Origin: an uncultured Desulfobacterium sp.
Lineage (GTDB): Bacteria; Desulfobacterota; DSM-4660; Desulfatiglandales; Desulfatiglandaceae
Assembly: GCA_900258555.1 (NCBI GenBank)
Contig: LT984856.1
Location: forward strand, 598,356 to 662,355
Reading direction: 5' to 3'
Length of the DNA stretch: 64,000 bases
Position numbers and translations under genes: made by a program. This document shows positions 1-64,000 of the stretch, piece by piece. Below the pieces are notes generated by a model, which worked only from the letters and a program-made list of their open reading frames with translations, was not told the origin of the DNA and ran no database searches. The stretch's first letter is position 1. Every line of letters starts with the position of its first letter.

Positions 1-94
1 TGCACATCTCCTTCACAAGACTACCTTTTTGGGCTTTGCAAGAAAAACACTGTCAAGTCTTTTTTTTAACTTTTGTGGAAGATTCACTGAATAG

Positions 95-130
95 TTACAA
101 TTAAACATTAAAAATTGAACATTAAAAATT
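95..130. repeat. degenerate heptanucleotide array A
   Basis: Read on the minus strand this AT-rich stretch falls into 7-nt units (TTTTTAA, TGTTCAA, TTTTTAA, TGTTTAA). It sits directly 3' of the polysaccharide export gene. Same family as the arrays near 4879, 45954, 49814, 51639 and 54172. The bases 1-94 further downstream show no gene I can support. Confidence 0.6.
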
Positions 131-135
131 CGCAG

Positions 136-693
136 TCAGGGTACCACCACTACGTCTCCCCTCTGAATGAGGATGTTCTGTTCAAGTTTATCACCCTTTT
201 CCACCTGTTTGTAATTGAAAGGGATCTCTACCGTGTTCTTGTCCTGCTGCCGCAGTATCAGGATTTTATCCGCAGAGGCAAAGGCGTTGAGACCTCCAGC
301 CATGGACAGGAGTTGCATAACATTAGTATCCATGGATACAGGAAACTCTCCTGGTTTGTTGACCTTGCCTATTACGTAAGCCTTTGAGCTGTTTACCTGA
401 AGGAATAACACCGTAACCGTCGGATCAGGGATATATTCTGTAAGCCTTTCGGCAATAGCATTCTTTAATTCCGGGGCGGTCAGGCCCGATACCTCAATGC
501 TGCCGATGAGAGGAAAGGATATTACGCAATCAGGGGGGACAACAATCTGTCTTCTAAGGTTTTCATCTTTCCAGACAGATATTTCGAGGATATCGCCTGG
601 ACCGATACGATACGAACCCTCTGCCGCCTGGGCAATTGTGCATATTGTGAAAAAAAACAGAATAAACATGGTGTAGATAAGTTTTGTTTTCAC
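136..693 (-). CDS. polysaccharide export protein (Wza/SLBB family)
   Basis: Periplasmic/outer-membrane export protein for exopolysaccharide. I place the start at the GTG at 693, because AAGGAG lies six bases upstream and the protein then opens with a clean signal peptide (KTK, hydrophobic run, cleavage near AQA-AEG); the upstream ATG at 747 has no such site. The 185-aa product has the poly_export domain (YRIGPGDILEISVWKDENL, about residues 28-105) followed by one SLBB domain (KAYVIGKVNKPGEF, about 110-180). There is only one SLBB domain and no C-terminal membrane helix, so it is the short type common in exosortase-linked EPS loci rather than full Wza. It lies downstream of the PrsT-like gene in the same direction and has its own -24/-12 promoter. 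Partner genes would lie before position 1. Confidence 0.88.
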   Translation of the reverse strand: MKTKLIYTMFILFFFTICTIAQAAEGSYRIGPGDILEISVWKDENLRRQIVVPPDCVISFPLIGSIEVSGLTAPELKNAIAERLTEYIPDPTVTVLFLQVNSSKAYVIGKVNKPGEFPVSMDTNVMQLLSMAGGLNAFASADKILILRQQDKNTVEIPFNYKQVEKGDKLEQNILIQRGDVVVVP

Positions 694-777
694 TTGGTTC
701 TCCTTGTCGAGGTGCATGCCAATATGCGGTTTAAAACCATTAATCATGCAATTTCAGACACTAAGGCATATGAACAA

Positions 778-791
778 GCAAATAATATGCC
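778..791 (-). promoter_or_regulatory. sigma-54 promoter upstream of the polysaccharide export gene
   Basis: Minus-strand TGGCATATTATTTGCT: GG and GC separated by exactly 10 bases, with TGGCA and TTGCT matching the -24 and -12 consensus boxes. A start of transcription near 766 would give a leader of about 70 nt to the GTG at 693. Found by eye in the intergenic gap. Confidence 0.7.
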
Positions 792-981
792 ATATCAGGA
801 TGATATATAAAAACATATAAAATCAGTCAGTTATGCCATTAAGACTAAAATCTCAAATTAATATCATAACAAGAATACCATATTATTGGAAAATTAATGC
901 CACTATGTTGACAAAAGTTTTATAAACTGTTTGTGTCTCGATTAAAAAGATCCAATGGCCTTAAAGGAATGGATTTGACGG

Positions 982-3369
982 TTATAGACTCTTTAATGCT
1001 TTTTCAGCCTCAAGCTTTCCGGGAAAAACCTCTTTGCTGTTTGTTGCAACTTCCAGGTAATCTCTGGCTTGTTTATGATCTCCCAGTTTTAAATAAGCAA
1101 TGCCAAGGTGATAGTTGAACACTGCCATGTCTTTTCCCTTGGCCTTCACACTCAACAATAAATCCCTTGCCTTCTCATATTCACCCTGCCGATAGTAGAT
1201 CCATGCACGGGTGTCCACCAGACTTACATTACCCTCGTATTTTTTCAGAAACGGCTTAATCAGTTCTTCAGCCTTCTTGAGGTTGTCTTCTGTCGGTTCA
1301 TATTCCGCATAGTAAAAGGCCAGATTGTTGGCAGCAACCGGAGAGTCGGATCTCCTGCTAAGGACTTCTTCATACAGGGGCTTGGCCTTTTTCGGTTCAC
1401 CTCCTGCTTCGTAGAGTTGGGCCATCAGCAATGCCAGGCCGATATTTTCAGGGTTTTTTTCCCTAAGCATCTTTAATTCGTTTATAGCCTCCACGTTGGA
1501 ACGTGAAATCAGTGCGAGCCGTGCCAGAGTCAGGAGCGCCTCTTCATTATTGGGATTCTTGGAAAGTGCGAGCTCAAGATTCTTTCTGCCAAGTTCCACA
1601 TCTTTTTTTGAAAGGAATAGCTTGGCCAACATAACATAATAACTTGAGTTTTCCGTACTCTTGTCAATCTGCTGCCTGCATCTTTTTATCGCCCCATCCA
1701 GGTCATTCCCCTTGACCTTCATATTAACCAACCGAGCCAGGGCAGGGGTATAATCAGGATTTTTAAGCAGGGCATCTTCAAACAGGGTCGCTGCTTCGTT
1801 GGTATTTCCCTCGGAAAGTGCAAGCAACCCCTTATGAAATAAGGCCACCCATGAATTGGGATCAAGCCTTAGGAGACGATCAGAGTATTCTTTGACCTTG
1901 TCCTTTTTCCCTTGAGCTATGGCGATTTCGCTGATGGCCTCCAGGACCTTTTTGTTGTCCGGAATCTTTTCAAGCACCTTTTCAAGCTGTTCGTTTGCCT
2001 GGTCAAAATTACCCTTGCCCCTGTAAATATCTGCAAGGGCCATTCTGGCTCTTATAGCATCAGGATTTCTCTCTATAAGATTTTTGAAAGTGTCTTCAGC
2101 GAGGAGAGGCTCATTGTTTAACAGATGTGCCCGACCTAGATTCATGGCAGCGAGGTTATTTTGAGGCTCTTCATTCAGAACAGTACGGTATTCACTTATG
2201 GCGCCCGCATAGTCCTGTTTAGTGGCGAGCATGTCTCCCTTTAGTTGGTGCGCCCTGACATCCTTTGGATTTTCTTGCAGGACCTCTTCCGCCAGGGCCA
2301 GGACCTCATCATATTTTTTTTCCTTTGCTAGAATGGCAGCCTTAAACAGCTTTGCCCGCAAGTAATCCGGACCAGTGCGGACTTTTTCCATAAAACTGTC
2401 CAGCACTCCTACTGCACCTGCCATATCATTTTTTGCATCGAAATATTCTGCAAGCATCTGATATACAGCATATTTTTCGGGAAATTCTTTTATTGCCTGA
2501 TTCAATATCTCCTTAAGTAATTCATCCTTCCCCTCTTCTAAGTAAAATCTTGCCAATGCTATTCGGAATCTTTCGTCCTCGGGACGTGATGAGATGATGT
2601 CTTTTAGAATTTTTTCCCCTTCATCTATCCTTTTTGTCCTTGCATAAAACATGGCCAGTAATAGTTTTAAGTCGTTGTTTTCGGGGTCTTGTTGTATAAT
2701 GGTTTTATATTCTGTGAGGGCGTTTTGCAGGTCATTGTTTTTCTCAAGGATGTCAGCCAGCATCAACCTGGCTTTCTGGTTTTTTTCATCATGGGCAAGC
2801 AGTCTTCGGATCACATCCGCCGCAGCAACCATATCTTTTTGTTTTATCCTGTAAGCTGCTAACAGTAGATAGGGCTCCGCATTCTTGGGGTTTTTCAGAA
2901 TTAACGCATGTAAAATTTCTTCAGCCTCTTGTATCTTTTCCATCGCTATAAGGCACGAGGCCCTTAAGATAAGCGCCCTTTCATCTTCAGGCGTTTTGGA
3001 TAATACGTAATCCGCCTTTTCCTGCGCCTTTTCTATCTCCTTCGCTCCAAGAAGAAGGTTCCCGATAGCAACTTGCGCGTCAAGGAGTTCCGGATCGAGC
3101 TCTACCGCCTTATTCAGCGCTCCAAAGGCCTTTTGCCAGTTTTTCTCCTTCAGCTCTATCATCCCCAGTATATGGTAGGCCGGGGCGAATTTCGGGTCAA
3201 TCTGCAGGGAGTTTTTAAGCTCCAGTCTGGCCTTTACAAAATCACCCTTCTCATATAGTTCCTTGCCTTTATTGTAGAAATTCATCTTTCTTTCATCAGG
3301 ACTGCCGCAGGAAAGGACGAGAAGACAGGAAATTATGGTGCAAAGTACAGTGCATCCTCTAAGTCTCAT
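982..3369 (-). CDS. TPR-repeat lipoprotein, PrsT-like (exosortase/EPS system)
   Basis: A 795-aa protein made almost entirely of about twenty tetratricopeptide repeats (units such as AYHILGMIELKEKNWQKAF). The ATG at 3369 is chosen because AGGAGA precedes it by seven bases and it yields a lipoprotein signal peptide with lipobox VLSC-G, acylated Cys at residue 21; the longer reading frame from 3429 adds 20 residues that do not look like a signal. Size, lipobox and repeat content match the PrsT family (PEP-CTERM-system TPR lipoproteins), which accompany exosortase EPS clusters; neighbouring export protein agrees. It probably scaffolds an envelope polysaccharide assembly complex. No exosortase or PEP-CTERM protein is visible inside the window, so the system assignment is inference. 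Confidence 0.82.
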   Translation of the reverse strand: MRLRGCTVLCTIISCLLVLSCGSPDERKMNFYNKGKELYEKGDFVKARLELKNSLQIDPKFAPAYHILGMIELKEKNWQKAFGALNKAVELDPELLDAQVAIGNLLLGAKEIEKAQEKADYVLSKTPEDERALILRASCLIAMEKIQEAEEILHALILKNPKNAEPYLLLAAYRIKQKDMVAAADVIRRLLAHDEKNQKARLMLADILEKNNDLQNALTEYKTIIQQDPENNDLKLLLAMFYARTKRIDEGEKILKDIISSRPEDERFRIALARFYLEEGKDELLKEILNQAIKEFPEKYAVYQMLAEYFDAKNDMAGAVGVLDSFMEKVRTGPDYLRAKLFKAAILAKEKKYDEVLALAEEVLQENPKDVRAHQLKGDMLATKQDYAGAISEYRTVLNEEPQNNLAAMNLGRAHLLNNEPLLAEDTFKNLIERNPDAIRARMALADIYRGKGNFDQANEQLEKVLEKIPDNKKVLEAISEIAIAQGKKDKVKEYSDRLLRLDPNSWVALFHKGLLALSEGNTNEAATLFEDALLKNPDYTPALARLVNMKVKGNDLDGAIKRCRQQIDKSTENSSYYVMLAKLFLSKKDVELGRKNLELALSKNPNNEEALLTLARLALISRSNVEAINELKMLREKNPENIGLALLMAQLYEAGGEPKKAKPLYEEVLSRRSDSPVAANNLAFYYAEYEPTEDNLKKAEELIKPFLKKYEGNVSLVDTRAWIYYRQGEYEKARDLLLSVKAKGKDMAVFNYHLGIAYLKLGDHKQARDYLEVATNSKEVFPGKLEAEKALKSL

Positions 3370-3529
3370 AAGCGCTTTCTCCTGTGTTATTGATAAATTG
3401 ATTATGGTTGAAAATCTGACTGGAGCCATAGGCCATATGCCGGGCCGTCATCCTCCCCGAGCAGTGGCAAAAATCTTTAGCAGAACCAGGCCATATAGTC
3501 AATAATGGTTATGATCTCGTTGAAGTTTT

Positions 3530-3543
3530 GCAAAAAATGTTCC
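3530..3543 (-). promoter_or_regulatory. sigma-54 promoter upstream of the TPR lipoprotein gene
   Basis: Minus-strand TGGAACATTTTTTGCA, GG-N10-GC with a perfect TTGCA -12 box and one deviation in the -24 box. Predicted start near 3518, about 150 nt before the lipoprotein ATG. The 3370-3674 gap otherwise holds only this site and the divergent promoter at 3594-3621. Confidence 0.65.
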
Positions 3544-3593
3544 AAAATCTTTAATCCCTCCCTATGCTTGAGACCGGCCCTTGAAAATGGAGG

Positions 3594-3621
3594 TTGATCA
3601 AAAACGGATATCAACTATAAT
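3594..3621 (+). promoter_or_regulatory. sigma-70-type promoter for the HDOD operon
   Basis: TTGATC, 16-base spacer, TATAAT (3616-3621), about 54 bases before the ATG at 3675. Divergent from the sigma-54 site at 3530-3543. Confidence 0.6.
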
Positions 3622-3674
3622 GCGGATTAAAAATAAAGGAATTACTCTGGCAGCCACAGTGGGGGACATTTGAT

Positions 3675-4022
3675 ATGTTAGTCTTAGGACTTGACAAATT
3701 ACAGCCCGGAATGAGACTTGCTGAACCTTCATACAATTTTCAAGGTGTATTATTGCTGGATGCAGGCGTTGAACTGTCTGAAAATAATATCAGGATACTA
3801 AAATCCTGGGGTGTGGCCAAGGTCAGCATTGATGGAAAGAGCGAAGACAAAAAGGCCAAGTCGGTAGATTCTGAAAATAAGATAAGAAGCAGTATAAGAA
3901 ATGGGCTGCAAAAGAAATTCTCTGATGTCCTGGATGATCCTGTTATGGAGGAGATCATGAGGGTCGCGGGAAAGATTCTGCAAAAAAGATCTCTGAGCGG
4001 AGAAGGACATGAAAAATCCTAA
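3675..4022 (+). CDS. small protein resembling the N-terminal domain of HD-GYP proteins
   Basis: A 115-aa soluble protein. Residues 1-55 (LDKLQPGMRLAEPSY, LLLDAGVELSENNI, LKSWGVAKVSI) resemble the short beta-rich domain often found in front of HD-GYP cyclic-di-GMP phosphodiesterases; the rest (55-115) is charged, helical and without a recognisable motif. Here the domain stands alone, and the downstream gene, which overlaps it by 14 bases, encodes an HDOD domain, so the two halves of what is elsewhere a single signalling protein may act as partners. No HD, GYP, GGDEF or EAL motif is present in this gene. Function not known. Confidence 0.7.
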   Translation: MLVLGLDKLQPGMRLAEPSYNFQGVLLLDAGVELSENNIRILKSWGVAKVSIDGKSEDKKAKSVDSENKIRSSIRNGLQKKFSDVLDDPVMEEIMRVAGKILQKRSLSGEGHEKS

Positions 4023-4866
4023 TCTCAAAAGAATCGTAGGAAAGGTAAGAGACTTGCCCACCCTTCCAAGGACGGTCTTGAAGATAACAGAACTGGTCAA
4101 CAATCCCAAATCCTCTGCAAAAGACCTTGCCAAGGTGATAACAGATGATCAGGTCCTGACCGCAAGGCTCTTAAAACTTGTCAACTCTTCTTTTTATGGG
4201 TTCCCCCAGAAGATATCAACGGTTACAGGCGCCATCGTGTTGCTGGGATTTGACGCCATTAGGAATCTGCTTTTAACCACCTCTGTCTTTGGACTGTTTC
4301 CAAGAAGGCCCAGGACGGACACATTCCGGATGGAGCTGTTCTGGGATCACTCGCTGGGCTGCGCTATCGGCGCAAAGGTTATAGGCGACTACATGAGGTA
4401 TGACAAGGTAGAGGAGCTTTTCGTATCCGGTCTGTTACATGATATAGGAAAGATTGTAGAGTTATTATTTTTACCGGAAGACTTCAGCAAGGTGATTTCC
4501 ACAGTCAAGGAAGAAGACATACTCATGTCAGAGGCCGAGAACAGGGTCCTCGACTATAGCCACGCCCAGATAGGAGAAATGCTCGCCGAGAGATGGAACA
4601 TGTCATCCAAGCTGATTAATGTCATTGCCCATCATCATCAGCCAGCCCTTGCAGGCAGATTTTCAAGGGAGGCGGCAATTGTTCACCTGGCCGACATCCT
4701 TTGCAGGGCGATAGACATCGGCTCCGGTGGTGACAACAAAATTCCGCCGCTGAACAAAGAGGCATGGGACGCACTGCAATTAAAAATGAGTTCCCTTGAG
4801 CCGATTGCAGTAGAGATGGAGAGGCAGTTTAATGATATAAGCAGATTCATAGCAACAACTCCATGA
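4009..4866 (+). CDS. HDOD domain signalling protein
   Basis: A 285-aa cytoplasmic protein with an HDOD domain covering about residues 15-210: LPTLPRTVLKITELVNNP at the start, the helix LTARLLKLVNSSFYGFP, and the conserved LLHDIGKIV stretch near residues 145-155. HDOD proteins are HD-like regulators, usually without demonstrated hydrolase activity, tied to two-component, cyclic-di-GMP or stress signalling. It overlaps the upstream gene by 14 bases, so the pair is translationally coupled, and is followed 125 bases later by a sigma-54 response regulator gene. A histidine-rich patch (IAHHHQPA) lies near residue 205. Confidence 0.85.
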   Translation: MKNPNLKRIVGKVRDLPTLPRTVLKITELVNNPKSSAKDLAKVITDDQVLTARLLKLVNSSFYGFPQKISTVTGAIVLLGFDAIRNLLLTTSVFGLFPRRPRTDTFRMELFWDHSLGCAIGAKVIGDYMRYDKVEELFVSGLLHDIGKIVELLFLPEDFSKVISTVKEEDILMSEAENRVLDYSHAQIGEMLAERWNMSSKLINVIAHHHQPALAGRFSREAAIVHLADILCRAIDIGSGGDNKIPPLNKEAWDALQLKMSSLEPIAVEMERQFNDISRFIATTP

Positions 4867-4878
4867 CAATAATGGTAA

Positions 4879-4906
4879 TTTTTAATTGTGAATTTGTAAT
4901 TATTAA
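4879..4906. repeat. degenerate heptanucleotide array B
   Basis: Four successive 7-nt units TTTTTAA, TTGTGAA, TTTGTAA, TTATTAA, starting 12 bases after the HDOD stop codon. Same family as the other arrays in this window. Confidence 0.65.
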
Positions 4907-4991
4907 TTCACTTGAAGCCTTGGCCCTTTGACTGACACAATCCCATAGATGACAACTGTCTGAGCAACAAACGCACGCGGGAGAAACAATT

Positions 4992-6350
4992 ATGGATGAC
5001 CTCAAAATTCTGTTTGTAGATGACGAAAGGGAAATCCTCTCTATTGTAAAGGAATACCTGTCTCTTAGAGGGTATGATGTGATGGTTGCAGATAATGGGA
5101 ATGAGGCTCTTGAAGCGATAAAGGAAAAAGGCTTTGACATTGTCTTCACCGACCTTAACATGCCGGGCTGCAGCGGGATGGAACTACTTGCTGCAACAAA
5201 GGAGCACCTTCCGGAGACAGAGGTGGTCATTGTCACCGGTCACGGTACCATAGAATCTGCTATAGAGGCATTAAGGCTGGGTAGCTATGATTATCTACAA
5301 AAACCCATCAAGCTTGAACGACTGAAGATCCTGATTGATAGAATTTCTGAAAAAAACAGTCTGAAGAGGGAAAATATATTAATAAAGAGGAGATTAAAGG
5401 AGAGATACCAGTTTGATGAACTGGTGGGCGTAAGCCCGAAGATGCAGGAGATCTATGAGATTATAGACCGAATAAGCATCAATACACCCACAGTCCTGAT
5501 CCAGGGAGAAAGCGGCACTGGTAAGGAGGTGGTGGCAAAGGTCATTCATCAAAACAGCGGCCGCAAGGGAATGCCTTTTATACCGGTCAACTGCGGCGCA
5601 ATGGTGGAAGGCCTTCTGGAAAGTGAATTATTCGGTCATGTAAAGGGCTCTTTCACAGGCGCGATCAAAGACAAAATAGGCCTGTTTAAGGCGGCTGAAG
5701 GCGGCACGATATTTCTGGATGAAATTGCCGAACTTACACCGAATCTGCAGGTAAAGCTGTTACGTGTGCTACAGGAAAAAAAGATAAGGGCCGTTGGCGA
5801 CACATCTGAATATAACGTTGAGGCAAGGGTAATAGCCGCAACAAATAGAAACCTGGAAGAGGCTATTAAGAGCGGGGCATTAAGGAGAGACCTCTTTTAC
5901 CGGCTCAACGTGGTTTCGGTCAGAATGCCCCCACTGCGTGAGAGAAAGGAGGATGTTCCGCTTTTTATAAACTATTTTTTAAACAAATTTAATGTATTAA
6001 CCAAAAGAAAGGTCTCAAGCATTTCCCAGGAGGCGATGAATGCCTTACTAAACTACAACTGGCCCGGCAATGTGAGGCAACTGGAAAATGCGATTGAAAG
6101 GGCATTTGTACTGGGGGTGGGTGAATCAATAGAACTGACAGATCTTCCTTCTGAAGTAAGAGAATTTGCAGAGGCCCCGCGAAGGATGGGCGCAACCCTG
6201 AATCTCAAGGAAAATGAAATCATCCTGATAAAAGAGTCATTGGATAAGACCGGTGGGAACAAGGCCAAGGCTGCGGACCTGCTGGGAATCAATCTGACCA
6301 CTCTATACAGAAAAATAAAAAAATACGGCATGTTACCCATTTGCGATTAG
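4992..6350 (+). CDS. sigma-54-dependent response regulator (NtrC/AtoC type)
   Basis: A 452-aa enhancer-binding protein. Receiver domain 1-118 with phospho-acceptor Asp54 (VFTDLNMPG) and conserved Thr and Lys104; AAA+ domain about 140-375 with Walker A GESGTGKE (172-179), the sigma-54 contact loop as GSFTGA (219-224, a Ser-for-Ala variant of GAFTGA), Walker B TIFLDEI; and a Fis-type helix-turn-helix at about 412-448 (AKAADLLGINLTTLYRKI). Start supported by GGGAG eight bases upstream. No histidine kinase is adjacent. Exosortase EPS loci often encode a regulator of this class (PrsR) acting with sigma-54; two sigma-54 promoters lie before the EPS genes at the left of the window, so a role there is possible but only inferred. 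Bases 6351-6577 downstream show nothing I can support. Confidence 0.92.
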   Translation: MDDLKILFVDDEREILSIVKEYLSLRGYDVMVADNGNEALEAIKEKGFDIVFTDLNMPGCSGMELLAATKEHLPETEVVIVTGHGTIESAIEALRLGSYDYLQKPIKLERLKILIDRISEKNSLKRENILIKRRLKERYQFDELVGVSPKMQEIYEIIDRISINTPTVLIQGESGTGKEVVAKVIHQNSGRKGMPFIPVNCGAMVEGLLESELFGHVKGSFTGAIKDKIGLFKAAEGGTIFLDEIAELTPNLQVKLLRVLQEKKIRAVGDTSEYNVEARVIAATNRNLEEAIKSGALRRDLFYRLNVVSVRMPPLRERKEDVPLFINYFLNKFNVLTKRKVSSISQEAMNALLNYNWPGNVRQLENAIERAFVLGVGESIELTDLPSEVREFAEAPRRMGATLNLKENEIILIKESLDKTGGNKAKAADLLGINLTTLYRKIKKYGMLPICD

Positions 6351-6577
6351 AGACCCTCTCTCTTTATGGAGCAAATCAAGCATATAGATATCCTTTTACC
6401 CTTGACCTTTGTTTCCCCCAATTGTTTCGCTTTGCTTCCATCATCTGCGTCAAGCTGTTTCCAGGCCCCTTCTTGACAAATGCGGGTTTTTGGGCAAAAG
6501 TGCCTTTTCGGTTCAACAGGCCGCTTTAACTGGAACCTGAGCTTATCCGGACAGACCGACAGATTTCAATAAAGTTC

Positions 6578-8140
6578 ATGAAAGAAAAAATTGATCTCCT
6601 TTTAATACATGTTCCCAGGTTTTCCGGTTATTACCGGCCTTATGGCGAATACATGTCCGTAAACCTCCTTCCCATGGGCTCATGGCTGCTTGCCGATCTG
6701 GCCGTTCGCACAGGCTTTAAGACCAGAATCATACACCTGGGTCTGGAGTGGATTGAGACACGCAAGTTCTCCGCACTTCCTTACATCCAGGACAAGGACA
6801 TCGTTTTGGCGGTTATTCCCCTCCACTGGCACCAGCAGTCCTATGACGTCATGGAGGCGGCAGGTGAGATAAAAAAGGCGCGGCCGGAGATATTCATTGC
6901 CCTTGGCGGCTATACCGCAAGTTATTTTCACAAAGAGATAATGGCCGGTTACACCCAGATTGATGCGGTAATCCGCGGTGATGCGGAGGTCCCTCTGCCA
7001 GCGCTCTTAAATGCCATGAAGGGAGGAAAGGGACTGGAAACAGTGCCCAATCTTACCTGGCGGCAGGATGGGAAGGTCAGGGAGAATCCCCTGTCATATG
7101 TCGCCTCTGAAAAGGATATTGACAACGCCTCATACACCAATCTTGGACTTTTAAAGGATCATAGGACCTACATGCATTATATGGGCATGCCCTTTGTCTG
7201 GTCCAAGGGTTTTACCAAAGAGCAGAACAGGAAATACTTTCATCTGGGTCACGATATGTTTTTCGTGAACGTCGGCAGGGGTTGTCTCGGAAACTGCACA
7301 TGGTGCGGGGGAGGTGCGAAGGCCCAGCAAAAGGTAAACGGCAGACGCGGCGTCATATTCAGATCCCCGGATAAGGTGGCTGATACCGTTTCCGAGGCGG
7401 CGGAAACAGGCTATGATATGATCCACCTGTCCTTTGATCCGGGAAAGGAGGCGGAGAAATATTATCTGGACCTGTTCGGCCTCATACGCCGACGCAAAAT
7501 AAATGTCCTGTGTTATTTTGAATCCTTCAGCCTTCCATCAGAGCCTTTTCTGAATGCATTTTCCGAAACATTCAAACCGGCTGGCTCTGTCATTGCCATA
7601 TCGCCTGAGTCCGGAGATGAACAGATAAGGCGTCTTAACAGGAGCTTTTTCTTTACCAATAATGAGCTCATGGAAAATATCTCCCTTGCCCAGGGATTGG
7701 GCATAAGGGTGGATCTGTTTTTTTCAATAGGTATCCCCGGCGAATCCTGTTCCGATCTTTCCAGGACCGCCTCCTTCAGAAAACAGATAAAGAAGAAGTT
7801 CAAAAACATCGGCAGGATATGGACATCGCCCATCACCATGGAGCCAGCATCCCCCTGGTTTGAGGAGCCCGCCTCATTTGGCGTTGTCTCCATGCGGCGA
7901 TCCTTTTCCGATTATTATCGCGCCGGATCCCCTGACGGCAAGGGCCTGGGATATTATATCCCGGATTTTAACGGCAACGGCCCGCCAATGGATGCAGAAA
8001 GGTTTGAAAAGCTGCTGTTTGAGACCAAGTGCCGGGATCACTGTTCCTTTCATGCAAACCCCAACAAGGCCAGTTCCCCCCTTGAGGGCAGGATATATTG
8101 TCATTATTTGAATTGGATGACCGGGAGACGAAATGAATGA
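6578..8140 (+). CDS. cobalamin-binding-domain radical SAM protein
   Basis: A 520-aa class-B-like radical SAM enzyme. Residues 1-160 form a B12-binding-type Rossmann domain (LLLIHVPRFSG, ALGGYTASYF, AVIRGDAEVPLPALL) without the DxHxxG motif, as in many radical SAM members. The SAM domain follows, with the cluster motif Cys236-x3-Cys240-x2-Cys243 (GRGCLGNCTWCGGG) and later SAM-contact segments (AISPESGDEQIRRLNR, FFSIGIPGES). A Cys/His-containing tail (CRDHCSFH) ends the protein. Such enzymes often methylate unactivated carbon or phosphorus, but the substrate here cannot be read from sequence. The stop overlaps the start of the NifV-like synthase by 8 bases, so it belongs to that operon. Confidence 0.85.
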   Translation: MKEKIDLLLIHVPRFSGYYRPYGEYMSVNLLPMGSWLLADLAVRTGFKTRIIHLGLEWIETRKFSALPYIQDKDIVLAVIPLHWHQQSYDVMEAAGEIKKARPEIFIALGGYTASYFHKEIMAGYTQIDAVIRGDAEVPLPALLNAMKGGKGLETVPNLTWRQDGKVRENPLSYVASEKDIDNASYTNLGLLKDHRTYMHYMGMPFVWSKGFTKEQNRKYFHLGHDMFFVNVGRGCLGNCTWCGGGAKAQQKVNGRRGVIFRSPDKVADTVSEAAETGYDMIHLSFDPGKEAEKYYLDLFGLIRRRKINVLCYFESFSLPSEPFLNAFSETFKPAGSVIAISPESGDEQIRRLNRSFFFTNNELMENISLAQGLGIRVDLFFSIGIPGESCSDLSRTASFRKQIKKKFKNIGRIWTSPITMEPASPWFEEPASFGVVSMRRSFSDYYRAGSPDGKGLGYYIPDFNGNGPPMDAERFEKLLFETKCRDHCSFHANPNKASSPLEGRIYCHYLNWMTGRRNE

Positions 8141-9311
8141 GATAAGGATCGTTGACGGGACCTTAAGAGAAGGGGAACAGACACCGGGGGTTATTTTCAC
8201 AAGGGATGAAAAGCTTGCAATCGCTCATGAGCTGGATCTCACCGGAGTGAGGCTTCTTGACGTGGGCATGCCCGCAGTCTCTGCTGACGAAAGAGAGGCT
8301 ATTTCCGCAATTGCAGGCGAAGGGCTTAAGGCCTCTATCGGCGTCTCAGTGAGGATGAGGCGGGAAGAGATTGAGCAGGCTGCCCATTGCAAGGCGAATG
8401 AGATATTCCTGATATGTCCTGTTAGTTACCTTCACATTGCCGAAAGACTTGGTATAGATGAAAAGGGGCTCACCGGGCTTGCCAAAGACATGGTTAACTG
8501 CGCCGCAGACAAAGGCCTGGCGGTCAATATTGCGGCTGAAGACGCAACACGGGCGGACATATCCTTTGTAATTGACTTTATCTGTATTTCCCATGAGCTG
8601 GGTGCGAAAAGCGCATTTATCTGCGATACAGTGGGGATAAGCGAGCCTTTTGCCATGAAAACCTGTATGGCGCAGGTGAAGGAGGCCGTGCCTGCGGATA
8701 TGGAGCTGGGCGTACACTGCCATAATGACCTGGGGCTTGCAACGGCAAACACCCTTGCCGCTGTTGATGCGGGTGCGAACTTGCTGTCTGTAACAGTAAA
8801 CGGCATTGGAGAGCGGGCGGGCAATGCGCCGTTACATGAAGTAGCGGTTGCGGTTGAAAAAATCTTCCATCGAAGTCCCGGCCTGGACATGCACAGTCTT
8901 TACAGGCTTTCAAGACTGGTGGAAAGGTGCTCCGGCATATTCATATCACCCCATACGCCCATAGTGGGGCTAAATGCATTTCGTCATGAGTCAGGCATAC
9001 ACGTTGACGGCATATTAAAGAACAGCAAGACCTATACGGGTCTTGATCCTGACACGGTAAACCGCCTGCCCGCCTTTGTACTGGGAAAACACACTGGCAC
9101 TCAAACCATAAGGCATTTGCTGATGCATCGCGGTTACGAAGCAAGTGAAGAAGATCTGGCAAAAATCCTGTGTCTGGTAAAGCAGAGAAAGATAGCAGGG
9201 GTCAAAAAAGAGATACACAGGATGTCAAAGGACATGGAGGCCTTTTATGACCAGTGTCTTACCTTTCCCATGGATACCTTCTGGAAGATCGTGGAAGAGG
9301 TGCTTGGATAA
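8133..9311 (+). CDS. NifV-like homocitrate synthase family enzyme
   Basis: A 392-aa DRE-TIM metallolyase that condenses acetyl-CoA with a 2-oxo acid. Key features: TLREGEQTPGV (10-20, catalytic Arg12), metal ligands His195 and His197 in GVHCHNDLG, and VNGIGERAGNAPL (222-234). The wording is closest to NifV/AksA-type homocitrate synthases; the regulatory C-terminal domain of leucine-pathway LeuA is absent and total length fits NifV. Downstream are both subunits of an aconitase-like isomerase, so the product is probably isomerised next. No nitrogenase genes and no isocitrate/isopropylmalate dehydrogenase are in the window. Alternatives are citramalate-, Re-citrate- or chain-elongating synthase; the exact 2-oxo acid is unknown. 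Confidence 0.85.
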   Translation: MNEIRIVDGTLREGEQTPGVIFTRDEKLAIAHELDLTGVRLLDVGMPAVSADEREAISAIAGEGLKASIGVSVRMRREEIEQAAHCKANEIFLICPVSYLHIAERLGIDEKGLTGLAKDMVNCAADKGLAVNIAAEDATRADISFVIDFICISHELGAKSAFICDTVGISEPFAMKTCMAQVKEAVPADMELGVHCHNDLGLATANTLAAVDAGANLLSVTVNGIGERAGNAPLHEVAVAVEKIFHRSPGLDMHSLYRLSRLVERCSGIFISPHTPIVGLNAFRHESGIHVDGILKNSKTYTGLDPDTVNRLPAFVLGKHTGTQTIRHLLMHRGYEASEEDLAKILCLVKQRKIAGVKKEIHRMSKDMEAFYDQCLTFPMDTFWKIVEEVLG

Positions 9312-9312
9312 A

Positions 9313-10560
9313 ATGGCTCAGGGGATATCAGGGGCGATAATCGAACAACACACGACCGGTGAAAAGGAGGGCGATTTTTTAGAGGTCTCTGTAGATTTTG
9401 TCCTTCTGCACGACCCCCTCTTTGCCCTGATCCTGCCCGAACTAAAGCAGCTTGAAAGGGGGATATGGGACAAAGACAAGGTCCTTGTGACGGTGGACCA
9501 CTTCGCCCCGCCATCTACAATAGAGAGGGCTAATATCGTCAGAGATGTCCTTGACTATGTAAAGGCCGAGAATATAGAAAACTGCCTTGTATATCAGGGG
9601 ATATGCCATCAGTTGCTTGTTGAGGGAAACTGGATAAATCCCGGGATGCTCGTCCTCGGCACAGACTCCCACACCACCACTGCCGGGGCCATGGGATGTC
9701 TTGCAACCGGCATGGGTTCAACCGACATCCTTTACACACTTGTAACGGGAAAGACATGGCTCAGACCGCCAAAGGCGGTCCGGGTGGACCTGAATAAGGC
9801 TATGCCCCCTTACCTCATGGGCAAGGACGTAATTCTTGATCTCCTGGGTAGATATGGCGAGGCCGGCTTTGTATATCAGGCTCTGGAGTTTTATGACAAT
9901 GATGCCGCGGTGAAGATGGATGACAGGTTTGCCATCTGTAATATGGTGGTAGAGGGTGGCGCCAAAACCGGCCTTTTTTTCCCCGATGATATCACCCGCA
10001 AATATATTATCCAAAGGCAGGGAGCAGACACAGCCCCCTGGTCTATTCCAGATCATAAGCCTGTATATGACAGGACCATGGAGCTGGATCTTTCCGCCAT
10101 GACTCCGAAGCTGGCATTGCCTTCAAGCCCTGCCAATGTCTGTCATGTTGCTGGCGCAGGCCCTGTATCAATTGATCAGGTGTATATAGGTTCGTGCACA
10201 GGGGGAAGGTTGGAGGACCTGAAGGCCGCATCCATAATATTAAAAGATAAAAGAATTGCAAAGGGGATGAGGCTGCTTGTATCCCCCGCCTCCCAGACTA
10301 TATACAGAGACGCCATCAATTGCGGCTACATCCAGGACATACTGGATGCAGGAGGAATAATTCTCAATCCCAGTTGCGGGTTGTGCGGGGGTATAGATAA
10401 GGGGATACTGGCAGCAGATGAAACATGCCTGAGCACCTCCAACAGAAATTTTCAGGGCAGGATGGGAGACCCTGCTTCGCGTGTATATCTTGCATCCGCC
10501 CTGACCGCCGCGGCTTGCGCCATTGCCGGCAGGATCATTGACCCCAGGGAGGTGTTATGA
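9313..10560 (+). CDS. aconitase-superfamily isomerase, large subunit (LeuC/homoaconitase type)
   Basis: A 415-aa [4Fe-4S] dehydratase large subunit that would interconvert a 2-hydroxy and a 3-hydroxy acid. I start it at the ATG at 9313, one base after the preceding stop; the longer frame from 9247 would run back inside the synthase gene. Cluster ligands are present in IGSCTGGRLEDL and NPSCGLCGG, and substrate/fold motifs in VTVDHFAPP, GICHQLL and GTDSHTTTAGAMG. The common GSCTNGR reads GSCTGGR here. Its last codons overlap the small-subunit start (ATGA). The leucine enzyme is an unlikely identity, since no leuA or leuB accompanies it. Confidence 0.87.
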   Translation: MAQGISGAIIEQHTTGEKEGDFLEVSVDFVLLHDPLFALILPELKQLERGIWDKDKVLVTVDHFAPPSTIERANIVRDVLDYVKAENIENCLVYQGICHQLLVEGNWINPGMLVLGTDSHTTTAGAMGCLATGMGSTDILYTLVTGKTWLRPPKAVRVDLNKAMPPYLMGKDVILDLLGRYGEAGFVYQALEFYDNDAAVKMDDRFAICNMVVEGGAKTGLFFPDDITRKYIIQRQGADTAPWSIPDHKPVYDRTMELDLSAMTPKLALPSSPANVCHVAGAGPVSIDQVYIGSCTGGRLEDLKAASIILKDKRIAKGMRLLVSPASQTIYRDAINCGYIQDILDAGGIILNPSCGLCGGIDKGILAADETCLSTSNRNFQGRMGDPASRVYLASALTAAACAIAGRIIDPREVL

Positions 10561-11078
10561 CAGGCACTGAAATCTCAGGCAGGGTCTGGCGCCTTGGTGA
10601 CAACATCAACACAGATCTCATACATCCTCCATCGTGCTTCAGCCTGGATGAGGATAAGATCAAGGCCGGGATCTATGTGGGGATGAACCGCTTGGAGAGG
10701 CATGATAACAGCCCTTTTCCGGCCTGGGATCTGATCATAGTCGCAGGCGAAAACTTCGGCTGCGGTTCAAGCCGCGAGACATCCGTCAGGGCCCTATTTT
10801 CATTGGGCGTAAGGGCGATTGTGGCAAAGTCATTTGCCAGGATCTTTTACAGGAGTCTGGTCAATCGCGGCATCGCCCCTATTGAATGCAGCAGTATTTA
10901 TAGCAGTGTATCAGATGGCGACATGATTACTGTCTCCATGTCTGAAGGGCACATACGGCTTGAAAATACTACGTACATACAATTTGCTCCTTTAGACCCG
11001 CACATAAAAAAAATCCTGGAATGCGGCGGCCTTGTTTCATATCTGAAAAGAGAACTTAAAGGTCACAATCTTGTTTAA
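10557..11078 (+). CDS. aconitase-superfamily isomerase, small subunit (LeuD/homoaconitase type)
   Basis: A 173-aa swivel-domain subunit, four-base ATGA overlap with the large subunit. The core motifs GDNINTDLI (14-22), GENFGCGSSRE (about 64-74) and AKSFARIFYRSLVNRGI are intact. The substrate-specificity loop after NTD, which normally reads like PARYL followed by a short hydrophobic or Arg-containing stretch in isopropylmalate isomerase and homoaconitase, reads PPSCFSLDED here (24-33). I therefore would not assign leucine or lysine pathway substrate; the loop suggests a different acid. Together with the large subunit it should form the active enzyme. Confidence 0.86.
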   Translation: MTGTEISGRVWRLGDNINTDLIHPPSCFSLDEDKIKAGIYVGMNRLERHDNSPFPAWDLIIVAGENFGCGSSRETSVRALFSLGVRAIVAKSFARIFYRSLVNRGIAPIECSSIYSSVSDGDMITVSMSEGHIRLENTTYIQFAPLDPHIKKILECGGLVSYLKRELKGHNLV

Positions 11079-12321
11079 TGAATATTTCAAGCGTGGCGAT
11101 GAAGCCTGCGGGCAAGACCTTGGCAGCGAAGGACGTGCACACGGTAATAACCGCCATGACCTGGTGAACAATTCATCCTTCAGGGCCGATTGGATGCCCG
11201 CCATCCTCCTTGGAACATATACTGTCACAACAGCGATAATGTATTTTTTTATCGTTGTCTTTTTTAAGGAGGAATTAAAATTTTCCGCCTTACAGATAGG
11301 CATCCTGTTTTCTATCCAGGCCGTTACAGGGATACTCGCCTCATTTCCCGCAGGGATGGGAAACGACCGGTTTTCAAGCCGCACGCTGATTGCAAGTGGT
11401 CTGTTGAGCCAGGCAGTGTGTTTCTTTTTGATGAGCGTTATAACATCTTTTGTGCCTTTCGCAATCGTCTTCACGTCCTGGTCCATGTTCAGTTGGGTCT
11501 TTCGCCTCAGCATAGATGTCTATTTTCTCAAAAGCAATGACAAAGATGCAATTGGACGCAGGATCGGGTTTTTCCAGGCATGGCGATTTATCGGAATGAC
11601 GGCAGGTACTGTCTTTGCAGGATATCTTGTCTCCGGCCTGGATTTCAAAATGAGTTTCAGGGTAATCGGACTTATCTGCCTTGGACTCTCATTTCTTGCG
11701 GGTCTTATGCCCGTTACGGCCACGAGCCTGGTCAGGCTTGCAGATTACAGGGCGGACTTTGTAAATAAAAGGGTATTGTTATTTGCAGCGTGGATGCTTC
11801 TATTCGCCACCCATTGGGGGGCGGAGCAGACCAGCTACGGTCTTTTTCTAAGAAAAGACCTTGGTCTGTCTTTTTCAGGCATGGGCCTGTATATCAGCGC
11901 AGAATACATAGTAATAGTCCTGACCCTCCTTTTTTTGGGAGGGACAATAGCCGGGGGGAAAAACTTCAGAAGATTCGCTGTCTGGGGTCTTGTGGCCTCA
12001 GGCATCGGACACATGGGGATGGTTATAAAACCTGTGTATATATCGCTGATGTTCAGGATGATCCACGGGCTAGGAGACGGTCTTATCATCCTGGTACAAT
12101 ACTATGGGATTTCAAAACTGTTTTCCCTGGAACACCTGGGCGGCAACACCGGCCTTATAAGCCTTGTATTGATGATCGGCTATTGCATAGGGGCCATGAT
12201 CTACAGCCCCATAGGAGAAACATTCGGCTACGGATATCCCTTATGTATAAGCGGCCTTCTGACCATCCTGCTGATAGCTCCCCTGCTGCATCATAGGCCA
12301 TCGGCCAGATCCATTAACTAA
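11071..12321 (+). CDS. MFS transporter
   Basis: A 416-aa integral membrane protein with about 12 hydrophobic segments starting near residue 43 (WMPAILLGTYTVTTAIMYFF) and a cytoplasmic loop after the second helix (PAGMGNDRFSSRT) of the major-facilitator type. The start is uncertain: a TTG at 11071 overlaps the small-subunit stop by 8 bases, but the first 40 residues are polar and the true start may lie further in, e.g. the GTG near 11164. Position in the operon suggests export or uptake of the pathway's acid; that is inference. Confidence 0.8.
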   Translation: MFNEYFKRGDEACGQDLGSEGRAHGNNRHDLVNNSSFRADWMPAILLGTYTVTTAIMYFFIVVFFKEELKFSALQIGILFSIQAVTGILASFPAGMGNDRFSSRTLIASGLLSQAVCFFLMSVITSFVPFAIVFTSWSMFSWVFRLSIDVYFLKSNDKDAIGRRIGFFQAWRFIGMTAGTVFAGYLVSGLDFKMSFRVIGLICLGLSFLAGLMPVTATSLVRLADYRADFVNKRVLLFAAWMLLFATHWGAEQTSYGLFLRKDLGLSFSGMGLYISAEYIVIVLTLLFLGGTIAGGKNFRRFAVWGLVASGIGHMGMVIKPVYISLMFRMIHGLGDGLIILVQYYGISKLFSLEHLGGNTGLISLVLMIGYCIGAMIYSPIGETFGYGYPLCISGLLTILLIAPLLHHRPSARSIN

Positions 12322-12335
12322 ATAAAAGAGCAAGC

Positions 12336-14015
12336 ATGTTTCTACCCACATCTCAAAAAGAAATGAGAGCTCGCGGCTGGGATGGCCTTGATGTCATACT
12401 TATAACAGGTGATACCTATGTGGACTCATCTTACATTGGTGTCGCTGTCATCGGAAAAACCTTGGTCGCGGCAGGCTACAGGGTGGGAATCATTTCACAA
12501 CCGAATATCGCAAGCGACGAGGATATCGCCAGACTGGGCGAGCCAAGTCTTTTCTGGGGTGTAACCTCAGGCTGCATGGACTCGATGATCGCCAACTATA
12601 CGGCAACTAAAAAGAGGCGAAAAAGCGATGATCTCACTGCAGGCGGCAAGAATAACAAGCGACCTGATCGCGCAGTGATTGTTTACACCAACCTGATCCG
12701 CAGGTATTTCAACAAGACAGTCCCTGTCATTATAGGCGGTATGGAGGCCAGCCTCCGACGCGTTTCACATTACGACTACTGGTCTGATTCTGTCCGCCGC
12801 TCCATACTCTTTGATGCCAAAGCAGACATCCTTGTCTACGGTATGGGAGAAAAGACCATTATAGAGCTGACAGGCCGTATAAAGAAAGGGGAACCACTTC
12901 AAGATGTTCGCGGCATATGCTACATCTCAAGGGAAAGACCAGACGGGTTTCTATCTCTGCCGTCTCATGCCGAGGTAGTAAAGTACAAAGAGTCATTCAG
13001 GCATATGTTTCAGATTTTCTATGACAACAGTGACCCAATAAACGCAAAAGGGTTATGCCAGAAGCAGGATACCCGCTACCTGATACAAAACCGGCCGCAG
13101 GCATTGCCGACAACACAAGAGCTGGACGGCATTTATGAACTTGATTATGAACGGGATGCGCATCCTGACTCTTTTAAGGGTGGTCCGGTGCCTGCCCTTG
13201 AGACCATCCGCTTTGGCCTTACGACCCATAGGGGCTGCTACGGTGAATGCAACTTCTGCACTATAGCAATACATCAGGGCCGGACCATAATCGAACGGAG
13301 CGAGGACTCCGTTTTGAGAGAGGCCCAAAGGCTGCCGCAGCACCCTAAATTTAAAGGCGTTATACAGGACGTAGGCGGTCCTACCGCCAATATGTACGGC
13401 ATAGATTGCGAACGGAAAAAGGTGCGGGGCGCATGCATGAGAAAACGATGCCTGACGCCCTCTGCATGTAAGCATCTGCCCGTCAGCCACAGCAGACAGA
13501 TTGAGCTTCTGAAAAGGCTCGGGCGATTGCCAGGGGTGAAAAAAGTCTTTATCGGCTCCGGTATTCGTCATGATCTTGTCCTTCAGGACGAGACCTATGG
13601 TCAGAAATACCTTGAAGAGATTATCAGACATCACATCTCAGGCCAGTTGAAAATCGCACCTGAGCACTCAGAAGATCATATCCTGCGCCTCATGGGAAAG
13701 CCAGGCTCTGATATGTTCAGACGGTTTGTTACACTTTATGATGAGACTAACAGGGCATTAAAGAAAAGGCAATTTCTGACCTGCTATTTTATTGCAGCCT
13801 ACCCGGGATGCACCATGGAAGACATGGGCAAACTAAAGCGCTTTATCGGCAAAGTCTTAAAATTCAGACCTGAACAGATCCAGATCTTCACCCCCTCGCC
13901 TTCAACGTTTGCAACCATGATGTACTATACAGAAGAAACTCCTGGTGGAAAAAGGCTTTTTGTTGAAAAGGACAAAAGGAAAAAAGAATTGCAGAAACGG
14001 AAGCTGATATTATAG
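12336..14015 (+). CDS. YgiQ family radical SAM protein
   Basis: A 559-aa member of the YgiQ (UPF0313) family. N-terminal domain with ILITGDTYVDSSYIG and IIGGMEASLRRVSHYDYW, then the radical SAM motif Cys301-x3-Cys305-x2-Cys308 (THRGCYGECNFC), a cysteine-rich insert (CMRKRCLTPSACKHL) and KIAPEHSEDHILRLMGKPG. Length is slightly short of the usual 600-plus residues. Biochemical role of the family is not settled. It begins 14 bases after the MFS gene, so it is probably the last gene of this operon, but YgiQ is widespread and may be only a passenger. The 14016-14216 gap holds the promoter for the next gene. Confidence 0.88.
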   Translation: MFLPTSQKEMRARGWDGLDVILITGDTYVDSSYIGVAVIGKTLVAAGYRVGIISQPNIASDEDIARLGEPSLFWGVTSGCMDSMIANYTATKKRRKSDDLTAGGKNNKRPDRAVIVYTNLIRRYFNKTVPVIIGGMEASLRRVSHYDYWSDSVRRSILFDAKADILVYGMGEKTIIELTGRIKKGEPLQDVRGICYISRERPDGFLSLPSHAEVVKYKESFRHMFQIFYDNSDPINAKGLCQKQDTRYLIQNRPQALPTTQELDGIYELDYERDAHPDSFKGGPVPALETIRFGLTTHRGCYGECNFCTIAIHQGRTIIERSEDSVLREAQRLPQHPKFKGVIQDVGGPTANMYGIDCERKKVRGACMRKRCLTPSACKHLPVSHSRQIELLKRLGRLPGVKKVFIGSGIRHDLVLQDETYGQKYLEEIIRHHISGQLKIAPEHSEDHILRLMGKPGSDMFRRFVTLYDETNRALKKRQFLTCYFIAAYPGCTMEDMGKLKRFIGKVLKFRPEQIQIFTPSPSTFATMMYYTEETPGGKRLFVEKDKRKKELQKRKLIL

Positions 14016-14156
14016 AATTTATTTTTCCAAGGATTGAATTACCCTTTCTTTGTAAAAATGGGACTGTATGCCTTCGCATCCGGCTGGATTATTCTCTGTT
14101 ATTGTCGTTGTAAGATCATTAACATGTACTCTCAAAGACAAACGGATAAGTTTCCA

Positions 14157-14185
14157 TTGTCATTATTGGCTTGTGTTGGTATAAT
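14157..14185 (+). promoter_or_regulatory. sigma-70-type promoter of the Kdp-linked regulator
   Basis: TTGTCA (14157-14162), 17-base spacer, TATAAT (14180-14185). It ends about 31 bases before the TTG start of the response regulator, so the regulator appears to be transcribed by the housekeeping sigma factor. Confidence 0.7.
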
Positions 14186-14216
14186 ATCACATACATAACT
14201 GCATGTAACTTACGAT

Positions 14217-15593
14217 TTGAGTGTAGAGAAATTAGTGATTAATAGCGAAAACAAATCCGCCGGCCTCAGCATCTTGATTGTAGATGACGAGGCAAATATC
14301 CGAAAGACGCTCTCGGTCTGCCTGGAGTCACGCGGGCATCGGGCGACGTCGGTCAGCAATGGGAAAGATGCCCGGGCGGAAGCGGAACGGCAGGTGTTTG
14401 ACATGGTCTTTTTGGACCTGAGGTTGGGAACTGAAAACGGTCTTGATCTGATCCCATCCCTTCTTGGTGCATGCCCCTGGCTCAAGATAGTAGTCATCAC
14501 CGCCTATGCCTCGATAGACACCGCAGTGGAGGCCATGAGGCGGGGGGCGACTGATTATATCCCCAAACCCTTCACCCCCGGTCAGGTGGAACTGGTTATC
14601 GAACGGGCGGAAACGGTCCGGGGCATGGAACAGCGCATTGCTGCACTGAAAGAGGACATCGAGCGGCTGCATCCGGAGGTGTCATTTTCTTCCCGATATC
14701 CTGAAATGCAGCGCGCCATGGAGCTTGCCCGGCAGGTGGCTGCATCAGAGGCGGTTATTCTGCTCAGGGGGCCGAGCGGCACCGGCAAGACCGTGCTTGC
14801 CCGCGCCATTCACGGCTGGAGCCGCAGGGCGGCCAAACCTCTCGGCATCATATCCTGCCCTACACTGAGCCCGCAGCTTTTGGAAAGTGAACTCTTCGGT
14901 CATGTCAAAGGCGCCTTCACCGGTGCGCTTCGGGATAATCCTGGCCGTGTTGCCGCCTGTGAAGGCGGCACCCTACTTCTGGACGAGATCGGAGATCTGC
15001 CTCCCGCGATTCAGCCCAAGCTCCTTCGCTTTATTCAAGATCGCGAATACGAGCGGGTGGGAGATCAACAGACAAGAAAGGCCGACGTACGCATCATTAC
15101 CGCAACGAATACGGATCTGGATAAGGCGGTAAAAGAAGGCCGTTTCAGGGAAGACCTGTATTATCGGCTTAATGTCATACAGATTGATTTACCCCCCCTG
15201 GCCGATCGCCCCGATGACGTGGAAACACTCGCGAAAAACATGTTGGGCTTTTTCGGTGCACAGAATCACAAGGTATTTAGAGGCATGAGCGAGGAGGCCG
15301 TCAGCGCGCTCAGAAACTATGCCTGGCCGGGAAACGTCCGCGAGCTGCGCAATGTTATCGAAAGGGCCGCCATCCTTTGTATGACAGATGTCGTCGGAAT
15401 TGAGCATCTGCCTGCTTCAATCGCCCTTCGCACCCCCCCTGTTCAACTGGGAGACCACACCTCTTTGGAGGTGATCGAGGAAAACCATATCCGCCGCATT
15501 ATTGCATCTACCAGATCCTTACAGGAAGCGGCGGATATCTTGGGCATTGATCAGGCCACACTCTGGCGTAAGCGAAAGCAATACGGCATCTGA
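14217..15593 (+). CDS. NtrC-type sigma-54 response regulator linked to kdp
   Basis: A 458-aa enhancer-binding protein: receiver 18-130 with Asp67 (MVFLDLRLG), Thr and Lys117; AAA+ domain about 155-395 with Walker A GPSGTGKT (185-192), an exact GAFTGA loop (232-237) and Walker B TLLLDEIGD; Fis-type helix-turn-helix in the last 40 residues (LQEAADILGIDQATLWRKR). The start is a TTG at 14217 or the GTG at 14235; neither has a strong ribosome site. It precedes a histidine kinase and the kdp genes, whose promoter is of the -24/-12 class, so it most likely activates them. Canonical KdpE is an OmpR-type regulator, which makes this arrangement unusual. Confidence 0.92.
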   Translation: MSVEKLVINSENKSAGLSILIVDDEANIRKTLSVCLESRGHRATSVSNGKDARAEAERQVFDMVFLDLRLGTENGLDLIPSLLGACPWLKIVVITAYASIDTAVEAMRRGATDYIPKPFTPGQVELVIERAETVRGMEQRIAALKEDIERLHPEVSFSSRYPEMQRAMELARQVAASEAVILLRGPSGTGKTVLARAIHGWSRRAAKPLGIISCPTLSPQLLESELFGHVKGAFTGALRDNPGRVAACEGGTLLLDEIGDLPPAIQPKLLRFIQDREYERVGDQQTRKADVRIITATNTDLDKAVKEGRFREDLYYRLNVIQIDLPPLADRPDDVETLAKNMLGFFGAQNHKVFRGMSEEAVSALRNYAWPGNVRELRNVIERAAILCMTDVVGIEHLPASIALRTPPVQLGDHTSLEVIEENHIRRIIASTRSLQEAADILGIDQATLWRKRKQYGI

Positions 15594-15595
15594 TA

Positions 15596-15719
15596 ATACC
15601 AAGTCGCATTCAAATTTTAGCTGTGCTGGCTTCGTCGGTTTTGTCCTCGACGTATTAGACATACGCCTGCGGGTAAGCCTCCTTGCCGACTTGCTATCTC
15701 TTTGAATGCAACTTGGTAT
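15596..15719. repeat. 124-bp palindromic MITE-like element
   Basis: The ends are inverted repeats of 19 bases (15596-15614 and 15701-15719; ATACCAAGT at the left, ACTTGGTAT at the right) with one mismatch. The interior is GC-richer and itself partly self-complementary (GTCGG near 15638, CCGAC near 15686). It starts three bases after the regulator stop codon and has no reading frame. It looks like a small non-autonomous mobile hairpin. No second copy is visible in this window. Confidence 0.6.
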
Positions 15720-15750
15720 CAGGTCCCCTTTGCGTAGCATTGTATTTTGC

Positions 15751-15791
15751 AAGGTCATTTTCGAGACATTCTTGTCTATTACAAGGACCTT
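15751..15791. promoter_or_regulatory. nested palindrome, possible activator site for the kdp promoter
   Basis: Inner palindrome AGACATTCTTGTCT (15764-15777) inside outer arms AAGGTC (15751-15756) and GACCTT (15786-15791). Its centre lies about 96 bases before the predicted transcription start at 15866, the distance usual for sigma-54 enhancer sites. Inference only. Confidence 0.4.
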
Positions 15792-15840
15792 ATCTTTCTA
15801 TCTAAACGTATCTATTTGATATAACTGGCATTAGACATCC

Positions 15841-15854
15841 GGCACACTGTTTGC
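15841..15854 (+). promoter_or_regulatory. sigma-54 promoter of the histidine kinase-kdp operon
   Basis: CGGCACACTGTTTGCT: GG-N10-GC with near-consensus -24 (GGCAC) and -12 (TTGCT) boxes. Predicted transcription start near 15866 leaves a 15-nt leader that contains AAAGGA before the ATG at 15881. Confidence 0.8.
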
Positions 15855-15880
15855 TCATAAATGTCATAAAGGACACACTT

Positions 15881-17704
15881 ATGATCGGCATCAGACAAAA
15901 ACTCATGTTGGGATTTGGCGGACTGCTTGTTGTCATTGCTGCCATTGGTGTGCTGACCATGGCGCAGATTGATGATCTTGGCAGGGCCATTGATGTGATA
16001 CTCAAGGAAAATTACCGCAGCGTGGTCGCCTGTCAGGACATGAAGGAATCGATCGAACGAATGGACAGCGGAGTCCTGTTTACACTCGCCGGCAACGAGG
16101 CGGAGGGAAATCGCCTGATTGAGGCATACTCGCCCAGGTTTCGCGCCGCACTGGACGTAGAACTCAATAATATCACGCTTCCTTCAGAACAGAAGAGGGC
16201 GGAGCGGATAAAGGCCCTGTTTGAAGAATACCTCAAGTCAATTCCTGGTGTGACGCAGACATCTCTCCCTTCACAGGCGCTACATACAAATTACTTTTCC
16301 ACATTGCTTCCCCTTTTCCTGGAAATCAAGAAAGAGGCACAGGAAATCATGCTCATGAACCAGAACAACATGAGCGAGGCGAACAATGCCGCCAGACGGC
16401 TTGCTGCTGCCGCGCACAGGCGCATGTTGATGGCGATTATGTTTTCAGCGTTCCTGGCGCTTTTGTTCAGCTATCTGGCGCAGAGATGGATCTTAAAGCC
16501 CATAAATCGCCTGACCGAATCCACCAAAGAGATCCGACGCGGAAATCTCGATCTCGTCTTAGAAGCGGGTTCCAGAGACGAAATAGGCATGCTTTCGGAG
16601 TCCTTTAATGAGATGACATCCGCACTCAGACAATTACGTAAGGAAGATATGGCCAACCTGATGCGGACACGTATGGCGACGCAAGAGGTATTCAAGGCCC
16701 TACCGTCGGCCGTTGCCGTGCTCGATTTAGAGGGAAGGGTCGAGGTCTCAACCGAGGCGGCGGACCGTTATTTCGGTCTGAGACCGGGTGTCATCGCAGA
16801 AGATCTTGGATATGAGTGGCTGTCTCCTCTGATTCAAAAGGCCCTGGACGAAAATCGCATCATAGAGAGCGATACCAAGAGCAATTACGTTCAGCAGTTT
16901 ATCAACAACCGCGAATATTTCTTTCAGCCGATGGCCGTTCCTATAACTGTCGGCGACAAAGGCATGGAACCAACCGGTGTGGCGTTGATCCTGAAGGATG
17001 TAACGCTGGTCCGTGAGCAGCAGGAATTAAAGAGCGGGGTGCTGTCCACTGTTTCACATCAGCTTAAGACACCACTGACCTCACTTCGCATGTCCATTCA
17101 TCTCCTCCTGGAGGAGAAGGTTGGAGCCCTTAATGAAAAGCAGATAGAACTGCTCGTTGCCGCACGGGAAGACAGCGAGAGACTGGTAGGCATTTTGGAC
17201 AATATTCTGGATCTTAACCGGATCGAGTCGGGCAGGTCTTATGTCTCCCCTGAATCTGTTTCACCGCAGGCGCTTGTCCGCGACGCTATAGAGCCTTTCC
17301 TCGCGGAGGCCAGGGACAAGAGCGTGAAGATTGCCAATGCAGTCCCGGATGACTTACCCGATGTTATGGCGGACATCGAAAAGATCCGCCATGTGTTCGC
17401 CAATCTGCTTTCAAACGCTATTCGCTTCACAAGCCCGGGGGGATCAGTTACTATTGGTGCTTATTCAGAATCAAACCATCTGGTGTTTTTTGTCGAGGAC
17501 ACGGGAAGCGGCATCCCCGCGCAATACATAAACCGCCTTTTTGAGCCGTTTTACCGTGTACCGGGGCAGGACGAAAAATCCGGCGTGGGCCTGGGTCTTG
17601 CTATTGTAAAGGAGATCATACAGTCCCATGGGGGAGAAGTCAGCGCTGAGAGCGAAATCGGCAAGGGATCGGCATTCCGCTTTACGCTGCCCTTAAAAGA
17701 ATAG
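15881..17704 (+). CDS. membrane sensor histidine kinase linked to kdp
   Basis: A 607-aa sensor kinase. Start placed at ATG 15881 with AAAGGA eight bases upstream; the upstream TTG at 15851 lies inside the promoter. Order: transmembrane helix 1 (about 8-30), periplasmic helical domain, transmembrane helix 2 (about 180-205), HAMP (LKPINRLTESTKEI), a PAS-like domain (about 265-375), HisKA with His393 (STVSHQLKTPLTSLR) and HATPase with N, G1 and G2 boxes (NLLSNAIRFT, VEDTGSGIP, GVGLGLAIVKEI). It resembles phosphate/nitrogen-type kinases, not KdpD. It is the first gene of the sigma-54 operon that continues with kdpF (10 bases away), so it probably phosphorylates the upstream regulator and is autoregulated. 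Confidence 0.9.
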   Translation: MIGIRQKLMLGFGGLLVVIAAIGVLTMAQIDDLGRAIDVILKENYRSVVACQDMKESIERMDSGVLFTLAGNEAEGNRLIEAYSPRFRAALDVELNNITLPSEQKRAERIKALFEEYLKSIPGVTQTSLPSQALHTNYFSTLLPLFLEIKKEAQEIMLMNQNNMSEANNAARRLAAAAHRRMLMAIMFSAFLALLFSYLAQRWILKPINRLTESTKEIRRGNLDLVLEAGSRDEIGMLSESFNEMTSALRQLRKEDMANLMRTRMATQEVFKALPSAVAVLDLEGRVEVSTEAADRYFGLRPGVIAEDLGYEWLSPLIQKALDENRIIESDTKSNYVQQFINNREYFFQPMAVPITVGDKGMEPTGVALILKDVTLVREQQELKSGVLSTVSHQLKTPLTSLRMSIHLLLEEKVGALNEKQIELLVAAREDSERLVGILDNILDLNRIESGRSYVSPESVSPQALVRDAIEPFLAEARDKSVKIANAVPDDLPDVMADIEKIRHVFANLLSNAIRFTSPGGSVTIGAYSESNHLVFFVEDTGSGIPAQYINRLFEPFYRVPGQDEKSGVGLGLAIVKEIIQSHGGEVSAESEIGKGSAFRFTLPLKE

Positions 17705-17714
17705 GAGAATATCA

Positions 17715-17795
17715 ATGGCTTATGTTGCTGCAATAGTCTTGGTGCTTTGCATGGTGTATCTGGTATATGCCATCATAGATCCTGAAAAATTCTAA
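17715..17795 (+). CDS. kdpF: KdpF, small membrane subunit of the K+-transporting ATPase
   Basis: A 26-aa single-helix peptide, MAYVAAIVLVLCMVYLVY then AIIDPEKF, with the Pro and terminal Phe typical of KdpF. AGGAG overlaps the stop of the kinase gene. KdpF stabilises the KdpABC complex in the inner membrane. Too short for routine gene callers, but its position directly before kdpA and its sequence make it convincing. Confidence 0.9.
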   Translation: MAYVAAIVLVLCMVYLVYAIIDPEKF

Positions 17796-17807
17796 CTGGA
17801 ATAAAAA

Positions 17808-19475
17808 ATGTCTACGCTCTTGATACTTTTGATACTAGGGGCCGCAGCCCTGTTATCCTGGCCTGCGGCAAAGTGGATGACCTGGGCCATGAGCCCTCCC
17901 CAAAAGGGCACTGGCTTTCGTTACAGCACTGAATCGGTCTTTCTCAGAATCGGAGGACAAACGGCCGCCAGGGATCAGAATTGGAAGGAGTATACATTGT
18001 CTCTTCTCCTTTTTAATTCGTTTATGTTCATAGTCGTATTTGTAATTTTGTCTCTGCAGCAGATCCTGCCTCTAAACCCTGACAGCAAGGGTGTATTGGA
18101 GCCGAGTCTGATCTTTCACACGGCCGCGTCATTTACCTCCAATACCAATCTGCAGCATTATTCCGGCGAAGTGTCGTTAAGCTATTTTTCGCAAATCTTT
18201 GGTTTGATGTGGCTGCAGTTCGTCTCAGCGGCAACCGGCATCGCATCTCTTGCAGCCCTTGCCAGGGGATTGTCCGGTAAGACCAATATGGGAAACTTCT
18301 TTTCCGACCTGATGAGGGCGACTTTCCTGGTATTGCTTCCTATGGCCGTTTTGGCATCAATACTTCTTATCCTTGGTGGTGTCCCCATGACCCTGCTGGG
18401 CGCGGCCACCGCAAAAACGCTCGAAGGGTCGTTACAGATCATTGCCAGGGGACCGGTTGCGGCCTTTGTCGCCATAAAACAATTGGGAACCAACGGAGGA
18501 GGGTTTTTCAGCGCCAACTCGGCGCATCCTTTTGAGAATCCGTCATTTTTTACCAACATTATCGAATGCGTCTGTATCATCCTGATTCCGATGGCCGGCG
18601 TCTGGATGTTTGGGCGAATCACGGGCCGTATGCGGCATGCTGTTATTATATTCTCTGTGATGGCGGTGTTGCTCGCAGGAAAGGTTGCGCTGGCCGTTTA
18701 CTTTGAGAGCGCACCCACTGCGGCCTTTGCAGAGTTGCCGGTCCAGGCAACCGGAAACATCGAAGGCAAGGAGCTTCGTTTCGGCGCTGTTGCAGGCGCC
18801 ACCTGGGGCGTGCTCACCACGGCCACAAGCAACGGCTCGGTAAACAGCATGCACGACAGCTTCAACCCTCTCACAGGGCTTATATTACTGGCCGGCATGT
18901 GGCTTAACATAACATTCGGCGGCGTCGGAGTGGGCCTGATCAATATGTTTTTGTATATCATCGTAGGGGTATTCATCTGCGGCATGATGGTAGGCCGCAC
19001 CCCGGAATATCTGGGCCGGAAAGTGGAGACACACGAGATGAAGCTGGCCCTCCTGACGCTTCTGGTTCATCCTCTGTTCATCCTCGGCGGGACCGCTGTT
19101 TTTGCGTTGACCCCATGGGGGGCCTCGACCGTGAATAATCCAGGGCCGCACGGGTTTACGGAAATACTCTACGAGTTTAGCTCGGCCGCGGCCAACAACG
19201 GATCAGGCTTTGAAGGACTGCGTGACAATACGACGCCCTGGAATGTGGCAACCGGCATCATCATGCTGCTGGCCCGTTTTATTCCTATCATCCTTCCCCT
19301 GGCTATAGCGGGCTCCCTGGCAGGCAGGAAACCAGCACCTGTAACTACCGGCACCTTGCGCACTGATACTTTTTTATTCGGCATGGTTATCCTGGGGAGT
19401 GTAATCTTTATAGGCGCACTGCTGTTTCTGCCTGTGGCTGTGTTGGGACCGGTGGCTGAGTATTTGGCTAAGTAG
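17808..19475 (+). CDS. kdpA: KdpA, potassium-translocating subunit
   Basis: A 555-aa polytopic membrane protein of the SKT superfamily, the usual length for KdpA. The four selectivity-loop regions are recognisable: TAASFTSNTNLQHYSG, QLGTNGGGFFSANSAHPFENP, TSNGSVNSMHDSFNPL and EFSSAAANNGSGFEG. It binds and channels K+ in the high-affinity KdpFABC pump. It lies 12 bases after kdpF and 16 before kdpB. N- and C-termini look complete; no frameshift. Confidence 0.96.
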   Translation: MSTLLILLILGAAALLSWPAAKWMTWAMSPPQKGTGFRYSTESVFLRIGGQTAARDQNWKEYTLSLLLFNSFMFIVVFVILSLQQILPLNPDSKGVLEPSLIFHTAASFTSNTNLQHYSGEVSLSYFSQIFGLMWLQFVSAATGIASLAALARGLSGKTNMGNFFSDLMRATFLVLLPMAVLASILLILGGVPMTLLGAATAKTLEGSLQIIARGPVAAFVAIKQLGTNGGGFFSANSAHPFENPSFFTNIIECVCIILIPMAGVWMFGRITGRMRHAVIIFSVMAVLLAGKVALAVYFESAPTAAFAELPVQATGNIEGKELRFGAVAGATWGVLTTATSNGSVNSMHDSFNPLTGLILLAGMWLNITFGGVGVGLINMFLYIIVGVFICGMMVGRTPEYLGRKVETHEMKLALLTLLVHPLFILGGTAVFALTPWGASTVNNPGPHGFTEILYEFSSAAANNGSGFEGLRDNTTPWNVATGIIMLLARFIPIILPLAIAGSLAGRKPAPVTTGTLRTDTFLFGMVILGSVIFIGALLFLPVAVLGPVAEYLAK

Positions 19476-19491
19476 TATCCTAGAGGAACAT

Positions 19492-21570
19492 ATGAAATAC
19501 AACACCAACGATCATATACAGGCAAAACTCGACCGGAGAAGGTCTCGCCGGGCTTCTCTCTTTAAAAAAGACCTGGTGCGAATTGCTGCAAGACAGTCTG
19601 TAATCATGTTAAAGCCGTGGGTAATGGCGCGAAATCCTGTTATGTTTATTACCGAGATCGGAGCAGTCATGACGACTCTCGTACTTGTCCTTGATTTGTT
19701 AAAGCACCGTTATGGCCTGATATACACCCTTGCCGTGACAGTAGTCCTGTGGGCGACCGTCCTTTTCGCCAATTTTGCAGAGGCCCTGGCCGAGGCCCGC
19801 GGCAAGGCGCAGGCCGACACCCTGAAAAGAACCAGGCGTAAGGCCATGGCCCGTAAGGTGATAAATGGATTGGAGGAACAGGTCAGCTCGGATGAATTGC
19901 ACGAGGGAGAGATTGTTCTGGTAAAGGCGGGAGAGATTATCCCCAGTGACGGAGAGGTGATAGAGGGGGCTGCAACTGTAGATGAATCAGCGATCACCGG
20001 TGAATCCGCTCCGGTCGTCCGTGAGGCGGGAGGAGACCGATCGGGAGTTACAGGAGGCACGCGAGTACTTTCAGACCGGATCAGTATTCGTATCACCGCA
20101 CGGGCAGGTCAGTCGTTTCTCGACCGCATGATCGCACTGGTTGAGGGCGCAGTCAGACAAAAGACACCCAACGAACTGGCGCTGACCGTGACATTGGCGG
20201 GGCTGACCCTTGCCTTTCTATTGGTGACAGGCGCACTGTGGCCTATAGGCCGCTTTTTTGGGGTGGATTTGCCTATTCCAACATTGATCGCCTTGCTGGT
20301 CTGTTTGATTCCAACGACCATCGGCGCGCTTCTTGCGGCCATAGGCCTGGCAGGAATGGACCGCGCCCTTTCGGCCAATGTGCTGGCCAAAAGCGGCAAG
20401 GCAGTGGAATTGGCGGGCGACATTGACACACTGCTTTTGGACAAGACCGGCACCATAACCCTGGGTGACCGCCAGGCCACAGAGTATTTTCCTCTTACGG
20501 GTGTGACCAGGGCGCAACTCGCCGAGTCGGCGATGTGGGCCTCGTTTGGGGACCAGACGCCTGAGGGCAAATCCATCATAAAGCTTGGTGAAGAAACCCT
20601 TGGGTCGAGCGCGCCCCTTGAAACACCGGGAGCCAAGGTCGTTCCATTTACTGCGCATTCCAGATTGAGCGGCCTTGATCTCCCTGATGGACGGTCTTTC
20701 CGCAAGGGGGCACCTGATGCTATTTATGCCTACATCCAGGGACAGGCCGCCTCCGTCACTCCGGCCCTGCAGGCGCTGGTGGACGGCGTAGGCCGTCATG
20801 GCGGGACACCTATCGTAGTGGCCGAGGGGAAAAATGTGCTTGGGGTGGTTGCGCTCTCAGATGTACTGAAACCTGGCATCCGCGACAGATTTGAACGGCT
20901 GCGCGCCATGGGTCTTCGCGTTGTAATGGTGACGGGAGATAACCGGCTCACCGCCGCCGCCATTGCAGGGCAGGCCGGTGTAGATGACTACATAGCTGAG
21001 GCAAAGCCGGAGGACAAGCTTGAATATATACGCAGGGAGCAGCGAGAGGGAAGATTGATCGCCATGATGGGCGACGGAACAAATGACGCCCCGGCCCTGG
21101 CCCAGGCGGATATCGGTGTTGCCATGAACTCAGGTACCCAGGCGGCCAAGGAAGCGGGAAACATGGTTGATCTGGACAGTGATCCCACCAAGCTCATTGA
21201 GGTTATCGAGATCGGAAAGCAATTGCTTATGACCCGCGGGGCACTTACCACTTTTTCCATTGCAAATGATGTAGCAAAGTACTTCGCCATTATTCCGGCG
21301 ATGTTCATGCTGGCCATCCCACAGCTTGCGGCGCTCAACGTCATGGGGTTGACGACTCCGCAGAGCGCGATCCTTTCCGCCCTGATTTTTAATGCCATAA
21401 TCATCCCTCTGCTCATTCCTGTAGCCATCAAGGGTGTAAAATACAGGCCCATGGGGGCGGACAGCATCCTGCGGAGGAACCTTTTGATCTATGGGCTGGG
21501 TGGTGTGATCGCCCCTTTTGCCGGCATAAAGCTGATTGACATGGCCTTGGGTTTGACCAGGCTCTTTTAG
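19492..21570 (+). CDS. kdpB: KdpB, P-type ATPase subunit
   Basis: A 692-aa P-type ATPase: actuator motif TGESAPV, phosphorylated Asp317 in DKTGTITLGD, nucleotide-binding domain (FTAHSRLSGLDL, KGAPDAI), hinge MVTGDNRLTAAAIA and MMGDGTNDAPALAQADIGVAM. About seven membrane segments. It hydrolyses ATP to drive K+ uptake through KdpA. Standard length, all catalytic motifs intact. Confidence 0.97.
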   Translation: MKYNTNDHIQAKLDRRRSRRASLFKKDLVRIAARQSVIMLKPWVMARNPVMFITEIGAVMTTLVLVLDLLKHRYGLIYTLAVTVVLWATVLFANFAEALAEARGKAQADTLKRTRRKAMARKVINGLEEQVSSDELHEGEIVLVKAGEIIPSDGEVIEGAATVDESAITGESAPVVREAGGDRSGVTGGTRVLSDRISIRITARAGQSFLDRMIALVEGAVRQKTPNELALTVTLAGLTLAFLLVTGALWPIGRFFGVDLPIPTLIALLVCLIPTTIGALLAAIGLAGMDRALSANVLAKSGKAVELAGDIDTLLLDKTGTITLGDRQATEYFPLTGVTRAQLAESAMWASFGDQTPEGKSIIKLGEETLGSSAPLETPGAKVVPFTAHSRLSGLDLPDGRSFRKGAPDAIYAYIQGQAASVTPALQALVDGVGRHGGTPIVVAEGKNVLGVVALSDVLKPGIRDRFERLRAMGLRVVMVTGDNRLTAAAIAGQAGVDDYIAEAKPEDKLEYIRREQREGRLIAMMGDGTNDAPALAQADIGVAMNSGTQAAKEAGNMVDLDSDPTKLIEVIEIGKQLLMTRGALTTFSIANDVAKYFAIIPAMFMLAIPQLAALNVMGLTTPQSAILSALIFNAIIIPLLIPVAIKGVKYRPMGADSILRRNLLIYGLGGVIAPFAGIKLIDMALGLTRLF

Positions 21571-21580
21571 GAACAAGCCT

Positions 21581-22168
21581 ATGAGCGACACAAAGAAGCA
21601 CATAAATGTATATCAACAGATAATCACATCAGGCCGTATTGTAATAGCCTCAATGACCATTTGCTGTTTGCTGTATGGACTTGCATTGCTGTCATTCGGC
21701 CGCTTGGTTATGCAGGATAGCGCTGATGGATCACTTATCTTAAATGATCATAAAGAAACCATCGGCAGTGAGCTGATCGCTCAAGGTTTTACTCGCCCCG
21801 AATACTTCTGGCCCAGGCCCTCAGCGGTTGCTTACAATGCATCGGCATCGGCGGGCAGCAACTTTTCTCCCACAAATCCGGCGCTTCGTCACAGGGCAGA
21901 GGCCATTATAACAAAAATGGAAGCAAAGGCGGGTAATCCAATCCCTGCTGATCTGGTTTCCGCTTCAGGGAGCGGCCTTGACCCGCATATTACTCTGGCT
22001 GCTGCAAGATATCAGGCAGCCAGGGTCGCGGCAGCCAGGGGTTTATCCGATGCCTTGGTTATGGGGCTTCTTGAAAAATCCGCGAAAAGTCCTGGCGGGC
22101 CACTCACCCCTGACCCGGTAGTAAATGTGTTACTTATAAATATGGCCTTGGACAGGTTAAAAAAGTGA
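21581..22168 (+). CDS. kdpC: KdpC subunit
   Basis: A 195-aa protein with one N-terminal membrane helix (about 15-40) and a periplasmic domain carrying the family signature QGFTRPEYFWPRPSA, NASASAGSNFSPTNP, DLVSASGSGLDPHIT and AARYQAARVAAARG. It assembles with KdpB and raises ATP affinity of the pump. Eleven bases after kdpB, two bases before the KdpD-like gene. Confidence 0.96.
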   Translation: MSDTKKHINVYQQIITSGRIVIASMTICCLLYGLALLSFGRLVMQDSADGSLILNDHKETIGSELIAQGFTRPEYFWPRPSAVAYNASASAGSNFSPTNPALRHRAEAIITKMEAKAGNPIPADLVSASGSGLDPHITLAAARYQAARVAAARGLSDALVMGLLEKSAKSPGGPLTPDPVVNVLLINMALDRLKK

Positions 22169-22169
22169 T

Positions 22170-23846
22170 ATGAATGATAACCGCGCCGACAGTTTTCTGC
22201 GTCTTATTCGCCGGTCACAGCGAGGCAGGTTGAAAATCTACATGGGCTATGCCGCTGGTGTAGGCAAGACCTACCAGATGCTCCTTGAAGCCCACCGGCT
22301 CAAGGAGGACGGGATAGATGTGACGGCAGGAATTGTTGAAACCCACGGAAGGGTGGAGACAGAGGCCTTGCTCGCGGGTCTGGAGACGATTGCCTTGAGC
22401 AAGTTCACCTACCGGGGAATAGATGTCGAGGAAATGGATCTTGACACGATTCTTTTGCGTCGCCCCAGTGTCGTGCTCGTTGATGAACTCGCCCATACCA
22501 ACATACCTGGAAGCAAAAACGCCAAGCGCTATCAGGATGTTGAAGAGATACTATCTGCTGGTATTCATGTCATCTCGACCCTGAACGTTCAACACTTAGA
22601 AAGCCTGTATGAAACCGTGGAACGCGCTACCGGCGTCAAAGTCCGGGAGAGGATACCCGACCATGTTGTTGCTGAGGCCGATCAGCTTGTAAATGTGGAT
22701 ATTACCACCGAGGACCTGCGCCGCCGCCTGAAAGAGGGAAAAGTCTACACCAGGGAAAGCATTGAGACCGCCCTTGATCATTTCTTTAAGCCGACGAATC
22801 TCGAGCAACTTCGCGAGCTGACCCTTCGGGAGTTGGCTGCGCAAATAGATTCGCGCAGCCGCGATCCGCTCGCAGAGGCCATCCCCTCAAGTCCTGACCA
22901 GGTCATGGTATGTCTCAGTTCAAGGGGACCAAACAGCGGCGCACTGCTTCGCTATGCATCCCGCCTGGCCGGAAGGCTGAATCGTAACTGGTATGCGATG
23001 TATGTGCAAACATCTCAGGAACATCCAACTGTGATTGATGCTACCACCCAGAGGATACTTTCAAACACCCTGACGCTCGCCCAACAATTGGGGGCTACAG
23101 TATTCACTTACAAGGGCGATGATATCGTAAAAACCATCCTCCAGTTCGCAAGGGAGTATCGCGTAGGACATATAGTGATAGGCACGCCTGGAAGGAGTGT
23201 GCCTTTGTGGCGGCGGTTCAAGGGTGAAGTCAGCATTGTGGAAAGACTTATAACAGAGGGAAGGGGCGTTACCGTCGTTGTCCTGGATACCAGGGCCTTG
23301 CCCGATCAGGCGGGGGAGGAGATTAATCGTCAGGCTGAAAAAAAACGTCGTAAGTTCAAAGAAAGGGCGGAGCAGGTGTCCGGGAGCAAGGCAACACTTT
23401 CCAATGCCCATGTCCTTATCTGGGATAAGGCCATTGAAAAATATGAAGCTATGAAGCAGTTGCTTAACGTATGTAGTCGTGAAAAGGGCCTGCACAGGGA
23501 GTCGGCATGGGATGCCCTTCTTGAGCGGGAACAACAGGGAGGGACATTTGTGGGCGAAGATGTAGCGATTCCTCACGCACGGATCACAGGGATTAAACGG
23601 CCTGTCATCGCCCTTGGCGTCTGTAAATCAGGCATCCATGATAGAGAGTATGACCGTACCGTTAAAATTATGTTTCTCCTGCTTTCCCCCTCAGAGCCTC
23701 CCGAAAGCCATGTGGAGATGCTTGGCGTGATCGGCAGAATCGGCCGAGATGATCAGTGGCGCAGGGAAGTCCTTTCCGCAAGGAAATCATCAGATGTCAT
23801 GAGTTTGATCCGGCAAAGGGAAAAACAACTAAAGTCGGGTGACTAA
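22170..23846 (+). CDS. kinase-less KdpD sensor fused to a PTS EIIA domain
   Basis: A 558-aa soluble protein with three parts. Residues about 15-230 are the KdpD N-terminal domain (Walker A GYAAGVGKT, VETHGRVETEALLAGLE, DELAHTNIPGSKNAKRYQD, STLNVQHLESL). About 245-375 is a universal-stress-type domain (GHIVIGTPGRS). About 415-555 is a PTS EIIA type-2 domain with phosphorylatable His469 (DVAIPHARITG). The membrane, GAF and histidine-kinase parts of full KdpD are missing. In E. coli, free EIIA-Ntr (PtsN) binds KdpD and modulates K+ control; here that partnership is built into one chain. The separate kinase at 15881 presumably supplies the kinase function. Adjacent convergent gene begins its stop at 23862. 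Confidence 0.9.
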   Translation: MNDNRADSFLRLIRRSQRGRLKIYMGYAAGVGKTYQMLLEAHRLKEDGIDVTAGIVETHGRVETEALLAGLETIALSKFTYRGIDVEEMDLDTILLRRPSVVLVDELAHTNIPGSKNAKRYQDVEEILSAGIHVISTLNVQHLESLYETVERATGVKVRERIPDHVVAEADQLVNVDITTEDLRRRLKEGKVYTRESIETALDHFFKPTNLEQLRELTLRELAAQIDSRSRDPLAEAIPSSPDQVMVCLSSRGPNSGALLRYASRLAGRLNRNWYAMYVQTSQEHPTVIDATTQRILSNTLTLAQQLGATVFTYKGDDIVKTILQFAREYRVGHIVIGTPGRSVPLWRRFKGEVSIVERLITEGRGVTVVVLDTRALPDQAGEEINRQAEKKRRKFKERAEQVSGSKATLSNAHVLIWDKAIEKYEAMKQLLNVCSREKGLHRESAWDALLEREQQGGTFVGEDVAIPHARITGIKRPVIALGVCKSGIHDREYDRTVKIMFLLLSPSEPPESHVEMLGVIGRIGRDDQWRREVLSARKSSDVMSLIRQREKQLKSGD

Positions 23847-23861
23847 TGCTAGTGATGCCCG

Positions 23862-25403
23862 CTATGGGGAGAGCACCTTGCAGCAGACAAGCTTGCCGTC
23901 TCCTGGGGCGTAAAAATCCTCCAGGACCGATTCAAATACATAACCGCACCGCTGATAAAAGGCCCTTGTGGTGTTGTAGATCTCCGACTGTGAGGTGTCC
24001 ACATAGACGCGGGTTCCTCCTGCTTCTCCAATAAGCCTTTCTGTCTCGTCCAATATCATCTTGCCTGCGCCTTTTCTTTGATATACAGGGTCCACTGCAA
24101 TCCAATAAAGGTCATAACTGGATGCGGTACAGGGGATCGGTCCATAACAGGAATATCCAATGAGCTGATCATCTTTTTCCAGGAAGACAAAATAATAGTC
24201 GCTTGCCGGCCCTTTTGTGAGCCTTTCTTCTACAAGCTCTATTGCCACCTCCACCTCATAGGGGTGAAAAAAATTGGTTTCAACAATTATCCGTCTGATA
24301 TCCTCTACATCCTTCATGCAGGGTTCGTATCGGAAACACGTATCTTTTATAGAGGTGGGATATCCATCTGACTTGGATTTTGTCGAATTAATATGTCCCC
24401 CCTTCCCCATGACATCATTAATGATACACTCAACCGCACTGTCAAAGCTCATGCCTGCCCGGCTTATTGCCGCAGCAAACCCGGCATCAGGGGAAAGGCA
24501 CGGATTAGCATTCACTTCCAGGATAAATGGCCTGCCGTCTTTATCCACGCGAAAGTCCACCCGGGCATAACCCTTGAGCCCAAACACCTTCCAGCATTGT
24601 ATGGCCAGCTTTTCCAGCTCTTTCAATAAAAGGGTATCTTCGTCAGTAAAATCAAAACGCCTGGGCGTATGGGAATACTCAAATGATTGCTCATCCCATT
24701 TTGCCTTGTAACAGACGATGTGCGCCCTGTCTTCCTGATATCCCTCAAATATGATCTCAGCAGGCGGCAATACCTTCGGACCATCAGTCCCGGCCAGGAT
24801 AGAAAGGTTAAACTCCCTCCCCTCAATATACAGCTCGGCAAAACAGGCCCCTGCCAGTTCCGGGGCGCGTATGCGCATACTATCCATTATGACTTCGGGC
24901 CTTTCGGCAACAACAAGCCCGTCGCCTGTAAGCCCAATGGAGGCGTGTTCCCACACGGACTTGATTATCCACGGTCCCTTTGGCCATCGGATAGAAGATC
25001 CATACTTTGAACAAGGCTCAAAGGGATATGGACCGACCCAGTCTGGGGTGGGCAGTCCTGCTGCCCGCATCTTCTCCTTTGCCATGACTTTGTGTGAAGT
25101 AAGATAAATTGATGCAGATGGGGAGCCTGTGTAGATAACGCCCAAGGCGTCAAAAAGGGAAGGGACAAGAAAAATCAATTGCCCACGGCCATCAAGAGAT
25201 TCAACAAGGTTAAAGATACAATCAGGCCTTAGCCTCTCAACAGCAAGTTTAAGGGCAGACAGATCAAGATTGCAGGGAATGGGGACCGGTTGATGACCGA
25301 GGCTTAAAAGCGCCTTACTTACAGTCTCAGCCTGTACAAGGACATCTCGCTCATCAGGCAGGCTTGAGTCTGTCACCTGGTTGTGGGCGATTGCTATGAG
25401 CAT
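23862..25403 (-). CDS. ATP-grasp ligase (D-Ala-D-Ala ligase-like) fused to GNAT acetyltransferase
   Basis: A 513-aa fusion. Start taken at ATG 25403 (AGGA eight bases upstream), which overlaps the preceding gene by 10 bases. Residues 1-335 are an ATP-grasp domain of the D-Ala-D-Ala ligase type: LTSHKVMAKEKMRAAGLPTP, PWIIKSVWEHASIG, FAELYIEGREFNLSI and metal-binding RPFILEVNANP (296-301 for EVNANP). After a linker, about 358-513 is a GNAT domain with acetyl-CoA motif QRKGAG (442-447) and IAVDPVYQ. The pair of activities suggests amide-bond formation followed, or preceded, by N-acetylation. It follows another ligase and a lysine 2,3-aminomutase, so beta-lysine or a product of it is a plausible substrate. 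True D-Ala-D-Ala ligase is unlikely because of the context and fusion. Confidence 0.85.
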   Translation of the reverse strand: MLIAIAHNQVTDSSLPDERDVLVQAETVSKALLSLGHQPVPIPCNLDLSALKLAVERLRPDCIFNLVESLDGRGQLIFLVPSLFDALGVIYTGSPSASIYLTSHKVMAKEKMRAAGLPTPDWVGPYPFEPCSKYGSSIRWPKGPWIIKSVWEHASIGLTGDGLVVAERPEVIMDSMRIRAPELAGACFAELYIEGREFNLSILAGTDGPKVLPPAEIIFEGYQEDRAHIVCYKAKWDEQSFEYSHTPRRFDFTDEDTLLLKELEKLAIQCWKVFGLKGYARVDFRVDKDGRPFILEVNANPCLSPDAGFAAAISRAGMSFDSAVECIINDVMGKGGHINSTKSKSDGYPTSIKDTCFRYEPCMKDVEDIRRIIVETNFFHPYEVEVAIELVEERLTKGPASDYYFVFLEKDDQLIGYSCYGPIPCTASSYDLYWIAVDPVYQRKGAGKMILDETERLIGEAGGTRVYVDTSQSEIYNTTRAFYQRCGYVFESVLEDFYAPGDGKLVCCKVLSP

Positions 25404-26407
25404 CTTTTTCTTCCTGGACTTTCCCCCTTGTGAATCCTTTTTGAGGCGGATGTCAGGATTCTGTGTATTAAGTGTACATAGGGAATGCCCAGGTGCGTGC
25501 ACAAGATGGGAAGATCTGAATGTTGGGGATGCAGGCCTGCAAGGGGGTTTATCTCAAGAAAATAGGGGCTGCCGAATTCATCGCAGCGGAAGTCCACCCT
25601 GCCAGCATCCCGGCATCCCAATACCTTCCATATCTCAATGGCCATGAGTTGCGCTTCTTTGACAGATGGGTCGTCAGGCGCTGCAAGATGGTACTCTACA
25701 AGGTCTTCGCAGTTTTCCTTATTGCGGTAAGAATAGACACCCTTTTCCGCGGCCTCAAGCAGGATGACCTCAAGTGTTCCCAGCGCCTCTGCGTCAGCTC
25801 CGGAGCCTATTACACCTACGGTAAATTCCCTGCCGCAAAGATATTTCTCCACCAGCACCGGCTGATTATATGATTCAATAAGCCCGGCGCAGCCCCCTTG
25901 GAGTCTTTTTCGCTCTTTTATTACAGAATGCTCAGAGATGCCTTTGCTCGTGCCCTCGGCAATTGGTTTAATAAAATAGGGAGGATCAAAAGAAATCTTT
26001 TCTAAATCATGGGCCGCCTCAACAACAGCAAAATCAGGGGTGCGGATTCCGCATTGCCTGATGACCTGCTTGGTCAGGCCCTTATGGAGGGTGAGGCTCA
26101 TAACCAGGGGATCGGAAAAGGTGTAAGGCAGATCGTATAAGTCAAGGATGGCCGGCACCTGCGCCTCTCTGCCAATGCCTAGCAGGCCTTCTGCAATATT
26201 AAAGACAATATCCCAGCGATCACCTTGGACCAGCCGTTCCGTCAGCTTTTTCGCATGGCCGATTCTATCGGTATGGTGCCCCAGGGCATATAGGGCGCGT
26301 TCTATGGCAATAATTGTGTCGTCCCGATCAAACTCCGCTGTCTCGTATTCTGTATAACCCATGGCGAGATACTCAGAGCGCAGGTCATAGGTCAGTCCAA
26401 TAATCAT
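25394..26407 (-). CDS. ATP-grasp ligase (D-Ala-D-Ala ligase-like)
   Basis: A 337-aa stand-alone ATP-grasp enzyme; ATG 26407 has GGAG seven bases upstream and gives MIIGLTYDLRSEY, while the longer frame from 26440 lacks a site. Motifs: LTLHKGLTKQVIRQCGI, YFIKPIAEGTSKGIS (147-156 core), LVEKYLCGREFTVGV, AGRVDFRCDEFGSPYFLEINPLAGLHP (metal ligands at 285-288). It would activate a carboxylate as acyl phosphate and join it to an amine. Overlaps the following fusion gene, and lies 37 bases after the aminomutase gene. It is clearly a paralogue of the ligase half of its neighbour, so two successive ligations are possible. Confidence 0.85.
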   Translation of the reverse strand: MIIGLTYDLRSEYLAMGYTEYETAEFDRDDTIIAIERALYALGHHTDRIGHAKKLTERLVQGDRWDIVFNIAEGLLGIGREAQVPAILDLYDLPYTFSDPLVMSLTLHKGLTKQVIRQCGIRTPDFAVVEAAHDLEKISFDPPYFIKPIAEGTSKGISEHSVIKERKRLQGGCAGLIESYNQPVLVEKYLCGREFTVGVIGSGADAEALGTLEVILLEAAEKGVYSYRNKENCEDLVEYHLAAPDDPSVKEAQLMAIEIWKVLGCRDAGRVDFRCDEFGSPYFLEINPLAGLHPQHSDLPILCTHLGIPYVHLIHRILTSASKRIHKGESPGRKRCS

Positions 26408-26444
26408 TAAATATCTCCACAGGGATGGGTATACATTCAATCAG

Positions 26445-27806
26445 CTAAAGGCACAATTGATCGAATCCCGGGTTTGTAGCTTCGGAGGCGATGCAGACAT
26501 TTGCATCCTTTATCGGGTCAGGATAACGGTAAAGGCGGTCTTCATAGTTTTTAAGGATAAGTTCGTCTCCCTCCCTCCCCGCAAGGTAGTCCGGGAGCAG
26601 AGGGACCTTGCCGCCTCCACCGGGTGCGTCTATCACATATGTGGGGACTGCATAGCCGGTAGTATGACCGCGGAGACCTTTTATAATCTTGATGCCATCC
26701 TTCACCGGTGTTCTAAAATGGGCCGAACCGACAATGGGGTCGCATTGATAGAGGTAATATGGTCTTACCCTTATGCGAAGAAGGCCGTGAACCAGGCGCC
26801 TCATGACATCTACATCATTATTTATTCCATTTAAAAGAACAGTCTGGCTGCCAAGGGGTATGCCTGCGTCGGCCAGCCGCTCACATGCCTGTGCGACTTC
26901 CGGGGTCAATTCATCAGGGTGGGTGAAATGAATGCTGATCAACAGTGGATGATAATGTCTCAGCATGCGCGTTAAAGCAGGGGTAATGCGCTGGGGCAGG
27001 ACCACAGGGGCCTTTGTTCCGATACGGAGTATCTCCACATGAGGAATTCGCCTCAACCTTGAAAGAAGCCACTCCAGTCTTTCATCCGAAAGGGTCAAGG
27101 GATCTCCGCCCGATAAAAGGACATCCCTGATTGAATGATTCTTCTCAATGTAATCAATCGCCCCATCCAGCAGTGCAATGTTGAAGGCGTCAGCCCCTTT
27201 GTGACCCACTACGCGCGATCGTGTGCAGTAACGACAATAGGTAGAGCAGAAACCTGTTACGAGAAGAAGCACACGGTCCGGGTATCGGTGGACCAAGCCC
27301 GGCACGGGGCTGTCATCGTCTTCACCCAAAGGATCTTCTGCCTCGCCGATGGTATGAGCTTTTTCAGCAGTGACTGGTATTACGGTACGCCTTATGGGCT
27401 GCAAAGGATCTTTCTTGTCTACAATGCTTAAATAATATGGAGTGACGGCTAAGGGAAAGTTATTATTGTAACCGGTAATCGCCTGGATCTCGTCTTCCGA
27501 AAGATCAATGATACGGGAGAGGTCTTTTATTCTGATAATGCGGTTGCTTAATTGCCAACGCCAGTCGTTCCACTGGTTACGGCTGATGTCAGGGAAAAAA
27601 TGCTTCATGAAGGATGAGGAATGATGGCTTACGCGAAACTTGGGCTGGCTGGGAATTCCTCTAAGCTTTATGGTTTTTGTATTTTGCCCGGGAAGGGCAT
27701 CATCGTTTTCCTGCTTAAAATTTTCAAATGATCTTATTTCAGCCCCGTATTCGCGACATATACTCGGAGGCTCAAAATCTTCAACACTGGATGTAGCCTT
27801 TTTCAT
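26445..27806 (-). CDS. kamA: lysine 2,3-aminomutase (KamA/AblA family)
   Basis: A 453-aa radical SAM and PLP enzyme converting L-lysine to L-beta-lysine. Cluster motif Cys187-x3-Cys191-x2-Cys194 (GFCSTYCRYC); PLP lysine Lys400 in DAPGGGGK; and the two aspartates that hold the lysine side-chain amine in the clostridial enzyme are kept as Asp356 (YQCD) and Asp393 (VIDAP), which argues for lysine rather than glutamate as substrate. The N-terminal 60 residues are longer than in the clostridial enzyme. First gene of an operon with two ATP-grasp ligases, one bearing a GNAT domain; beta-lysine acetyltransferase AblB, the usual partner in acetyl-beta-lysine osmolyte synthesis, is absent as a free protein. 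A -24/-12 promoter lies 64 bases upstream. Confidence 0.92.
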   Translation of the reverse strand: MKKATSSVEDFEPPSICREYGAEIRSFENFKQENDDALPGQNTKTIKLRGIPSQPKFRVSHHSSSFMKHFFPDISRNQWNDWRWQLSNRIIRIKDLSRIIDLSEDEIQAITGYNNNFPLAVTPYYLSIVDKKDPLQPIRRTVIPVTAEKAHTIGEAEDPLGEDDDSPVPGLVHRYPDRVLLLVTGFCSTYCRYCTRSRVVGHKGADAFNIALLDGAIDYIEKNHSIRDVLLSGGDPLTLSDERLEWLLSRLRRIPHVEILRIGTKAPVVLPQRITPALTRMLRHYHPLLISIHFTHPDELTPEVAQACERLADAGIPLGSQTVLLNGINNDVDVMRRLVHGLLRIRVRPYYLYQCDPIVGSAHFRTPVKDGIKIIKGLRGHTTGYAVPTYVIDAPGGGGKVPLLPDYLAGREGDELILKNYEDRLYRYPDPIKDANVCIASEATNPGFDQLCL

Positions 27807-27869
27807 AAATAGTACGTCCCTCTTTGTTAAATGAAACCTGTTAATGATCCTATCTCTTTTTTCACATTA

Positions 27870-27883
27870 GCACCTGCCGTGCC
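27870..27883 (-). promoter_or_regulatory. sigma-54 promoter of the aminomutase-ligase operon
   Basis: Minus-strand TGGCACGGCAGGTGCT: perfect TGGCACG -24 box, GG-N10-GC spacing, -12 box GTGCT (one deviation from TTGCT). Predicted start near 27858, leader about 50 nt. The rest of the 27807-28134 gap is AT-rich without other support. Confidence 0.72.
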
Positions 27884-28134
27884 AAACATATAATACTCTG
27901 ATAATACGAAATATTTTTATATAGAAAAAAGAAGATAGAACAGCCAGTTCCGATAACGGTCAGCAAATTATCACATATAAAATCTTTTATATGCCCATAC
28001 AATCAATAACATATTGAAAATAATAAAAAAAGATAATGGGAAACCTGAGTTCCTATATTATGTCTATCGGAATTTTTTGTTCCGACTTTAAGGGGATATT
28101 TCATTGAAAATGGCGCCAGGCAAAAAACCTTTCT

Positions 28135-28194
28135 AGGAGGCTGTCAGAGAATAGCAATTTTTTCCAAAATCAAGGCATTCTCGGACAGCCTCCC
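28135..28194. repeat. imperfect inverted repeat between rluD and the aminomutase gene
   Basis: Arms 28135-28155 and 28174-28194 (GGAGGCTGTC with GAGAAT at left; ATTCTC with GACAGCCTCC at right) around an AT-rich loop. It stops three bases before the rluD stop codon. It may be a terminator for rluD or the remains of a small mobile hairpin. Confidence 0.55.
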
Positions 28195-28197
28195 AGA

Positions 28198-29202
28198 TTA
28201 TTGCCCCGAACCAAAAGGCGATTTTCCCTGCAAATCCAGCATGCTTAATATTGTCAGTATATGGTTCATATCTTTTGGAAGGGGCGATTCGTATTCGACA
28301 ATATCACCTCGGTCGGGGTGGGTAAAACCCAGGCGCCGTGCGTGAAGCAACTGCCTGTTTATGGTAACGGGCATATCATATCTAAAATTGCTGCTGTTTT
28401 TCCACCACCTTTGTCCGTATCCGTATACAGGGTCTCCTACAACAGGGTGCCCGATGTATGAGAGATGCACCCTTATCTGGTGCGTCCTTCCTGTCTTGAT
28501 TGATACCGAAAGGAGGGAAAACCCGCTTCTGAATTCTTTTATCTTTTTCCAGTGTGTGATGGCGCGTTTTCCGCCGGAGGCTGAGACAGCCATTTCCTTG
28601 CGCTTTTGCGGGTGGCGCGAAATAGGAAGGTCTATTACCTGCTCATCGCCTTCAACCAGGCCATGAACCAGAGCCGCATATTCTTTTTGAACCTTGCCGG
28701 ATTTAAATTGTCTGGAAAGGATGTTGTGCGCCCGGTCGTTTTTTGCAACGACCATTAGGCCTGAGGTGTCCTTGTCAAGCCTGTGGACAATACCAGGCCT
28801 CAAAACACCGCCGATGCCTGATAAGTCCTTGCAGTGTTTAAGTAGGCCATGAACCAGGGTGCCCGTAGGATGGCCCGGGGCAGGATGGACGACAACGCCT
28901 GGAGGTTTGTTTACGACAATTAGTGATTCGTCCTCGTAAAGGATTTCAAAATCAACAGCCTCCGGTTCAAGCGAAACCGCCTCAGCCGGTGGAATAGTAA
29001 GCGAGACATGATCCCCGGCCTTTAACCTGCATCCAGGTTTTGAAGGCAGGTTGTTTACCTTTACAAAGCCATCCTTTATTAAAGACTGTATCCTCGATCT
29101 GGATAGATCAGTTAAACTCCCGGCCAGAAAGATGTCCAACCTGAGATTTTGACTGTCTTGTGTGATCTCGTATAAAGGCGCCCTGCCTTGTTCATGGTCC
29201 AC
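28198..29202 (-). CDS. rluD: RluD-family 23S rRNA pseudouridine synthase
   Basis: A 334-aa enzyme: S4 RNA-binding domain at about 15-70 (LDIFLAGSLTDLSRSRIQSLI) and catalytic domain with HRLDKDTSGLMVVAK, catalytic Asp143, plus the uridine pocket motif KTGRTHQIRVHL and GDPVYG. It isomerises uridines in large-subunit rRNA; exact sites cannot be read. The called start is GTG 29202 with only a weak ribosome site. It is the last gene of the housekeeping run and begins 17 bases after carD. Confidence 0.92.
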   Translation of the reverse strand: MDHEQGRAPLYEITQDSQNLRLDIFLAGSLTDLSRSRIQSLIKDGFVKVNNLPSKPGCRLKAGDHVSLTIPPAEAVSLEPEAVDFEILYEDESLIVVNKPPGVVVHPAPGHPTGTLVHGLLKHCKDLSGIGGVLRPGIVHRLDKDTSGLMVVAKNDRAHNILSRQFKSGKVQKEYAALVHGLVEGDEQVIDLPISRHPQKRKEMAVSASGGKRAITHWKKIKEFRSGFSLLSVSIKTGRTHQIRVHLSYIGHPVVGDPVYGYGQRWWKNSSNFRYDMPVTINRQLLHARRLGFTHPDRGDIVEYESPLPKDMNHILTILSMLDLQGKSPFGSGQ

Positions 29203-29219
29203 TTCTATGTCAAAACCGA

Positions 29220-29699
29220 TCAGGAAAAGATTTTGTCCAGGTCCTGTCTTACCTGCTCTTCCTCGATTTCTTTTGCAAGAGATATCTCTTTTACCAAGAG
29301 GTTTCTGGCGGTATCCAGCATCTTTCTCTCGCCGAATGACAGCTCCTTTTCAAGCTTGAGTATCAACAGATCCCGATACACCTCTGCAACCTCAAAGGCG
29401 GAACCGCTCTTTATCTTATCCATGTACTCCCTGTAACGGCGGTTCCACGTCTGACTATCTAAAGTTACATCCCTGTCTTCCAGGATGGAATAGAGTTTTG
29501 TCACCTCTGTCTGTCCGATTATGTCTCTAAGCCCTACGTTGTTCACATTTTTTGTAGGTATCATGATGATCATGTTGTTATCAAGAATCCTCATTACATA
29601 AAAATCCTGCTGATGACCTGAGATCTCATGGGTTTCGATCTTTTCTATGACACCGACTCCGTGGGCTGGATATACGGCCATATCACCTACCTTAAACAT
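29220..29699 (-). CDS. CarD/CdnL family RNA polymerase-binding regulator
   Basis: A 159-aa protein. Residues 1-60 are the CarD Tudor-like RNA-polymerase interaction domain (FKVGDMAVYPAHGVGVIEKIE), followed by a helical DNA-binding part (WNRRYREYMDKI, ELSFGERKMLDTARNLLVKEI). Such proteins stabilise open complexes at rRNA and other promoters. GGGGG precedes the ATG. Usual length. Confidence 0.93.
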   Translation of the reverse strand: MFKVGDMAVYPAHGVGVIEKIETHEISGHQQDFYVMRILDNNMIIMIPTKNVNNVGLRDIIGQTEVTKLYSILEDRDVTLDSQTWNRRYREYMDKIKSGSAFEVAEVYRDLLILKLEKELSFGERKMLDTARNLLVKEISLAKEIEEEQVRQDLDKIFS

Positions 29700-29820
29700 C
29701 TAAACCCCCTATATTAAACGTCGGCAAACGGTATGTCTCCGACGGTAGCCTACCAATGTTAAAAAAAAGTGTAAAAACAATTGCTTCCTGAACTAGCTTC
29801 ACCCTAAGTTGTTATTACTT

Positions 29821-30438
29821 CTAACTCTCCTCCTTGTTTGCCCGGTTCAGTCGATTAATGTTGTTCATAGCCGGTTCAATACCCTCCAGGACGAACAACT
29901 CGCATGCCTGCAATGCCACACGGAGCGCTTCCGCTATATGTTCTCTCTCGTCCTTATAAAATGGGGATAGGACATAGTCTTCAACAGGCTCGCCATAACG
30001 AGGCCGACCTATTCCTATCTTTACCCGGCAAAAACATTTACTGCCCAAGTAATCAATGATGGATTGCACCCCCTTGTGCCCTCCTGAACCGGAATCCCGC
30101 GAAACCCTGACCCTTCCCACCATAAGGTCAATATCATCATGGATTACAAGGATATCTTTCGGTTCAATACTATAATATTCAGCACAGGCCTTAACTGCAG
30201 CGCCGCTTCGGTTCATGAAGGTCAAAGGACAGAGGACCATCACTTTTTTATCCTGAATTCTTGTATGAGCGCTGTTTGACTGAAAGCTTCGGCCGGAGAG
30301 TCGTATTCCAAGGGCATTACACATAAGGTCGATAGCCATAAACCCTACGTTGTGCCGTGAATTTTCGTATTCTGAACCTGGGTTGCCGAGGCCTACAATC
30401 AGACATGGCTTAGTCGTCTGGCCTTCACCCCCTTTCAT
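29821..30438 (-). CDS. pth: peptidyl-tRNA hydrolase
   Basis: A 205-aa hydrolase that recycles peptidyl-tRNA. Catalytic His29 in GNPGSEYENSRHNVGF, the LTFMNRSGAAV loop and DDIDLMVGRVRVSRDSGSGGHKGVQSI are all present. It lies downstream of the L25 gene, the normal bacterial pairing, with a 111-base gap. The last 15 residues are a charged tail. Confidence 0.95.
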   Translation of the reverse strand: MKGGEGQTTKPCLIVGLGNPGSEYENSRHNVGFMAIDLMCNALGIRLSGRSFQSNSAHTRIQDKKVMVLCPLTFMNRSGAAVKACAEYYSIEPKDILVIHDDIDLMVGRVRVSRDSGSGGHKGVQSIIDYLGSKCFCRVKIGIGRPRYGEPVEDYVLSPFYKDEREHIAEALRVALQACELFVLEGIEPAMNNINRLNRANKEES

Positions 30439-30549
30439 CGCCGGCCTTTTTTAGACACAGGCATGAATATAATCCCCCCTGCCATGCTTGATCCTTAAAG
30501 GAATTGAGCTTGTCTAAAACTGCCTCAATATTGTTTACGTTTATTATCA

Positions 30550-31185
30550 TTATTCGCCTGCTTCCTCACCAGGCGTTGTCTCCCCCTCTTCTCCTTCCTC
30601 TTCCTCGGCCTCCGCCTTGACTGAAGGCGCGTTGACCACAGCTATGGCCAGCCGTCCTCCATCTACGGACACTATCCCGTCGGGAAGGGCGATGTCCTCT
30701 ATGCGCAGGGCATCTCCGATCTTGAGTCCGGATACATCAACTTCAATGAAATCTATCAGTTTATCAGGCAGACAGGATATGGTCATCTCCCTTCTGACGT
30801 GCTGGAGAATGCCACCCTGAGTGACCCCCTCAGGCGACCCGACGAAGCGCAGAGGAACATCAACGGTAATCTCCTTGTCCATTGATATCTCATAGAAGTC
30901 TGCGTGAAGCACGGCGTCTTTGACCGGGTCGGTCATAAGTTCCTTTATCATCACCTTTCTGGTCTCGGTCCCCTGATCGGATTTTACTTCCAGATCGAGA
31001 ATCATGGTTTCACTTGCGCTTTTCATTATCACACGCTTTAACTCAGGGTAATCCACCGCCAGCATGATCGGCTCGGCCTTCGGCCCGTAGAATATGGCGG
31101 GAATCTTATTGTCCCTCCTCAGCCTTCTGGCCGCACCTTTTCCCTTGATTTTTCTTACCTCGGCGGCAAGTACTGCTTGTTCCAT
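30550..31185 (-). CDS. rplY: 50S ribosomal protein L25 (Ctc form)
   Basis: A 211-aa long form of L25: N-terminal 5S-rRNA-binding domain (KGKGAARRLRRDNKIPAIFYG) and C-terminal TL5/Ctc beta domain (VDVPLRFVGSPEGVTQGG, EVDVSGLKIGDALRI), ending in a glutamate-rich tail (about 190-211). GGAGGAG is well placed before the ATG. Between prs and pth, as in many bacteria. Confidence 0.95.
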   Translation of the reverse strand: MEQAVLAAEVRKIKGKGAARRLRRDNKIPAIFYGPKAEPIMLAVDYPELKRVIMKSASETMILDLEVKSDQGTETRKVMIKELMTDPVKDAVLHADFYEISMDKEITVDVPLRFVGSPEGVTQGGILQHVRREMTISCLPDKLIDFIEVDVSGLKIGDALRIEDIALPDGIVSVDGGRLAIAVVNAPSVKAEAEEEEGEEGETTPGEEAGE

Positions 31186-31283
31186 TTGTCTCCTCCAGTC
31201 ACAACGAGGCCCTGTAATAGCCCCAGATTAATAAATTTTTCACAAAGTCGAAAAAGCCACAACATGGTCAGCGCATCAATAAT

Positions 31284-32225
31284 CTAGACAAACAAGGTGC
31301 TGACAGAATGAGAGTTATGGATTCTTCTGACTGTTTCCCCCAGAAGTTCGGCTATGGACAAGACAATGATCTTTTTGCAGAGCTTGGCCTTGTCATTTAA
31401 GGGGATGGTATTGGCCACCACCAGACTGTCTAACGGCGAATCTTCTATCCTTTTAATCGCAGGGCCGGACAGGACCGGGTGGGTGCAACAGGCATGGATC
31501 GTGGTTGCACCATGTTCCTTCAATGCACGGGCGGCCTGGGTCAGTGTCCCTGCGGTATCCACCATGTCATCAAGTATGACCGCGGTCATGCCCTCCACCT
31601 CTCCGATGATATTCATCGCCTGAGAGACGTTGGGCGCCTCGCGCCTTTTGTCAATGATGGCCAGCGATGCATCAAGGCGCTTGGCGAATGCCCGCGCCCT
31701 TTCCACGCCTCCGGCATCCGGGGAGACTATTACGAGATGGTTCCGCATGTTGGCCTTGATGTATTTCAATATGATCGGGGCCGCATAGATATTGTCCACA
31801 GGTATATTAAAATAGCCCTGGATCTGCCCTGCGTGCAGGTCCATGGATACCACCCTGGTTGCCCCTGCTGCGGTTATCAGGTCTGCAACAAGCTTGGCGC
31901 TGATAGGTGCCCTGGGTTTGACCTTCCGGTCCTGCCGCGCATAACCGTAATAAGGCACCACCACGGTAATCCTCTTTGTGGATGCCCTTCTTAAGGCGTC
32001 CATGATGATCAAAAGCTCCATCAGGTTGTCGTTTACCGGCGGGCAGGTGGATTGGAGGACAAACACCTCCTGACCCCTTGTGTTCTCTCCGATCTCGATC
32101 TGGATCTCTCCATCGCTGAACCGTGACGCACTGATCTTGCCGGGCTCAATTCCCAGGTAATTACATACTTCCACTGTCAGGCTTGGGTTTGATGTTCCAC
32201 CGAATAGTTTCATTTCAGCTACCAT
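31284..32225 (-). CDS. prs: ribose-phosphate pyrophosphokinase
   Basis: A 313-aa PRPP synthetase making phosphoribosyl pyrophosphate from ribose 5-phosphate and ATP. Motifs: [41 protein letters not shown] and PRPP loop [14 protein letters not shown] prefer ATG 32225 because GAGG stands six bases before it; the internal ATG at 32213 (MKLFGG) is the alternative, and the longer frame from 32309 runs into the tRNA gene and must be wrong. Confidence 0.94.
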
Positions 32226-32266
32226 TTGCGCCTCAAAGGGGCCGGGCCTGTTGCCCTGTCTTAAAG

Positions 32267-32341
32267 TGGCTGGGGTGGGAGGATTCGAACCTCCGAATGC
32301 GGACTCCAAAGGCCCGTGTCTTACCGCTTGACGACACCCCA
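32267..32341 (-). tRNA. tRNA-Gln (anticodon UUG)
   Basis: Minus-strand cloverleaf: acceptor TGGGGTG pairs with CACCCCA, D-arm GTC/GAC, anticodon stem CGGGC/GTCCG with loop CTTTGGA (anticodon TTG), T-arm GGAGG-TTCGAAT-CCTCC, discriminator G and encoded CCA. It lies five bases after ispE and before prs, presumably co-transcribed. Confidence 0.95.
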
Positions 32342-32346
32342 GTAAA

Positions 32347-33234
32347 TTAGGTCACCGAGACGACTGCCTCTGAACAATAAGTTTCCACCACAAAAACCTC
32401 CCCAAAATTACGGGGACCAAGGTGTCTCTTAGCCGCCAAAGCGCGATCTTTTGTTTTAAAGATACCAAAAACGCTGGGCCCGCTGCCTGACATCAGGGCG
32501 CCTTCAGCGCCTGCATTCATCAGCGACTCCTTAATGGAACCTATGACCGGAAAATGGGGGACAGTTACTGTTTCAAGATCATTTTCGAGCAGGGTTCCTA
32601 AGTCCAGTGTCTTTTTTTCCAAAAAATACATTATATGGGCGTATTCGTCTGTTGTCAATCTCAATCTAAGGTTCTGATAGACCCACGACGTTGACACACT
32701 TATTGGTGGAGAAACAATAACATACCATAATATTGGCCAATTAGCTATGGGATGAAGGATCTCACCCACGCCCCGTGCTATACAAGGCATGTTGTGCAAG
32801 AAGAATGGGACATCTGCACCCAGAGCCAGGGCCATCTCAGCCAGATCATCAAGGGTAAGGGGATTGGACCACATGCGGTTCAGGGCAAGCAGGGTGTGGG
32901 CTGCATCGCTGCTCCCCCCGCCCAGACCTGCTGCAACAGGAATGTGCTTGGTGAGTTTGATAGAAATGCCTTTTTGCAGACCGCACCTTAAAAAAAACGC
33001 CTGCGCCGCTCTGAAGACAAGGTTTGTTTGATCCTCAGGCACGGCGGATGCCTGACAGGAAAGGCGAATCCCTGGTGATTCAACCGTTGCCAGCTCTATT
33101 ATATCATAAAGGCTGACAGGCACCATGATAGAGACCAGATCATGATATCCGTCCGGCCTGCGACCTGTCACCTTAAGTCGGATATTAAGCTTGGCCGGGG
33201 CTTGAACCTTTAGTGATGAAAGAGGACTCGCCAT
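32347..33234 (-). CDS. ispE: 4-diphosphocytidyl-2-C-methyl-D-erythritol kinase
   Basis: A 295-aa GHMP kinase of the MEP isoprenoid pathway. Substrate motif [21 protein letters not shown] near the N-terminus, ATP loop [20 protein letters not shown], and C-terminal [12 protein letters not shown]. Standard length. Position directly before tRNA-Gln and prs is a common arrangement in this bacterial group. Confidence 0.94.
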
Positions 33235-33262
33235 TGCTGTTCAACCCAACAATGATGCGTTT

Positions 33263-34699
33263 TTACTCTACCTTGAGTGTCAGATAGACAGTGGAATCGG
33301 CCCTCTTTACCAGGAACAGGATGGTCTCTCCCTTTTTGAAGTCCCTGATCATTGAATGAAACTTTGATATATCTTTAACCTCAACCTGGTCCACTTCAAC
33401 AATTATGTCCCCCCGCGTGATACCGGCCTCCGCTGCAGCAGAATCCCTTTCTACGTCCAATACCACAAGGCCAGAGGTTTGAGAAACCCCCAGTTTGCGG
33501 GCGAGTTGGGTGTTAAGTTCTTCAACGGTCATGCCGAGTTCAATCTGGGGTTCTTTTGCTTCTGCCTGTTCAGTAACGTCCTTCAATTCTTCAACCGTCA
33601 TCTTGAAGGACTTTTTTTCTCCATCTCTTATGACCTCGACTACGACATCCTTTTTGACAGGGGTCGCGCCCACCAAAAAGGGCAGATCCTTCATTTCCAC
33701 AATGTCTTTACCGTCAAATGAAACAATAACATCTCCCCTTTTTATCCCTGCCTTTGAGGCTGGGCTGTCAGGGGTGACATCGGCAACCAGGGCGCCTTTT
33801 TCATGTTTCAGACCCAGCTTTTCTTTTATTTCAGGGGTAATTTTTTGGATCATTACGCCCATCCACCCCCTTACCACCTTGCCCTCCTTCAATTGTGGTA
33901 TGAGGTCCTTGGCCATGTTTATGGGAATGGCGAATCCTATACCCACACTGCCCCCGGTCTGTGAAAAGATGGCGGTATTAATGCCGATTACCTCACCTGC
34001 GGTATTCAAGAGGGGACCCCCGCTGTTGCCGGGATTAATCGCCGCATCGGTCTGGATAAAGTCATCATAGGGACCGGCACCGATATTTCTGGATTTATAA
34101 CTGACAATACCTGCGGTGACAGTATTTCCCAGACCAAAGGGGTTGCCGATGGCCACAACCCAGTCCCCGACATTCAGGCTGTCGGAGTCTCCCATAATCA
34201 CCGGCTCCAGGGGTTCTGATGTCTTTATGCGGATAAGGGCGAGATCGGTTTTAGGATCACGACCGATGATCTCCGCTGAGAATTCCTTTTCATTGGCCAG
34301 CATGACCTTGATCTCATCGCTTTTTTCCACAACGTGGTTGTTGGTCAGGATAAAGCCATCCTTATCAATTATAAAACCTGACCCTAGGCTTTTTTGTCTA
34401 AAATCCCTTGACCTTCCCTGCCTGCCGAAGAACTGGTCAAAAAAATCATCAAATGGGTCATTGGGGTTTGAATTGCCAAAGGGATGATGAAAAGGCCTCT
34501 TTGCCTTTATCACCTTGACAGTGCTGATATACACCACAGAGGGGCTGGCCCTTTTTACAAGCTGGGAAAAAGATCCGGGGGTCTCTTCTGCGGCAAAACA
34601 TGCCACCTGCGCCGACAATGTAATAATGCATGTAAACGCTAAGGCCACGAATAGAAAAATAGGCCCGATCAGGCAATATCTGTTCAAAATGTATTTCAT
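33263..34699 (-). CDS. degP: Do/DegP-like periplasmic serine protease
   Basis: A 478-aa HtrA-family protease-chaperone. N-terminal signal peptide (to about residue 36), trypsin-like domain with His122 (LTNNHVV), Asp152 (TDLALI) and Ser226 (INPGNSGGPL), then two PDZ domains (about 265-365 and 375-475). Q-linker and LA loop contain FHHPFGNSNPNDPF. Acts on misfolded envelope proteins. CAGGAG is well placed before the ATG. DegP, DegQ and MucD cannot be separated by eye. Confidence 0.93.
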   Translation of the reverse strand: MKYILNRYCLIGPIFLFVALAFTCIITLSAQVACFAAEETPGSFSQLVKRASPSVVYISTVKVIKAKRPFHHPFGNSNPNDPFDDFFDQFFGRQGRSRDFRQKSLGSGFIIDKDGFILTNNHVVEKSDEIKVMLANEKEFSAEIIGRDPKTDLALIRIKTSEPLEPVIMGDSDSLNVGDWVVAIGNPFGLGNTVTAGIVSYKSRNIGAGPYDDFIQTDAAINPGNSGGPLLNTAGEVIGINTAIFSQTGGSVGIGFAIPINMAKDLIPQLKEGKVVRGWMGVMIQKITPEIKEKLGLKHEKGALVADVTPDSPASKAGIKRGDVIVSFDGKDIVEMKDLPFLVGATPVKKDVVVEVIRDGEKKSFKMTVEELKDVTEQAEAKEPQIELGMTVEELNTQLARKLGVSQTSGLVVLDVERDSAAAEAGITRGDIIVEVDQVEVKDISKFHSMIRDFKKGETILFLVKRADSTVYLTLKVE

Positions 34700-34755
34700 T
34701 AGAACTCCTGGCTTATATCAGGCAGGAAAAAATTTATTACCGTTTTAACATCTTA

Positions 34756-35157
34756 TCACTGTTTGCTGGCCTTGATAAAACGCCATCTGAGATCAGCCAG
34801 AATGATCTCGGTAAACTTCTTCTCCTCTTCTGTCAGATTGCCGGTGGTCTTTTGCTGGAGCATGGCGATGGTGTCAATGGTTTGCTTCGCCATGGGAAGG
34901 TCCATGTGTTTTTCACCTGTTTGAGGATCGGGAATGTCACCAAGATGGAAGAGTGCTGTTGAACTCAGGCTGAAGATCAATGCTGTAAAATTGGCCTCGG
35001 GCAGCGGCGTGGTCTCCCCCTTTTCTGTCCTGGGCGGAGACTTTTCCTCTGCGGCCTTTTTTTCTGCGGGTTCTTCTGCTGCCTTTTCCTTTAAATCTCC
35101 CTTTTCATCAAATGACCTTCGGTCTTTTACAACAAATCCCTTATCTTCGTCTGACAT
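34756..35157 (-). CDS. DUF1844 family protein
   Basis: A 133-aa soluble protein. The first 50 residues are charged and rich in Ala, Glu and Lys; the DUF1844 core follows (ANFTALIFSLSSTALFHLG, MDLPMAKQTIDTIAMLQQKTTGNL, ILADLRWRFI). Family function is unknown; it frequently sits in deltaproteobacterial housekeeping runs like this one, between serA and degP. Confidence 0.88.
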   Translation of the reverse strand: MSDEDKGFVVKDRRSFDEKGDLKEKAAEEPAEKKAAEEKSPPRTEKGETTPLPEANFTALIFSLSSTALFHLGDIPDPQTGEKHMDLPMAKQTIDTIAMLQQKTTGNLTEEEKKFTEIILADLRWRFIKASKQ

Positions 35158-35190
35158 TTTATTAGTCTCCTCATTGATAAGCTTGAATCG

Positions 35191-36771
35191 CTAAAGCTCA
35201 ATCTTTCTTACAGAAAAAACGTTTTCGAGCCCGTGAATCTCTCCAAGTATATCATCACCTACGACGGGGTTTGTAGTAAGAAGGATGACATTTTGTCTTT
35301 TTTCCTTTTGTTCCCCTACCTGCATGCGGCTGATATTGATGCCGCGCTTACCCAATGTTGTAGCAATTTGCCCGATAACCCCGGGTTTGTCCTGGTTGTG
35401 GATAAAGAGGTTGTGGCCTTCAGGGATGGCCTCCAGATAAAAGTTGTTTATGCGAAGTATTCTGGGCAGCTTTTTTCCAAAAATGGCGCCTGATACGATG
35501 TTTTCTCCTTCGATAGTCTTCACCGTGAGTTTGATAAGGCTTGCAAAGTCCTCAGAGGTAGCGCTCTTGGACTCTACGACCTTTATCCCCCGATCAGATG
35601 CAATATGCGGCGCATTGACAAAGTTTACATCATCTCCCAGGATAGGAGTCAAAAGGCCTTTGAGCATGGCGGTCGTCAGGGGAGCGACATCATAGTCTGT
35701 GACCGTCCCTGAATAATCAATCCTTGCCTCAATGACGGCGCTGTCCGCCAGTTGGGACTGAAAAGCCCCCATCCTTTCCACCAGAGAGACATAAGGCCTT
35801 AAAGTGGCCATTAACTCAGCGCTGATACTGGGGACATTTACGGCGTTTTTTATGGACCCGTGAAGGAGGTACGCGACAATCTGTTCAGCAACGTCCTTGG
35901 CCACGTTTTCCTGTGCCTCTTTGGTGGAGGCCCCCAGGTGCGGGGTGCAGATAAAATTGTGCTGTTCAATTAATTCTGTTTTTCCCGGTGGTTCTTTTGT
36001 GAAGACATCAAAGGCGGCCCCCCCGAGTTGCCCTGACTTGAGGGCCTCACAGACATCGTCTTCATTATAGATACCGCCGCGGGCGCAGTTGATCACCATA
36101 GCCCCCTTTTTCATTTTGCTGATGGCATCCCTATTGATGATGTTGGTGGTCTCTTCCGTCTTCGGGGTATGAACAGTAATATAGTCGGCCCTCTTAAGCA
36201 TCTCATCAAAAGAGACCGGCTCAAGATCCATCCTCTCAATTACCTCGGGTTTGATATAGGGGTCGTACACGATCACCTTCATCTTCATCCCCTTTGCCCT
36301 GTCAGCCACGATTCGGCCTATATGCCCTGCTCCAATGACAGCCAGGGTCTTATTGAATAGTTCCCGGCCCTTGAGGGTCTTTTTTTCCCATCTCCCATCC
36401 TTTAAGGAAGCGGTCGCCTGGGGGATATTCCTTGAAAGGGCGAAGATCATAGCCATGGTGTGCTCTGCCGTGGTAATAGTATTTCCCTCAGGGGTGTTCA
36501 TCACTATGATCCCGCGCTGACTGGCGGCAGTTATATCTACATTGTCAAGGCCGATTCCGGCCCGGCCGATGACTTTCAGATTGTGCGCCGCTTCTATAAT
36601 ATCCGCCGTCACTTTGGTGGCGCTACGGATCACAAGACCGTCGTAACCCCCGATGATCTCCTTTAATTTTTCAGGGGGAAGACCTACATTGACGTCCACT
36701 TCAATCCCAGGCGTCTCCTCTAGTATCTTTACTCCGACCTCTGACAACTGGTCACTTACAAGGACCTTCAT
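35191..36771 (-). CDS. serA: D-3-phosphoglycerate dehydrogenase
   Basis: A 526-aa long-form SerA catalysing the first step of serine synthesis. NAD-binding GAGHIGRIVADRA in the middle of the catalytic half, substrate/catalytic segments RSATKVTADII, INCARGGIYNEDD and TPHLGASTKEAQ, an intervening domain (about 320-450) and a C-terminal ACT domain (about 453-526, HNQDKPGVIGQIATTLG). Likely serine-regulated through ACT. GGAG seven bases before the ATG. Confidence 0.95.
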   Translation of the reverse strand: MKVLVSDQLSEVGVKILEETPGIEVDVNVGLPPEKLKEIIGGYDGLVIRSATKVTADIIEAAHNLKVIGRAGIGLDNVDITAASQRGIIVMNTPEGNTITTAEHTMAMIFALSRNIPQATASLKDGRWEKKTLKGRELFNKTLAVIGAGHIGRIVADRAKGMKMKVIVYDPYIKPEVIERMDLEPVSFDEMLKRADYITVHTPKTEETTNIINRDAISKMKKGAMVINCARGGIYNEDDVCEALKSGQLGGAAFDVFTKEPPGKTELIEQHNFICTPHLGASTKEAQENVAKDVAEQIVAYLLHGSIKNAVNVPSISAELMATLRPYVSLVERMGAFQSQLADSAVIEARIDYSGTVTDYDVAPLTTAMLKGLLTPILGDDVNFVNAPHIASDRGIKVVESKSATSEDFASLIKLTVKTIEGENIVSGAIFGKKLPRILRINNFYLEAIPEGHNLFIHNQDKPGVIGQIATTLGKRGINISRMQVGEQKEKRQNVILLTTNPVVGDDILGEIHGLENVFSVRKIEL

Positions 36772-36823
36772 GGAAAAATCTCCTTCTGTTATTTTAATAT
36801 TATAAAAATACCCTAATCTAAAA

Positions 36824-36851
36824 ATCCTACCATCTGATAGGGATTTGTCAA
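36824..36851 (-). promoter_or_regulatory. sigma-70-type promoter of serA
   Basis: Minus-strand TTGACA (36846-36851), 16-base spacer, TAGGAT (36824-36829), about 50 bases before the serA ATG. Probably drives the long housekeeping run. Confidence 0.55.
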
Positions 36852-36911
36852 GTTTTTGATTGAAGTGGAGGACGGCTTAATTTGTCTTCTTCAGTGTAGT
36901 ATCAGCCAAGT

Positions 36912-37157
36912 CTATCTTCTTAGCACATCATAGAATTGCCCTGTCTTATCAGTTTTCGCCCCGACCTTGGAGCCGCAGAATCTACACCGGTATTCGTATT
37001 TGTCACCCTCCGGGAGGATCAAGAGGAGGAACTTATTTACCGGGACCGGCCTGCTGCATTTTGGGCAATAGAGTTCCGCCGCCTCCAACTCTTCGAAGTT
37101 GTTTTTCCCCTGCCCCCGCTGATATGGCCTGGAAGGATGGAATGGACTGTTTTTCAT
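36912..37157 (-). CDS. small zinc-ribbon-like protein
   Basis: An 81-aa hypothetical protein with two CxxC knuckles, LYCPKCSRPVPVNK and YRCRFCGSKVG, 24 residues apart, typical of a zinc ribbon. ATG 37157 preferred (AAGGG nine bases upstream) over the TTG two codons earlier. N-terminal 30 residues are basic and polar. No recognised family; function unknown. Confidence 0.7.
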   Translation of the reverse strand: MKNSPFHPSRPYQRGQGKNNFEELEAAELYCPKCSRPVPVNKFLLLILPEGDKYEYRCRFCGSKVGAKTDKTGQFYDVLRR

Positions 37158-37314
37158 GGACAAAACCCTTAGATTTAATGTATCGGTTGTGATATTAATA
37201 TTTAAGTTTAGCCGTCAGCTCTGAGTTGATGGCTCATCTTTAATGTTATAATAAGACATATTATGAAAATTCAAGTCCTATAAAAAGCTGTTAATCACAG
37301 GAGGAGGATAACTT

Positions 37315-37719
37315 ATGAAGGTAAAACATATTGATCATATAGGCATCGCAGTAAAGGCCATTGAGCAGGCGGGAAAATTCTATACAAACATCTTGGGCCT
37401 CAAGATTCACGATATCGAAACAGTCAGCGATCAGAAGGTAAACGTGGCCTTTATCCCAATCACGGACAGTGAAGTGGAATTGCTGGAATCCACTGAACCT
37501 GACGGGCCTGTGGCAAAATTTATTGATAGCAAGGGAGAAGGTGTGCAGCATATCGCATTCAGGGTGGAAAACATTGAGGAGGCACTTAAGGAATTGAAGG
37601 AAAAGGGCGTGCGACTGATAGACCAGACACCGAGAAAAGGCGCAGGAGGAGCGATGATCGCCTTTATCCATCCTAAAGAGACCAACGGGGTACTGGTCGA
37701 ACTCTGCCAAAGGGATTGA
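37315..37719 (+). CDS. mce: methylmalonyl-CoA epimerase
   Basis: A 134-aa vicinal-oxygen-chelate protein that interconverts (R)- and (S)-methylmalonyl-CoA. Metal-ligand segments VKHIDHIGIAVK, EVELLE, GVQHIAFRVENIEEAL and GVLVELCQ match the family. Strong AGGAGGAGG ribosome site. In anaerobes it serves propionate oxidation or formation; mutase and carboxylase are not in the window. Ends 21 bases from the convergent IF-1 gene. Confidence 0.93.
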   Translation: MKVKHIDHIGIAVKAIEQAGKFYTNILGLKIHDIETVSDQKVNVAFIPITDSEVELLESTEPDGPVAKFIDSKGEGVQHIAFRVENIEEALKELKEKGVRLIDQTPRKGAGGAMIAFIHPKETNGVLVELCQRD

Positions 37720-37740
37720 ACCGGGGGAAAATTTTTTAAA

Positions 37741-37956
37741 TTAATGGCGGTAGGTTATCAGACCGTGAGATGTATCGTAAGGGGAGACACTGACCTGGAT
37801 ACGGTCTCCAACCAGGACCTTTATCCGGTGCTTTTTCATTCTTCCTGAAAGCACTGCCCTTACGACCATATCATTGTCGCACTTAACTTCCATGGTGCCG
37901 CCGCCAAGGATTTTGGCGACAGTACCATCAATCTGGATAAGATCTTTTCGACTCAA
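37741..37956 (-). CDS. infA: translation initiation factor IF-1
   Basis: A 71-aa S1/OB-fold protein (RKDLIQIDGTVAKILGGG, VVRAVLSGRMKKHRIKVLVGD, PYDTSHGLITYR), matching IF-1 in length if the TTG at 37956 is the start; AGGAG lies four bases upstream. The alternative GTG at 37977 would add seven residues not seen in the family. Stands alone, outside the ribosomal-protein operon. Confidence 0.88.
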   Translation of the reverse strand: MSRKDLIQIDGTVAKILGGGTMEVKCDNDMVVRAVLSGRMKKHRIKVLVGDRIQVSVSPYDTSHGLITYRH

Positions 37957-38215
37957 AATGCTCCTTTCCCCGTCCACAGGTCGGATCTATGGGGCAAATC
38001 CAAGAACTCCACCTGCCGGGGGCAAAAAAAGCGCAGCGCAAAAAAATCGGCTGTTGTATTAGGCGGCTCAGACCAAGGAATTTATCTGGATGCGAAACTT
38101 GAACAATTTTTTATTATATACCCTATTTTTATTATGATGTCAATCAACCGGCCTTAAATATTTGCCGCCGGTCAAAAAAGTCATTTCTGGTCTTACTGCG
38201 TTTAGTCGATTAACA

Positions 38216-39031
38216 ATGGAAGATATCATTGTCAGTAAAAGCTATCGTTCTTACACCTTCTCAGAGGGTGGGGTCTCTCAGATAAAGGCTGACCTGCTGG
38301 TGGAGGCCCCCCTGGAGATCATAATAAACGGCAAATCAAGCGTCCTTATCATGTTCACGCCCCAGAACATAAAGGAATTGGTGGTAGGCTTTGTTTTTAC
38401 TGAGGGTATTATCAACAATCTATCTGAGATAGAAAAGTGCGAGATCTGTCCTGTCCGAAACCCCAATGGAGAAGAAGTCATTGAGGCAAGGGTTGAAATT
38501 TCATCAAGCCATGCCCGCAATCTCACAGCCAAGGGGCAAAGGGTATCTTATTCCAGTTGCGGCATCTGCGGAAAGGAAGGTTATCTGAATCTTGAAACCG
38601 GTCTGTCCAGGGTGAAAAGTTCTCACACATTTTCCATGGAGGTCCTTCTGGGGCTGGTAGCCAGAATGAAGCAGTATCAGCCGCTCTACAATAATACAGG
38701 TGCAGCTCATGCTGCCATGCTGTTTAAAAGCGACGGAACCCCTATTGTCCAGTGTGAGGATATGGGAAGACATAATGCCCTGGACAAGGTCATTGGGATG
38801 ACCCTAATTAATGGAATACCTCCAGATGACAAGATCATTTTTTCAAGCGGCAGGGCTAGCCTTGAGATGATCATTAAAACCGCAAGGGCCGGGTTTCCTG
38901 TTTTTGTGGCCAAGTCACGGCCCACATCTAAGGCCGTGGAGGCGGCCAAATACTATAATATCACCCTGTTGGATGTTGCAAAAAGCTCTAACAGGGTTTA
39001 CAGCCATGCCAGACGCATCAAGGGCTTCTGA
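38216..39031 (+). CDS. fdhD: sulfur carrier protein FdhD
   Basis: A 271-aa protein needed for active formate dehydrogenase; it passes sulfur from a cysteine desulfurase to the bis-MGD molybdenum/tungsten cofactor. The loop cysteines SSCGICG are present, as are EAPLEIIING, GFVFTEGII and CEDMGRHNALDKVIG. I prefer ATG 38216; the TTG at 38162 adds 18 poorly typical residues, and neither has a clear ribosome site. Followed by mobA, so the pair handles cofactor maturation. Confidence 0.93.
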   Translation: MEDIIVSKSYRSYTFSEGGVSQIKADLLVEAPLEIIINGKSSVLIMFTPQNIKELVVGFVFTEGIINNLSEIEKCEICPVRNPNGEEVIEARVEISSSHARNLTAKGQRVSYSSCGICGKEGYLNLETGLSRVKSSHTFSMEVLLGLVARMKQYQPLYNNTGAAHAAMLFKSDGTPIVQCEDMGRHNALDKVIGMTLINGIPPDDKIIFSSGRASLEMIIKTARAGFPVFVAKSRPTSKAVEAAKYYNITLLDVAKSSNRVYSHARRIKGF

Positions 39032-39035
39032 TCAA

Positions 39036-39629
39036 ATGGTGGATTCTTTGTTCGATGACATATCTGGTGTCATACTTGCCGGGGGAAAGAGCAGCAGGTA
39101 CGGCAGGAATAAGGCCCTGGAAAAGATTGACGGCATCTCCCTTATAGAAAGGGTTGCAGGGGTTATGGGATCGGTCTTTGAGCATCTGATCATCATAACA
39201 AACACGCCGGATGAATATGCGTTTCTTAACATACCGATGCACGGAGACTTTATCAGGGGCCTGGGCCCGATAGGGGGCATCTACACCGGACTTTCCGTTA
39301 TCCACAATACTTCCGGGTTCTTCGTGGCATGTGATATGCCCTTGCTCAATCAGGATCTCATACGGTACATGACTAATAAACGGGCGGGATTTGATGTGGT
39401 TGTACCCAGGATCAACGGCATGATCGAGACCCTCCATGCAGTTTACGCCAAAGGTTGTATACCGGCTGTCAAGAGATTGATCGCATCCAAAGAATATCAG
39501 ACCATCAGGATGTTCAGTGAATTGTCGGTCTGCTATGTGGAGAGGGATGAGATCCGCAGGTTTGATCCGGGGCTGGAATCCTTTGTCAACATTAACAGAC
39601 CCCAGGAGTTGAGGAGGTTGAATAATTAA
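39036..39629 (+). CDS. mobA: molybdenum cofactor guanylyltransferase
   Basis: A 197-aa nucleotidyltransferase attaching GMP to molybdopterin. Signature VILAGGKSSRYGRNKAL, then LGPIGGIYTGLSV and VACDMPLLNQDLI. Start set at ATG 39036, five bases after the fdhD stop; an ATG at 39006 inside fdhD is the alternative. Its TAA overlaps the next ATG by one base. Confidence 0.92.
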   Translation: MVDSLFDDISGVILAGGKSSRYGRNKALEKIDGISLIERVAGVMGSVFEHLIIITNTPDEYAFLNIPMHGDFIRGLGPIGGIYTGLSVIHNTSGFFVACDMPLLNQDLIRYMTNKRAGFDVVVPRINGMIETLHAVYAKGCIPAVKRLIASKEYQTIRMFSELSVCYVERDEIRRFDPGLESFVNINRPQELRRLNN

Positions 39630-40660
39630 TGATAGAACTCGTGCTTACTGTTGGTCTGGCAATTATTATATCTGCATCCTGTTCCCTGATTGAGGCTGTC
39701 CTTTATTCCGCCCCGGCAAGACACGTTGAGGCCATGACCCATGCGGGAAAATCTTATGCCAAGATATTCAAGAACCTGCGGATTAACATAGAGCGCCCGA
39801 TTACGGCGGTATTATCTCTGAATACAATTGCAAACACCGCTGGGGCTGCCCTTGCCGGTTCTGCCGCCGCCAATGTCTTCGGGCATGAGTGGCTTGGATA
39901 CTTTGCAGCATTTTTTACCCTTGCGATCCTTATCTTCTCTGAGATCCTGCCCAAGACGGCTGGGGTTATTTATGCCAAGTCCCTCATCTCCTCTGTAGCC
40001 TATGCACTGAGCGCGCTGGTAATGCTCATGACACCCGTCATATGGCTGAGCAGCCTAGTCACACGTATGATCGCCCGCGAAAAGGCTGAGGAAGTGGTAA
40101 CCGCTGAAGAGATCAAGGTAATGGCCAGATTAGGCCTGCGCACAGGCGGCATAAAGCCTTACCAGGAACAGATAATAGATCGGATACTGACCCTTCATAA
40201 CAAGAAGGCCAAGGATGTAATGACTCCCAGGACAGTTGTCTTTTCCTTAAGTGAACATTTGACACTGGAAGAGGCGAGCCAGAAGGCGGAAAGCTGGGAA
40301 CACAGCCGCTTCCCTGTATATGACGAGGACATGGAAGATGTGGTAGGGATCGTTTTGACCAAGGAAGTGCTTGTTGCACTTTCAAAGGGAAAAGATGATA
40401 TGCAGTTGACCGAGCTTATGAGGCCAGTGCATTTTGTTGTAGAGACGGCGACGCTCAACAGGGTGTTGACGGAATTTCTGGAATCCAGGGAGCACCTGTT
40501 TGTGGTCCTGGACGAATACGGAGGGCTCTCCGGCCTCATAACACTGGAAGATATACTGGAGGAGATACTGGGTAGAGAAATTGTAGATGAATCCGATGTT
40601 GTAGAAGATAAGAGGGCTCTGGCCAGACAGAGACGAAAGCGTATTATAAGTGGGGCATAA
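39629..40660 (+). CDS. CNNM/hemolysin-C-like protein (DUF21 plus CBS pair)
   Basis: A 343-aa inner-membrane protein: DUF21 transmembrane domain (about 1-150, with SEILPKTAGVIYAKSL) and a cytoplasmic CBS-domain pair (about 195-320; VMTPRTVVFSL, SRFPVYDEDMEDVVGIV, LFVVLDEYGGLSGLITLEDILEEILG). The C-terminal CorC_HlyC transporter-associated domain is absent. Family members export or sense Mg2+ and related cations. Coupled to mobA by a one-base overlap; GGAGG upstream. Confidence 0.88.
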   Translation: MIELVLTVGLAIIISASCSLIEAVLYSAPARHVEAMTHAGKSYAKIFKNLRINIERPITAVLSLNTIANTAGAALAGSAAANVFGHEWLGYFAAFFTLAILIFSEILPKTAGVIYAKSLISSVAYALSALVMLMTPVIWLSSLVTRMIAREKAEEVVTAEEIKVMARLGLRTGGIKPYQEQIIDRILTLHNKKAKDVMTPRTVVFSLSEHLTLEEASQKAESWEHSRFPVYDEDMEDVVGIVLTKEVLVALSKGKDDMQLTELMRPVHFVVETATLNRVLTEFLESREHLFVVLDEYGGLSGLITLEDILEEILGREIVDESDVVEDKRALARQRRKRIISGA

Positions 40661-40728
40661 TTGCTGCTTATTCAGCGGTCAGTTTAGCATGCCCTTGAAG
40701 CCCTGGAGTTTACATACCCGTTCGTGTT

Positions 40729-40866
40729 TTATCCCTTCCACAGGTCAACGTCTATCAGACCCAGTTTTGCTGCATAGCGGACCAGTTCAAACCTGTTGCG
40801 AACGGAAAGCTTGGCAAATATCCTGCCGGTGTGGTTTTCGACGGTCTTTTCGCTGATAAAAAGCTT
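40729..40866 (-). pseudogene. 3' fragment of a LuxR-type response regulator
   Basis: Minus-strand codons give KLFISEKTVENHTGRIFAKL and then SVRNRFELVRYAAKLGLIDV to a TAA at 40729-40731. This is the second half of a LuxR/GerE helix-turn-helix including the recognition helix. Everything before it is missing: upstream comes a short GC-rich stretch and then the ABC permease stop at 40902. It is the broken end of a regulator gene, probably lost by deletion against the export operon. Confidence 0.75.
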
Positions 40867-40901
40867 GGGGGGTCCCCTCAATTTTTGTGGGGGATTCCAT
40901 C

Positions 40902-42113
40902 TTATTCATGCCGCAGGGCCTCTATCGGGTCCATGCGTGCGGCCTTTCTTGCCGGGACATAGCCGAATATTACTCCTACTGCGGCCGAGAACAGGAAGGC
41001 TATCAAGACTATGCCGGGATTGAATACAAAGGGGACGTTAAGGGCATTCGAGCCAAAGGCCGCGGCAATAAGCCCCAGGGCTATCCCGATAAGGCCTCCG
41101 AAGGATGAAAGTACGACTGCCTCCAGCAGAAACTGGGTGAGCACCTCACGCTCCAGTGCGCCTATGGCGAGCCTGATACCGATCTCACGGGTCCTTTCGG
41201 TCACAGACACCAGCATTATATTCATAATGCCGATTCCTCCCACCAGGAGGCTTACTGCGGCAACAGTGCTTAAAAGTGATGTCAAAACCTGCGTTGTGCC
41301 TGTAAGCATCCCTACGATTTCCTTCATGTCCATCACGCTGAAATCATCGTCCTGACCGCGCGATATGCGGCGGCGTTCGCGCATCAGCCGCTCCAGATCA
41401 TCCTCGACCTTTTCAGTAGACACCCCATCCCTTGCAGAGACAAGGATCGCCGTAACATCAGTATTGCCTTCGATACGCCTTTGAAATGTCCTTATGGGGA
41501 CCAGAACAAAGTCGTCCTGGTCGGTTCCAAAACCGGATTGTCCCTTGGATTCAAGGACACCTATCACTTTGAATGAAATCTTCTGTAAGCGAATGCTTGC
41601 TGTGAGAGGGTCCTGACCGCCGAAAAGCTCCTTACAGACAGTAGCGCCCAGCAGACACACGGCCTTGCCCGCCCTAAGCTCTCCGTCGGTAAATGTCCTG
41701 CCTGATTCAATCGCCCAGTCCCTTGCCTGGAGATATTCATTGGTGCTGCCCATTACAGTTGTGGACCAGTTCTGATTTCCATAAATCGCCTGCATCATAC
41801 GGCTTGCAACGGGCGCGACGGCCAAAAGGCCCCCTACCTCCCTTTCAATTGCAGTGACATCGGCAAGATCAAAAGGATCCGACGTGCTGCGGGCCCCGCC
41901 TGGTCCGTGCATGCCCTGGCCAGGCCTTATCTGCAGGAGGTTTGTCCCCAGCTTTGTGATATCTGATCTCACCTTTGCAGTAGCGCCCGAGCCCAAAGTG
42001 ACCATTGTGATCACTGCGGCCACACCTATAACCACCCCAAGTATGGTCAAAGAGGATCTCATAAGGTTTCGTCGAATCTCACGCAGGGCGAGCAAAATTG
42101 TCTGCCACCACAT
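40902..42113 (-). CDS. MacB-type ABC transporter permease
   Basis: A 403-aa permease with one N-terminal membrane helix, a periplasmic MacB_PCD domain (about 40-245) and a C-terminal FtsX domain with three helices (LLSTVAAVSLLVGGIGIMNI, VFNPGIVLIAFLFSAAVGVI). Unlike MacB of E. coli the ATPase is a separate gene. Its start overlaps the ATPase stop by one base. Works with MacA-like adaptor and TolC-like channel to export a substrate that cannot be read from sequence. Confidence 0.92.
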   Translation of the reverse strand: MWWQTILLALREIRRNLMRSSLTILGVVIGVAAVITMVTLGSGATAKVRSDITKLGTNLLQIRPGQGMHGPGGARSTSDPFDLADVTAIEREVGGLLAVAPVASRMMQAIYGNQNWSTTVMGSTNEYLQARDWAIESGRTFTDGELRAGKAVCLLGATVCKELFGGQDPLTASIRLQKISFKVIGVLESKGQSGFGTDQDDFVLVPIRTFQRRIEGNTDVTAILVSARDGVSTEKVEDDLERLMRERRRISRGQDDDFSVMDMKEIVGMLTGTTQVLTSLLSTVAAVSLLVGGIGIMNIMLVSVTERTREIGIRLAIGALEREVLTQFLLEAVVLSSFGGLIGIALGLIAAAFGSNALNVPFVFNPGIVLIAFLFSAAVGVIFGYVPARKAARMDPIEALRHE

Positions 42114-42829
42114 TATGCTGTCTCCCCGTTTGGCCCGTCATTGACGATCACGCCGTCCAGAAAACGGATAATCCTTTTGGCATAAGAGGCCATCTCCCGA
42201 TCGTGCGTCACCATCACAATGGTAATACCCCTGTCGCTGTTTAACCCGGCCAGGAGATCCATTATCTCTCGACTCCGCACAGAATCCAGGTTTCCGGTAG
42301 GCTCATCGGCCAGGAGCAACTCCGGGTCCGTGACAATGGCCCTTGCAATGGCTACACGCTGTTGCTGTCCTCCTGATAACTCAGAGGGGCTGTGTCGCTC
42401 CCAGCCGTTAAGCCCGACTGCGGTCAGGGCCGCAATAGCAAGCGCCTTCCTCTCGTGAAGATGCATGCCTCGGTAAAACAGCGGAAGCTCCACGTTTTCC
42501 ATGGCGGATGTGCGGCTTAGGAGGTTGTATCCCTGAAAGACGAAACCAAGATGGTCCCGCCGCAAGAGCGCCCTGCCCTCCCTTGAAAGGCTGCCCACCT
42601 CAACCCCGTCGAACAGATAGAGGCCTGAGCTTGGCGTATCCAGGCACCCCAGTATGTTCATGCATGTGGACTTTCCCGAGCCGCTGGGACCCATAACAGC
42701 GACAAACTCGCCCCGCTCAATGACGAAACTGATACCCCTTAGGGCGTGCATGGCGGCATGGCCCTCTCCGTATATCTTTTTTACCTCCCTCAACTCTATC
42801 AGGACGTGATTGTTTCTTACATCTGTCAC
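42113..42829 (-). CDS. MacB/LolD-type ABC transporter ATPase
   Basis: A 238-aa ATPase: Walker A GPSGSGKST, Q-loop FVFQGYNLL, signature LSGGQQQRVAIARAI, Walker B LLLADEPTGNLD and H-loop MVTHD. Start GTG 42829 lies just after the MacA-like stop. Energises the permease downstream. Confidence 0.94.
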   Translation of the reverse strand: MTDVRNNHVLIELREVKKIYGEGHAAMHALRGISFVIERGEFVAVMGPSGSGKSTCMNILGCLDTPSSGLYLFDGVEVGSLSREGRALLRRDHLGFVFQGYNLLSRTSAMENVELPLFYRGMHLHERKALAIAALTAVGLNGWERHSPSELSGGQQQRVAIARAIVTDPELLLADEPTGNLDSVRSREIMDLLAGLNSDRGITIVMVTHDREMASYAKRIIRFLDGVIVNDGPNGETA

Positions 42830-42831
42830 CG

Positions 42832-44112
42832 TTATCTGCCTTCATTAGCTATGGAGGTTATCAGCACCATGCCGGGTTTAAGATCACCACCGGTCAGCTC
42901 TGTCATAACGCCGTCTGTCGCCCCTGTGGTGATGGCAATAGGGGAGGGCCTTCCCTCAAGGAGGGTCCATACCCTCTTGCCGCCCTTTCCGTCCCCTTCG
43001 TTTCTTTGATTTCTGGACCCGAACCTGGGGGGCCGGGGAAGTATTTTACCCAATATGCCTCTTTCGTCTTTGATTTCTTCCTTCTCCTTTATTGGCGGAG
43101 AAAAACGCAGACAGGCATTTGGCACAAGCAAGGCATTTTCGATCTTCTTTACAGTTATCTCCGCAGTGGCAGTCATGCCGGGTCTGAGGACCAGTTCTTT
43201 ATTATCCACTGAAAGCAGGGTCTCGTAGGTAACAACCCCTTCCACTGTCTTTGCGCCGTATCTTACCTGGGTGATACGGGCGGGAAAGGACCTGTCTGAA
43301 TATGCGTCAACCGTAAAATTAGCCTCCTGACCCTCCTGCACCATGCCCACATCTGCCTCGTTGACATCCACGTGGAGTTCCATCTTGGTCAGATCTTCAG
43401 CGAGGGTGAACAAGACAGGGGTCTGAAAGGTTGCTGCCACCGTCTGCCCAGGCTCCACACTGCGGGTTAATACAATGCCGTTTATGGGGGAGCGGATTAC
43501 TGATTTGATCAGGTCTGTTTCAATGGACTCTAAGGTGGCACGGGCCTGGGAGACCTGGGCCTTTAGAGAGTCTTCCACCGCCATTGCGCGTCTCAGCGCA
43601 GCCTCTTTTGCGACAAGCTCCTGCTTTGACGGCACCATGTTGTTACTGAGCTCCTTTACATGCTGCATACGCTCCAGTTCGCTCCTGGCCTCATCTACAG
43701 TCGCCTGGGCCTCCACCACCTTTACCCTGGCCGATTCCAGCGCGGCCTTTGATTGCATAGCCTGCGCATCAAGCTTTGATGTATCAAGCCTTGCCAGTAC
43801 CTGATTCTTCTTTACACGGTCATTATAATCCACATCAACAGTCTCGACGATGCCTGAGAGCTCACTACCCACATCCACCTTGTTGATCGGCTCAAGTGCA
43901 CCTGTAGCGGTTACAGTGACTGTAAGAGATCCCTGCGTGACCTCCTTTGTCTCATAGGCGACAAAATTTCCCCTGCCGATAGCATTAATAATCACGACCG
44001 TTATGACAGACAAAAGGACGATAATTGACGCCGCGGTGAATATTTTTGAATGTCTGCTGATGACTGATGATGTCTTTCCGCTATTATAAATCGGTTCTCC
44101 GTCAGATATCAT
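42832..44112 (-). CDS. MacA-like periplasmic adaptor (HlyD family)
   Basis: A 426-aa membrane-fusion protein. ATG 44112 overlaps the channel gene stop (ATGA) with GGAG five bases upstream; the longer frame from 44160 is unlikely. One N-terminal membrane helix (TAASIIVLLSVITVVIINAI), lipoyl halves around a long coiled-coil hairpin (about 105-190 in heptads of Ala, Glu and Lys), and beta-barrel segments. Bridges the inner-membrane ABC permease to the outer-membrane channel. Confidence 0.92.
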   Translation of the reverse strand: MISDGEPIYNSGKTSSVISRHSKIFTAASIIVLLSVITVVIINAIGRGNFVAYETKEVTQGSLTVTVTATGALEPINKVDVGSELSGIVETVDVDYNDRVKKNQVLARLDTSKLDAQAMQSKAALESARVKVVEAQATVDEARSELERMQHVKELSNNMVPSKQELVAKEAALRRAMAVEDSLKAQVSQARATLESIETDLIKSVIRSPINGIVLTRSVEPGQTVAATFQTPVLFTLAEDLTKMELHVDVNEADVGMVQEGQEANFTVDAYSDRSFPARITQVRYGAKTVEGVVTYETLLSVDNKELVLRPGMTATAEITVKKIENALLVPNACLRFSPPIKEKEEIKDERGILGKILPRPPRFGSRNQRNEGDGKGGKRVWTLLEGRPSPIAITTGATDGVMTELTGGDLKPGMVLITSIANEGR

Positions 44113-45578
44113 TTCTTCTCCAGGGTATCTGGAAATTCCAGAGATGTAATTTTTGTCCACCCTCCTCCCAGGGCCTTGTAGATGACTATGAGGTCGGCGG
44201 TAACATTACGGCTGCTCTGGGTGAGCTGGTCTTCGAATGACAGCATAGACCTCTGGGCTTCAAGCACAATCTGAAAATCAACAAGGCCGGAAGAATACTG
44301 ATCCTGCGAAAGCCCTGCAGCGGCCCTTGCAGACTGAACCGCCCGCAACAGGGAACTTCTTTTCTCCTGTTCCTTTGAATAGGCGATCATTGCATTTTCC
44401 ACCTCTTCAAGGGCATTGAGTATTGAGGCCTTGTACTGGATCATTTTCTGCTCCTGCAATGCGTTCTGCACCTCGACGTTTTGAAGTATCGCCCTAGCCC
44501 TGAATATGGGCCAGCTTATGCCTGGACCTGCGTTGTAATATCGGCTTTGGGCGTCAAGGAAATCCTGAGAGGACAAGGACTCAAGGCCAATAGAGCCGGT
44601 TAACGTCAATTTGGGAAAGAGATCCGCCTTGGCCACACCAATCCTCGCTGTCTGGGCTGCCAGTTCGCGCTCCAGCATGCGCACATCCGGCCTGCGTCTA
44701 AGCGCATCAGCAGGCACGCCCACGGCAATCTCCGGCCCTGCAACCGGTATATCCCCTGGTTTATCCAGGTCCGGGTCAATATCCCCTGGTTGCCTGCCCA
44801 ACAGGACGGCAAGCCTGTTTTTTGCCTGTTCAAGACCGGTCTTTAGGGACGGAATCTCGGACCTGGTCGCTTCCAGGTTATAGCTCGCCTGTTCCACATC
44901 AAGCCCTGTGGTCAGCCCCGCCTCATAACGCCACTTTGTGATGTTAGATGTCTCTTCCTGCACCTTCAAATTGGATGATGCCACTGTAAGTCTTGCCTGA
45001 AACGATCGGACATCGAGATAGTTTAGCGCAACCTCGGCCGTGAGCGATACCATCACATCATAATATTCCTCCTGCATCGCCTGCATATCTGCGGTTGCAG
45101 CCTCAACCGAGCGACGCACACCTCCAAAGATATCAATCTCCCATCCTGCGTCAAAACCCGCCTGATAAAGATCTGTCCTCCTGCCCACGCCTACCTGCTC
45201 ACTGGTCCTGTTGGTCTTGGCGGAGCCTGTTGCATCAAGGGTTGGAAATAAGCCCGCCATGGCAATCGCCCTTCGGGCCCTTGCCTCTCTTATCTTCGCC
45301 CTTGCCTCCTTAACACCAAGGTTTTCTGATATGGCCCTTTCCACAAGGTATGACAGTAATGGGTCATTGAGGGTCTGCCACCACTGGGCCAGGGCATCAA
45401 CGTCTGTCTGCCTGTTGCTTAACCCGCCTTCAAGGTCTGCCCGCCACCCATCCGGCGCCGTTGTTTCTGGGGGGGAATAGTCAGGTCCGACAGCGCAAGC
45501 GGCAATCATCAGAGCTGATAACAGCACCGGAAACAATCTAAAAACAGGTTTAATATTTGACTTAATATAAATATTCAC
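44109..45578 (-). CDS. TolC-like outer-membrane efflux lipoprotein (NodT family)
   Basis: A 489-aa outer-membrane factor. I place the start at GTG 45578: it gives a lipoprotein signal (NIYIKSNIKPVFRLF, hydrophobic core, lipobox LMIAAC-AVGPDY), whereas the longer frame from 45710 begins inside an IS remnant. Two OEP repeats follow (about 85-280 and 300-480), with typical coiled-coil helices. No clear ribosome site, possibly because the IS insertion replaced the native upstream region. First gene of the export operon. Confidence 0.88.
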   Translation of the reverse strand: MNIYIKSNIKPVFRLFPVLLSALMIAACAVGPDYSPPETTAPDGWRADLEGGLSNRQTDVDALAQWWQTLNDPLLSYLVERAISENLGVKEARAKIREARARRAIAMAGLFPTLDATGSAKTNRTSEQVGVGRRTDLYQAGFDAGWEIDIFGGVRRSVEAATADMQAMQEEYYDVMVSLTAEVALNYLDVRSFQARLTVASSNLKVQEETSNITKWRYEAGLTTGLDVEQASYNLEATRSEIPSLKTGLEQAKNRLAVLLGRQPGDIDPDLDKPGDIPVAGPEIAVGVPADALRRRPDVRMLERELAAQTARIGVAKADLFPKLTLTGSIGLESLSSQDFLDAQSRYYNAGPGISWPIFRARAILQNVEVQNALQEQKMIQYKASILNALEEVENAMIAYSKEQEKRSSLLRAVQSARAAAGLSQDQYSSGLVDFQIVLEAQRSMLSFEDQLTQSSRNVTADLIVIYKALGGGWTKITSLEFPDTLEKK

Positions 45579-45654
45579 ATCAAATAACTTATCAATTTTG
45601 ATGTTTAATTTTGCATTGATATTGAATTGTTCTTTATAATTAATAACTAAACCA

Positions 45655-45927
45655 CCCTCGACTATAAGTCGAGGGGTTTTATGAGGGGTCGATTTCAAAT
45701 CGACTATCATCAGGAATCGGCTCCCCTTCTTGCTTTTGAAAATATTGCTGGATCATTTCGTCCGTGCAAAACATCACGAGTCCGTATCGCCACCGCACCA
45801 GCCATTCCGCGCTTCAGATATTTGTGAAGCCAGATTTGGTGGACTTTGAGGTCTGTTTTGGTATGGGCACCCAGTTGATAACGTCGCATAGCGACATGTA
45901 TTAACTTTTCTTCGCCTAAAGGCGAGG
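45655..45927 (-). mobile_element. internally deleted IS200/IS605-family element
   Basis: Ends are the subterminal hairpins expected of this family: CTCGCCTTTAGGCGA region (about 45912-45927) on the 5' side and the perfect palindrome CCCTCGACTTATAGTCGAGGG (45655-45676, stated in two halves CCCTCGACTT and ATAGTCGAGGG) on the 3' side. Between them is a shortened transposase. Exact cleavage sites are not determinable by eye. The surrounding 45579-46028 gap holds only this and a heptanucleotide array. Confidence 0.75.
45679..45889 (-). pseudogene. TnpA (IS200/IS605 Y1 transposase) remnant
   Basis: Minus strand from ATG 45889 encodes the N-terminus (MRRYQLGAHTKTDLKVHQIW, then VAIRTRDVL). After about 45765 a different frame continues with the C-terminus (TDEMIQQYFQKQEGEPIPDD, then SRFEIDPS) to TAA at 45679. 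The central part with the HUH motif and catalytic Tyr is gone, so this copy cannot be active. The deletion shifts the frame, so the first frame stops at 45710. Confidence 0.82.
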
Positions 45928-45953
45928 GATTTCAACCATCCCTGAAAGGGACA

Positions 45954-45981
45954 TTAAAAATTAACAATTCACAATTCAAAA
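45954..45981. repeat. degenerate heptanucleotide array C
   Basis: Four 7-nt units TTAAAAA, TTAACAA, TTCACAA, TTCAAAA without gaps, between the IS remnant and the NCS2 permease stop. Complement of the TTTTGAA-type units of arrays A, B and D. Confidence 0.65.
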
Positions 45982-46028
45982 TTGTCCCCTGCTGTGTCTT
46001 ATGTCTGTCGCCTATTGTAGGTCTGCGG

Positions 46029-47345
46029 TTACATCTCTCCCTGGCTGCCCGGATCAATCCTCTTCCTAAATACAACATGCTCGAGTATCAGTGCGCTCAG
46101 GACTCCCACCACAAAACCATTTCCCAATATGGGTCTTAAGACCTGTGGCATGGCGCCGACCACATGGCCGGGGAAAAAGGCCACTACAGTGCCCAGCAGC
46201 AATGGTAGGCCGATCACCAGTCCGTTGTCAAATTGAATGCCCTGATCTTTACTGTCTTTGAAGGCGACGATCAGGCCGGCCGAAATCTGGTGGGTCATCA
46301 CATAGGCAAGCACCGCGCCGATCACTACGGACGGGATGCCTCCAATAACCCCTGTCACATCAGGAAAAAACGCCAAAAAGAGCATGATTGCAGCGGCGGG
46401 CAGCAGTGTGAATCGGGACGCACACCCTGTTGACATGATCATGCCTGGGCTTAGGGAATAGTTTACAGGGCCTATGACCCCAAAGAATCCGGAGGCTATA
46501 TTGGCAAGGCCCGTTAACAACACACCTCGTTTTACACGGCCTTCCATGCCTGATGGCGCGATGAATTCCCCGGCAGACTGGATGGAGCCCAAGTCATTAA
46601 TAGAAAGGGCTATATAACAAAACATGAAGGATATCAGCACACCTGGTTGAATAGCCGGGTCCAGGGTCATCTGTCCAAAAAAGCCTCCGAAGTTAGTTAC
46701 ACAGCAGGCCGGACCGTCGCCTCTTCCCCCTGGAAATATCAAAAAGTAGATCAGGCTCCCAGCGATCATGGCCCATATTATCAAGGTTGATCTCCAGATG
46801 CCGCTTAAAAGCCTGTAACAACCGAATACCAGGATGATCATTATTATGGCGAAACTGATATTATAAAAAGGGCTTATCCCGCTTTTTGGGGCGACTATCA
46901 GATCCCGCACGGTCGGGGCTATGGTAAATGCGATCAGCAGAAGGACTACTGTTACCACGTTTAGGGTAAAGAGTCTTTGAAGATATCTGAATAATCCGCT
47001 CGCAGACAAAACCGCAATGAACAGGCCACCGATCATCACAGAGGTGTAAATGGCGGATTTTCCGGCCTCCTGACCGGCAATGACTCCGATAAGGAGCACC
47101 GTAGAAGGTCCTGGGATTACCGGCATCCTGTGTCCCCAATATATCTGACATACAAGGGTAATGGCGTTTATGAACAGGAGCTTCTGGAGGTAGATGATGA
47201 GCCCGGATGGTTCTATGAAATGGATCTCCCCTATGACCTTGCCCAGTATAATGATGGAGGAGATAACAACAGCAGCCCATTGAAGGCCAATGAGCCAGGA
47301 TTTTATCAAAGGGGGTTTTTCGTCAACACCGTATTCAATTCGCAT
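46029..47345 (-). CDS. NCS2 family (xanthine/uracil-type) permease
   Basis: A 438-aa polytopic membrane protein with about 12-14 segments and the NCS2 pattern (SINDLGSIQSAGEF near the centre, TGLANIASGFFGVIGPVNYS, LLGTVVAFFP). Imports a nucleobase-like substrate by proton or sodium symport, but specificity residues were not checked. Start ATG 47345 or ATG 47357; both overlap the small upstream gene. Confidence 0.85.
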   Translation of the reverse strand: MRIEYGVDEKPPLIKSWLIGLQWAAVVISSIIILGKVIGEIHFIEPSGLIIYLQKLLFINAITLVCQIYWGHRMPVIPGPSTVLLIGVIAGQEAGKSAIYTSVMIGGLFIAVLSASGLFRYLQRLFTLNVVTVVLLLIAFTIAPTVRDLIVAPKSGISPFYNISFAIIMIILVFGCYRLLSGIWRSTLIIWAMIAGSLIYFLIFPGGRGDGPACCVTNFGGFFGQMTLDPAIQPGVLISFMFCYIALSINDLGSIQSAGEFIAPSGMEGRVKRGVLLTGLANIASGFFGVIGPVNYSLSPGMIMSTGCASRFTLLPAAAIMLFLAFFPDVTGVIGGIPSVVIGAVLAYVMTHQISAGLIVAFKDSKDQGIQFDNGLVIGLPLLLGTVVAFFPGHVVGAMPQVLRPILGNGFVVGVLSALILEHVVFRKRIDPGSQGEM

Positions 47346-47613
47346 CGCAGGACCCATCTCCGGGCAGGCTGGTGCGAATCAGGATATCAAAACCCATGGA
47401 TTTCAGGGCCTCTATCCATAACGAGGCCTCCTCAATGCGCTCGTATCTCCCCACCAGCAAAAGGCACTGATCGTTTTCATCCCAGACCCAATCGTATTGC
47501 ACAAAGCGGACACCGTTTTCTTCAATCCTCTTTCTGAGCCCTTCGCGGATCTCTTCCCTTGCATCAAAATCAAGCCCAAGGTAGCTTTTGCCTTTTATCA
47601 GAACATAGTACAT
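47335..47613 (-). CDS. small conserved-looking protein, function unknown
   Basis: A 92-aa soluble protein (MYYVLIKGKSYLGLDFDA, VQYDWVWDENDQCLLLVG, EASLWIEALKSMGFDILIR). Alternating beta and helix pattern; no motif recognised. It overlaps the permease start by 11-23 bases and lies 20 bases after the MetE-like gene stop, so it is in the same operon. Confidence 0.65.
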   Translation of the reverse strand: MYYVLIKGKSYLGLDFDAREEIREGLRKRIEENGVRFVQYDWVWDENDQCLLLVGRYERIEEASLWIEALKSMGFDILIRTSLPGDGSCDAN

Positions 47614-47632
47614 TTAGCAAACCCGCAATGCC

Positions 47633-48718
47633 CTACCATTTTGGTTCACCAATCCTGGCCGAAACAGCATTTGCAAGCCCATATATCCTTTGCGTCCAAT
47701 CCACAGAAAGTAGACCGGCGCCGCACGCAGGGGTAATCAGGCTCTGCCTTATAACAAGGTCAATGTCCGGTCCGCAACAGACCAGTTGCGATAACAGCCC
47801 TTTCAGACGATCCAGTAAGGAGTCGGGGGTTTCTTTAAACGGGTCGTCCAGTGTCGGTACGATGCCCCATGCCACAGATCCGCCGCGATTCAAGAAATCA
47901 TTTACCTGCTGCAGATAATAACCCAGTGATTGACCGAAGCGGTATGCGTCCAGGCTTAAAATCTGCATATGGGTTTCAAGCAGGATTGACCAGTCAATGG
48001 CCTCGCAGGCATGAACACCGGTCAGGGCGTTTTCAAGAAAAACCGCACGAAAAATCGCATTGATATCCTCGATGATCATCTCCTTTGTCATGGTCAGGTG
48101 ATCTCTTGTGCCATAGGCGCTGACCGCCGGTTCATCTACAAAAATGACGGCCTGCCTGCCGAATTGCGACAGGGCCCGGGCCTGGCTGCGGCTGTTCAGG
48201 GCAAGAGTCCTCACTATGACATCACGCAGTTCATCATTATAATAGGAAAATCTGCCCTCCTGGTCCTTTAGATTCAACCCGACGGTCAGGGGGCCTGCGA
48301 TCTGCCCTTTAACGAACAGGACATTGTCGAAGTCCATCTTTTCAAGATGGGCGAGAAAGGCATGAAATCCTCTTGCAGCCCTGACCGGCGGCAGGAATTT
48401 GGCAAGGGCTAAGGCGTCGCCTGATTCAGCGGCGAGGCAGATTGAGTAGAAGTCCGTAAGCCTCTCAGGCCAGTCCGGCCGGCTCGCATCAAAAAAGTAG
48501 CTATCGCCTTTGACAATCAACAGACCTGAATCTACAAGGGGTTGCAGGAACTGGAAAACAAAATACTCCTCACTGCCACGACGAGGCATCTGGGGCCAGT
48601 GAGGGGCCCTTGAAAAATACCTTATAACAAAGCCTACCGCCTCATCAGGATCAGTAAACGGCAGGCTCCCAATACCTGTTGCGATTCCTCCGGGAGAGAA
48701 TTCTGCTATTTTATCCAT
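47633..48718 (-). CDS. core-MetE-type methionine synthase-like protein
   Basis: A 361-aa UROD/MetE-fold protein equal only to the catalytic half of cobalamin-independent methionine synthase. Zinc ligands appear as His236 and Cys238 (GVHACEAIDW) and Cys332 (ITPACGAG); GIGSLPFTDPDEAV at the N-terminus and FVDEPAVSA in the middle match the fold. The N-terminal tetrahydrofolate-handling half of MetE is absent. Short core-MetE proteins of anaerobes are thought to take methyl groups from corrinoid proteins. Overlaps the DAHP synthase gene by 8 bases. A methyltransferase of other substrate remains possible. Confidence 0.78.
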   Translation of the reverse strand: MDKIAEFSPGGIATGIGSLPFTDPDEAVGFVIRYFSRAPHWPQMPRRGSEEYFVFQFLQPLVDSGLLIVKGDSYFFDASRPDWPERLTDFYSICLAAESGDALALAKFLPPVRAARGFHAFLAHLEKMDFDNVLFVKGQIAGPLTVGLNLKDQEGRFSYYNDELRDVIVRTLALNSRSQARALSQFGRQAVIFVDEPAVSAYGTRDHLTMTKEMIIEDINAIFRAVFLENALTGVHACEAIDWSILLETHMQILSLDAYRFGQSLGYYLQQVNDFLNRGGSVAWGIVPTLDDPFKETPDSLLDRLKGLLSQLVCCGPDIDLVIRQSLITPACGAGLLSVDWTQRIYGLANAVSARIGEPKW

Positions 48719-49802
48719 TGGTCCCTGTTATCTTCAGCCTGAAATCATAGTATTTCCTCACATCTTCAATTACTCTGAAGAGCCCCATCGGGTTTTCCGG
48801 ATCTTTGGCTGAATATAGGCTTTGATGTCCGTCGCTTAGGGCGTTTTCAGGGTCAGGATGTGCCTCGATCATCAGGCCGTTGGCACCGTGTCCGACTGCG
48901 CCAAGAGATGTCTCTAACACCAGAGACCTTTTTCCACAGGCATGGCTGGGGTCATAGATTATCGGGATATTGCAGTTTTGGACCAATACGCTGATATCAC
49001 CGGTATCAATGCTGTTGCGTGTATATTTTAGGTCTATCCCCTTTATACCCCTGAGGCAGATCATCACATTGTGGACATTGCCGGCCAGGAGATATTCTGC
49101 GGCATTGATCAATTCCTCCAGGGTAGTCGCCATACCCCTTTTTAGCAGGACCGCGGCTGCTGTCCCTTTGAGCTCGGTCAGGGCCTTTAACAGGTCATAG
49201 TTCTGGCAATTTCTTGCGCCCACCTGATATACATCCACCCTGTGTTTTTGATACTTATCAATATTCCTGGGGTCGGTAATCTCGGTAACAATCGGAAGCC
49301 CGCTTGCATCACCTGCCTGCCTCAGAAACCTGAGCCCTTCTTCCTGAAGGCCCTGAAAGGAATAGGGGCTGGTCCTGGGTTTATACGCGCCGCCTCGCAG
49401 CATATCAGCGCCCGCCGCCTTGACATCGCGAGCCGCCTTCATAATCTGCCCTTCACTCTCAACTGCGCAAGGGCCTGCTATGATGCACAGTCTGTTACCC
49501 CCGACCTCCATACCTCCGGCCTTTACAATCCTCCTGTCAAGATATGACCTGGATGCGAGCTTGTAAGGTTCGGCTATCCTTTTTATGTCCTCTACACAGT
49601 CCAGTTGCCGCAGGCGTTCCTCCTGGATCTTTGCAATATCAGCGCCCGCGGCCTTAACAGCCACCACCGGCAGTTCCTCTCCCTGGACAGTATGATAATG
49701 CACCTCAATCCCGGCCTCATCCGCAAGCTGTATCAGCCTTTCCACAGTCCTTTTGATATCTTCCTGCGTTGCTCCCTTTTTTAACTGAACTATCATGGTC
49801 AA
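48711..49802 (-). CDS. aroF: 3-deoxy-7-phosphoheptulonate (DAHP) synthase, AroF/KDPG-like type
   Basis: A 363-aa type I-beta DAHP synthase, first enzyme of the shikimate pathway. N-terminal ferredoxin-like regulatory domain (about 1-70), then the barrel with IAGPCAVESEGQ, RGGAYKPRTSPYSFQG, QVGARNCQNYDLL, KRGMATTLEE and YDPSHACGKR. GAGG precedes the ATG. Likely regulated through the N-terminal domain. Confidence 0.93.
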   Translation of the reverse strand: MTMIVQLKKGATQEDIKRTVERLIQLADEAGIEVHYHTVQGEELPVVAVKAAGADIAKIQEERLRQLDCVEDIKRIAEPYKLASRSYLDRRIVKAGGMEVGGNRLCIIAGPCAVESEGQIMKAARDVKAAGADMLRGGAYKPRTSPYSFQGLQEEGLRFLRQAGDASGLPIVTEITDPRNIDKYQKHRVDVYQVGARNCQNYDLLKALTELKGTAAAVLLKRGMATTLEELINAAEYLLAGNVHNVMICLRGIKGIDLKYTRNSIDTGDISVLVQNCNIPIIYDPSHACGKRSLVLETSLGAVGHGANGLMIEAHPDPENALSDGHQSLYSAKDPENPMGLFRVIEDVRKYYDFRLKITGTNG

Positions 49803-49813
49803 CCTCAGAACGG

Positions 49814-49901
49814 TTTTAAGTTTTATGTGTTAAGTTTTAAGTTTAGGATGTTGGGTCCTTTAACACCTATAAACCTAAAACCTAAAACTTAAAACCTAAA
49901 A
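49814..49901. repeat. degenerate heptanucleotide arrays E, inverted pair
   Basis: Left arm (49814-49841) reads TTTTAAG, TTTTATG, TGTTAAG, TTTTAAG; right arm (49874-49901) reads CCTAAAA, CCTAAAA, CTTAAAA, CCTAAAA. Each arm has an exact 7-nt period, and the arms are roughly complementary so the transcript could fold into a hairpin. Lies between the transglycosylase and DAHP synthase genes. Confidence 0.7.
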
Positions 49902-49939
49902 CGTAGGTATCTTACTGAAAGGCTGGAGGGCTGGGCTAA

Positions 49940-51310
49940 TTATATATCCTGCTTCTGCGTTGGAATGCGAAGGTTTTGTCCCAGACGAATGGTTGCGTGC
50001 GCATTAAGCCCGTTGGCGTGAATAAGGTCTCTTACCTGCACGCCATATCTTTTTGCGATCTTGTTGGCCGTATCTCCCGGTCTTACACGGCAATAAAGAC
50101 TGGATTTCCGGATGCTTTTAAACAGCTCGGGCGGTATGTTTTCTGCCGTAAATGTGGAGTCTGAAGCCATCTTGGACGGCAGATAAAGGCAGTAGCCCTT
50201 TGGCACATATTGACGTCCGCTGATAACCGACGATCTCAATGAGGGATTGAGCTCTTCCAATGTGTCAATATCCACGCAGAAATGCCTGGCCAAATCCTTT
50301 ATGGCGATATGGCCTGGAAGGGTTATGGAATCCCGGTAAACTGGTTCGTCAAGTTCGATCTCGCCAAAATAGGCCTGGTAATTCCGGGCTATTTCCCTTG
50401 CAGCGAGAAATTCGGAATAGAAATTGCGAGAGGCAAAACCAAAAGAGGGGCCATTATAATACTTAAAGATATTTTCATAGCCACCCTTTATCCTCTGGGC
50501 CCTTAGCATCCCACCAGGGCCGTGGTTATAAGCGGTAAGGGCGGTGGGCCATTCCCCCAGCATTCTATAGTTTTCCTTCAATAAGCGCGCGGCGGCGTGG
50601 GTTGCAATAATGGGGTCGCGTCTTTCATCAATAACATGATTTATGGTCATGAATCTGCGGCCTGTTGGGTTGGTGAATTGCCATATCCCCGCGGCGCCGC
50701 ATTTGCTTGAGGCTTGATAATTAAAGGAGGATTCCACGTGCGGCAGATAGGCCAGGTCCTCAGGCAGATCATAGGCCCTTAGAATCCTTCTGATCTCGTC
50801 AAGGTACTTTCCGGAACGTATAAGACCTGCAAGAAAGCGGTCTTTCTGGCCCAACTGCATCCTGACGTTTAAGTGGGCATCCTTCAACAAATTCTTGGCG
50901 TTATAGGCTGCAAACAGGCCCAGGACACGCTCCTGCTCCAGGCTAGGCCGCGCGTCCGCGGATACTATCCTTTTGAGCAAATTTTGGTAATAACCCTTGG
51001 CACAGCTCTCCTTTGCATCGTTGTAGCTGTAGGCCCCAGGCTCGAACCAGTCCTTCAGGGTTATCACCTCATAGATAATATTAAGGTTTCTGGCATCGTG
51101 GATTATTCCCTGTGTGGTTGAGTATTGAGCATATACCTTTTTCCAAAATGCGACATTTGCCATGAGGCTCGGATAGGAGGGCAAAGGATCATCCTGCTCC
51201 GCGGCAAATCCCAGGGTGGTCGGCAGCGATAAGGCCGCAAACGTTATCAGGGCAAAACACAGCCCGATTCCCCGGAACACCAATTTAATAGATTTCAACC
51301 TTTTTCTCAT
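49940..51310 (-). CDS. membrane-bound lytic transglycosylase (MltD-like) with LysM
   Basis: A 456-aa peptidoglycan enzyme. ATG 51310 is chosen (AGGTGA just upstream); a GTG three codons earlier is the alternative. Signal peptide ends near ALSLPTTLGFAA. SLT domain at about 180-320 with catalytic Glu in LPHVESSFNYQASSKCGAAG, plus IWQFTNPTGRRF and ALTAYNHGPGGM. A C-terminal LysM (YCRVRPGDTANKIAKRYGV, about 408-452) binds peptidoglycan. Preceded by a -24/-12 promoter. Confidence 0.92.
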   Translation of the reverse strand: MRKRLKSIKLVFRGIGLCFALITFAALSLPTTLGFAAEQDDPLPSYPSLMANVAFWKKVYAQYSTTQGIIHDARNLNIIYEVITLKDWFEPGAYSYNDAKESCAKGYYQNLLKRIVSADARPSLEQERVLGLFAAYNAKNLLKDAHLNVRMQLGQKDRFLAGLIRSGKYLDEIRRILRAYDLPEDLAYLPHVESSFNYQASSKCGAAGIWQFTNPTGRRFMTINHVIDERRDPIIATHAAARLLKENYRMLGEWPTALTAYNHGPGGMLRAQRIKGGYENIFKYYNGPSFGFASRNFYSEFLAAREIARNYQAYFGEIELDEPVYRDSITLPGHIAIKDLARHFCVDIDTLEELNPSLRSSVISGRQYVPKGYCLYLPSKMASDSTFTAENIPPELFKSIRKSSLYCRVRPGDTANKIAKRYGVQVRDLIHANGLNAHATIRLGQNLRIPTQKQDI

Positions 51311-51322
51311 ATCTGTCACCTA

Positions 51323-51391
51323 AAGAATACTATCCGGGTGATTAGGTGTCACAAAAGCCCGGGATTACTACCCGGGGAAGGTAGCCGGATG
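51323..51391 (-). promoter_or_regulatory. hairpin-rich leader of the transglycosylase gene
   Basis: On the minus strand between the predicted transcription start and the ATG: outer pair ATCCGG/CCGGAT, inner stem CTACC/GGTAG, and CCCGGG blocks on each side of ATTACTA. It could be a structured 5' UTR, or only incidental GC-rich pairing. No known riboswitch class recognised. Confidence 0.35.
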
Positions 51392-51404
51392 ATTATTTTT
51401 TTAT

Positions 51405-51418
51405 GCAAAATAAATGCC
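51405..51418 (-). promoter_or_regulatory. sigma-54 promoter of the transglycosylase gene
   Basis: Minus-strand CGGCATTTATTTTGCA: GG-N10-GC, good -24 (GGCAT) and perfect -12 (TTGCA). Predicted start near 51393. Confidence 0.7.
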
Positions 51419-51638
51419 GCATTGGCCTTCTAACGTTTGTTTTTATCCAACACACTGGAGAATGATCATTCACCACAAAGCTATAATTTTGGAAGGAGTT
51501 AATTGGACAAAAGCAGAACTTGCTTTTTAATTCCAAAAAGTATATGGACCCTTGCATTGTGTGTCAAGTTCAAACATCGCAGGACTGCAAAAAAGTGACC
51601 CTTACACTGAAACGATGATAATATATCTTCCATTATAA

Positions 51639-51666
51639 TTCAAAATTCACAATTAAAAATTCAAAA
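51639..51666. repeat. degenerate heptanucleotide array D
   Basis: Units TTCAAAA, TTCACAA, TTAAAAA, TTCAAAA in register. It overlaps the 3' end of comB: the final Asn-Phe codons and stop codon of that gene are made of repeat sequence. Confidence 0.65.
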
Positions 51667-52372
51667 TCGTAATATCTCCATCTTTCAGCCTGGGCACGAC
51701 AGGGATACTGTTCAAATCTGTGCACAAAGCTATATCGGATTCCATCCCTATTTCCCTCAGGTAACGGCCATGTTGTGTCTGGCCGACAAAGGATGTCAGA
51801 CCGATCTGCCCGGCCTTTTCAAAGGTAAACAAGGCGGCCTTGGCATTGTCGGTGAGGTCATAATTTGACCCGATAAGGCTGACTATCATTCCTGCGCAGG
51901 CCGTGTCCTCCAGGCTCAGATCGCCCTGCCTGCCTGCGCAGACAATGGTGACATCATGGGGACATGTTACAATGTAATTGCAGATTGCAGCCATGTTCAG
52001 AAATGATCCAAAAATAACCATGCTCGCCCCCTCGGCCCAGAGTGCCGCCTTGGTGCCATTAGTGGTGGTTAAGACAATGGTCTTCCCTGCCACCTTTTCC
52101 TTTGAATATTCGCAAGGGGAGTTACCCAGATCAAACCCGGCAATCTTAAAGCCCTTTCGCTCGCCACCAAGGATGCAATCTGTTGCTCCGAGTTTCTGTT
52201 TCAACTCAAAGGCCTCTTCCGGCTCCAGCACGGGAATAACGCGATGGGCCTGATTAGCCAGGGCTGTAACAATTGTGCTGGTGGCCCTCAGGATATCCAC
52301 TACTACAGAGATTTGTCCTGTTTGTGTATTATCTCCAGCAGAAGACGGTATGAGAATGACATCAATCAGCAC
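51653..52372 (-). CDS. comB: 2-phosphosulfolactate phosphatase family protein
   Basis: A 239-aa ComB-family protein (VVVDILRATSTIVTALA, GERKGFKIAGFDLGNSP, VLTTTNGTKA, CAGRQGDLSLEDTACAGMIV). In methanogens it dephosphorylates 2-phosphosulfolactate in coenzyme M synthesis; many bacteria have the family without the rest of the pathway, and no comA or comC is visible here. Start GTG 52372 has GGAG only three bases away, so the adjacent CTG might be used. The last two codons and the stop come from repeat array D. Confidence 0.87.
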   Translation of the reverse strand: MLIDVILIPSSAGDNTQTGQISVVVDILRATSTIVTALANQAHRVIPVLEPEEAFELKQKLGATDCILGGERKGFKIAGFDLGNSPCEYSKEKVAGKTIVLTTTNGTKAALWAEGASMVIFGSFLNMAAICNYIVTCPHDVTIVCAGRQGDLSLEDTACAGMIVSLIGSNYDLTDNAKAALFTFEKAGQIGLTSFVGQTQHGRYLREIGMESDIALCTDLNSIPVVPRLKDGDITILNF

Positions 52373-52430
52373 TGTCTCCTCACTGACATTTTCTGTCCTA
52401 TGGGCTTGTCTTTTTGTTCATTCATGATCA

Positions 52431-54059
52431 TCACAGGCTGATCAAAGACGTATCATAATCCTCTACATTCTCATAGCCGAGCAGATTAAGGATTGTACCT
52501 GCCACATTTGAAAGGCCAGGGCATTCAACATTGGCCATCTTGTATTCGCCCCTGTACTGCGGATCGTAGATCGCAAAGGGCACAGGATTAAGAGTGTGCG
52601 CAGTTTTTACCATTTTTTGGCCTTTTTTGTCAATCGTAAACATCACATCTGAATTGCCGTGGTCCGCGGTTATCACCGCAGTGCCCTCAAGATCTCTTAT
52701 AACATCGAGCAACTGGGCGATACACTGATCAACCGTCTCCACTGCCGTAATTGCGGCATCCATTTTTCCGGTGTGGCCGACCATGTCGCCGTTTGCAAAA
52801 TTGAGCCGTCCGAAGCGATAATCCCCATCTCTGAGCATTTCAATGGTCTTGTCCTTTATCTCTATGGCCTTCATCCTGGGCGCCTTGTCAAATTCAATCC
52901 GGTCTGAAGGGATCTCCACATAGGTTTCAATGGATGGATCAATATAGCCTGATCTGTTACCGTTCCAGAAATAGGTGACGTGGCCGAATTTCTGGGTCTC
53001 AGATATGGCAAACGATCTCACTTTTTCGGCGCAGAGATATTCACAAATGGTGCGCTCAATAACAGGGGGCTCCACCAAAAAATTGGGCGGCATATTGGTA
53101 TCTCCGTCATACTGCATCATTCCTGCGTAAAGGACATCAGGCAGGGGTCCTCGTTCAAATTCATGAAAATCCTTTTCTGTGAAGGCCCTGGAAATTTCGA
53201 TTGCGCGGTCCCCGCGGAAGTTGAAGCACACGGCTGCATCTCCATCGGTGATCTGACCGACCGGCCTTCCGTCCGTATCCACAATGACAAATGCCCCCAT
53301 ATATTGATCGGTCATCTTGGGGTCCTCGCGATAAAATGTCTCAACAGCTTCCTGTGCCGAGGAAAATGCCCTCGCCCTGCCGAGCACGTGGGCCTCCCAG
53401 CCGCGCTTTACTATATTCCAGTCTGCATTATAGCGGTCCATGGTCACATTCATGCGGCCTCCCCCTGAGGCGATATAATATTTAAAGCCCTTTTCCTGAT
53501 TAATCTTTTTAAATTTCTCCTCGACAGGCACAACGTAATCCAGCGCCGATTTCTCCCCCACATCTCTTCCGTCCAACAGGGCGTGCACGCATACACGCTC
53601 CAGGCCCAGTTCCACGCATTTATCTATAATCTTATAGAGTTGTCCGATGTGTGAATGGACGTTTCCATCTGATAGAAGGCCGATAAAGTGTAGGGTGCCA
53701 CTCCCCTTTGCTCTCTGAACAATGCTCTGCCAAAGGCTGGTCTCAAAAATCCGGCCTGATTCAATCGCCCGGTTGACCAGCCTTGCACCTTGGTCAAATA
53801 CCCTGCCTGCGCCAAGGGCATTGTGACCGACTTCGCTGTTTCCCATATCATCGTCTGAGGGAAGCCCCACAGCGGTGCCGTGTGCCCGGAGCCTGCAAAA
53901 GAGTTCGGATGAAAAAAGGCGGTCCAACGTAGGGGTATCGGCCAGGTAAACGGCATTGCCGTCATTGTGAATACCAAGACCGATGCCGTCCATTATGATT
54001 AACAGCAGTGGGCCTTTTCTTCCCTTAAATGACTTTAAGCTTTTAAGTCGTAATGTCAT
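52431..54059 (-). CDS. gpmI: 2,3-bisphosphoglycerate-independent phosphoglycerate mutase
   Basis: A 542-aa metalloenzyme of glycolysis/gluconeogenesis. Metal site and catalytic Ser75 in PSDDDMGNSEVGHN; LLIIMDGIGLG at the N-terminus; LLDGRDVGEKSALDYV; and C-terminal FANGDMVGHTGKMDA and ITADHGNSDVM. Slightly longer than the usual 510-515 residues. AAGGAG nine bases before the ATG. Confidence 0.95.
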   Translation of the reverse strand: MTLRLKSLKSFKGRKGPLLLIIMDGIGLGIHNDGNAVYLADTPTLDRLFSSELFCRLRAHGTAVGLPSDDDMGNSEVGHNALGAGRVFDQGARLVNRAIESGRIFETSLWQSIVQRAKGSGTLHFIGLLSDGNVHSHIGQLYKIIDKCVELGLERVCVHALLDGRDVGEKSALDYVVPVEEKFKKINQEKGFKYYIASGGGRMNVTMDRYNADWNIVKRGWEAHVLGRARAFSSAQEAVETFYREDPKMTDQYMGAFVIVDTDGRPVGQITDGDAAVCFNFRGDRAIEISRAFTEKDFHEFERGPLPDVLYAGMMQYDGDTNMPPNFLVEPPVIERTICEYLCAEKVRSFAISETQKFGHVTYFWNGNRSGYIDPSIETYVEIPSDRIEFDKAPRMKAIEIKDKTIEMLRDGDYRFGRLNFANGDMVGHTGKMDAAITAVETVDQCIAQLLDVIRDLEGTAVITADHGNSDVMFTIDKKGQKMVKTAHTLNPVPFAIYDPQYRGEYKMANVECPGLSNVAGTILNLLGYENVEDYDTSLISL

Positions 54060-54171
54060 ATCAGGCGCTCCTTTTTAATGGAATTTGCCCTCAAAAATAG
54101 CACGGAAAATCCTTTAGCGAAAGACAAAAATATTGGAAATATTAAATTGATGGCCTATAAGCTAATATAAG

Positions 54172-54206
54172 CTGTTAGCTGTTTGCCTTTAGCTGTTAGC
54201 TTGATG
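54172..54206. repeat. degenerate heptanucleotide array F
   Basis: Five units CTGTTAG, CTGTTTG, CCTTTAG, CTGTTAG, CTTGATG in exact register. A related array in opposite orientation (TTAGCTT, TAAGCCC, TTAGCAG, TTAGTGG read on the minus strand) lies at about 54540-54567 on the far side of the MITE-like element. Confidence 0.65.
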
Positions 54207-54288
54207 ATGGCAGAGACTTATTTAATCCCTCATTTTAACCCATTGATAAAAAACGAGAGTTGCTATAATTCTATTCGATTATAGTAAC

Positions 54289-54538
54289 AACTTCTAACTA
54301 ATTCCGGGCGGGCCGTGGGCTTTTTACCCGTTTGCATCACCAATAGTAGCAGTTGAAAATAGCACATAGGTATGATTTCTGTAGCCGTACAGGCGGATAA
54401 GACTCTATATGCGCGGCCGGCAGCATCATTTAACCAACTATTTAAGAAGTGCGTATAGCGCCGCCGTCTGTTCGAACTGAGGAAAAAATATGCAAACAGG
54501 TAAAAAGCCCACGGCCCACCCGGAATTATTTAGAAGTT
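54289..54538. mobile_element. 250-bp MITE-like element with 49-bp terminal inverted repeats
   Basis: Left arm 54289-54337 and right arm 54490-54538 are complementary at 46 of 49 positions (core CCGTGGGCTTTTTACC at the left, GGTAAAAAGCCCACGG at the right). The 152-bp interior has no reading frame of note. No target-site duplication is obvious. It fills the 54060-54597 gap between gpmI and the oxidoreductase gene. Confidence 0.72.
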
Positions 54539-54597
54539 CCACTAACTGCTAAGGGCTTAAAGCTAATCACTCAATTTATTATCTAAGGAGCAATATT

Positions 54598-56304
54598 ATG
54601 CCTAAAAATATCGTCATTGTCGGTGCGGTGGCCCTGGGGCCTAAGGCCGCCTGCCGGTTTAAACGTCTTGAGCCGAATTCCACGGTGATCATGGTGGATC
54701 AGGGGGATGTGATCTCCTATGGCGGATGCGGAATACCTTACTTTATATCAGGTGATGTGAGCGAACCGGATCAGCTTCAAAGGACAAGTTTTCATATGCT
54801 AAGGGATGAAAAGTTCTTCCGGGACGTGAAGGACGTGGAGGTAATGACAAACACCAGGGCGCTTTCAATTGATCGAAAGATTAAGACCGTACTTGTCATG
54901 AATCTGAAAAGCGGGAAGGAACAGATGCTTTCCTATGACAAACTTGTGCTGGCTACCGGAAGCAGGCCCAACAGGCTTAATATTGCCGGCGCGGACCTGG
55001 AAGGCGTCTTTACTGTCTCAAATATAAACGAGGCCGTTGCCATCAAAAAGGATATTTCAGGGGGAAAGGTCACTAAGGCGGTTGTGATAGGCGCTGGGGC
55101 TATCGGGCTCGAAATGGCAGAGGCCCTTGCTGATATGTGGGATATAGAAACCTCTGTTATTGATATCGCTGACCAGGTGCTGCCGGGAATAATCAGTTCC
55201 AATATGGCGCGGATGGTACAGCATCACTTGAAAGAAAAGGAAGTCACTTTCTTTGCCGGTGAAAGGGTTTTAAGGATTGAGGGAGAGACCAGGGTGACGA
55301 CGGTTGTAACCGATAAAAGAAGCATTGATGCCGATATGGTGATCATGGCGGTTGGTGTTTCGCCCAACTCGGATCTTGCCAGAAATGCAGGCCTCAAGGT
55401 TTCTCAAAACGGGGCGATTATTGTAAACAAGCGCCTCCAGACATCTGACCCTGATATATATTCAGGCGGGGATTGCGTCCAGATACCAAACCTTGTTACA
55501 GGAAAACCGGCTTATTATCCGCTTGGCTCCATGGCAAACAAACAGGGCAGAGTAATCGGAACCAATCTTGCGGGCGGTAGCGCTGAATTTGAAGGCGCTG
55601 TGGGCAGTTTTGTATTAAAGATATTTGATATTTCTGTAGCAAGCTCGGGCCGTTGCATCGAGGCCGCGAAAAAAGACGGCTTTGACGCCCTGAGCGCCTT
55701 TGTTGTGCAGTTTGACCGGGCGCATTTTTATCCGGAAAAGGATCTGATATATTTAGAATTGGTTGTAGACAAAGCTACGGGCAGGGTCTTAGGCATTCAG
55801 GGGATTGGAAACACCGGCGATGGCATGCTTGCAAGGGTAAACGCTGTTGCCGCTATTCTCAAATACAGACCGACCATATCAGATATCAGCAATCTGGAAC
55901 TTCCATATTCTCCACCCTTCTCATCGGCCATGGATGTCATAAACGCACTTGGAAATACAGCAGAAAACATATTGGCCGGCATGAACAGGCCATTACAGGC
56001 AGAACAGTTTAATGACTGGTGGAATAACAGAAAGGAAGGGGACACATTCTTTCTTGACTGTAGAGGTTGGGGCAATGCAGGCCCCTTTGTAGAGAAATAC
56101 CCTGACCACTGGAAGAACATCCCTCAGGATGAGCTAAGAAAAAGGATTAAAGAGGTCCCAAGGGACAAGAAAATTGCCCTTGTCTGCAACACCGGTGTAC
56201 GTTCATATGAGGCCCAGCTAATATTGAATCAGGAAGGATTTAAGGAAACCTATAATGTCCAGGGAGGCATGGCGGGTCTGAAAAAGTTCGGTGCCGATTT
56301 ATGA
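54598..56304 (+). CDS. CoA-disulfide-reductase-like FAD oxidoreductase with C-terminal rhodanese
   Basis: A 568-aa two-domain enzyme. Residues 1-445 are a pyridine-nucleotide disulfide oxidoreductase of the CoA-disulfide reductase/NADH oxidase group: active Cys44 in SYGGCGIPYF, second Rossmann VIGAGAIGLEMAEALADM, FAD-binding SGGDCVQ. The first Rossmann motif is unusual (VIVGAVALGPKAACR instead of GGVAAG). Residues about 470-568 are a rhodanese domain with Cys530 (LVCNTGVRSYEA). The fusion suggests reduction of CoA persulfide/polysulfide or disulfide, useful in sulfur metabolism or redox defence. AAGGAG upstream. Stands alone. Confidence 0.88.
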   Translation: MPKNIVIVGAVALGPKAACRFKRLEPNSTVIMVDQGDVISYGGCGIPYFISGDVSEPDQLQRTSFHMLRDEKFFRDVKDVEVMTNTRALSIDRKIKTVLVMNLKSGKEQMLSYDKLVLATGSRPNRLNIAGADLEGVFTVSNINEAVAIKKDISGGKVTKAVVIGAGAIGLEMAEALADMWDIETSVIDIADQVLPGIISSNMARMVQHHLKEKEVTFFAGERVLRIEGETRVTTVVTDKRSIDADMVIMAVGVSPNSDLARNAGLKVSQNGAIIVNKRLQTSDPDIYSGGDCVQIPNLVTGKPAYYPLGSMANKQGRVIGTNLAGGSAEFEGAVGSFVLKIFDISVASSGRCIEAAKKDGFDALSAFVVQFDRAHFYPEKDLIYLELVVDKATGRVLGIQGIGNTGDGMLARVNAVAAILKYRPTISDISNLELPYSPPFSSAMDVINALGNTAENILAGMNRPLQAEQFNDWWNNRKEGDTFFLDCRGWGNAGPFVEKYPDHWKNIPQDELRKRIKEVPRDKKIALVCNTGVRSYEAQLILNQEGFKETYNVQGGMAGLKKFGADL

Positions 56305-56334
56305 GTGTAGAACTCAGCCCCTGGCATGACATTT

Positions 56335-56355
56335 CCCCTCCCACAAGGGGAGGGG
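56335..56355. terminator. hairpin between convergent genes
   Basis: CCCCTCCC-ACAAG-GGGAGGGG, an 8-bp GC-rich stem with a 5-nt loop between two converging genes. No U-run on either side, so rho-independent termination is only possible, not shown. Confidence 0.4.
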
Positions 56356-56366
56356 CAGGAAAATGG

Positions 56367-57230
56367 CTAACGACCGAAACTTACTTCCGAACAGGTCTTT
56401 AGGGTCTCCAGATAGGCCTCATTTGATATGGGAATCATCCCGCGCATTTTAATTATTTCCTTTCCTGCATCGGAATATGCAAAATCGATAAATTCCTTTG
56501 CAGGGCCTGCGGGCTTGCCCTTTGTAACAAACAGGAACACCTGATAATAAGGATAACAATCATTTTTCGGGGTCAGGCCGTCTATTTTTACTGCGTGTAT
56601 ACCGTTATCTCCTACGGAAGCACCTTGAGAAACAACTGATATCGCCCATTCCATGTTTTTGACCAGATCAACAACCATGGTGGATGTCTTTGCAATGACA
56701 TCATACTTTATGGTTTTTCCTTTCATAATTGAATAATCAAACGCATAAAATACCCCGCTGTCTTTTTCCGGGATAATTATAACTATGGGATGATCTTGGC
56801 CTCCAAGATGCTTCCAGTTTGTAATTTTTCCGGTGAAGATATCGGTGAGTTGATTTTCAGCCATATCTTTCACGCCGTTCTTTGAATTCACTATAATGGA
56901 TAATGGATCTTTGCAAAAGGCAATCTCCACATACCCCATATCTTTCTGCTCGAAACTCAAGGGATGCGTGGTGCCTGCCAGATCGGACATCCCATTCATA
57001 AGCCGGTATACTGCCGCACGCGATGATGTTGAATACTTGTTAACTTTGATCCCTGTTTTGCTTGAAAAAGAGTCCGCCGCGTCCATAAAGGCCTCATCAA
57101 TCTGCTCCGAACAGCTGAATCTGAGCAGCTGCTCACTGCTTTTGGCTGGTGCAGGTGCCATAAACCACACTACAAGAAAAGATATTATTGCAATCGGTGT
57201 TGAACTATAGATCCTTTGCATAATTTTCAT
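56367..57230 (-). CDS. PstS-like periplasmic substrate-binding protein
   Basis: A 287-aa secreted protein; ATG 57230 has a strong GGAGGAG site, and the longer frame from 57251 is rejected. Signal peptide to about residue 31 (APAKSSE). The mature part is a type-II periplasmic binding fold (NQLTDIFTGKITNWKHLGG, VIIIPEKDSGVFYAFDYSIM), as in phosphate-binding PstS-like proteins, but the phosphate loop TGAGASFP is not present. It follows the MMPL exporter by 49 bases and likely belongs to the same operon. No ABC permease is nearby, so it may serve envelope transport or sensing. Confidence 0.8.
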   Translation of the reverse strand: MKIMQRIYSSTPIAIISFLVVWFMAPAPAKSSEQLLRFSCSEQIDEAFMDAADSFSSKTGIKVNKYSTSSRAAVYRLMNGMSDLAGTTHPLSFEQKDMGYVEIAFCKDPLSIIVNSKNGVKDMAENQLTDIFTGKITNWKHLGGQDHPIVIIIPEKDSGVFYAFDYSIMKGKTIKYDVIAKTSTMVVDLVKNMEWAISVVSQGASVGDNGIHAVKIDGLTPKNDCYPYYQVFLFVTKGKPAGPAKEFIDFAYSDAGKEIIKMRGMIPISNEAYLETLKTCSEVSFGR

Positions 57231-57279
57231 AACTGCTCCTCCTATTTTCATCCGTTATCAGATATTTCGTAATTACACC

Positions 57280-59766
57280 TTAATTATTATAGGACCAACT
57301 GTCTTGGATTTCTGTATGCGCCAAAATTTGATCCTCACTGTCTTGTTTATGTTTCACCTCGTTGCTGACCCCTTTCAGCCACAGGGCCCGCGGCTTGAAT
57401 ATTACAAAAACCGCCGGCACGAAAAATACCGACCCCAGGAATGCAACTATAAAGTCGGGGATAAGGATAAGAGACGTTGCAAAGAGGTTCGCCAATGGTG
57501 TGAGCATCAGCGGAACCAGCACCAGGCAGAATGCAGATACGGTAAGAAACACGGCGCGTCCTGTGCTGGCGTAGGTTATCCTCAACGCCTCTTTAATGTT
57601 TCCACCAGCTGCAGTATATTCCTGCCTTAATCGTTGTGTGATGTAGATTGAATAATCCACGCCGACGCCGATTACCATGCCGAACATCATCAGTGAGCTG
57701 AAATTAAGATCTCCTGTCCACTTGAACAGCGGATTATCGGAAATGCTGCAAAGGCCCATCCAGCCGTATTGAAAAAGCACGCACAACAGAAGCGCCACAA
57801 GGATAATAACACTTGCCACTATGCTCCGCAATATCACCGCCATGGTAATAAAAATAGCTAGAATAAATGGCATCCAGAAGGTCCACTTGTGTTCATGGGT
57901 GATATCATCCAGAGAGAGGATGGTCCCCATGAAGCTTCCAGTGTACCTGACATTTATGCCGTACTTGTCCATTAATGGACTGAACAGCTCATATATCTTC
58001 GCCTCGAATCTGGTCCTAAAATCGCTCAAGATCCTTGGGTCGCCCTCATTATAAAATCCGAGGATAAGGCCTTTTTCATTGTTGAGGCTTATCACTGAAT
58101 CAAAATCAGACGGGTCTCCACCGCAACGGTAACCGAAAAAAAGGTCAGCGACTTGTCCCTTGGTATCTGGGATGCAGTATTTATCCTGTTCCATTTCCCA
58201 TATGTGATAATTAAGATTTTTAAGAAAATCCGCTATGGAAATTACATAGGTTCCGTAAGGCTCTTTCCTGAACCATTCCTCAAGCTGGCTCATGGCATTG
58301 AGGATCTCAGGATTCTTAAGTGTGTCTTTCTTCCCTTCCTTACTTTCTATACACATGCTGAATGGGATTGCCCCTATCGTCTTTCTGATCTCTTCATCCC
58401 ACCGGATATATTCTGAGTCTGGCTTTGCGGCCAGCTTTGTCAGGTTCGCCCCAACGATCATATGAGGTATCAACATGAAACAGGCAATGACAAATGCGAC
58501 TGTCCCGGCAATAATAGCCCATTTTCCATTGCCCATCACAAAGTTTGACATAAAACTTGCCATGGAATCAAAGATGCCTTCCCTGTTTTCCCTTTCTGAA
58601 ATCTTAGCTATCTGCTTTTCTGAAATGATAATGCTCAGACAGACAGGCACAAAGATGTAACATACGATAAGATAGCTGAACATGCCGAATGATCCAAAAA
58701 TTGAGTACTCAAAGTAGATCAGAACAGGGAAAAGGGCCAGGAGGGCAAAACCAATAACCCCTGCGGAAATAGATGACAGCGATGCCGGCGCCAGCAACAG
58801 AATTACCTGTAACGCCGCCTTTTCGCGGCTTTTTCCCATGCTCAACTGCTCACAAAAGCACCTGGTCAATTGCATGCAGTGATTAAGCCCCACGGCCAGG
58901 ACAAGCAGCAGTATGGCAGGTGCGGTTGAACTGAGGGCAAAACCCGAAACTCCCATAAAACCCAGTGTCCAGATAAAACTGAAGGAGGCACCCAAGAAAG
59001 GTGTGACGGCCACAACGGGACTGCCGAACTCCAGCCATAGTATAATGAATATAATGGCAAAGCAGGGTATGATCAGCGGCCCGTTCTTGTAAACCTGATC
59101 GATCATCCATGAGCAGGCGGGAACCTCACCTCCAAAAAGTACCTCATGGTCATCATCTGTCACGATCTTCTGCGCCAGGCCGTATATCTTATGCCATGTA
59201 TCAAGATAGTCGGCCTTTACGGAATCATGAAAGTCAAGGTATATGAACAGGGTGGTTTCATCATCAGAGGCCAGGAAGTTTTGATACAACTTATTGTCCT
59301 TCACGCCCTCTTTTATGTGCTCAACCTGTTCCTCCATAGAATAGGTTTCAGGGTCTTTCATCATCAAGGTTACCTTGAGCCAGCCGTTTTCCCCCTTGAC
59401 ATGCCTCATTTTTTTTGTAGCCAGTGACATAAAATTGCTCTTCCATGCATGGGGCAGCTCCTCATAGGCCTTTACCAGATCCCAGAGTTTTTTTAATGTC
59501 ACCGCATTGTAGACCGATTTGAATTTTCCTTCTTTTTTCAACTTGATTGCAATTATGGCAACATTGCCCATGCCGAAGTTTTTCTCGGCCCAACGGTTGA
59601 AAATCATATTGGGATGTTCAGGAGGAGAAAACGTGTCCGGATCATTTACGAGCTTGAAATATCTGATGTTATAAGCAAAAAAAGCAGTAAGGCCGAGGAT
59701 AATCACCAGCACCAGATATCTCCGTTTTATTATGGATGAGGCAATAGCCTCCACAAATCGCTTCAT
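57280..59766 (-). CDS. MMPL/RND-superfamily exporter
   Basis: An 828-aa inner-membrane protein with two repeats, each one helix, a large periplasmic loop and five helices (first cluster about 215-400, second about 650-810). Features of the family: GVGVDYSIYITQRLR in the second half and AVGLNHCMQLTRCF in the first. Related to hydrophobic-substrate exporters (MmpL, HpnN). In operon with a DUF1302 barrel and a DUF1329 protein; this trio is seen in many proteobacteria and is thought to move lipids or other hydrophobic compounds. AAGGAG upstream. Confidence 0.87.
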   Translation of the reverse strand: MKRFVEAIASSIIKRRYLVLVIILGLTAFFAYNIRYFKLVNDPDTFSPPEHPNMIFNRWAEKNFGMGNVAIIAIKLKKEGKFKSVYNAVTLKKLWDLVKAYEELPHAWKSNFMSLATKKMRHVKGENGWLKVTLMMKDPETYSMEEQVEHIKEGVKDNKLYQNFLASDDETTLFIYLDFHDSVKADYLDTWHKIYGLAQKIVTDDDHEVLFGGEVPACSWMIDQVYKNGPLIIPCFAIIFIILWLEFGSPVVAVTPFLGASFSFIWTLGFMGVSGFALSSTAPAILLLVLAVGLNHCMQLTRCFCEQLSMGKSREKAALQVILLLAPASLSSISAGVIGFALLALFPVLIYFEYSIFGSFGMFSYLIVCYIFVPVCLSIIISEKQIAKISERENREGIFDSMASFMSNFVMGNGKWAIIAGTVAFVIACFMLIPHMIVGANLTKLAAKPDSEYIRWDEEIRKTIGAIPFSMCIESKEGKKDTLKNPEILNAMSQLEEWFRKEPYGTYVISIADFLKNLNYHIWEMEQDKYCIPDTKGQVADLFFGYRCGGDPSDFDSVISLNNEKGLILGFYNEGDPRILSDFRTRFEAKIYELFSPLMDKYGINVRYTGSFMGTILSLDDITHEHKWTFWMPFILAIFITMAVILRSIVASVIILVALLLCVLFQYGWMGLCSISDNPLFKWTGDLNFSSLMMFGMVIGVGVDYSIYITQRLRQEYTAAGGNIKEALRITYASTGRAVFLTVSAFCLVLVPLMLTPLANLFATSLILIPDFIVAFLGSVFFVPAVFVIFKPRALWLKGVSNEVKHKQDSEDQILAHTEIQDSWSYNN

Positions 59767-59826
59767 ATTAAAAATCTCCTTGCACTGATAAGGCGGATGT
59801 CACACTCATCTTAATTTGAATAACTT

Positions 59827-61383
59827 TTAAAACTGATAGGTGAAGCGCAGCGCGATATTGTCGGAGTTGTCAAACCTCGACCACAAATAATCCTCTGTCC
59901 CGCCGTAATAATTCATTTGAAGCGTCACTTTCAGCTTTTCATAAAACAGATAGGATACCTGAGGTTGAATCCAGAAATCCCCGTGGCGACCGACAACATT
60001 GAGGACCTTGGTCCACAGCTTCTCATTCAGCCAGTCCTTTTGGATAAGCAATGTGCCCCAGTAATCATTCTGATCGGCATGTTTTCCCGTAACAGGGTTA
60101 ACAAAAGTGGATTGATAATCCATGAGATGGTGCTGGATAAACTGCATACTTACAAAATAATCGGTAAATATACTCTTATCTGCGCCGATGGCATAGGTCC
60201 AGTCATCAATCTCCACTGTTTCAGGAAAGGGCACATTTGCGCCCCAGACAACATCGCCATTGGGTCCTGTGACAGGGACTGGCATAAAATTGGTTCCAAA
60301 TACACCCGGAGCCACAAAACCGGCCTGGGCGTCAGGGATATTGATCATGATATTATTGACGTTATAAATGGCCTCAGCGCGCAGTACTATCGTGCCTATT
60401 ACCGGGAGGTGTGAAAGTGTGGAATCGAAGCTTCCCCCAAAGCTATACATCCTGTTGTTTTTAAGTGTCAGTTCAATAAAATCAGGTACGAAAAGATCAC
60501 TTCCGCCGGGGCCTGCGCCAGGAATGATATTGCCGGTCATGTTGGTCTGGTATGCCCCGGCAACATCTGTGAAATGGGACAGGAAATTAAGGCTGTAAGA
60601 CCAATTGCCCAAATTCTGTTTCCACATGGCCCCATACTCGCCGTTATCAAAGCTGTCATCAGGCTCATCATACTTTACATTAAAATTGGCGCCTGCGGCC
60701 CCGTATATATCAAGGATATCAAAAAACTCTTTGTCCCATGTGGCGAAAGGATGCCCTCCGCCGGGGAAGAAAGCGGGCTCAAAATTCGGCAGATATACAA
60801 GCTGGATCTCTCCTGAGTCGCCAACGCAGTAGTCGAACTTCAGGGACCACAATGGAATGCGGCTTTCTTCAAAATCCTCCTGATTGAATTTCCGAAAGTC
60901 CTGGGGATAAATAATATCCAGCACTTTTAAGCCGTCGGTGACTCCCCATGCAAACTGCTGTTTGCCGATTCTCAGATCAAAGGCATCAAGATCAATATCA
61001 ATAAACAATTCCTTTAGATATTCTGAAGTTGTATATGTCTTAGGCTGCCAGAGGTTCTGCCTGAAGTATGTCTGCTGGTTAATATAACGCTCATCAGAGA
61101 TATCCTCGTAGTCTTGCGACTGCACATCATTAATCGCGTCATAGTAACCCTGGAGTCTAAAAAATGTCCTGATTTGCGGTGTAAAGTTATAAGATCCATA
61201 GACAAGAAGTTTGTTTTCGCACCAAAGGGCATCCCCCTTTTCATTGGTGGAAAATGCAGTCTCGTTCTGTAAATAACCTCCAATATCGAGGTTTTCTCCC
61301 ACCATAACGGAGTAGGAATCACTTGTCAGTGTCAATAGAGGCACGCAAAATAAAAGCAAACTTAAAATATGAGGTTTTCTCAT
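59827..61383 (-). CDS. DUF1302-like outer-membrane beta-barrel protein
   Basis: A 518-aa secreted protein: signal peptide (to about residue 25), then many amphipathic beta strands with alternating aromatic residues and a C-terminal Phe (ALRFTYQF), as in outer-membrane porins. Segments LRIGKQQFAWGVTDGLKVLDI and QDFRKFNQEDFEESRIPLW match the DUF1302 group. GGAG precedes the ATG. Probably the outer-membrane part of the MMPL system. Confidence 0.82.
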   Translation of the reverse strand: MRKPHILSLLLFCVPLLTLTSDSYSVMVGENLDIGGYLQNETAFSTNEKGDALWCENKLLVYGSYNFTPQIRTFFRLQGYYDAINDVQSQDYEDISDERYINQQTYFRQNLWQPKTYTTSEYLKELFIDIDLDAFDLRIGKQQFAWGVTDGLKVLDIIYPQDFRKFNQEDFEESRIPLWSLKFDYCVGDSGEIQLVYLPNFEPAFFPGGGHPFATWDKEFFDILDIYGAAGANFNVKYDEPDDSFDNGEYGAMWKQNLGNWSYSLNFLSHFTDVAGAYQTNMTGNIIPGAGPGGSDLFVPDFIELTLKNNRMYSFGGSFDSTLSHLPVIGTIVLRAEAIYNVNNIMINIPDAQAGFVAPGVFGTNFMPVPVTGPNGDVVWGANVPFPETVEIDDWTYAIGADKSIFTDYFVSMQFIQHHLMDYQSTFVNPVTGKHADQNDYWGTLLIQKDWLNEKLWTKVLNVVGRHGDFWIQPQVSYLFYEKLKVTLQMNYYGGTEDYLWSRFDNSDNIALRFTYQF

Positions 61384-61526
61384 AAGAATTTCTCCTTAAT
61401 AATCGCATATTATAACTCAAATGGCCGGTTTGAAGACCAATCAAGCAGAGGCGGATAAAACGCTGTGTGAGATGAGGTTAGGACGACCACTTGGAAATAC
61501 AAAAATTGCACAACATGCACAATGAC

Positions 61527-61559
61527 GGCCCATGCCTCGCTTTATACGCGGCATGGGCC
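61527..61559. other. stem-loop between the DUF1329 and DUF1302 genes
   Basis: Perfect 10-bp stem GGCCCATGCC/GGCATGGGCC with a 13-nt loop, in the 339-base gap 61384-61722. No U-run on the minus strand, so it is more likely a transcript-processing or stability hairpin than a terminator. Nothing else found in the gap. Confidence 0.5.
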
Positions 61560-61722
61560 TATTTTCACAAATGGCGGGACAGTGAGGCCCTTTTCCGTAC
61601 AGTAATAACCGCTCATCTGACCTTTTGCATGTTTATCACGCAATAGTCTTTGACCCATCGGATGAGTGCCTTAACGGTAGCTCTCCGATAGTATTTAGCA
61701 AAAAGACGCCACAGAACAGATA

Positions 61723-63036
61723 CTACTCTGATTCGCCAGATGATACCCACTTGTCCCAGCCCACTATTTCGGTCGGGTTGGCGAATGTTGTAATTCTTCC
61801 TTCCGGAAAGATCTTTTTTCTGGCCTCTATCGTCTGCGGATCATAGAGCTGCTCCAGGGGTGCAAGCTGCTGTGGCGCAAGGACCTCCATATAGGGTATT
61901 CTTATGGAAGGAACGCTCTTTTTCAATTCCATCAAAGAACCCCAGACCTCTGGTACTGGAATTCCCCAGTTGGATTGAAGTGCGGTTATTACTGTAAATC
62001 CCCAGTTTTCAAAATTGATAGCCTCTCCAAAGGCAAAGGGCGAAAGATGGGGTTTACCATTATAGTCGGAATGCCTATTCCAATAAGTCGTGTAACATTT
62101 CATCATCCTCTGTTTACTATCAAAAATATCCCATGAATAGGCAACTCCCCACTCTTTATCCATTATGGCAATCCTGGTGCTATACCAGTCGGCATATCCT
62201 CCCTTGACCGGTATAGCCCTCACGACCCAGCAGTCCCTGGACTGGCTGACTGTCCCTTTGATAAACTCCCCGAACTGCTTCGTGTTGGGGCCATATTTAT
62301 CAAGCAAAGTCAGCCCCTCATAGTAATCTACAGGAAGGAATGACTTAAATTTGGTTTCCCCGATAATCTGGAATTTTTCATCGGTTATTCTCCAGAGATA
62401 TGCCTCTGCGAAGGTTAGATCAGACCCCACGAGCGCATCCCCTCCTCCAGCGGGAGTCAGCCTCCTTTCCTTTCTCAATGATGGAAACCATACCCATGTG
62501 TCATTTTCCTGGGCCTTGTTATTTGGACTTTTTACAAGAATGCCTGTTCCGCGCGTGTCTGCCGGATGGACCCAGTGCTGGATCATAAACCAGTCTTCAC
62601 CATCTTTTTTATCTTCGGCAAAGTTCGGGTCCAGATATTCCTTGGGCGCCATGGGATTAAGATCACAGCGCCAACCGGCGATCTTTCTTACCCCGCCTTC
62701 GTGAACTACATCAATATATACAAACATTCTCATGCTATAGCCTTCAGAGTGGGATGCACTATACTGTTTCTGCATCAGCTCAAGGCCGGTCGTTCCGTAC
62801 TTTTTCTTTTCTTCCTCAGTGGTAAGTTGTAGCTGCCATGTGGGCCATCTCTTTTCGAGCGTACGACTATCTTTGCCTTTTTCTTCCCAGATTTTCAGTT
62901 CGTCCCATCCATACTTATCAGACAGGTCCTGACGCATGCATTCGTAGTTGAAACAGTCTTCCAAACAAAATCCGCTATTGAAAATGAACAGCAAAACCAT
63001 AGTTAACATCAGTTGAACAAAACAAAATCTCTTCAT
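61723..63036 (-). CDS. DUF1329 outer-membrane lipoprotein-sorting-like protein
   Basis: A 437-aa secreted protein, signal peptide to about residue 24, then the DUF1329 fold related to LolA/LolB-like lipid carriers (MRMFVYIDVVHEGGVRKIAG, WVWFPSLRKERRLTPAGGG, DLTFAEAYLWRI, KEWGVAYSWDIFDSKQRMM). Expected to ferry a hydrophobic cargo across the periplasm for the MMPL exporter encoded downstream. Strong GGGGGGAAG ribosome site. Four N-terminal Cys residues (CLEDCFNYEC and C5) are notable. First gene of the operon. Confidence 0.83.
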   Translation of the reverse strand: MKRFCFVQLMLTMVLLFIFNSGFCLEDCFNYECMRQDLSDKYGWDELKIWEEKGKDSRTLEKRWPTWQLQLTTEEEKKKYGTTGLELMQKQYSASHSEGYSMRMFVYIDVVHEGGVRKIAGWRCDLNPMAPKEYLDPNFAEDKKDGEDWFMIQHWVHPADTRGTGILVKSPNNKAQENDTWVWFPSLRKERRLTPAGGGDALVGSDLTFAEAYLWRITDEKFQIIGETKFKSFLPVDYYEGLTLLDKYGPNTKQFGEFIKGTVSQSRDCWVVRAIPVKGGYADWYSTRIAIMDKEWGVAYSWDIFDSKQRMMKCYTTYWNRHSDYNGKPHLSPFAFGEAINFENWGFTVITALQSNWGIPVPEVWGSLMELKKSVPSIRIPYMEVLAPQQLAPLEQLYDPQTIEARKKIFPEGRITTFANPTEIVGWDKWVSSGESE

Positions 63037-63158
63037 TCTTCCCCCCTTTTTGAACTCAACAAGCCAAACATAATCCTCCAGTTATCGACGACCAGAAGGC
63101 CTAACCACATTCCCGCAGAAAACCTGTCAATCGTCTGCATGCAAACGTTTCATAGCCA

Positions 63159-63172
63159 GCAATTCTTATGCC
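63159..63172 (-). promoter_or_regulatory. sigma-54 promoter of the DUF1329-MMPL operon
   Basis: Minus-strand TGGCATAAGAATTGCT: GG-N10-GC, TGGCA and TTGCT boxes. Predicted start near 63147, leader about 110 nt. It is one of two supported features in the 63037-63601 gap, with the hairpin at 63535-63556. Confidence 0.75.
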
Positions 63173-63534
63173 ATGAAAAGTATAATTGCCTCTGGTTTGT
63201 TATTATTAATCACAACATTCAGTTACGTCATAGCAGATTAGGGTTTAACAGAAGGCGGAAGCGTTAAAACCCCCATAACCATTGTTCTGCAGGACTGAGA
63301 GATGTCTTATCTTTAAATCTGATATTTCAGATTATTGCAGCGACAATAATATTATTAATAGTTATCCAGAAAGTTATCAGGGTTTAAATGTATTGAGGGT
63401 AAGAATTAGCTTCAAGGAATTTATGCGGAGAGCTTTTTAGGCGGCGTAGTAGAAAAGGCATAGCTCATAACATCATTTATGGGGCTTTATAAAAAATCTG
63501 ACAGGAAATTGATAAGTATGTTGTGAGGGCACCA

Positions 63535-63556
63535 TGGGGCGGATGATACCGCCCCA
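63535..63556 (-). terminator. hairpin downstream of the response regulator gene
   Basis: TGGGGCGG-ATGATA-CCGCCCCA, a perfect 8-bp stem with a 6-nt loop, 46 bases after the regulator stop on the minus strand. No U-run follows, so termination is inferred from position. Confidence 0.5.
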
Positions 63557-63601
63557 GGCACGTATTTGTCTTGAGTTTTTAAGATGTAGACACGCTCAGT
63601 C

Positions 63602-63964
63602 TTAGCCTGCAGCCGCCTCGAGGGCCATTGCAACCTTGGTCTTGAGTTCTGTCAAATCAAATGATTTGATGACATAAAAGTCCGCTGCAATAGATTTCAT
63701 GTCCCTCTTGAATGTATCATAGGCGGTACAGAGGACAACAGGCAAATTATAATACTTGTTCCTGATGTCTTGCAGAAGGTCAAGTCCGTCATAGCCCACC
63801 ATCTTGATGTCGAGGACAATAAGATCCGGCTTTTCTTCCTCAATCCTTTCCATCAGTTTGTAGCCGCTGTCAGCTGTTATGACTTCGTAGCCGGCCTCGC
63901 TTAACTCCTCGGAATAAAGATAGCGGATATGTTCTTCGTCATCAACGATCAGTATCTTTGCCAT
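63602..63964 (-). CDS. single-domain response regulator (CheY-like)
   Basis: A 120-aa receiver without output domain: acidic pair Asp8/Asp9 (LIVDDEEH), phospho-acceptor Asp52 (LIVLDIKM), Thr in VLCTAYD and Lys in YVIKSFDL, where the residue after Lys is Ser instead of the usual Pro. GGAGG seven bases before the ATG. It probably relays or sinks phosphate for a kinase encoded outside the window. Confidence 0.92.
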   Translation of the reverse strand: MAKILIVDDEEHIRYLYSEELSEAGYEVITADSGYKLMERIEEEKPDLIVLDIKMVGYDGLDLLQDIRNKYYNLPVVLCTAYDTFKRDMKSIAADFYVIKSFDLTELKTKVAMALEAAAG

Positions 63965-64000
63965 ATACTATCCTCCCGAGATTCATATTTGTTAAGATGT

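What the first reader, a model, noticed from the sequence alone, without database searches (positions are those of the whole stretch)
22170..23846. KdpD sensor module fused directly to a PTS EIIA domain, without kinase
Seen: KdpD N-domain, universal-stress domain and an EIIA type-2 domain with His469 in one 558-aa chain; no histidine-kinase motifs. Known: in E. coli free EIIA-Ntr binds KdpD and alters K+ control. Inference: this fusion is a covalent version of that link and feeds PTS phosphorylation state into Kdp control, possibly by acting on the pump or on the separate kinase.
Basis: partly seen in the sequence, partly recalled or inferred. Interest (0 to 1): 0.74.

Follow-up and report, generated by a model that had tools for sequence, protein, structure and literature searches.

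The report
Potassium-pump regulator fused to PTS domain
A bacterial potassium pump operon encodes a regulator in which a domain known elsewhere to switch the pump off by phosphorylating it is permanently joined to a sugar-transport-type signalling domain, so that the cell's metabolic state could probably control potassium uptake directly; the joined form is real, arose once and is widespread, but its function is untested.

Summary
ORF 22170-23846 (558 aa) is one chain: KdpD domain (17-226), USP domain (about 242-375), a variable linker, and a type-2 PTS EIIA domain (about 406-555) with phospho-acceptor His469. It is not an assembly error: I recovered 47 distinct fusions across several phyla. 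They form one clade, the EIIA is under purifying selection, and those read with their flanks sit in the same cassette: sigma-54 response regulator, histidine kinase, kdpFABC, fusion. The interpretation needs correcting in two ways. First, 'without kinase' holds only for the histidine kinase. The KdpD domain itself is a published atypical serine kinase that phosphorylates KdpB Ser162 and shuts the pump off; its catalytic residues and the target serine (KdpB Ser172 here) are present. Second, this is not simply E. coli's PtsN-KdpD link made covalent, because PtsN binds the transmitter domain, absent here. Best reading: a PTS-controlled serine kinase that inhibits KdpFABC after translation, while the neighbouring sigma-54 two-component pair controls transcription. 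The own genome has EI, an HPr-like domain and free PtsN. Chlorobi fusions lack any detectable diadenylate cyclase, so c-di-AMP cannot be the general input. Activity, sign and coupling are inferred.

The parts
22170..23846 (+). KdpD(ASK)-USP-EIIA fusion gene, 558 aa
   Evidence: 1-nt gap from the kdpC stop
22218..22847 (+). KdpD domain (residues 17-226), candidate atypical serine kinase: Walker A G26-x5-G32-K33-T34, Y35, Walker B D105-E106, R186
   Evidence: PF02702 306.8 bits; PDB 2r8r Z 31.0; residues invariant in 47/47 fusions except Y35 (Y/W/F in 45)
22893..23294 (+). USP domain (residues about 242-375), RxxxR-x8-WxAxY type; C248-x-S250-x-R252-x2-N255 keeps most of the c-di-AMP consensus
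   Evidence: 7ji4 Z 17.0; motif in 47/47 fusions
23295..23384 (+). variable, poorly predicted linker (residues 376-405)
   Evidence: pLDDT under 50 at 377-390 and 395-406; dN/dS 0.31 over 376-410
23385..23834 (+). EIIA (PTS_EIIA_2) domain, residues about 406-555
   Evidence: PF00359 67.4 bits; 1a6j Z 19.4; dN/dS 0.137
23574..23576 (+). codon for His469, predicted phospho-acceptor
   Evidence: H in 47/47 fusions
14217..15593 (+). NtrC-type (sigma-54) response regulator of the cassette
   Evidence: Pfam; conserved position in related cassettes
15840..15855 (+). sigma-54 -24/-12 promoter-like site CGGCACACTGTTTGCT, 41 bp upstream of the likely HK start codon
   Evidence: 0 of 500 shuffles of the local region as good; equivalent site in 16 of 20 loci
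15881..17704 (+). separate HAMP-HisKA-HATPase histidine kinase (longest ORF starts at TTG 15851)
   Evidence: Pfam; start codon
17715..17795 (+). kdpF-like small ORF, MAYVAAIVLVLCMVYLVYAIIDPEKF
   Evidence: sequence and position
17808..19475 (+). kdpA
   Evidence: PF03814, TIGR00680 over cut-off
19492..21570 (+). kdpB; Ser172 in TGES is the equivalent of E. coli Ser162
   Evidence: TIGR01497 over cut-off; TGES
21581..22168 (+). kdpC
   Evidence: PF02669

Best explanation
The protein is a PTS-regulated serine kinase of the Kdp pump. The KdpD domain binds ATP and phosphorylates the TGES serine of KdpB (Ser172 here), switching off KdpFABC after translation. The EIIA domain takes a phosphoryl group on His469 from the cell's EI/HPr chain, and its phosphorylation state raises or lowers the kinase activity through the USP and linker. 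Pump activity thereby follows metabolic (PEP/PTS) state, alongside whatever nucleotide the USP binds. Transcription is handled separately by the adjacent histidine kinase and sigma-54 response regulator. Shown here: anatomy, intact catalytic residues, intact target serine, intact phospho-His, single origin, purifying selection, operon linkage, presence of EI and HPr-like proteins. Known from others' experiments on homologues: serine-kinase activity of the KdpD domain on KdpB. Inferred: that this KdpD domain is active, that His469 is phosphorylated, that EIIA controls the kinase, and the sign of that control.
For: Catalytic residues K33, T34, D105, E106 and R186 in 47/47 fusions; H469 in 47/47. 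KdpB TGES serine in every KdpB that covers the site. Serine-kinase function of KdpD and of an HK-less short KdpD/Usp shown in E. coli and D. geothermalis (PMC11018627). EIIA dN/dS 0.137. Fused EIIAs form one clade apart from free EIIAs (SH-aLRT 97), and the KdpD-USP tree reads as one gain plus losses. Same cassette in Desulfobacterota, Riflebacteria, Hydrogenedentota, Chlorobiaceae, Lentisphaeria. Own genome has EI, an HPr-like domain with GFHARPA, PtsN and EIIA-man. EI in 39 of 41 further fusion genomes and in all fusion genomes. No diadenylate cyclase found in 22 of 22 Chlorobi-type fusion genomes, so c-di-AMP cannot be the general input. EIIA_2 is also fused to cation/H+ antiporters in related genomes, so tying EIIA to ion transport recurs.
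Against: No activity, phosphorylation or interaction data exist for any fusion in what I could search. Relatives with the same type of cassette lack EIIA (L015, L018, L112/L113/L019), so it is dispensable in some lineages. The relative placement of the domains is not predicted with confidence (pTM 0.45), so a physical path from EIIA to the kinase site is not shown. The USP keeps 4 of 5 positions of a c-di-AMP consensus and the own genome has a diadenylate cyclase, so c-di-AMP may be the main input here. The own genome's HPr domain match is weak (32 bits).
Confidence: 0.52

Rival explanations
1. The EIIA domain acts on transcription: it contacts the separate histidine kinase (15881) or its sigma-54 response regulator, as free PtsN contacts the transmitter domain of E. 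coli KdpD, and the KdpD-USP part serves as an anchor or K+/nucleotide sensor.
For: PtsN-KdpD contact in E. coli is through the transmitter domain (reference title in PMC13104625). HK and response regulator are conserved in the cassette, and the response regulator of the D. vulgaris version regulates its own kdp operon (PMC3333781).
Against: The cassette HK also stands beside EIIA-less KdpD/Usp proteins (L015, L018, L019), so it does not need EIIA. Pfam shows only HAMP, HisKA and HATPase in it. The fusion gene lies at the pump end of the operon, directly after kdpC, not at the HK end.
Confidence: 0.2
2. The USP domain with c-di-AMP (or AMP/ATP) is the main input of the serine kinase; EIIA is a modulator or an oligomerisation/docking module with little PTS signalling.
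For: Short KdpD/Usp of D. geothermalis is stimulated by c-di-AMP (PMC11018627). The fusion keeps C248-x-S250-x-R252-x2-N255 and Y278, that is 4 of 5 positions of the published consensus (PMC8214093). Diadenylate cyclase is found in the own genome and in 15 of 19 Desulfobacterota fusion genomes.
Against: No diadenylate cyclase in 22/22 Chlorobi-type fusion genomes, nor in G046, G048 and G050, although the fusions keep the same USP motif. The USP lacks the SXS-X20-FTAXY motif. An invariant H469 is not expected of a mere docking module.
Confidence: 0.2
3. The fusion is functionally inert or decaying: EIIA is a hitchhiker without signalling role.
For: EIIA is missing from some relatives, and H514 is Q in 19 of 47.
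Against: H469 invariant in 47/47 over several phyla; dN/dS 0.137 in the EIIA segment between congeners against 0.31 in the linker.
Confidence: 0.05

Closest known systems
Short KdpD/Usp atypical serine kinase (D. geothermalis KdpD; Silberberg et al. 2024, PMC11018627)
   Same: KdpD domain with G-x5-GKT and DE motifs, USP domain, no TM/GAF/histidine-kinase domains, gene directly downstream of the pump, separate two-component system for transcription, KdpB target serine present
   Different: An extra C-terminal EIIA domain; the fused form is not mentioned in the main text of that survey; some hosts (Chlorobi) show no diadenylate cyclase
D. vulgaris DVU3334-3339 kdp operon (PMC3333781)
   Same: Response regulator, separate HK (DVU3335), kdp pump genes and a KdpD-UspA protein (DVU3336) in one operon; the response regulator was found there to regulate its own operon
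   Different: DVU3336 is described with K+ sensor and UspA domains only; no EIIA is reported
PtsN (EIIA-Ntr) regulation of KdpD in E. coli, P. putida, rhizobia (review PMC13104625)
   Same: A PTS EIIA domain of the same Pfam family (PF00359) acts on Kdp regulation; rhizobia even carry ptsN2 in the kdpDE cluster
   Different: There EIIA is a free protein acting on a full histidine kinase (its transmitter domain in E. coli); here it is covalent and joined to a chain without transmitter domain
Cation/H+ antiporter-EIIA fusions
   Same: C-terminal EIIA_2 domain joined to an ion-transport protein
   Different: Partner is a PF00999 exchanger, not a kinase

Membership tests
KdpD-domain atypical serine kinase, short KdpD/Usp class | KdpD domain with Walker A G-x5-GKT | tested here: met
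   PF02702 306.8 bits; G26..G32-K33-T34, K and T in 47/47
KdpD-domain atypical serine kinase, short KdpD/Usp class | Walker B D/E (E. coli D109, E110) and adenine-binding pair (W39, R190) | tested here: met
   D105, E106, R186 in 47/47; position 35 aromatic in 45/47 (Y in the window)
KdpD-domain atypical serine kinase, short KdpD/Usp class | USP domain after the KdpD domain, no TM/GAF/DHp/CA | tested here: met
   7ji4 Z 17.0 over 242-375; no HisKA/HATPase
KdpD-domain atypical serine kinase, short KdpD/Usp class | Substrate serine in KdpB (TGES) | tested here: met
   Ser172 in the window KdpB; all KdpBs of the set that cover the site
KdpD-domain atypical serine kinase, short KdpD/Usp class | Phosphorylates KdpB and inhibits the pump | not testable with these tools
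   needs purified proteins
KdpD-domain atypical serine kinase, short KdpD/Usp class | c-di-AMP binding USP | tested here: inconclusive
   SXS-X20-FTAXY absent, but 4 of 5 positions of the (A/G/C)XSXSX2N..(Y/F) consensus kept; diadenylate cyclase in own genome, absent in Chlorobi
KdpD sensor histidine kinase (E. coli type) | DHp (HisKA) and CA (HATPase) domains | tested here: not met
   no match; PRK10490 score 359.8 against cut-off 1123
NCBIfam NF038185 KdpD_non_kinase | score over curated cut-off 550 | tested here: not met
   354.4 bits
PTS EIIA type 2 (PF00359: Ntr/fructose/mannitol) | EIIA-2 fold and family score | tested here: met
   67.4 bits against cut-off 27; 1a6j Z 19.4
PTS EIIA type 2 (PF00359: Ntr/fructose/mannitol) | phospho-acceptor histidine | tested here: met
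   H469, 47/47
PTS EIIA type 2 (PF00359: Ntr/fructose/mannitol) | phosphoryl supply (EI and HPr) in the genome | tested here: met
   EI 597 aa; HPr-like domain 32 bits with GFHARPA inside a 443-aa protein next to rapZ
PTS EIIA type 2 (PF00359: Ntr/fructose/mannitol) | actual phosphorylation of H469 | not testable with these tools
   needs EI/HPr assay
EIIA-Ntr (PtsN) orthologue | groups with free PtsN proteins | tested here: not met
   fused EIIAs form their own clade, SH-aLRT 97, against 44 free EIIAs; the genome has a separate PtsN-like gene beside rpoN and hpf

The most novel reading that the evidence does not exclude
A third class of Kdp regulator: an EIIA-gated serine kinase that lets the PEP-dependent phosphotransferase system turn a P-type K+ ATPase off by serine phosphorylation, replacing direct K+ sensing (E. 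coli) and, in Chlorobi, c-di-AMP sensing (Deinococcus) as the input.
Probability: 0.42. Interest if true: 0.78.

Novelty: new variant of a known kind. Interest (0 to 1): 0.56.

Why it matters
The 2024 work that found KdpD to be a serine kinase left open what controls that activity in proteins without K+-sensing domains, with c-di-AMP as the one answer shown. Here is a widespread, once-evolved architecture with a built-in candidate input, the PTS, including in organisms where no diadenylate cyclase was found. It has no predicted membrane domain and is small, so the question can be tested directly in vitro, and it would join PEP/carbon status to K+ uptake in one polypeptide.

Tried and rejected
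Sequencing error or chance ORF at the joint: rejected, 47 distinct fusions. Chance EIIA match: rejected (67 bits, fold Z 19). Fusion as recent local event: rejected, single origin with spread over phyla. EIIA pseudogenisation: rejected (dN/dS 0.137, invariant His). Remnant of EIIA downstream of the EIIA-less L015 gene: none recognisable in three frames. c-di-AMP input by the S. aureus motif: motif absent, but a later consensus is 4/5 met, so left open. Plasmid spread: no plasmid record covers 80% or more of the protein. Literature searches for KdpD with EIIA or PTS_EIIA_2 found no report of the fusion in the open library; subscription papers and supplements were not searched. Phmmer of the USP segment against PDB sequences found nothing useful; only the fold search identified it.

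Full report
Observation. The ORF at 22170-23846 (+) encodes 558 aa and begins one base after the stop codon of kdpC. Pfam finds the KdpD domain at 17-226 (306.8 bits) and PTS_EIIA_2 at 414-549 (67.4 bits), and no histidine-kinase domain. NCBIfam KdpD models extend over the USP region but stay below their cut-offs. An AlphaFold2 model from 35 homologues (mean pLDDT 82, pTM 0.45) has three well-predicted domains, a poorly predicted linker at 377-406 and no reliable domain arrangement. Its parts align with the KdpD N-domain (2r8r, Z 31.0), the USP of S. aureus KdpD (7ji4, Z 17.0) and EIIA-Ntr (1a6j, Z 19.4). His469 lies in AIPHAR, the EIIA phosphorylation motif.

Operon. The order is NtrC-type response regulator (14217-15593), HAMP-HisKA-HATPase kinase (about 15881-17704), a kdpF-like ORF (17715-17795), kdpA, kdpB, kdpC, fusion. 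A sigma-54 -24/-12-like site, CGGCACACTGTTTGCT, lies at 15840-15855, 41 bp before the likely HK start. A site of comparable quality was found near the HK start in 16 of 20 related loci (in L010 further upstream, at -156), while the region upstream of kdpA, used as a control, showed none that stood out (window scan). The cassette with the fusion recurs in Desulfobacteraceae, other Desulfobacterota, Riflebacteria, Hydrogenedentota, Chlorobiaceae and Lentisphaeria. A version without EIIA is known experimentally: in D. vulgaris the response regulator DVU3334 regulates its own kdp operon, which holds DVU3335 (HK) and DVU3336 (K+ sensor domain plus UspA) (PMC3333781).

Distribution and history. In an even sample of 395 Desulfobacterota genomes, 72 have a KdpD N-domain match and 20 of these are full-length fusions, the window's included. 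In 296 genomes of the phylum that holds the Chlorobiaceae, 33 have full-length fusions and five of these have two copies; all twelve of the new ones that I put in a tree group with the named Chlorobiaceae. Other sampled members of the window's own family, apart from the congener, gave only EIIA matches and no KdpD. On a tree of the KdpD-USP part (66 rows), EIIA presence needs four changes, most simply one gain and three losses; well-supported branches force at least two. In a tree of EIIA domains the 47 fused ones are one clade against 44 free ones (SH-aLRT 97). Between the window and its congener, dN/dS is 0.069 for KdpD, 0.100 for USP, 0.309 for the linker and 0.137 for EIIA. The fusion is thus old, single in origin as far as these trees tell, linked to the pump operon, and maintained by selection.

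What 'without kinase' misses. Silberberg et al. 2024 (PMC11018627) showed that the KdpD domain itself is an atypical serine kinase: it phosphorylates Ser162 of KdpB and blocks the pump at high K+. Short KdpD/Usp proteins without histidine kinase keep this function, and the one from D. geothermalis is stimulated by c-di-AMP. They name Walker A (G-x5-GKT), D109, E110 and the pair W39/R190 as essential. With an offset of four, the fusion has G26..G32-K33-T34, D105, E106, Y35 and R186; K, T, D, E and R are invariant in 47/47 fusions and in the 19 short relatives, and position 35 is aromatic in 45/47 fusions. KdpB of the window has TGES with Ser172, and every KdpB of the set that covers the site keeps it. 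The protein is therefore best described as a serine kinase of the pump with an EIIA domain attached. This is inferred from homology; no activity was measured.

What the EIIA could do. In E. coli free PtsN stimulates KdpD, and the contact is with its transmitter domain (Luttmann 2009 and Mork-Morkenstein 2017, known here from review PMC13104625 and its reference list). That domain is absent here, so the fusion is not the same contact made covalent. The remaining on-chain target is the KdpD-USP module. The phosphoryl supply exists: the own genome has EI (597 aa), an HPr-like domain with GFHARPA inside a 443-aa protein beside rapZ, a free PtsN-like EIIA beside rpoN and hpf, and an EIIA-man. EI is found in 39 of 41 further fusion genomes and in all fusion genomes; in G050 and G051 (draft genomes) the fused domain is the only EIIA_2 detected. 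In the Chlorobiaceae phylum the contrast is marked: fusion genomes have diadenylate cyclase 0/22 and EI 20/22, short KdpD/Usp genomes 10/17 and 5/17. These counts follow phylogeny (the fusions there are one clade), so the Fisher tests are not independent evidence of association. What they do show is that c-di-AMP is unlikely to be the input of all fusions. In Desulfobacterota diadenylate cyclase is present in 15/19 fusion genomes and 16/16 short ones.

USP input. The USP motif is the E. coli type RxxxR-x8-WxAxY in 47/47, and the S. aureus SXS-X20-FTAXY is absent (PMC4686210). A structure-based consensus, (A/G/C)XSXSX2N..(Y/F) (PMC8214093), is met at four of five positions (C248, S250, R252 instead of Ser, N255, Y278). 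Binding of c-di-AMP or another adenine nucleotide is therefore left open.

Conclusion. Most likely the protein couples PTS phosphorylation state to serine-kinase inhibition of KdpFABC, with transcription handled by the separate sigma-54 two-component pair. The sign of the coupling cannot be read from sequence; published PtsN effects on KdpD differ between species in which form, phosphorylated or not, is active. Related genomes also carry EIIA_2 fused to cation/H+ antiporters, so direct EIIA control of ion-transport proteins seems to be a recurring solution. The architecture must have been in sequence databases for years, but I found no description of it in the open-access library searched. I rate it a new variant of a known kind: testable and physiologically interesting, with a mechanism that rests on homology.

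Noticed in passing
window 15594-15725: 126-bp element with 19-nt terminal inverted repeats between the response regulator and HK genes; two more copies (90% and 87% identical) elsewhere in the genome (G000 C1:2089686 and C1:2536753), like a small non-autonomous mobile element.
   Followed up: partly
window 15840-15855 and related loci: Conserved sigma-54 promoter-like site upstream of the HK-kdpFABC-fusion unit, pointing to sigma-54 control of Kdp across phyla.
   Followed up: yes
L134:1440-3182 (G053) and L135:1548-3404 (G047): Cation/H+ antiporters (PF00999) with a C-terminal PTS_EIIA_2 domain, another EIIA-ion transport fusion.
   Followed up: partly
L086:1373-2704 (own genome): The only HPr-like domain found in the genome is the C-terminal part of a 443-aa protein of otherwise unknown domain make-up, directly upstream of rapZ; no stand-alone HPr was found.
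   Followed up: partly
G532, G579, G595, G631, G655: Genomes of the Chlorobiaceae phylum with two full-length KdpD-USP-EIIA genes of about 60% and 55% identity to the window protein.
   Followed up: no
L020, L021, L030: EIIA-less KdpD/Usp gene beside the same type of HK and response regulator, with no kdpA, kdpB or kdpC detected on the held stretch (up to 17 kb, some cut by contig ends).
   Followed up: no
G602 C12:95200-96777: A more distant 556-aa protein matching residues 8-537 at 35% identity, possibly a diverged fusion.
   Followed up: no
window 23862-27806 (-): Downstream of the fusion, on the other strand: two D-Ala-D-Ala-ligase-like ATP-grasp genes (the first with a C-terminal acetyltransferase-like part) and a lysine-2,3-aminomutase-like gene, which look like one operon; names judged from sequence by eye, not searched.
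   Followed up: no
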